This document shows positions 1-21,233 of a stretch of 21,233 bases of DNA, in pieces. This DNA is from Clostridia bacterium (GTDB taxonomy: Bacteria; Bacillota_A; Clostridia; Oscillospirales; CAG-272), in NCBI GenBank assembly GCA_017462445.1, contig JAFTRB010000227.1, positions 1 to 21,233 of the forward strand, in the 5' to 3' direction. Both the position numbers and the translations under genes were made by a program. Within the stretch, counting starts at the first letter, position 1; each line of letters starts with the position of its first letter. The notes under the pieces were generated by a model that made no database searches, was not told where the DNA came from, and saw only the letters and a list, made by a program, of their open reading frames with translations.

Positions 1-331
1 GCTATGGCTTTCCTTTGTTGGGCTAGGCTTGCTCTGTGGGTGCAAGACTTTGGCGGACACCTCATCCGTCAAGATAACCGCTCGCGGCTATCTTGCCACC
101 TTCCCCCACTGGGGAAGGCTTAAGTATGGCTTGCCTTCGTCGGACTAGGCTTGCTCTGTGGGTTATCCTACACGGACCGTCGTGGTAACGAAGTGGCTCC
201 GAGGTATTGAATGACAGCCTGGATGGCTGTCAGACCCGAGGAGTGACCGAGCCGCAGCGAGACCGCCGGTCCCTACACCACTGCCCACTAACCACTGAAC
301 ACTGACCACTGAACACTGACCACTCTTACAT
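1..331. repeat. Composite intergenic repeat region, left end
   Basis: This gene-free stretch is built of several repeat modules. Bases 1-41 and 124-164 are diverged direct copies of a 41-bp unit that share the core GGCTTGCTCTGTGGGT. A 29-bp module at 157-185 and a 13-bp module at 265-277 recur in inverted orientation at the right end of the window (21045-21073 and 21030-21042). Between them lies a perfect 7-bp hairpin, GACAGCC-TGGAT-GGCTGTC, at 213-231. The region ends in a 7-bp tandem repeat at 279-324. No convincing coding sequence is present: the 60-residue reverse-strand frame at 163-345 consists of translated repeat. The promoter of the transporter gene follows immediately. Confidence 0.75.
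279..324. repeat. Heptamer tandem repeat (CACTRRM-type)
   Basis: Six full 7-bp units plus CACT run in perfect register: CACTGCC, CACTAAC, CACTGAA, CACTGAC, CACTGAA, CACTGAC, CACT. The same heptad family is found at 1875-1893 and, inverted, at 21080-21114. Its function is unknown. Confidence 0.85.
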
Positions 332-338
332 TCCAACA

Positions 339-367
339 TTGACAAACTCTAAATTATATGCTAAAAT
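339..367 (+). promoter_or_regulatory. Sigma-A type promoter for the MFS transporter
   Basis: A consensus -35 box TTGACA (339-344) is followed by a 17-bp spacer and a -10 box TAAAAT (362-367), preceded by TGC as an extended -10. The start codon of the transporter at 410 is 43 bp downstream of the -10 box, and an AAAAAGGAG ribosome site lies at about 395-403. Confidence 0.85.
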
Positions 368-409
368 CAAAGAGATGGGTTATCACAAAAAAACAAAAAG
401 GAGCTTCCT

Positions 410-1822
410 ATGAAACTCAATTACAAAAGAACCATCCTTGTGGGCTTCGCATTCTTCCTGATTTCTGCCTTCTGGCAGGCATACGATGCGATAGTCCCCC
501 TAATTCTGAACCACCACTTCGGACTGCCGGACACCGTCTCGGGAGCGGTTATGTCGCTTGACAACATTCTTGCGGTGTTCCTCCTGCCTCTGTTCGGCTC
601 GCTTTCTGATAAGGTCAACACCCGCTTTGGCAAGCGCACGCCCTTCATTCTCTTTGGCGCTGTTGCGGCGGCTGTCGCCTTCTTCTCCCTGACCTTTATT
701 GACAATTTCCAGCTCTCCCTTCTCCCCACCGGTGAGTATGCTGTCCTGCTTGAAGCAGCTGTCAGCGACGAGGCGAGAGATAAGCTTCTCGGCGAGATTG
801 CCGCCCGTTCGCTGGAGATTACTCTTGCAAATCCTCTGCCGCTTATCGGCTTTATCGGTCTTTTGCTGGTCGTTCTCCTTGCGATGGCAACCTTCCGCTC
901 TCCCGCGGTAGCTCTGATGCCCGATGTAACGATCAAGCCTCTGCGCTCCAAGGGCAACGCAATAATCAACCTCATGGGTACTGCCGGCGGTATCACCGTT
1001 TTGGTTCTCGGTATGGTCTTTGGCACCTCGGGAAATCAGTTTATGCAATTCACCGGCTATGTTCTTGCTGTCGTGGGCATAATGCTACTGGGGCTTGCCA
1101 TCTTCCTTCTCACCGTAAAGGAGAAAAGATGGGCAGATGAGATGCAGAGCGAGACCGAAAGACTTGGCCTCGAGGAGGCTACGCCTGCCGAGACAGGCGA
1201 GAAGCGCAGCCTGACAAAGCCCGAAATGCGCTCGCTTCTGCTTATCCTTGCATCGGTCGCCCTATGGTACATCGGCTATAACTCCATAACCAGCAAGTAT
1301 TCGGTCTATGCGGGAGATGTGCTTCGTATGGACTTTAACTTCACTCTTATAATTGCCCAGGCTGCGGCGGTTGTTGCCTACATCCCTGTTGGCATCGTTG
1401 CCTCCAAGCTCGGCAGAAGAAAAACCATTCTTGCGGGCATTATTATGCTTGCCTCCGCCTTCTTCGTCGGCAACTTTATAACTGCGGAGAGTGGCTGGAT
1501 TCAGTACCCCATCTTCATCCTTGCCGGTATCGGCTGGGCTACCATCAATGTCAACTCCTTCCCCATGGTTGTCGAGCTGGCAAAGTGCGGTGATGTGGGC
1601 AAGTACACAGGCTACTATTACACTGCATCCATGGCAGCGCAGATCATTGCCCCAATTCTCTCCGGCGTTCTCTACGACCTTATCGGCATGAGATATGTCT
1701 ACTTCGCCTTTGGTACAATCTTTGTTGCCCTGTCCTTTGTAACAATGTTCTTCGTGCGCCACGGAGACGCTCGCCCCGAAAAGGAGGCAGCAATTGCCGA
1801 GGCATTTGGCGGCGACGACTAA
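410..1822 (+). CDS. MFS transporter, SLC45/GPH-like sugar transporter
   Basis: This 470-residue polytopic membrane protein is predicted to be a secondary transporter of the cytoplasmic membrane. About 12 hydrophobic segments are visible, starting with residues about 9-33. The loop after the second segment reads SLSDKVNTRFGKRTPFILFG, a variant of the MFS loop 2-3 signature. The N-T-R-F-G-K-R-x-P form is typical of the SLC45/sucrose transporter and GPH branch, which suggests a sugar or glycoside substrate. A second, related loop (SKLGRRKTILAG) begins the C-terminal half. The central segment, about residues 235-275, is a charged cytoplasmic linker. The substrate cannot be read from sequence; the GH2 glycosidase three genes downstream makes a glycoside plausible but this is inference. 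The ATG is supported by an AAAAAGGAG ribosome site and a strong promoter. Confidence 0.85.
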   Translation: MKLNYKRTILVGFAFFLISAFWQAYDAIVPLILNHHFGLPDTVSGAVMSLDNILAVFLLPLFGSLSDKVNTRFGKRTPFILFGAVAAAVAFFSLTFIDNFQLSLLPTGEYAVLLEAAVSDEARDKLLGEIAARSLEITLANPLPLIGFIGLLLVVLLAMATFRSPAVALMPDVTIKPLRSKGNAIINLMGTAGGITVLVLGMVFGTSGNQFMQFTGYVLAVVGIMLLGLAIFLLTVKEKRWADEMQSETERLGLEEATPAETGEKRSLTKPEMRSLLLILASVALWYIGYNSITSKYSVYAGDVLRMDFNFTLIIAQAAAVVAYIPVGIVASKLGRRKTILAGIIMLASAFFVGNFITAESGWIQYPIFILAGIGWATINVNSFPMVVELAKCGDVGKYTGYYYTASMAAQIIAPILSGVLYDLIGMRYVYFAFGTIFVALSFVTMFFVRHGDARPEKEAAIAEAFGGDD

Positions 1823-1825
1823 TAC

Positions 1826-1839
1826 GGCAAAGCTTTGCC
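1826..1839. repeat. Perfect 14-bp palindrome after the transporter gene
   Basis: GGCAAAGCTTTGCC begins four bases after the transporter stop codon. It is self-complementary with no loop and has no U-run after it, so it is a poor intrinsic terminator. It may be a weak RNA hairpin at the transcript end or part of the intergenic repeat family. Confidence 0.5.
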
Positions 1840-1874
1840 CCCACCCGTGTCAGCCCTTCACCATAAACCTTCAA

Positions 1875-1893
1875 CTGAACACTGAACACTAAC
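1875..1893. repeat. Short heptamer repeat (CTGAA-CACTGAA-CACTAAC)
   Basis: Two full units and one partial unit of the 7-bp repeat seen at both window ends occur here. It stops three bases before the AAGGA ribosome site of the phosphodiesterase gene. Confidence 0.7.
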
Positions 1894-1908
1894 TCAAGGA
1901 ACAACAAA

Positions 1909-2751
1909 ATGGATATTTGGCTTATAATACTGATAATTGCGCTATCACTTTTAGCGCTGGCAGGCATTTTCCTCTTCCTGTTCCTCTTTGTCGCTATTCT
2001 CCCCGGCAGGAGAAACGGCGAGATGGAGAGATACAGGTTCGTCCGCTTTGCCCATCGGGGACTGCACCGCGACGGCTCGCAGGAGAACTCCCTCTCCGCC
2101 TTTGCGAAGGCAAAGGAGTCGGGCTTTGGCATAGAGCTTGATGTCCGCCTGTCCAAGGACGGCGAGCTTGTGGTATTCCACGACCCGACTCTCGCCCGTA
2201 TGTGCGGCATTGAGGGCAAGGTAATCGACTACACCACCGAGGAGCTTGCAAATATGAGTCTCGGCGGCACTGAGGAGGGAATTCCAACCTTCCGACAGGT
2301 TCTGGAGCTTATCGACGGAGCCGTTCCCCTGCTTATTGAAATCAAGATGGATACCGACGAGAGCGGCGTTGCCGAAAGACTGCTGGTCGAGCTTGAGGGC
2401 TACCACGGAGACTTCATTGTTGAGTCCTTCAACCCCCTAGCACTCCGCACCGTCAGGCGCGCTCGCCCCGAAATTCTGCTGGGAATACTCTCCTGCGACT
2501 ATATGGCTACGGCAAAGTATCGCGGAAAGCTGCTGTATAAGCTCCTGCAGGATCTCCGTATGAACTTCCTCTTCCGCCCCGACTTCATCGCCTATGACAA
2601 GACGGGGTACAGGAACGGCTCGCTCCGCTATCTGCGCCGCACCTTTGGCACGCCCCTGTTCGCCTGGACGGTTCGCTCGGCAGAGGAGGAGAGAGACGCC
2701 ATTCGTAACGGCTTTGACTCGGTTATCTTTGAGGACTATATACCACAGTAA
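1909..2751 (+). CDS. Membrane-anchored glycerophosphodiester phosphodiesterase
   Basis: This 280-residue protein has one N-terminal membrane helix (residues about 3-31) followed by a GDPD-family TIM barrel. The family hydrolyses glycerophosphodiesters to glycerol-3-phosphate and an alcohol, in phospholipid or teichoic acid turnover. The core motifs are all present: H49-R50-G51 in FAHRG, E59-N60 in QEN, the metal-binding E76 and D78 in GIELDV, and the second catalytic histidine H91 in FHD. The motif LLIEIK supplies the later acidic residue. The single anchor suggests the active site is held at the membrane; which side cannot be decided. AAGGA at 1896-1900 supports the ATG. The gene is 16 bp upstream of the RNA methyltransferase and probably cotranscribed with it. 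Confidence 0.9.
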   Translation: MDIWLIILIIALSLLALAGIFLFLFLFVAILPGRRNGEMERYRFVRFAHRGLHRDGSQENSLSAFAKAKESGFGIELDVRLSKDGELVVFHDPTLARMCGIEGKVIDYTTEELANMSLGGTEEGIPTFRQVLELIDGAVPLLIEIKMDTDESGVAERLLVELEGYHGDFIVESFNPLALRTVRRARPEILLGILSCDYMATAKYRGKLLYKLLQDLRMNFLFRPDFIAYDKTGYRNGSLRYLRRTFGTPLFAWTVRSAEEERDAIRNGFDSVIFEDYIPQ

Positions 2752-2767
2752 AGAGTAAAGGGAAGAA

Positions 2768-3892
2768 ATGAAAATACAACTGGTTGCAACCTGTCTTTTT
2801 GGGCTGGAGCATCTCCTCGGCGAGGAAATTGATGCCCTCGGCTATGAGAGAATATCAACAATAAACGGAAGAGTGACCTTCCTCGGTGACGAGCAGGCAA
2901 TAGCCCTCTCAAACATCTTCCTCCGCTATGCCGAGAGAGTATATGTCAAGCTCGGCAGCTTCAGGGCGGACAGCTTTGATATGCTGTTTGAGGGGACACG
3001 CGCCCTACCCTGGGAGCAGTTCATAGGCAGAAACGATGCCTTCCCGGTAAAGGGACATTCTATAAAATCGGCGCTCCACTCAATCCCCGACTGCCAGGCT
3101 ATTGTAAAAAAGGCGATAGTTCGCCATCTCGGTGAGATATACGGAATATCTGTGTTCCCCGAGGAGGGGATAAAGTATCAGGTAGAGTTCTTCATTCTGA
3201 ATGACGAGGCAACTCTTATGATAGACACCTCGGGCGAGCCTCTGCACAAGAGGGGCTACCGCCGTCAGTCGAATATGGCGCCGATCCGTGAAACACTTGC
3301 CGCGGCAATTGCCGCCACCGCTCGCCCCCGCGAGGATGTGCTGATGTGGGACCCCTTCTGCGGAAGCGGAACGATAGCCATCGAGGCGGCGATGATGATG
3401 CGCAATATCGCCCCGGGAGGCAGGAGGCATTTTGCCGCCGAGCAATACCCTTGGATCAAGGCGAGCCTCTGGACGGATGCCCGTGAGGAGGCTCTTGAGG
3501 GCATTGTCCCCTCGGAGTTTGAGGTCTTTGCCTCGGATATCGACGAGGAGGCGCTGAAAATAGCCAAGGATAACGCTTACAGGGCAGGCGTGTTAAATTC
3601 TATGAAGATTTTCTGCCGTGATGCACGCACAATTCTTGCGCCCGGACGGCGCGGAACGATAGTGACAAATCCCCCCTATGGCGAAAGACTTGGCAGTATG
3701 GAGGAGGTAGAGAGCCTCTACCGCGATATCGGCAGACACTTCCGCAGCCTTGAGCCCTGGCAGGCGTACATAATCACCAGCCACGAGGGCTTTGAGAGGC
3801 TCTACGGCAGAAAGGCGGACAAGGTAAGGAAGCTTTATAACGGAATGATTCCCTGCTACCTCTACCAGTTCTTCAAAAATAACAAAAGATAA
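2768..3892 (+). CDS. THUMP-domain class I RNA methyltransferase (RlmL/YpsC family)
   Basis: This 374-residue SAM-dependent methyltransferase resembles the N-terminal half of RlmL and B. subtilis YpsC, which act or are predicted to act on guanine N2 of 23S rRNA. Residues 1 to about 155 form the ferredoxin-like plus THUMP RNA-binding region. The Rossmann domain follows, with SAM motif I as DPFCGSGT at 195-202, an acidic SAM-binding loop ASDIDEEAL near 255-263, and catalytic motif IV NPPYGERL at 301-308. NPPY is typical of enzymes that methylate exocyclic or ring nitrogens. The length matches single-domain YpsC-type proteins rather than the fused RlmKL of enterobacteria. A GGGAAG ribosome site and the short 16-bp gap place it in an operon with the phosphodiesterase. 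The exact target nucleotide is inferred from the family. Confidence 0.9.
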   Translation: MKIQLVATCLFGLEHLLGEEIDALGYERISTINGRVTFLGDEQAIALSNIFLRYAERVYVKLGSFRADSFDMLFEGTRALPWEQFIGRNDAFPVKGHSIKSALHSIPDCQAIVKKAIVRHLGEIYGISVFPEEGIKYQVEFFILNDEATLMIDTSGEPLHKRGYRRQSNMAPIRETLAAAIAATARPREDVLMWDPFCGSGTIAIEAAMMMRNIAPGGRRHFAAEQYPWIKASLWTDAREEALEGIVPSEFEVFASDIDEEALKIAKDNAYRAGVLNSMKIFCRDARTILAPGRRGTIVTNPPYGERLGSMEEVESLYRDIGRHFRSLEPWQAYIITSHEGFERLYGRKADKVRKLYNGMIPCYLYQFFKNNKR

Positions 3893-3898
3893 ATTAGG

Positions 3899-3914
3899 CC
3901 CTCGGCTCCGAGGG
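3899..3914. repeat. GC-rich hairpin between methyltransferase and GH2 genes
   Basis: CCCTCG-GCTC-CGAGGG is a perfect 6-bp stem with a 4-base loop, seven bases after the methyltransferase stop codon. It is followed by AAAAA on the + strand rather than T, so it is not a canonical terminator for the upstream operon. It could protect the mRNA 3' end or attenuate transcription. Confidence 0.5.
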
Positions 3915-3962
3915 AAAAACAGCTTATAATCAGTCTTTTCACTATCAAAAGGAGAAAGAAAA

Positions 3963-5705
3963 ATGAACAACATTCCAAGATGCGAGCATCCGCGCCCCGA
4001 CCTGAAGAGGGAAAAATGGCTATCTCTGAACGGCGAATGGGCATTTGAAACAGACAACGAGCGAACCGGCATCAGCCGCGAGCTTTACAAGAGTGGCTCT
4101 CTTGGTGGAAAAATCACCCTTCCCTTCTGCCCCGAGAGCGCCTTAAGCGGAGTAGGCAACACCGACTTCATCAGCGCGGTATGGTACAAAAGAAGGGTTA
4201 CTCTCCCCGTAATGAGCGAGGGCGAGAGAGTAATTCTCCACATCGGCGCCTGTGACTATCGCACAACAGTCTATGTTTGCGGCAGGGAGGTCGGCTCGCA
4301 CAAGGGCGGCTATACCCCCTTCTCCTTTGATATTACCGATTACATATCGGACGGCATTGCCGATATAACAATCTATGCCGAGGACGATATTCCCACGGGC
4401 AGCCAGTTAAGCGGAAAGCAGTCCCACAAGAAGGAGTCCTACAACTGCTTCTACACCAGAACGACAGGAATCTGGCAGACCGTATGGCTTGAATTCGTAC
4501 CAAGAGCATATATAAAGAGGTATAATGTCACCTCGGATATTACCAATTGCACGGCTACCCTGACCGTCTTTACCGAGGGTGGCGAGGGGTTATGCCTCAA
4601 GGCTCGGGCGCGCTATGAGGGCAAAGAGGCAGGCTCTGCCTCCACCACCGTCTCGGGCAGAGTAGCCACCCTTACCCTTCCCCTTACAGAAAAGCATCTG
4701 TGGGAGGTTGGCGAAGGCAGGCTCTATGACCTGGAGCTGACACTGGAGGGCGAAAAACCCGACACGGTACAGGGCTATTTCGGTTTAAGAGAGGTCGGAC
4801 TAACCAAGGACGGCTTTACCGTCAATGGCGAGGTCGTCTACCTTCGCACCGTGCTTGACCAGGGCTTCTACCCCGACGGCATCTACACCGCGCCCACCGA
4901 GGAGGCGCTTATCTACGATATCGAGACCTCGATGAAGGCTGGCTTCAACGGCGCAAGGCTGCACCAGAAGGTCTTTGAGCCTCTCTTCCTCTACCACGCA
5001 GACAGGCGAGGCTATCTCCTCTTTGCCGAGACCGGCAACTGGGGCTTAGACCACACTGACCCCCTGAATATATACAATTTCCTCCCCGAGTGGATAGAGG
5101 AAATGGAAAGAGATATGGCGCACCCATCGATAATCGGCTGGTGTCCCTTCAACGAGACCTGGGACAAAAATGGCGTGCCTCAGTCCGACTCGTTTATCGA
5201 GGCTATATACGACATCACCCACGCCATCGACCCCACAAGGCCTGTTATCGCCAACTCCGGCTCGCTGCAGACACGAAACGACCTCTACGATATTCACGAT
5301 TACCAGCAGGACCCTGCCCTCTTTGCCGAGATCTTCCGCGACGCTGATAAGGGTATTATCCATGACCAGATAGAGAGGCTCTACCCGGGCAGACAGCACT
5401 ACACCCCCGGCACACCCATCTTCGTCAGCGAGTGGGGCGGCCTCAAGTGGGTAATGGAGGATAGCGCAGCCGACAGGAGCGCCTGGGGCTATGGCAAGAG
5501 CGTGGAGAGCGAGGAGGAATACTTCGCCCGTCTTAACGGACTTGTCGATGTTCTTCTTACAACCCCGAATATTCTCGGCTATTGCTACACTCAATTGACC
5601 GATGTTGAGCAGGAGCAGAACGGTATTCTCACCTACGGCAGAGTACCCAAGTTCCCCCTTGAAAAATATGCCACGGTCTTTGGCAGAAGGCAAAGCAAGG
5701 GCTGA
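3963..5705 (+). CDS. Glycoside hydrolase family 2 (beta-galactosidase/glucuronidase-like)
   Basis: This 580-residue glycosidase has the usual GH2 order. Residues about 15-180 form the sugar-binding jelly roll (WLSLNGEWAFE, then GGYTPFSFDIT). Residues about 185-275 form the Ig-like domain. The TIM barrel begins near residue 285. The acid/base is E398 in FNETW, and the nucleophile is E490 in FVSEWGG. There is no signal peptide, so it should act in the cytoplasm on an imported or intracellular glycoside. The protein is much shorter than LacZ (about 1000 residues) and close to beta-glucuronidase size, but lacks extra C-terminal domains. Specificity (galactosidase, glucuronidase, mannosidase or other) cannot be fixed from the motifs. 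AAAAGGAG at 3947-3954 sets the start. A TATAAT at 3925-3930 may be its own -10 box, though no -35 match is visible. Confidence 0.9.
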   Translation: MNNIPRCEHPRPDLKREKWLSLNGEWAFETDNERTGISRELYKSGSLGGKITLPFCPESALSGVGNTDFISAVWYKRRVTLPVMSEGERVILHIGACDYRTTVYVCGREVGSHKGGYTPFSFDITDYISDGIADITIYAEDDIPTGSQLSGKQSHKKESYNCFYTRTTGIWQTVWLEFVPRAYIKRYNVTSDITNCTATLTVFTEGGEGLCLKARARYEGKEAGSASTTVSGRVATLTLPLTEKHLWEVGEGRLYDLELTLEGEKPDTVQGYFGLREVGLTKDGFTVNGEVVYLRTVLDQGFYPDGIYTAPTEEALIYDIETSMKAGFNGARLHQKVFEPLFLYHADRRGYLLFAETGNWGLDHTDPLNIYNFLPEWIEEMERDMAHPSIIGWCPFNETWDKNGVPQSDSFIEAIYDITHAIDPTRPVIANSGSLQTRNDLYDIHDYQQDPALFAEIFRDADKGIIHDQIERLYPGRQHYTPGTPIFVSEWGGLKWVMEDSAADRSAWGYGKSVESEEEYFARLNGLVDVLLTTPNILGYCYTQLTDVEQEQNGILTYGRVPKFPLEKYATVFGRRQSKG

Positions 5706-5759
5706 AAAACAGACAATTCACCGAGGGTTTGTAAATAATTTTTATCTTTGCAAGACTTT

Positions 5760-5797
5760 TGTAACAATATCTTCACATTCCTGTTGTATACTAATAG
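5760..5797 (+). promoter_or_regulatory. Possible ECF-like promoter before the protease gene
   Basis: TGTAAC (5760-5765) and TTGTATA-CTAATAG (5784-5797) resemble the paired motifs before the sigma factor and lipoprotein genes at the right end of the window. The spacing is two bases longer than in those two promoters. No good TTGACA-type -35 box accompanies the TATACT sequence, so an alternative sigma factor is possible but unproven. Confidence 0.35.
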
Positions 5798-5837
5798 CAT
5801 ATTTTGAAAACCTATTTGATAATAGGAGTGGTGTTTT

Positions 5838-7103
5838 ATGAAAAAAAGCAGAATTATAATCAGCTGTCTTCTTATTTTCGCATTCCTTCTTTCCCTCTCC
5901 TCCTGCCTTATGCTTGATGATGGCAAGAGCGGTGATTATATGACCGAGGAGGATGTCAGAAATCTGATAAGCAGTCAGCTGGGAGAGAATGTGACCGTCG
6001 AGGGCGGAGACAACTATAACATCAATATCGAGGGAAGCGCAACGGTGGCAAGCGCGGCGGCGAAGGGCCTGCTCAGCGCGGTCAGTGTTGAATGCAACTT
6101 CACCGTTCGCAGCGGAATATACCCCTCCAAGACCACAAAGGCAACCTCCTCCGGCTCGGGAGTGATCTACAAGCTGGATAAGGAGAACGGCAACGCCTAT
6201 ATCATCACAAACTACCATGTTGTCTATCACAATATGTCCACCACCTCAGGCGGAATCAGCGACGATATAACCCTCTACCTGTATGGCTCCGAGCCACAGA
6301 CCATCAGCGGCTATGGCATCAAGGCGAGCTATATCGGCGGCTCTATGAATTACGATATCGCGGTGCTGAAGGTTGAAAACAGCGCGGTGCTTGCAAGGAG
6401 CAACGCAAGGGAGGCAGAGTTTGCCGACTCCAATAACGTCTCGGTGCTTGATATGGCAATTGCGATAGGAAATGCGGCGGCCGCGGGCATATCGGCAACA
6501 GTTGGATATGTGAATGTGGACAGCGAGTATCTCGAGATGGAGGGAGCTGACGGCTACACCCCCATCAGCCTGCGTGTTATGCGTATTGATACCGCGGTCA
6601 ACGGAGGAAACTCGGGCGGCGGGCTCTTCAACGAAAGGGGCGAGCTTATCGGTATAGTCAACGCCAAGCTTGTGGACTCCGACATCGACAACATCGGCTA
6701 CGCCATTCCCTCCAATGTGGTCAAATATATCTCCGACAACATTATCTACTACTGCGACGGCACGGATAAGACCTCCGTCTACCGCTGCATTCTCGGCATC
6801 ACGGTAAATGTCACCGAGGCGCACTCCGAGCTTGATACCGAAACAGGCAAGGTGGTACGCCGTGAGACGGTTACAGTAGGCTCGGTTCTTGATGACTCGA
6901 TAGTCAAGGGTCTGCTCGAGGCAGGGGACATAATCAAGTCAATCACCATCGACGGCAAGACCTACGAGGTTGACAGAACCTTCAAGGTTATCGACAGTAT
7001 GCTAAACGCCAGGGTTGGCTCTACCGTTACCTTCAACATCATTCGCGGCTCGGAAATGTCGGTAGATATCAGCATAACCGAGGACACGCTGACACAATAC
7101 TGA
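5838..7103 (+). CDS. HtrA/DegP-like S1C serine protease lipoprotein with PDZ domain
   Basis: This 421-residue protein is predicted to be exported and lipid-anchored: a basic N-terminus and hydrophobic stretch end in a lipobox LSSC with Cys23. The trypsin-like domain has H127 in TNYHVV, D173 in NYDIAVLKV, and nucleophile S259 in GGNSGGGLF, so the catalytic triad is complete. A C-terminal PDZ-like domain at about 313-418 carries the usual LLEAGDIIKSI and VGSTVTFNIIRG elements. Such proteases act in envelope protein quality control. Residues 30-75 form a low-complexity linker with a MTEEDVRNLI helix. TAGGAG at 5823-5828, nine bases before the ATG, supports the start. Lipidation is unusual for HtrA proteins, which are more often anchored by a membrane helix. 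The gene appears monocistronic. Confidence 0.9.
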   Translation: MKKSRIIISCLLIFAFLLSLSSCLMLDDGKSGDYMTEEDVRNLISSQLGENVTVEGGDNYNINIEGSATVASAAAKGLLSAVSVECNFTVRSGIYPSKTTKATSSGSGVIYKLDKENGNAYIITNYHVVYHNMSTTSGGISDDITLYLYGSEPQTISGYGIKASYIGGSMNYDIAVLKVENSAVLARSNAREAEFADSNNVSVLDMAIAIGNAAAAGISATVGYVNVDSEYLEMEGADGYTPISLRVMRIDTAVNGGNSGGGLFNERGELIGIVNAKLVDSDIDNIGYAIPSNVVKYISDNIIYYCDGTDKTSVYRCILGITVNVTEAHSELDTETGKVVRRETVTVGSVLDDSIVKGLLEAGDIIKSITIDGKTYEVDRTFKVIDSMLNARVGSTVTFNIIRGSEMSVDISITEDTLTQY

Positions 7104-7135
7104 TAAGAAAAATATTGTTTTACACCGACACGGGC

Positions 7136-7170
7136 TTATGCGTGTTTTCCTTAACGGAGAACACGCATAA
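7136..7170. repeat. Stem-loop after the protease gene
   Basis: TTATGCGTGTT (7136-7146) pairs perfectly with AACACGCATAA (7160-7170) across a 13-base loop, which itself contains TCC and GGA able to pair. No U-run follows, so it could be a transcript-end hairpin or a bidirectional element rather than a classical terminator. Confidence 0.6.
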
Positions 7171-7193
7171 CTAAGTTTGCCCTTACGGGCATA

Positions 7194-7346
7194 AGTGAAG
7201 TTATCTTCGATAGTGAAGTTCACTTTGTGAGTGAAGTTTCGCCTGATGGCGAAGTGATGGGAAAACTTAACTTCACTTGTGCGTAGCACAAACTTCACTG
7301 CGTAGCAACTTCACTTTTGCGTCAGCAAAAACTTCACTACTTCACT
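7194..7346. repeat. Array of 9-nt repeats with palindromic spacers
   Basis: AGTGAAGTT occurs at 7194, 7212 and 7230 (period 18). Its reverse complement AACTTCACT occurs at 7269, 7291, 7307 and 7330, with a partial copy at 7339. Each of the six spacers between intact neighbouring copies, or following the third copy, is a small palindrome with a different sequence: ATC-ttc-GAT, CAC-ttt-GTG, TCGCC-tgat-GGCGA, TGTGC-gta-GCACA, GC-gta-GC and TTTGC-gtca-GCAAA. The two halves of the array are mutually inverted and could pair with each other. It occupies most of the 384-bp gap between the protease and mutase genes, and no coding sequence fits. It lacks the repeat length and unique spacers of a CRISPR array. 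Confidence 0.85.
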
Positions 7347-7351
7347 AACAG

Positions 7352-7395
7352 AAAAGAGGACATTTCGGCTACCGACCGATTGTTCTCTCTTTTTG
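7352..7395 (+). terminator. Probable intrinsic terminator before the mutase gene
   Basis: AAAAGAGGACA (7352-7362) pairs with TGTTCTCTCTTTT, with one G-U pair and one mismatch, enclosing a small CGG-CTA-CCG stem. The run CTTTTTG follows the stem. It would end transcription coming through the repeat array before the next operon. Confidence 0.5.
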
Positions 7396-7487
7396 CTTAA
7401 TATTACAATGTCAAAAAGCCGCTCTGATATGTGTAATCCCCAAAGCTTTTGCATATACTAATTCTATATCAATATCAAGGAGATGCT

Positions 7488-8837
7488 ATGGGAAAATATT
7501 TTGGCACAGACGGCTACCGAGGCAGGGCGGGAGAGAGCCTCAGCGCGGATATGGCATACCGCCTCGGGCGCATCCTCGGCGGTCTTTACAAGAGGGAAAA
7601 AGAAAAATGCAGGGCGGTTATCGGCAAGGATACCAGGCTGTCAAGCTATATGCTTGAATATGCTATGGCATCGGGGCTTGCCGCCTCGGGGGCAGATGTC
7701 TATATGCTCCATGTCTGTACTACCCCGACGGTTGCATATGTAACGCGCAGCGAGGGCTTTGACATTGGGGTGATGATATCGGCAAGCCACAACCCCTTCT
7801 ATGATAACGGAATAAAGCTTATCTCTCCAAGCGGAGAGAAAATCGATGACGGGCTGATTGAGGAGCTTGAGGAGCTTATGGATTCGTCCGCTCTACCCAA
7901 GCCAGGAAGCGGTCCTGATATCGGAAGAATTGTTGACCACTCCGCCGGCAGAAACCGATATATGGGCTATCTTCTCTCCAATTCCACCCACTCCTTCAAG
8001 GGAAAAAGAATTATCCTGGACTGCGCAAACGGCGGCGGCTGGATGATTGCTCCCGCCGTATTCAACGCCCTGGGGGCAAAGGTAATTACAATCGGGACAG
8101 AGCCGGACGGAGTAAATATAAATAACGGTGTCGGCTCAACGCATATCGACTCGCTCAGGGAAAGGGTGCTTAAGGAGGGCTACGATATCGGGCTCGCACT
8201 CGACGGTGACGGAGACAGGTGCATTGCGGTTGACGAGATGGGGCGGGAGGTAAACGGAGACAAAATAATGTACATTCTCGCAAAAAGGCTGAAAAGAGAG
8301 GGGCGTCTCTTTGGCAACAAAGTCATAACAACGGTTATGTCCAACCTCGGACTTTATAGAGCGTTAAGGAGAGAGAAAATCGACTTTGAAAGCACGCAGG
8401 TCGGAGACCGATATGTATATGAAAGAATGCGCGAGGGCGGCTTCTCGCTCGGGGGCGAGCAATCGGGGCATATCATTCTCTCTCAGTATTCAACCACGGG
8501 TGACGGCATTCTCACCGGAATAAAGCTTATCGAGACGCTTATCGAGGAAAAGGCAAGCCTATGCGAGGTGGCGGACGAGGTAGCGATGCTCCCACAGGTA
8601 ACACTGAGCCTGCCGGTTAAGGAGAAGGGGATCATAAGAAGCGAGCGCGTGCTGGAGGAAAAGGCGCGTAGAGAGAGCGACCTTAGCGAGGAGGGACGGA
8701 TAATTCTCCGCGAAAGCGGCACCGAGGAGGTAGTACGGATAATGGTGGAGGCAGAGAGCGAGAAACAGGCGAATGAAATCGCAGAGAGGCTTCGGGCGGT
8801 TATAGAGAGCGAGGATAAAAATGCTACCAGAAAGTAA
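7488..8837 (+). CDS. glmM: Phosphoglucosamine mutase-like phosphohexomutase
   Basis: This 449-residue alpha-D-phosphohexomutase most resembles GlmM, which converts glucosamine-6-phosphate to glucosamine-1-phosphate for UDP-GlcNAc and peptidoglycan synthesis. The N-terminal KYFGTDGYRG is typical of GlmM. The active-site phosphoserine is S100 in ISASHNP, the Mg-binding loop is DGDGDR at 239-244, the sugar-binding loop is GGEQSGH at 322-328, and the phosphate-binding loop is RESGTEEVVRIMVE near 408, where most GlmM proteins have a Pro after the Glu. I chose the ATG at 7488 because AAGGAG lies at 7477-7482; the TTG at 7449 would add 13 unsupported residues. The last 17 bp overlap the acyltransferase gene, so the two are translationally coupled. 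A phosphomannomutase role cannot be excluded. Confidence 0.88.
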   Translation: MGKYFGTDGYRGRAGESLSADMAYRLGRILGGLYKREKEKCRAVIGKDTRLSSYMLEYAMASGLAASGADVYMLHVCTTPTVAYVTRSEGFDIGVMISASHNPFYDNGIKLISPSGEKIDDGLIEELEELMDSSALPKPGSGPDIGRIVDHSAGRNRYMGYLLSNSTHSFKGKRIILDCANGGGWMIAPAVFNALGAKVITIGTEPDGVNINNGVGSTHIDSLRERVLKEGYDIGLALDGDGDRCIAVDEMGREVNGDKIMYILAKRLKREGRLFGNKVITTVMSNLGLYRALRREKIDFESTQVGDRYVYERMREGGFSLGGEQSGHIILSQYSTTGDGILTGIKLIETLIEEKASLCEVADEVAMLPQVTLSLPVKEKGIIRSERVLEEKARRESDLSEEGRIILRESGTEEVVRIMVEAESEKQANEIAERLRAVIESEDKNATRK

Positions 8838-9462
8838 AGAATTATTTGCAAATCCCGACACAAGTCTACTCTATGACAGGATACTTTCCTACAACCGCCC
8901 CTGGGATATTCTGGAGAGCCTGAAGGAGATAATTTTTAACACGGGGTGCCATCTTCCCCAGGAGAAATACCACAAATACGGAGAGTCCATCTGGATAAGC
9001 AGACGGGCAAGAGTCTCCGAGCTTGCCACTATTCACGGCCCGACAATAATAATGGAGGGGTCGGATATCCGCCCGGGCGCATTTATCCGCGGCGGTGTGC
9101 TTGTAGGGAGGGGCTGCGTCGTCGGCAACTCTACCGAGATAAAGAATTCCATTCTCTTTGACAGGGTTCAGGCTCCCCACTTCAATTATGTGGGGGACTC
9201 GATTTTAGGTTATCGGGCGCATCTTGGCGCAGGCGCTGTCACCTCAAATGTAAAAAGCGACAGGACGCCGATAAGCATAGCCACCCCCGAGGGCAGGATA
9301 GAGACGGGAAGGAAGAAGCTGGGAGCTATTCTCGGCGACTCGGTGGAGGTAGGCTGCGGCGCCGTGCTTTGCCCCGGCGCGATCGTCGGCAGGGACAGCA
9401 TAATATATCCGCTATGCCGCGTGCGCGGCGTTGTCGGGGAGGGCATTAGAGTAAAGAGCTAG
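8821..9462 (+). CDS. GlmU-like left-handed beta-helix acyltransferase
   Basis: This 213-residue protein consists of a short N-terminal helical segment (1 to about 55) followed by hexapeptide repeats of a left-handed beta-helix. It lacks the nucleotidyltransferase domain of full GlmU. The segment VGNSTEIKNSI then PHFNYVGDSILG then HLGAGAVTSNV parallels the GlmU acetyltransferase site, and H120 aligns with the GlmU catalytic histidine of the motif (G)HLxYxGD. The likely reaction is acetyl transfer to a hexosamine-1-phosphate, consistent with the glmM-like gene that overlaps it by 17 bp. GAGG at 8811-8814 inside the upstream gene serves as ribosome site. The stop is TAG, which shows amber is a normal stop here. 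Annotations often call such proteins UDP-GlcNAc pyrophosphorylase, but no such catalytic domain is present. Confidence 0.8.
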   Translation: MLPESKELFANPDTSLLYDRILSYNRPWDILESLKEIIFNTGCHLPQEKYHKYGESIWISRRARVSELATIHGPTIIMEGSDIRPGAFIRGGVLVGRGCVVGNSTEIKNSILFDRVQAPHFNYVGDSILGYRAHLGAGAVTSNVKSDRTPISIATPEGRIETGRKKLGAILGDSVEVGCGAVLCPGAIVGRDSIIYPLCRVRGVVGEGIRVKS

Positions 9463-9513
9463 TCCGACCGATGCCGCGCCATACGGAAAATCCCCCTCTG
9501 CAAAAGCGCTCAG

Positions 9514-9606
9514 CTTATCTGCCGCTTGCATTTCAACTTATCTGCAACTTATCTGCCGCTTACATTTATGCTTATCTGCCGCATAGCTAATCAGCCGCTT
9601 GCATTT
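9514..9606. repeat. Degenerate direct repeats upstream of trpS
   Basis: Copies of a 20-bp unit CTTATCTGCCGCTTGCATTT start at 9514, 9548 (one mismatch) and 9571 (diverged 3' half). A short copy occurs at 9537-9547, and a partial copy ending GCCGCTTGCATTT at 9594-9606. They end six bases before the trpS -35 box. There is no open coding frame of interest here. Confidence 0.8.
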
Positions 9607-9611
9607 ACCCC

Positions 9612-9640
9612 TTGACAAACCTACCGATAGGTGATAAAAT
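9612..9640 (+). promoter_or_regulatory. Promoter of trpS with palindrome in the spacer
   Basis: TTGACA (9612-9617), a 17-bp spacer and TAAAAT (9635-9640) with TGA directly before the -10 form a near-consensus promoter. The spacer holds a dyad ACCTA-CCGA-TAGGT (9619-9632) lying between the two boxes, the position of many repressor operators. The leader to the start codon is only about 30 bases, too short for a T-box. Confidence 0.8.
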
Positions 9641-9679
9641 ATTTTATTATATTATGAAAACCATCAGAAAGGCTATAAA

Positions 9680-10678
9680 ATGGCGGATAATGCAATGAAA
9701 ACGGTCTTTTCCGGTGTTCAGCCCTCCGGAAACCTGACCATAGGAAATTATCTGGGCGCAATAAAGAACTTCACACGCTTCAGCGAGGAATACAAGACCT
9801 TCTACTGTGTCGTTGACCTCCACGCAATAACGGTAAGACAGGTGCCCGCAGATCTCAGGAGAAGAACCTACGAGACTCTTGCCCTCTACATGGCTTGCGG
9901 TCTTGACGAAAAGAAGAATACCCTCTTCGTTCAATCCCAGGTTCCCCAGCACGCAGAGCTTGGCTGGATACTCGACTGCTATACAATGTTCGGCGAGCTT
10001 TCGCGTATGACACAGTTCAAGGACAAGAGCGCAAAAAACGCATCCAACATCAATGCGGGGCTCTTCACATACCCCACCCTGATGGCGGCGGATATCCTTC
10101 TGTACCAGACCGATATAGGTCCAACCGGCATAGACCAGTAGCAGCACATAGAGCTTGCAAGGGATATAGCCCTCCGCTTCAACCAGCTCTACTCCGACAC
10201 CTTCCGCATACCCGAGCCGTATATCCCCACCGACACGATGAAGATCATGTCCCTGCAGGAGCCCACCGCAAAGATGTCCAAGTCTGACCCTAACCCGATG
10301 GCTGTGGTCTATATCCTTGACTCCAAGGATGACATTATGCGCAAGTTCAAGAGGGCTGTGACCGACTCCGAGACAGAGGTAAGATATTCCGAAGATAAGC
10401 CCGGCGTATCCAATCTTATGACCATCTACCGCGCCTTCACGGGCAAGAGCTTTGAGGAAATAGAGCGCGAGTTTGCAGGGCTTGGCTACGGCGACTTCAA
10501 GCTGGCGGTTGGCGAGGCGTGCGCTGACGGACTCGCCCATGTAAGGGAGGAGTTTGCAAGGCTTATTGCAGACAAGGCGCACCTTGAGGCGGTAATGCGC
10601 GCGGGAGCCGAGGAGGCCTTCGGCTACGCAAGGCGTACAATGAGCAAGGTAAGAAGAAAGATTGGCTTCGTCGGCTAA
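9680..10678 (+). pseudogene. trpS: Tryptophanyl-tRNA synthetase interrupted by in-frame TAG
   Basis: The reading frame encodes a full-length class Ic TrpRS of 332 codons (usual bacterial length about 330), except that codon 154 (10139-10141) is TAG. The enzyme charges tRNA-Trp. The frame is intact on both sides: before the stop are the HIGH-like TIGN motif at 20-23 and [14 protein letters not shown]; after it come QHIELARDIALRFN, then KMSKS at 198-202 and PGVSNLMTIY. Most TrpRS proteins read G-x-D-Q-K-Q-H at this point, so the change is AAG to TAG, one base, at a conserved lysine beside the active site. An ATG at 10238 opens the second half but has no ribosome site. As drawn the product would be a 153-residue inactive fragment. 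Possible explanations are an assembly or sequencing error, a decayed second copy, or amber suppression. AGAAAGG at 9666-9672 supports the start. Confidence 0.85.
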
Positions 10679-10694
10679 GATATAGCTTAAGAGA

Positions 10695-10728
10695 AAAGGA
10701 CGGGAGGCTCTCACGCATCTCGTCCTTT
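10695..10728 (+). terminator. Hairpin after trpS
   Basis: AAAGGACG and CGTCCTTT form an 8-bp stem 16 bases after the trpS stop codon, followed by GATAATTTG. The U-run is weak, so it may act together with the stronger hairpin at 10789-10824. Confidence 0.5.
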
Positions 10729-10788
10729 GATAATTTGTAATGCAAGCAATTGTTTACATAATTCAGGCGATAATTTAACACGCTAATA

Positions 10789-10824
10789 GGGGTTGCCCGT
10801 GGGCAGCCCCCATTTTTATTTTTC
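10789..10824 (+). terminator. Intrinsic terminator between convergent trpS and germination genes
   Basis: GGGGTTGCCC (10789-10798) and GGGCAGCCCC (10801-10810) form a long GC-rich stem that is followed by ATTTTTATTTTT. Read on the + strand it is a strong terminator for trpS. On the - strand the same hairpin lies just after the stop codon of the germination gene but lacks a U-run there. The T-tract overlaps the end of that gene. Confidence 0.8.
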
Positions 10825-12261
10825 GCTTCTCTGCGCGGCTGCGCCCCCTTCGCTCTCGCCGCTGTCGCCCACATCGCTTTTCTTAAGCCGTAACACAAGC
10901 CTCTTCATCGCTCCCCAATCAAAGGGAATAAGCGGATAGAGATAATGCCTTTTGCCTGTAACCGTGGTGTTGGTGGCAACGAGGAATATGAAGACCAGCA
11001 AGCCGAGCAGAAGCCCCCAAATGCCGAAGGCATAGACAAGAAGAAGGATTATCACGCGGATAAACTTGAAGGCATAGCCAAGCTCCACATTCTGCTGAGC
11101 GAAGTTGGCAATCGCGATAAACGCCATATAGAGAATGACATCGGCACAGAGCCAGCCCACCTGTACGGCAAAGTCACCGAGGATAAGCGCACCCACCACA
11201 GAAAGAGAGTTTGATAGCATATCCGGCGTATTCATGGAGGCAATCTTAAGTCCGTCTATTGCCAGCTCAACAAGAAGCAGCTGAAGAATGATGGGCAGTG
11301 CCCCCGGGTCATCGGGAATTAAAAAGCGCAGGAAATCGGGCAGCGCGTCGGCATACTCGAGGTAGAGATACCAAAGCGGTGTTGCCACGACAGACAGAAG
11401 GAGTATGACCGTTCGCACAAGCCTCAGATATGTGCCGGTCAGGGGCGGAAAATAGAAGTCATCGGTCTGCTGGATAAAGGCAAAAATAGATGTCGGTAAA
11501 ATCATAACCTGCGGCGTGGTGTCGCAGATAAGGAGTATACTCCCCTCCAGAACCTGGCTGGAGGCGGTGTCGGGCCGCTCGGTGAGCCTGATCTTCGGGA
11601 AGGGATTGAGCCAGCCCCTCTTAATCAGGCTCTCCGCCAAGGACTGGTATCCCAGGGTAAGGCTATCGGGGCGAAGGGCGGCAAGCTTCCCCGCAATCAA
11701 ATCAATTGTCTGCCTGTCCGCCACCCCGTCCATATAGCACATAACCACATCGGTAGCGGAGGAGCCGCCCAGATTGAAGTGGCGCATTCTGAGCCTTGGG
11801 TCCCTTATCCTGCGCCTGATGAGGGCGGTGTTCATAACGAGAGTTTCAACAAAGCCGTCTCTTGCCCCCTGCATAACTCTGTCGGTGTCAGGCTCGGCGG
11901 TAGTCCTTGCAGGGTATGTCCTGGCATCAACGAGTATAGCCATTGCACCAAAGCTCTGTCCAAGAACACAGGCCTGCCCCGACAAAACAGCCCTGACCAG
12001 GGTTGGTATCTCACAGCTCAGCTCGACCTCCACATAGGGAAGCCTGGCGGCAACATACTCGGCACTGCCGCTTTCATCCATAGTCATCAGCGTCTGCATA
12101 ACCCTCTGCATCTCGCCATCCTTGGTAAAGCCGTCTATATAAAAGAAGCATAGATCCTCGCCACCGACATGCAGATGGCGCTCTATAATATCAAAGCTCT
12201 CGGTGGCAAATAATGCCCCGCGAAGCCTTGTAACATTTTCACTGTGTTTTTCTCCCAGCAT
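10816..12261 (-). CDS. GerA-family spore germination protein (SpoVAF/GerAA-like)
   Basis: This 481-residue protein belongs to the GerA family, which sits in the inner spore membrane and takes part in germinant sensing or ion and DPA release. A soluble N-terminal region of about 280 residues contains the signatures GARDGFVETLVMNTALIRRR (131-150) and SSATDVVMCY. The segment LPTSIFAFIQQTDDFYFPPL precedes hydrophobic segments at about 282-302, 321-343, 352-385 and 400-430. The tail is polar and acidic. The ATG at 12261 follows a GGGAGG site; the longer frame to 12369 has none. No GerAB or GerAC partner and no other spoVA gene is adjacent, so it stands alone. The wording of the N-terminal motifs looks closer to SpoVAF than to receptor GerAA subunits, but I cannot confirm that without alignment. 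Confidence 0.85.
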   Translation of the reverse strand: MLGEKHSENVTRLRGALFATESFDIIERHLHVGGEDLCFFYIDGFTKDGEMQRVMQTLMTMDESGSAEYVAARLPYVEVELSCEIPTLVRAVLSGQACVLGQSFGAMAILVDARTYPARTTAEPDTDRVMQGARDGFVETLVMNTALIRRRIRDPRLRMRHFNLGGSSATDVVMCYMDGVADRQTIDLIAGKLAALRPDSLTLGYQSLAESLIKRGWLNPFPKIRLTERPDTASSQVLEGSILLICDTTPQVMILPTSIFAFIQQTDDFYFPPLTGTYLRLVRTVILLLSVVATPLWYLYLEYADALPDFLRFLIPDDPGALPIILQLLLVELAIDGLKIASMNTPDMLSNSLSVVGALILGDFAVQVGWLCADVILYMAFIAIANFAQQNVELGYAFKFIRVIILLLVYAFGIWGLLLGLLVFIFLVATNTTVTGKRHYLYPLIPFDWGAMKRLVLRLKKSDVGDSGESEGGAAAQRSEK

Positions 12262-12397
12262 AGTCCCTCCCTGTGTTAATATTCCCCTTCGGTTCAAAAA
12301 TATACCTCTGCCGCATAAATGTAAATAATTATTGTCATAAATCAAGAATGCCCTGTTTTTTCTTGACACGGGTCCTGATTATTATTTGCAATCCTTA

Positions 12398-12426
12398 TTG
12401 ACTTACCCGATGTTCTGTGATAAAAT
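12398..12426 (+). promoter_or_regulatory. Promoter of the TIM-barrel isomerase gene
   Basis: TTGACT (12398-12403), a 17-bp spacer and TAAAAT (12421-12426) preceded by TGA form a near-consensus promoter, 30 bp before the ATG at 12456. Confidence 0.82.
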
Positions 12427-12455
12427 ATAGAAAAAAGCCCCCAGGGGAGGAATAT

Positions 12456-13328
12456 ATGAATATTGGAATTATTCCCTATTATATTTTGAAATACGGCTAC
12501 GAAGAGGGTGGAAGAAGGATGCTCGCCCACGGCTTTGAATATCTGGATTTCAACCTGTATGCCAACACCGACTCCGAGCTTTATAGGAACATGGGCGAGG
12601 AGTTTATTCGCGACTGCGAGATGTACAGAGATAAGCTCACGGGCGGAGGCATCAGGATAAATCAGATTCACGGCCCCTGGCGCTGGCCCTCTCAGGATGG
12701 AACAGAGGAAGACAGAGCCGAGAGGTTTGAGAAAATGAGCCGCGCAACCATAGCCGCGGGTATTCTCGGCGCTAAATACATAGCCCTTCACCCGATCATG
12801 CCCTTTGGCTATGACTCGCCAGAGCAGCCCGAGGAGCAGTTCAGGCTGAATGTGGAGTTCTTCTCCCGTCTTGCCAGCGTTGCCGAGGAGAATGATGTTA
12901 TAATCTGCCTTGAAAATATGCCCTTCTCAAATCTTCCCACGGCGTCCATAAGCTCAATTTTAAGAATTGTAAGAGAAGTCAACCACCCAAATCTTCGGGT
13001 TTGCCTTGACACAGGTCACGCAAATATAGTAAAGCCCGACTCGGCGGAGGCTGTCCGCCTTGTGGGAAAGGAGCTGCTTATGATGCTCCACATTCACGAT
13101 AATATGGGTGACAGGGACAGCCATCTTCCGCCCGCCCTAGGCTATGGCACGATCGACTGGGAGGAGTTCGCCACCGCCTTGGCGGAGATCGGCTTTGACG
13201 GCGTTCTCTCGCTGGAAACGCATGTTGACGAGATGACATTTGCCGAGGAGGAGCGCGAGCAAAGGGAGCTTGCCCTCGCGGAAAGAGCAAAATGGCTTGC
13301 CGGACTTGTTGACAAAAAGCGCGCCTGA
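12456..13328 (+). CDS. Sugar phosphate isomerase/epimerase-like TIM barrel
   Basis: This 290-residue protein is of the xylose isomerase-like/AP endonuclease 2 superfamily, whose members are metal-dependent sugar isomerases, epimerases, dehydratases or endonucleases. The divalent metal ligands of the fold are visible: E153 in ICLENMP, D185 and H188 in CLDTGHAN, H214 in LHIHDN, and E254 in SLETH. QIHGPW at 70-75 and ALHP at 110-113 supply the usual substrate-side histidines. There is no signal peptide, so it is cytoplasmic. The ATG at 12456 follows GGGGAGG at 12444-12450; the in-frame GTG at 12417 lies upstream of the -10 box and is unlikely. The gene is single, divergent from the germination gene and convergent with the U32 gene. 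Substrate unknown. Confidence 0.85.
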   Translation: MNIGIIPYYILKYGYEEGGRRMLAHGFEYLDFNLYANTDSELYRNMGEEFIRDCEMYRDKLTGGGIRINQIHGPWRWPSQDGTEEDRAERFEKMSRATIAAGILGAKYIALHPIMPFGYDSPEQPEEQFRLNVEFFSRLASVAEENDVIICLENMPFSNLPTASISSILRIVREVNHPNLRVCLDTGHANIVKPDSAEAVRLVGKELLMMLHIHDNMGDRDSHLPPALGYGTIDWEEFATALAEIGFDGVLSLETHVDEMTFAEEEREQRELALAERAKWLAGLVDKKRA

Positions 13329-13435
13329 GTCCGCCCCCTATAACCCGACCTCATAGCCTCACCGTGAGCAAAACCGCGATCATTCATACCCACAATCGGG
13401 ATTAGCTCATATATATTATTACCATTTTATTTGTA

Positions 13436-13496
13436 TAAAAAGGGCTGACTCGGCGCGAAAACCGTGTCAGCCTTTTAATTTGCTTTTATTTTTTTG
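13436..13496. terminator. Bidirectional terminator between convergent genes
   Basis: AAAAGGGCTGAC pairs with GTCAGCCTTTT (13466-13476) across a 16-base loop. T-rich sequence follows on the + strand, and TTTT precedes it on the reverse reading, so it can end transcripts of both the isomerase gene and the U32 gene. The run TTTTATTTTTTT at 13484-13495 overlaps the U32 stop codon. Confidence 0.8.
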
Positions 13497-15546
13497 CAGT
13501 CTCCCGTCTGCCCATTCGGCGGAAGGGTATCTCCCTCGGCGGAGCAGACCTTTTTTCATACAGAGTCAGAAGCCGTCCTGCCAAGGGCGCCCCCTCGACA
13601 GTGAAGAGAAGATGCTCGCCAAAGCTCCCTCTTCCGCCAGCCGCCAAAAGCTTATCCGCCATATAGGTAAGGGCGGAATTGAAGATTATATTTCGGTGCT
13701 TGAACTCACGGCGCATCGGGAAGGCGACTCCGCGCCTGTCGGTGAGAGTAGCGCTCTCGCATTTTGAGCAGCCGAGGTTATCCTTGATGAAGCAGCGCTC
13801 GGTTATCATAAGAGGGGCTCGGCCCATCGTCATAGCTCTGCCCCCAAGCGCACGGGCAGCTCCCTCCACAAGCTCCAAGGACAAAACGCAATCAGATATT
13901 CCGAGCGAATCGAGGAGAGCAAGAGTCGAGGAGTTGCAGGCATTGAGGCGGAAATCACCAAGGCACAAAAGCCCGACCTCGCTGGCAAGAGGAAGCTGAC
14001 CGAGATTGCCGACAAGAGCATATTTTACGCCCTTATCCCTCGCAGACAAAAGCATCGAGCGAACCTCGTCTATCTCTCCCTCGGAGATGACGGGAGGAAG
14101 CATTACGCCCTGTGGCGCAAGATCGCACTCGTCAAGGCGGTAGAGAGGAAGGAAAATGGCATCAAAACCAGCAAGACGTCCCTCACTTTTCAGGACATTG
14201 TACACCTCGGGGCGGTAGAACACCGCCGTCCTGCCGAGAATGGGGTGCGGCTCATATCTTTCATTATAGCTGAAGGTCTTGACCTCATAGAGTCTTCTTT
14301 TTGTATAGTGGAAGCCCTCCAGGCTCTCCACTGCCACCCTGCGCATTCTGTTTATCTCGGCGGGCGATAAATTCAGCCCCTCGTCAAGCGAAAGCTCGAT
14401 ATCATCGGGGTCAAGCGAGAAGAAGGTGTTACCCATCTTGGCAAGCCTTGCGCGGACTCCCTCGTCACTAAGCGGCGCATTGATGGCCTCGCTTGGCATC
14501 TCACCGTAGACGCTCGCCACATACCCCTCGGGATGGCGGAGAGAAAGCATAGCCCTCTGACCTCTTTTTATCACCGCTTTGGCTGTTAATTTAACACGGT
14601 CGGGGGTGAAGTCGCCGCCCTCGAGCCTTTTTGACGCCTCCTTGTCCTCCTCGGAGCGCACTCCAAGCATTCCTTTATCCTGTATTTTGCCGGTAAAGTA
14701 GCCGTCGGTGAAGCCGCCGCGCGAGAAGGCGTCACGAAGCCTGCGCGCTTCCTCCCCACTTGCATTCCTGTGGCTATCCAGAAGAGCGCGATAGATTTTT
14801 GTAACAGTATAGACATAGTCCGGCGACTTCATTCGCCCCTCGATCTTCAGGCTGCTGACACCCGACTCGATAAGCTCGGTGATATGGTCGGCAAGAGACA
14901 GGTCGGTAAGCGAGAGGATTGCCCCCTTGCCGTTATAGGGAAGCCTGCAGGGCTGGGCGCACTCGCCGCGGTTGCCACTGCGGCCGCCGAGCATGGAGGA
15001 GAAAAGACACTGCCCCGAATGGCACACGCAGAGCGCACCGTGGACAAAGACCTCAATCTCGGGCTTGCATTTTTCGGTAATTTGCCTGATATCCTCGCCG
15101 CTCGTCTCACGGGCAAGAACCACGCGACAAAGGCCAAGCGAATGCGCCATATCCGCGCCAAGCGAGTTATGCACCGACATCTGTGTTGAGGCGTGAAGCT
15201 CCATATCGGGCAGCTCGCGCCTGAGAATGCGGACCAGTCCCAGGTCGGCAACAATAAGCGCATCTACACCGACACGGTAAAGCTCAATAGCAAAATTTAC
15301 AGCGTCCGAAAGCTCGCTTTCAAGCAGTAATGTATTGACCGTCACATAGAGTCTGACTCCGTGAATATGGCAGTAGGCCGCGGCGCGGCTAATTTCCCCG
15401 ATATCAAAATTCCTGGCAAACGCCCTGGCCCCAAAGCTCTTTCCGCCAATGTAAACCGCATCGGCTCCGCCTCGAACGGCGGCAACCAGGCATTCAAAAT
15501 CACCGGCTGGGGCAAGCAGCTCGGGCAGCTTATCTTTTCTTCTCAT
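13486..15546 (-). CDS. U32 family peptidase / RNA hydroxylase-like protein
   Basis: This 686-residue protein opens with PELLAPAGDFECLVAAVRGG, the hallmark N-terminus of the U32 family. The family signature is present as EVFVHGALCVCHSGQC (165-180) followed by C196 and C200 in GECAQPC, and a further cysteine group lies near the C-terminus in CFIKDNLGCSKCE before LTDRRGVAFP. Family members were first called collagenases, but E. coli RlhA and TrhP hydroxylate cytidine 2501 of 23S rRNA and uridine 34 of tRNA, and B. subtilis relatives act in the tRNA pathway. The cysteines probably hold an iron-sulfur cluster. The length fits the longer type with a DUF3656-like middle region. The ATG follows GAGGAG with a short 3-base spacer and lies under a consensus promoter at 15580-15608. 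Confidence 0.85.
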   Translation of the reverse strand: MRRKDKLPELLAPAGDFECLVAAVRGGADAVYIGGKSFGARAFARNFDIGEISRAAAYCHIHGVRLYVTVNTLLLESELSDAVNFAIELYRVGVDALIVADLGLVRILRRELPDMELHASTQMSVHNSLGADMAHSLGLCRVVLARETSGEDIRQITEKCKPEIEVFVHGALCVCHSGQCLFSSMLGGRSGNRGECAQPCRLPYNGKGAILSLTDLSLADHITELIESGVSSLKIEGRMKSPDYVYTVTKIYRALLDSHRNASGEEARRLRDAFSRGGFTDGYFTGKIQDKGMLGVRSEEDKEASKRLEGGDFTPDRVKLTAKAVIKRGQRAMLSLRHPEGYVASVYGEMPSEAINAPLSDEGVRARLAKMGNTFFSLDPDDIELSLDEGLNLSPAEINRMRRVAVESLEGFHYTKRRLYEVKTFSYNERYEPHPILGRTAVFYRPEVYNVLKSEGRLAGFDAIFLPLYRLDECDLAPQGVMLPPVISEGEIDEVRSMLLSARDKGVKYALVGNLGQLPLASEVGLLCLGDFRLNACNSSTLALLDSLGISDCVLSLELVEGAARALGGRAMTMGRAPLMITERCFIKDNLGCSKCESATLTDRRGVAFPMRREFKHRNIIFNSALTYMADKLLAAGGRGSFGEHLLFTVEGAPLAGRLLTLYEKRSAPPREIPFRRMGRRETAKK

Positions 15547-15579
15547 ATGCTCCTCGTTTCGGTAAAGCTAGTTGCTTTA

Positions 15580-15608
15580 ATTTTAGCACAGAGAGGCATA
15601 AAAGTCAA
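15580..15608 (-). promoter_or_regulatory. Promoter of the U32 gene
   Basis: On the - strand TTGACT (15608-15603), a 17-bp spacer and TAAAAT (15585-15580), preceded by TGC, give the same near-consensus layout as three other genes here. It lies between dpaB and the U32 gene, so the U32 gene need not depend on the sporulation operon. Confidence 0.82.
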
Positions 15609-15734
15609 TGGAAATCGCAAGAGCCTCGCTTAAGAGGAAAGAGGGGCGTAACGGCAAGGGAGAGACGGGAACGGAGAGCGCTTCAAAAAGCGATAACCGA
15701 GGCAAAGGACAGCTTCAAGCCCGAAAAACAGCCC

Positions 15735-16310
15735 CTACGGAGCAGGAGGGAGGAAAAGCGGCCGCATACATTCTCCCCTTGCGGCAAGCTCGACACAGTC
15801 GGGAAGCCTGTCAAAGTCGGCAACCAGGGAATGGGGCTTGCCCTTTGGGTCATCCTGGCGCATCGGCACAAAATAGACCGCCCTGCGAGTAAGAAGCCTT
15901 GCCAGGGCTGCCAGGCTCTGTGAGAGGGCATCGTTGCTGGCCAAGGCAATCAGGACCGTCCTGTCCGAGCGAAGATGCGCCTTGATAGCCATCAATGCGG
16001 CAGAGTCGGTGATACCGTTTGCAAGCTTTGAAAGAGTGTTCCCCGTGCAGGGAGCAACCACGAGCAAATCGAGCGGAAGCCTCGGCCCAAGTGGCTCTGC
16101 CGCCTCTACGGTGTGAATGATTTTTTCACCCGAAAGCGCCTCCACCTCACGGCGAAGGTCCTCCGCAAGGGCAAAGCGAGTGTCGGTAGTATATACCCGC
16201 TCGCTCATTATCGGAACAATCTTGTGTCCCCTATTGATAAGCTCTGCCATACAGGCAATCGAGCGGGACAGGGTGCAGAATGAGCCGGTGAAGCAATAGC
16301 CTATCTTCAT
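15735..16310 (-). CDS. dpaB: Dipicolinate synthase subunit B
   Basis: This 191-residue flavoprotein-like subunit works with DpaA to form dipicolinic acid from dihydroxytetrahydrodipicolinate in the mother cell; DPA with calcium fills the spore core. The start MKIGYCFTGSFCTLSRSI is the family N-terminus, with the phosphate-binding TGSFC loop of the flavoprotein fold. PLDLLVVAPCTGNTLSKLANGITDSA is the second strong family block (here read over two stretches, residues about 80-105), and LVADFDRLPD marks the C-terminal part. The ATG at 16310 overlaps the dpaA stop as ATGA, and GGAGG lies upstream; a longer frame from 16328 adds six residues and is unlikely. The stop is TAG. Expression is expected late in sporulation (SigK in Bacillus), which I infer from the family only. 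Confidence 0.92.
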   Translation of the reverse strand: MKIGYCFTGSFCTLSRSIACMAELINRGHKIVPIMSERVYTTDTRFALAEDLRREVEALSGEKIIHTVEAAEPLGPRLPLDLLVVAPCTGNTLSKLANGITDSAALMAIKAHLRSDRTVLIALASNDALSQSLAALARLLTRRAVYFVPMRQDDPKGKPHSLVADFDRLPDCVELAARGECMRPLFLPPAP

Positions 16311-17029
16311 GTCTCCACCTCCCGGCATAGACTCCTTTTAATCGACTCTGCCCAGGCTCTGCCGGCAGCCCTCGGATAGTGCCTGGCAGGGAGGGCGGAC
16401 AGACGGGTTATGTCATGACCGGGGAAATTATCGCCCGGGGCAAGCTCGAGAACAGGCAGTGTGGGCGGCGGCAGAACGGTTCTTGCCGGGGCGGTATTGA
16501 CAAGGAGAGAAACCCTATCGAGAACCTCGCTGTCGGAATAGTCAGAGCTTGGTACACCGGAGCCGCCAAGCTCCAGCCTGACAGAATGTCGGGATGTAAA
16601 AACGCGAGTGGGAATGCCAAGCGAGAGGAGCATGCGCACAAGGATTTGCCCAATTCTGCCATAGCCGACAACCCCAACCACAGCCCCCTCGTCATCTATG
16701 GCGGAGCTGTGGAGAATATAGCCCAGCGCGGCCAGGGCGGTAAGACGGGCGTTTTCAAGAAGGAAGGCTTCATCAAGGGCAGAGTCCACGACCACCACTC
16801 CCCTCTCCCTTTCGCGTCGGGCGAAGGCGGGCGGAATTTCATAGCCGCATATAATCTCCCCCGGGGCAAAATCAAGCGAGTCGAGCAGCTCCTCTCCCCT
16901 GCCCAGGTGAACGCCGTCAGCAGAGGTCGGAATAGGCAGAAGCCACCCCTCAAAATGCGGACAAAGAGAGCCGAGCGCCCTCGAGCATTCCCTGCTCCTT
17001 TCGTCATTATTGTAAATCTTTATATACAT
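16307..17029 (-). CDS. dpaA: Dipicolinate synthase subunit A
   Basis: This 240-residue subunit has an NAD(P)-binding Rossmann region, VVGVVGYGRIGQ with G122, G124 and G127, preceded by the TALAALGYILHSS helix. It is the dehydrogenase-like partner of DpaB. The C-terminal LPARHYPRAAGRAWAESI matches the proline-AG motif near the end of the family. The protein is shorter than the roughly 290-300 residues usual for DpaA; the loss seems to lie in the N-terminal half, which is also the least conserved part here. The ATG at 17029 follows GGAGA; the longer frame to 17110 has no ribosome site and crosses a 35-bp dyad. It is first in the dpaA-dpaB operon, and the presence of the pair argues against the alternative EtfA-linked route used by some clostridia. 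Confidence 0.88.
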   Translation of the reverse strand: MYIKIYNNDERSRECSRALGSLCPHFEGWLLPIPTSADGVHLGRGEELLDSLDFAPGEIICGYEIPPAFARRERERGVVVVDSALDEAFLLENARLTALAALGYILHSSAIDDEGAVVGVVGYGRIGQILVRMLLSLGIPTRVFTSRHSVRLELGGSGVPSSDYSDSEVLDRVSLLVNTAPARTVLPPPTLPVLELAPGDNFPGHDITRLSALPARHYPRAAGRAWAESIKRSLCREVET

Positions 17030-17049
17030 TATTTCTCCAATATTTTTCA

Positions 17050-17084
17050 ATTTATTTAACACGGGCAGCCCGAATTGAATAAAT
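17050..17084. promoter_or_regulatory. 35-bp centred dyad upstream of dpaA
   Basis: ATTTATT, five bases, CGGGC-A-GCCCG, five bases, AATAAAT: both the inner and outer arms are perfect and share one centre at 17067. It lies 21 bp before the dpaA start. The single-base loop argues for a DNA-binding site of a symmetric regulator more than for an RNA hairpin. The regulator is unknown. Confidence 0.5.
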
Positions 17085-17152
17085 CCTCTTTCCCCTCGGC
17101 AAATCGACACAAGGGGATACTATATTATATTCCCCCTTCACCTCTTTAGTTA

Positions 17153-17196
17153 ATAAAAAATAATGGGCGTGGCACCGTTAGCGGTGCCGCGCCCAT
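17153..17196 (-). terminator. Intrinsic terminator of the lipoprotein gene
   Basis: On the - strand the stem formed by the arms ATGGGCGcGGCACCG and CGGTGCCaCGCCCAT (17163-17196, loop CTAA) is followed by TATTTTTTATT. It lies about 60 bp after the lipoprotein stop codon and separates the sigma factor locus from dpaA. Confidence 0.88.
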
Positions 17197-17258
17197 ATTG
17201 TTTGCTTTTTGCCTCGGTGAAGCAGCCCAGGCAAGCCCCGGGGCATGCTTCTCTTATC

Positions 17259-18758
17259 TTACTTCAGCGCCTCGGTGATGCGGTTCTTGCGAGCTGCAAG
17301 ATACTCCTTTGCGCTGGTCTCGGCGTCATCAATAGCCTTGTCAAGAGCCGCCTTTGCATCAGCCATCTTATCAAGAACAGCCGCCTTCTTCTCCTCTATC
17401 TCGGCAAGCTCCTCCTCGGTAAGCTCAAGGCTCATCTTCTCCTTGGCCTCGGTTGCCTTCTCCTCGAACATATCAGCAACGGTGCGAAGATCTGCGGAGG
17501 AAAGACCGTCGGCAGTTACCTCGTCAAGCTTGCTTGCGATGTCCTCGAAATCTGTAACGATAATGTCGATAGTCTCCTTTACTGCCGCGGGAGCAAGGGT
17601 AAGAAGGCTCTCGATCGCCTCAAGCACGCTCTTTGCGGCATTGATAACAGCCTCGATCTGGGGCTTATACTCGGCAAGAGTCTCCTGAACTGCCGCGCTG
17701 ATCTCGCTCTCAACCTCCTCAAGGGATGCGGTAAGCTCATTCATCATAGCGGTGAGTTCCTGGCCCTCTTCGGAATTCTTGAAGGTCTTGTCGGCATACG
17801 CCTCGATGGAAGCGATGGTTACATTGCCGTTGCTATCCTTAATAGCGGTGGCGTCCTCAAGACCAAGAGCCTCTACCGCAAGAGCGATCTGCTCCTCGTT
17901 AAGCTCCTTGTTGGAAAGCTCCTCAAGATAATCCCAGGCTATCGCAAAGGTATCAAGGCTTCTCGCTATCATCATATACGCCTGATATGCGCCGCCATTT
18001 ACAAATGCGGTGGGATTTGTCATAGCCTTCTTTGCAAGATACTCATAGTATACAAGATCCTCGGCTATACCAACAGAGTAGTCATAAGCCGCCTGAGCTG
18101 CGTCGCGCGCCTCATTGAAGGCGTCGGTAGCGAACTGCTCCATCTTAGTGTATCTATCGTTTACATAGTTAACAAGCTCGGTGGTGTCCATCTCAACAGC
18201 CGCCTCGATGCTGATCTCGCCGTTCTTAGTAGCGGAAAGAGCAAGCTTGAACTCGGGAACTGTAATGCTCTGTATTCTCTCGTTATCGGGATACTTTTCC
18301 TTAAGCGCCTCAAGACGGCGGTTTACAGAGTAGGATGCGGCGGTGTCAACGGTAAGCTCGAAGCTGTCGGCGGTTGCCTGAGCCTTAACGGCATCGGTAA
18401 GCTTTGCCTCAAGTCTCTTTGCGTCCTTGTCGGCGGCAACAGAAAGACCTACAACGGTGTTGTCCTCGGCAAGATAGCCATACTCAATAGCAAGCTCGGT
18501 AATCTTCTTTACAGCGGCCTCTGCATCAAGGCCCTCAAGAGATGCCTCACCGTAGAACATTACCTGGGCGTCCTCATTCGCGCAGCGGAAGGAAACAACC
18601 TTGTTTTCGTGATCAAGCACAAGCTCGACCTCAGGGTTGATGTCAACCGCAACATAGGTGGTATTGCCCTCCGGAGTCGGCGTGCCACAGGAGCCAAGAA
18701 TGGCAAGGCAGGACAGAAGGAGCGCAGCGGATAGAATCAGGGAAATAATTCTTTTCAT
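17259..18758 (-). CDS. Lipoprotein with RsgI-like Asn-Pro domain and coiled-coil tail
   Basis: This 499-residue protein has a lipobox LGSC with Cys24, so it should be anchored on the outer face of the membrane. Directly after it, YVAVDINPEVELVLD carries the Asn41-Pro42 pair of the RsgI extracytoplasmic domain, continued by YGYLAEDNTVVGLS at 93-106. The upstream anti-sigma factor has the same two blocks with almost the same distance between them (52 against 54 residues). From about residue 130 on the protein is rich in Ala, Glu, Lys and Leu with heptad character, ending in a long predicted coiled coil (about 400-499). It has no catalytic motif that I recognise. It has its own ECF-type promoter (18795-18825) and a terminator, but follows the anti-sigma gene by 79 bp. 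It may bind the anti-sigma domain, the same ligand, or the cell wall; this is inference. AAAGGAA supports the ATG. Confidence 0.8.
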   Translation of the reverse strand: MKRIISLILSAALLLSCLAILGSCGTPTPEGNTTYVAVDINPEVELVLDHENKVVSFRCANEDAQVMFYGEASLEGLDAEAAVKKITELAIEYGYLAEDNTVVGLSVAADKDAKRLEAKLTDAVKAQATADSFELTVDTAASYSVNRRLEALKEKYPDNERIQSITVPEFKLALSATKNGEISIEAAVEMDTTELVNYVNDRYTKMEQFATDAFNEARDAAQAAYDYSVGIAEDLVYYEYLAKKAMTNPTAFVNGGAYQAYMMIARSLDTFAIAWDYLEELSNKELNEEQIALAVEALGLEDATAIKDSNGNVTIASIEAYADKTFKNSEEGQELTAMMNELTASLEEVESEISAAVQETLAEYKPQIEAVINAAKSVLEAIESLLTLAPAAVKETIDIIVTDFEDIASKLDEVTADGLSSADLRTVADMFEEKATEAKEKMSLELTEEELAEIEEKKAAVLDKMADAKAALDKAIDDAETSAKEYLAARKNRITEALK

Positions 18759-18794
18759 AGTGGTATTCCTTTCGTTTTTGTTTTATTTCTATTA

Positions 18795-18840
18795 GTTATA
18801 CAAGCAAACCATAACTTTTGTTGCAGGAAAAACAAATTTA
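18795..18840 (-). promoter_or_regulatory. ECF-type promoter of the lipoprotein gene
   Basis: On the - strand AATTTGTTTTTCC, TGCAAC (18825-18820), 17 bases, then TGTATAAC (18802-18795). The same elements at the same 17-base spacing occur before the sigma factor gene. The upstream block begins at the stop codon of the anti-sigma gene. Confidence 0.75.
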
Positions 18841-20247
18841 TTTTCCCGCTGAAAAATAATTTTCAAGCGAGCCGTATTTTTCTATAAGAGCAGCCTTGAA
18901 GCTCTCCAGCTCATCCCTGTCAATAGCAGCCCTGTCGGGTGAATAATCCTCGGCATACTCGGACAGACGGGAGTTAAGCTCCGAGAGGCTAAGGGCCTCC
19001 AGCTTTGAAAGGAAGCTCTCACGGCTGTCAGGCAGCTCAAAGATGTCGGACAGCTCCTTGCCAATCACTCCTGTGGCGGATAACAGGCCGATAAGCTCCT
19101 CGCCTCGCTCTATAAACAATTCCTCACTCATATACTCAATAAGCCCGATAAGCAGCTCGGTGGAGGTGGGAGAATATGCTGTATGGAGCAGCGCAAGCGA
19201 TGCGCCATCAAGGATCTCTGCGCCGTACTCGCTCTTGTAGGTGTAAAGCTTTGTTTGCATCTGCGACATCAATTCACCAAACTCGGGAGTATATTCATAG
19301 TTACCCTTAATTACGCTGAAGTAGCCCTCTCCCACAAACAAAATGCGAGTTGGGTTATCCCCGTGTGAAATTATTTGCTCCTCAAGCCTCCATATCTCAT
19401 CAAGCAGGGCGGCGTGAGCGCGCAGCTTTTCCATGTTTCGGTCAAGAGATGAGAGAATGTAATCCATCAAGTCCTGCTTAAGCACCTGCTGCTCATATTT
19501 TTCCTCTATTTCGCCTTCCTCGGTTTCAAGCGCAAGCCTCTCGCGGAACAGTTCGGGCAGCTCGGAAAGCTTCGAGAAATCCATCTCTGTCATACCAAGA
19601 ACCTCAGCAAGGCTATCCTCGCTCAAGCCCCTAAGCACAACCGCGCCAAACAGCCCACGCTCAATAAGCCCTTCCTCGATTTTTGCGCCAAGCCCGGTCG
19701 CCTCGCCCTCTGTGCTCAGGCGGAGAGCGTCACCCTCGGGGTCAAAGTAGCCATACTTAACGCACAGCTCCACATACTCGACCACCGCCACATCTATCTC
19801 CTTGCCAAGCACAAGCGAGTCCATCTCGCCCGACGAAAGCAGTACATCTCCGTCGCTTCCCAGGGACTTGATCCCGGTTACGACTCCGTCCTTGGTAAGC
19901 AATGCAAAAGAGGGGTTAACCTCAATTATATACACGCCCTCCTCGGGAGTTCCACCCACAAAGGCAAGGACAATAGCCAGCGCCAGGACAAGCATAGCGC
20001 AGGCGCTGACCAGCGCGGGTACCCACCTCGGCAGGCTGAAAAGCCTCTGCCAAAGCCCCTTCCTTTGTCCGTCCTCGGGCTTTTTTCCCTCGTCAACCGC
20101 GCGGAGTGGGGAAAGCTCCGCCTCCTCGGCATCCTCTGTGGCTATCGGAGCATCCAAAAGCTCCTGTGATGCGACAGGCGCAACCGCATCAAGCTCGGCA
20201 AGCCACCTATCCCGCCACTCGGGCATATCAACAAATTCTTCCTTCAT
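18838..20247 (-). CDS. Single-pass anti-sigma factor with RsgI-like extracytoplasmic domain
   Basis: This 469-residue protein has a cytoplasmic N-terminus of about 75 residues, one membrane helix at about 76-98, and a large outer domain. The outer domain begins VYIIEVNPSFALLTKDG, with Asn111-Pro112 placed as in RsgI proteins, where C. thermocellum members are reported to self-cleave at this bond as a step in signalling. YGYFDPEGDALRLS at 165-178 follows. The remaining roughly 250 residues are acidic and helical and match nothing I recognise. The cytoplasmic part lacks the His-x3-Cys-x2-Cys zinc motif of many ECF anti-sigma factors; EWRDRWLAELDAV may be its sigma-binding helix. The gene starts two bases after the sigma stop codon, with GGAGGA inside the sigma gene as ribosome site, so the two are translationally coupled. 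This position is the main reason to call it the anti-sigma factor. Confidence 0.78.
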   Translation of the reverse strand: MKEEFVDMPEWRDRWLAELDAVAPVASQELLDAPIATEDAEEAELSPLRAVDEGKKPEDGQRKGLWQRLFSLPRWVPALVSACAMLVLALAIVLAFVGGTPEEGVYIIEVNPSFALLTKDGVVTGIKSLGSDGDVLLSSGEMDSLVLGKEIDVAVVEYVELCVKYGYFDPEGDALRLSTEGEATGLGAKIEEGLIERGLFGAVVLRGLSEDSLAEVLGMTEMDFSKLSELPELFRERLALETEEGEIEEKYEQQVLKQDLMDYILSSLDRNMEKLRAHAALLDEIWRLEEQIISHGDNPTRILFVGEGYFSVIKGNYEYTPEFGELMSQMQTKLYTYKSEYGAEILDGASLALLHTAYSPTSTELLIGLIEYMSEELFIERGEELIGLLSATGVIGKELSDIFELPDSRESFLSKLEALSLSELNSRLSEYAEDYSPDRAAIDRDELESFKAALIEKYGSLENYFSAGK

Positions 20248-20249
20248 GC

Positions 20250-20792
20250 CTATGCTCCTCCTTCCTCGCCGAGCGCCGCTCTCATTTTTTCAAGCGACCT
20301 CTTATATTTTGATGTCACCGTTCCGAGCGGAAGCCCCAGCTCGTCGGCAATCTCTCTGTGCTTATATCCAAAAATTACATACAGAACAACAATGCGCTCC
20401 TCCTCGGGGCTAAGGACCCTATGCATTGTGTCCATAACCGAGCCGTCAGACATCTCAAAGGAGTTCTCCTCCTCCGTCATCCGTCTTTCCAGCTCGCCCT
20501 CGTCAAGCCCATACTCGACCCTTCCGCGCTTCTTTATGATGTTTAAGGCGAGGTTCTTGGCAATCTGCAAAATCCAAGGGAGCGCAGGCCTCGATATGTC
20601 ATAGGATTTTATATTCTGCTTTATCTTAAGGTACACCGTTTGCATAGCGTCCTCGGTGTCCTCGGTATGCCTCAGATATGAATACAAAAAGGCGTAAACA
20701 CCTCGCCGCGTTCCAAGATACAGCTCGGCAAAGGCGTTGTTGTCGCCCTGTCGAACCTCCCTGAGCAATCGGTCAATCTCAAAGCCTGTCAT
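20250..20792 (-). CDS. ECF-type RNA polymerase sigma factor
   Basis: This 180-residue protein has only regions 2 and 4, as in extracytoplasmic function sigma factors. Region 2 spans about residues 17-90 (AFAELYLGTRRGVYAF, then DTEDAMQTVYLKI and WILQIAKNLALNIIK). Region 4 spans about 125-172, with LSPEEERIVVL and the helix-turn-helix EIADELGLPLGTVTSKYKR. There is no SigI-type domain although its partner looks RsgI-like. The ATG at 20792 is favoured: GAAGGG precedes it and the -10 box of the promoter lies at 20815-20822, inside the longer frame to 20846. It directs RNA polymerase to envelope-stress or sensing genes; the matched promoters here suggest it controls its own gene and the lipoprotein. 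The stop is TAG. Confidence 0.9.
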   Translation of the reverse strand: MTGFEIDRLLREVRQGDNNAFAELYLGTRRGVYAFLYSYLRHTEDTEDAMQTVYLKIKQNIKSYDISRPALPWILQIAKNLALNIIKKRGRVEYGLDEGELERRMTEEENSFEMSDGSVMDTMHRVLSPEEERIVVLYVIFGYKHREIADELGLPLGTVTSKYKRSLEKMRAALGEEGGA

Positions 20793-20814
20793 AGCGCTTC
20801 CCTTCTCTTTAACT

Positions 20815-20861
20815 GTTATACAATTCGGCATCCGCATTTGTTGCAAGGAAAAACAAATTCA
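20815..20861 (-). promoter_or_regulatory. ECF-type autoregulatory promoter of the sigma gene
   Basis: On the - strand AATTTGTTTTTCC, TGCAAC (20845-20840), 17 bases, TGTATAAC (20822-20815). It is the twin of the promoter in front of the lipoprotein gene, with a one-base insertion between the upstream block and TGCAAC. The leader to the start codon is only about 15 bases. Confidence 0.75.
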
Positions 20862-21233
20862 TTTTTCAAAAAGCCCGGGCGCAAAAAGCGCAGAGCAAAC
20901 AAACGGCAAGCCAAAAAACACTGTTCATTTACATTTTACCACCATTTGTCATATATTGCAAGTTAAAATTAATGAAATCGTCCGCACCCACCCAAGGAAA
21001 GCCCAGCCCAACAAAGGAAAGACACACCTTGTAGGGACCGGCGTCCACGACGGTCCGTGCGGGATAACCCACAAAGTATAGTGGTCAGTGGCTAGTGGCT
21101 AGTGGTTAGTGGTACTCTTTATCGGTGCAAGCCCAGCCCTGTCATCCTGAGCGAGCATTTTGCGAGTCGAAGCTTTGCGTAGCGCAGGCGGAGCAAAGCC
21201 GAGGAACGAAGTGACGAAGGGATCTTGTACCCC
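20862..21233. repeat. Composite intergenic repeat region, right end
   Basis: Bases 20862-20995 are AT-rich with no gene or clear signal that I can support. From 20999 on the repeat modules of the left end return in inverted orientation: 20999-21021 matches 8-30 (one mismatch in 23), 21030-21042 matches 265-277, and 21045-21073 matches 157-185 (two mismatches in 29). A heptamer repeat follows at 21080-21114. Bases 21140-21225 hold an element beginning GTCATCCTGAGCGAG and ending CGAAGTGACGAAGGGATCTT, with GCTTTGC and GCAAAGC arms able to pair; such elements are common intergenic repeats in Bacillota. Confidence 0.75.
21080..21114. repeat. Heptamer tandem repeat (AGTGGNN-type)
   Basis: Five units in register: AGTGGTC, AGTGGCT, AGTGGCT, AGTGGTT, AGTGGTA. 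Read on the other strand these are the CACT-based heptads of the left end. Confidence 0.85.

Follow-up and report, generated by a model that had tools for sequence, protein, structure and literature searches.

Gene organization of the locus

The window, i.e., the whole stretch of 21,233 nucleotides that was analysed, contains on its minus strand three genes coding for an ECF sigma factor, a membrane anti-sigma factor and a lipoprotein. The source bacterium is a relative of gut clostridia. A first-pass annotation described a trio of neighbouring genes with particular motifs, and both the open reading frames and the motif positions bear this description out.

The sigma factor gene (20250..20792, minus strand) encodes 180 amino acids from an ATG, and its reading frame could reach 20846 if started at a TTG. 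The protein matches Sigma70_r2 (2e-11) and Sigma70_r4_2 (8e-12) in Pfam, both over cut-off, and passes the cut-off of the sigma70-ECF model TIGR02937. Sigma region 3 is absent from its Pfam matches, and the adjoining gene codes for a membrane protein with a predicted anti-sigma role, as in ECF systems.

The second gene (18838..20247, minus strand) encodes a protein of 469 amino acids, identified by its position, its transmembrane (TM) helix and the SEAL fold of its RsgI-like outer domain. Its gene order points to an anti-sigma role. A conserved N-terminal alignment block at residues 9-35 (W-R/K-x-x-W/L-x-x-E-L-D-x(3)-P-x(7)-A-P-I; 20143..20223, minus strand) is the candidate sigma-binding segment. 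The TM helix comprises residues 75-97 (19957..20025, minus strand), according to the AlphaFold model and hydropathy, and is followed by the SEAL/RsgI_M domain at residues 102-208 (19624..19944, minus strand). Pfam RsgI_M scores 4e-4 on this protein, with 21.4 bits versus a curated cut-off of 25.3, i.e., below it. RsgI_N gave no Pfam match in the window anti-sigma factor up to E = 1; as a positive control, the same scan detects RsgI_N in the RsgI of locus L075 (2.3e-11). The partner is an ECF factor and not SigI, so the protein is classed as a SEAL-domain ECF anti-sigma factor and not as an RsgI.

The third gene (17259..18758, minus strand) encodes 499 amino acids, comprising a SEAL domain at residues 34-140 (18339..18659, minus strand; Pfam RsgI_M, 1.5e-19) and a helical C-terminal region of about 350 residues (structure model with pLDDT 87 and pTM 0.80). 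The protein carries a signal peptide and a lipobox (L-G-S-C), whose Cys24 (18687..18689, minus strand) is the predicted site of lipidation. This cysteine is invariant in 48/48 alignment rows, in agreement with the earlier assignment of the product as a lipoprotein. A 15-bp hairpin 3' of the stop codon (17163..17196) is a weak candidate for a terminator; terminator-like sites are no more frequent in the stretch than in shuffles of it.

The outer domain shared by the anti-sigma factor and the lipoprotein

The two proteins align in BLASTP with E = 1e-5 and 26% identity. Profile-profile comparison of the two families gives a probability of 99.0 (E 4.5e-18, 112 columns), with the similarity limited to the SEAL domain; by the same kind of comparison, their large helical regions are unrelated. 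Fold models, Pfam and comparison with PDB entries sustain the earlier proposal that the two proteins have the outer domain of RsgI in common. Unrelated folds would have spoken against a shared domain, and both outer domains were modelled as the same fold, that of RsgI.

The alignments and models place an Asn-Pro pair at the beta1-beta2 turn in both proteins. These are the predicted self-cleavage bonds Asn111-Pro112 of the anti-sigma factor (19912..19917, minus strand; invariant in 26/26 rows) and Asn41-Pro42 of the lipoprotein (18633..18638, minus strand; invariant in 48/48 rows). The motif YGY-N9-LS follows at residue 165 in the former and at residue 93 in the latter, 54 and 52 residues downstream. 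The RsgI chains in the PDB begin at the proline aligned with Pro112 and Pro42, and the shared outer domain is thus predicted to cleave itself. Two residues before the asparagine, the anti-sigma factors mostly carry Glu (19/26) and only rarely Asp (2/26), the lipoproteins nearly always Asp (46/48), and three residues after the proline Glu is found in 48/48 lipoproteins and in 0/26 anti-sigma factors. Because of this departure from the canonical motif, cleavage of the anti-sigma factor may be slower or absent. RsgI2 also lacks Glu at this last position, yet the solved RsgI2 chain starts at the proline.

A promoter-like element shared by the sigma factor and lipoprotein genes

Two near-identical ECF-type promoter-like elements, TGCAACAAA-N13-TTGTATAAC, were found by scanning both strands and are the sole matches in the window. 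One precedes the sigma factor gene (20815..20845, minus strand) and the other the lipoprotein gene, in the gap 3' of the anti-sigma gene (18795..18825, minus strand). According to the available text of PMC8103513, autoregulated ECF promoters contain AAC in the -35 and CGT in the -10 element. At the level of sequence, the element 5' of the window sigma gene reads GCAAC and TTGTATAAC, with TGT and not CGT in its -10. A sigma-70-type promoter was also considered for the pair, and the consensus scan lists none at either place.

Across the related loci, the element precedes 45/67 ECF genes and 49/58 lipoprotein genes in the gene order of the window, those of the window included. These two counts are partly fitted, since an initial regular expression proved too narrow at the -10 (4/67 and 3/77 matched) and its successor was drawn up with the upstream regions of the ECF and lipoprotein genes of 24 loci already in view. 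The promoter matrix was built from ECF sites only, yet these sites were chosen by the later expression. The wiring is tested most cleanly by control genes and by the genome searches made afterwards. The element precedes 1/45 anti-sigma genes, 3/926 other open reading frames and 0/10 stand-alone lipoproteins, i.e., those without an adjoining ECF operon. Because these ten lack the element, the lipoprotein family also serves outside the loop. Where genes run in the order lipoprotein-ECF-anti-sigma, the strict element is found in 0/5 loci and 2/5 pass the matrix.

In the genomes of 16 relatives, 27/28 strict sites fall inside the locus. Allowing up to two mismatches gives 41 sites, of which 32 belong to the locus and 9 lie elsewhere; the reversed pattern gives 14. 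When the lipoprotein gene lies on a separate contig, the element is kept in 4/5 genomes; a sixth genome is split by contig ends. Among the unlinked cases, the fit is weaker in G225, and G096 has a site before the lipoprotein gene only. G265, which lacks a window-type lipoprotein, has a site before the ECF gene only. G045 encodes a window-type anti-sigma factor, and its lipoprotein is a weaker match (1.8e-39) on another contig, adjoining a different ECF gene. A later search of 12 genomes gave no match in five and one match each in G096 and G111. One relative has an additional target inside the locus, and four sites lie outside the locus in genomes of the Acholeplasma group; the regulon is therefore small but not always limited to two targets. 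Similar sites in G005 and G007 both precede a SpoIIID-like gene; their -35 resembles that of the sporulation factor sigma-E, and they were therefore not counted as targets.

It is well supported by these sequence comparisons that the sigma factor drives its own operon and the lipoprotein from the same type of promoter, and its regulon appears to include little beyond them. This wiring is the new result. The earlier annotation did not mention the shared element.

Occurrence among relatives

RsgI_M was found in 64/151 genomes of the order. Labelled with our own HMMs, the sigma/RsgI_M pairs sampled in the order comprise 60/71 with an ECF factor and 11/71 with SigI, so that the ECF partner, regarded earlier as unusual, is the common case and the pairing itself is ruled out as the novelty. 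A second copy of the domain is rarer: 61/71 pairs have none within 3.5 kb on either side. The window-type lipoprotein is present in 26/30 genomes with the window-type anti-sigma factor versus 6/267, with cut-offs (7.1e-39 and 1e-50) that were set after the lists were seen. Consistent absence of the lipoprotein from homologous loci, which the first-pass annotation named as evidence against its proposal, is thus not what the genomes contain. An RseP gene is present in relatives.

The design with a lipoprotein copy also occurs with SigI-RsgI. Among other trios, a sliding comparison of upstream regions gave a shared promoter in L171 and L207 and none in L161, L174, L176, L184, L203, L206 and L210; the best match in L174 is an artefact, as its two upstream regions are opposite strands of one gap. 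In the Acholeplasma group the design recurs with an unrelated outer domain. The common outer region of the matched pair has no detectable SEAL similarity in seven genomes, and the copy extends over the greater part of the outer region (from model positions 41-69 to 335-351). Homology of this anti-sigma factor to the clostridial one was sought and not found by comparison (probability 6.8%). Genomes of the group also contain a SEAL lipoprotein adjoining an anti-sigma factor without a detectable SEAL domain, so SEAL-to-SEAL contact is not the whole story there. The bacteria of this group have no cell wall and, consequently, wall tension cannot be their signal.

Comparison with known systems

The locus resembles SigI-RsgI of Bacillus subtilis and Clostridium thermocellum in the same-fold outer SEAL/RsgI_M domain with Asn-Pro, in the single TM helix and in the adjoining sigma and anti-sigma genes. 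It differs in that the sigma factor is of the ECF type, the anti-sigma factor has a short conserved N-terminal segment in place of RsgI_N, and there is an additional lipoprotein that has the SEAL domain and is controlled by the sigma factor. To our knowledge, E. coli RseB, an extracytoplasmic partner in the RseA/RseP pathway, has no sequence relation to RseA.

The cleavage, RseP and ClpXP steps of the SigI-RsgI pathway are described in the accessible part of PMC12203970, as is C. thermocellum RsgI9, a SEAL-domain protein without a sigma factor of its own. RsgI9 spans the membrane and has a cytoplasmic region, whereas the window copy is a lipoprotein without one and stands under a sigma promoter. 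In the available text of PMC6767563, CseA of Streptomyces coelicolor is likewise an extracytoplasmic lipoprotein from an ECF sigma operon, and its loss raises sigE promoter activity. That system differs in having no anti-sigma factor and a sigE promoter that is not a target of sigmaE, and the same text does not present CseA as duplicating a sensor domain, as the window lipoprotein does. RseB shields the anti-sigma factor from cleavage and is thought to mask the protease site (PMC10202637, accessible sections), whereas the window anti-sigma factor is expected to cut itself.

Proposed mechanism and alternatives

The locus probably works as a nearly private loop, in which the sigma factor switches on a lipoprotein version of its own sensor domain that would most likely act as a feedback or load-sharing partner. 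The short cytoplasmic segment of the single-TM anti-sigma factor would keep the ECF factor inactive, as gene order and the conserved motif suggest. Its outer SEAL domain would cut itself at Asn111-Pro112, with the halves held as one beta sheet. A stimulus that pulls the domain apart would then allow the site-2 protease RseP to cut the membrane stub, freeing the sigma factor; this step is modelled on RsgI work and agrees with the motif, the fold and the RseP gene of the relatives. The free sigma factor would transcribe its own operon and, from the second promoter copy, the lipoprotein. Up to this point the scheme is, taken jointly, quite probable. Subsequently, the lipoprotein, bearing its large helical region, would be presented at the membrane by a joint of the same type and would act on the outside step sensed by the anti-sigma factor, most likely by relieving the sensor of the load or partner that had pulled it apart and thereby closing the loop. 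A functional partnership with the sensor is somewhat favoured, and action as negative feedback falls a little short of an even chance. The negative sign is the weakest step of the scheme. A feedback or co-sensor role, raised in the first-pass annotation, is compatible with the data and strengthened by the promoter wiring.

On the other hand, the lipoprotein could simply be the working product that the sigma factor turns on. As a surface linker or shield mounted on a self-cut joint, it would be shed under stress and have to be replaced, while the same joint in the anti-sigma factor would serve as a strain gauge failing together with the linkers, with neither physical contact nor feedback on the sensor. 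The two families having only the joint in common by profile, the lipoprotein being nearly the sole target found and the promoter retained by unlinked lipoproteins all fit such an effector, as do the promoter-less stand-alone SEAL lipoproteins, expected of a protein with its own job. Nevertheless, the seven Acholeplasma-group pairs without detectable SEAL similarity show that a common joint is not the general reason for the duplication, and a pure effector is on balance unlikely. Removal by the lipoprotein of an external ligand also bound by the anti-sigma factor, i.e., the decoy suggested earlier, accords with a sensor-domain copy under sigma control and with the extent of the Acholeplasma-group copy. 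As a default reading it was lowered because the helical regions are unrelated by profile, leaving only SEAL in common between the window's families. It is kept alive, and was raised slightly, by an anti-sigma factor (G111, locus L193) whose outer region is lipoprotein-type along its whole length (E 1e-52), and is now judged fairly improbable.

It is decidedly improbable that the lipoprotein amplifies the signal through a mixed SEAL complex, formed by beta-strand exchange after cleavage, that promotes dissociation of the anti-sigma factor. Both proteins do have the same beta1-Asn-Pro-beta2 arrangement beside the membrane and the sigma operon itself carries the same element, but the extracytoplasmic partners CseA (PMC6767563) and RseB (PMC10202637) are both negative in the available texts. 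A widespread lipoprotein domain could also adjoin an ECF operon by chance and be co-transcribed with it, given how common RsgI_M is in the order. This reading, to which a very low probability is given, is already contradicted by sequence data, namely by the lipoprotein's own copy of the sigma promoter, even on another contig, and by the co-occurrence counts; the recurrence of the design with SigI and with another domain also stands against it.

The loop preferred here may, more tentatively, be one instance of a general design in which envelope sigma factors, ECF or SigI, have as dedicated output a lipoprotein copy of the outer domain of their anti-sigma factor. Self-cut SEAL proteins could then exchange or re-cap beta1 strands, the lipoprotein serving to reset the sensor as a re-capping unit that can be released; a copy of a non-SEAL domain would be a competitor for the same partner. 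No published account of this arrangement was found in a literature search of papers open without subscription. A sigma factor with what appears to be a nearly one-gene regulon, the one gene bearing the sensor's own domain, makes the step at which SEAL/RsgI sensors are reset directly testable. The wiring of the relatives with the other sigma type and another sensor domain points to a general feedback design, and this recurrence suggests that a sigma factor making a copy of its sensor is a rule rather than an accident. It also provides a way to predict which genes uncharacterised ECF systems control in uncultured clostridia.

Gene organization and relatives

The three genes lie consecutively on the - strand and code for the ECF sigma factor (20250-20792), a membrane anti-sigma protein of 469 residues (18838-20247) that starts 2 bases past the sigma stop, and a lipoprotein of 499 residues (17259-18758). 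The last two each carry a SEAL domain, the outer domain of RsgI (Pfam RsgI_M). No RsgI_N domain was found in the anti-sigma protein by a Pfam scan that detected its positive control. Since this protein lacks two defining RsgI features, RsgI_N and a SigI partner, it is filed as a SEAL-domain ECF anti-sigma factor, which would work like RsgI. Many clostridial anti-sigma proteins share a second, H-x-D-N-P-like motif in their helical part (residues 296-299 in the window's protein).

The relatives are mostly clostridial metagenome genomes. In the two homologue searches, scoring was limited to the candidates with the most words in common with the query. Among these candidates the anti-sigma protein has at least one homologue, at 57% identity, and the lipoprotein has a near-copy at 99%, a next match at 48% and the remainder at 31-42%.

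Promoter element

The ECF-type promoter-like element reads TGCAACAAATGCGGATGCCGAATTGTATAAC upstream of the sigma gene and TGCAACAAAAGTTATGGTTTGCTTGTATAAC upstream of the lipoprotein gene, with identical spacing, and these are its only matches on both strands of the window. ECF promoters are described with AAC in the -35 and CGT in the -10 (excerpts of PMC8103513). The AAC core of the element agrees with this -35, and the -10 is TGT in the window and CGT in some relatives.

Counts were made in the window and 80 loci fetched via the lipoprotein alignment. The strict element precedes 42/67 ECF genes and 47/83 RsgI_M genes that are not next after a sigma gene, 0/45 anti-sigma genes and 2/925 other ORFs (shuffle controls 2/1340, 3/1660 and 1/900). 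With a matrix trained on the 42 ECF sites and a threshold at the 1% control level, the respective values are 55/67, 54/83 and, for anti-sigma genes, 1/45. The 83 RsgI_M genes were then sorted by gene order, six being dropped. The element is present in 49/58 lipoproteins of the order ECF-anti-sigma-lipoprotein (at both genes in 36 of the 58 loci) and in 4/4 at contig edges, in 0/5 of the order lipoprotein-ECF-anti-sigma and in 0/10 stand-alone ones; the same count gives 45/67 ECF genes, 1/45 anti-sigma genes and 3/926 other ORFs, one of the three being an extra gene within a trio locus. These sorted counts indicate that the element tracks the sigma gene and the lipoproteins tied to it, not the SEAL domain itself. 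The stand-alone members without the element (L018, L019, L021, L024, L032, L038, L039, L046, L047 and L056) show that the lipoprotein family also has a life outside the ECF loop.

Across 16 relatives' genomes the strict element has 28 sites, 27 of them within the trio locus (reversed-pattern control, 1); it is absent from one genome and present once in each of three others. Twenty-six of the 27 lie upstream of an ECF or lipoprotein gene and the other upstream of an extra gene in G005. The latter (L112, 2256-2795), between anti-sigma and lipoprotein genes, codes for a 179-residue multi-TM protein with weak Amastin/MARVEL resemblance. Allowing up to 2 mismatches gives 41 sites, 32 in the locus and 9 elsewhere (control 14). 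The Acholeplasma-group variant of the element has 23 sites in 13 genomes, 19 in the locus and 4 elsewhere (control 0). From these genome-wide counts the sigma factor seems to serve little besides itself and the lipoprotein. Possible further targets in the Acholeplasma group are the genes behind its additional sites (L233, L234 and L235), which code for a secreted subtilisin-like protease and two similar membrane proteins of ~170 residues (families assigned by eye).

Co-occurrence and unlinked lipoproteins

The first-pass annotation suggested that the lipoprotein may serve the anti-sigma factor as a decoy, co-sensor or feedback element. Co-occurrence of the two proteins was counted in 297 genomes of one order, some of which also contributed rows to the search alignments. 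Under cut-offs chosen after the lists were seen (E up to 7.1e-39 and 1e-50), anti-sigma proteins of the window's type occur in 30 genomes and lipoproteins in 32; the lipoprotein is present in 26/30 genomes with the anti-sigma protein versus 6/267 without (Fisher 1.4e-27, kinship ignored). The two genes are at most 3 kb apart in 19 of the 26 and unlinked at this distance in the other 7.

A whole-genome element search covered 12 genomes (control 0; five without a match, two with one each). Of the 7 unlinked cases, G113, G130 and G276 have exactly two sites each, one upstream of the ECF gene and the other upstream of the lipoprotein gene on another contig; G113 and G130 are apparently close kin and not independent cases. 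The same pattern was read locally in G190. G225 has weaker sites, G096 (genes 10 kb apart) a site only at the lipoprotein, and G052 both sites in a locus split by contig ends. That the lipoprotein kept the promoter where the genes lie apart is the strongest single argument for the link.

Other sigma factors and sensor domains

Excluding two trio loci already included above, 90 RsgI_M places were fetched from 151 genomes of the same order. By HMM labels 71 are sigma/anti-sigma pairs (60 ECF, 11 SigI) and 19 have no paired sigma gene; a second RsgI_M protein stands beside 10 of the 71 (six ECF, four SigI). For the SigI cases, what we take to be the SigI-type promoter consensus was searched as a pattern composed after comparing upstream regions (ACCC[CT]-N18..24-CGTAN[TC]CTAT). 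The loci, 1.94 Mb in all, contain six matches: upstream of sigI and of the copy in L184 and L207, upstream of the copy only in L206 and upstream of sigI in L190; none was found in L210. L184, L206, L207 and L210 are SigI-RsgI operons with the second RsgI_M protein downstream, preceded by the element in 3/4. In the L207 copy Lys-Pro replaces Asn-Pro, and no lipobox was seen.

The Acholeplasma-group locus has the order ECF-anti-sigma-SEAL lipoprotein. A Pfam scan of three of its anti-sigma proteins gave no match in the outer region, and no resemblance of this region to its clostridial counterpart was detected. A second locus, lipoprotein-ECF-anti-sigma (L256-L266), is found in 7/19 such genomes, and its lipoprotein repeats this non-SEAL outer region; the five sequences that include the start all have a lipobox and an upstream promoter element. 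Together with the SigI-type elements, this locus suggests that a sensor-domain copy is placed under the matching sigma factor in three combinations: ECF/SEAL, SigI/SEAL and ECF/other domain. The protein beside the ECF gene of G111 (L193, 3282-4889) is anti-sigma-like, with a cytoplasmic segment and one TM helix, but its outer region is of the full lipoprotein type and matches the lipoprotein profile at positions 4-501 (E 1e-52). The lipoprotein outer part can thus occupy the place of an anti-sigma sensor.

Proposed mechanism

Sequence or models show the gene order, the common fold, the invariant Asn-Pro, the wiring of the promoters, the small number of targets and the recurrence. The N-terminal W...ELD...P...API segment of the anti-sigma protein would bind the sigma factor, and the SEAL domains of both proteins would cut themselves. 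RseP, over the cut-off in 18/20 genomes scanned, would finish the release of sigma, and the lipoprotein would act at the sensing step. The favoured reading is that it provides feedback, relieving the sensor of load or of a partner, because a positively autoregulated sigma factor with one further target would need a brake, and because the extracytoplasmic partners RseB and CseA act as brakes in the excerpts cited (PMC10202637; PMC6767563). The main rival is a pure effector, in which the lipoprotein would replace failed linkers and the anti-sigma protein would be their gauge; a decoy ranks next. The kinds of component (ECF sigma factor, SEAL domain, lipoprotein) are already known; the literature searched gave no description of a lipoprotein that copies the sensor domain under control of the sigma factor.

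Other features of the window

On the + strand, a presumably tryptophanyl-tRNA-synthetase-like gene is in two pieces (9680-10141 and 10238-10678), which match tRNA-synt_1b at model positions 7-160 and 187-287 when scanned separately; the split is a frame break or assembly error. On the - strand, 10816-12369 and 15735-17110 encode a spore germination protein of the GerA type (PF03323, 1e-122) and a flavoprotein (PF02441). The gene adjoining the latter, which we take to resemble dipicolinate synthase, has no Pfam match at 1e-5. These genes suggest that the host probably forms spores. A trypsin-family serine protease (PF13365), secreted or lipoprotein-like, is encoded at 5838-7103 on the + strand.
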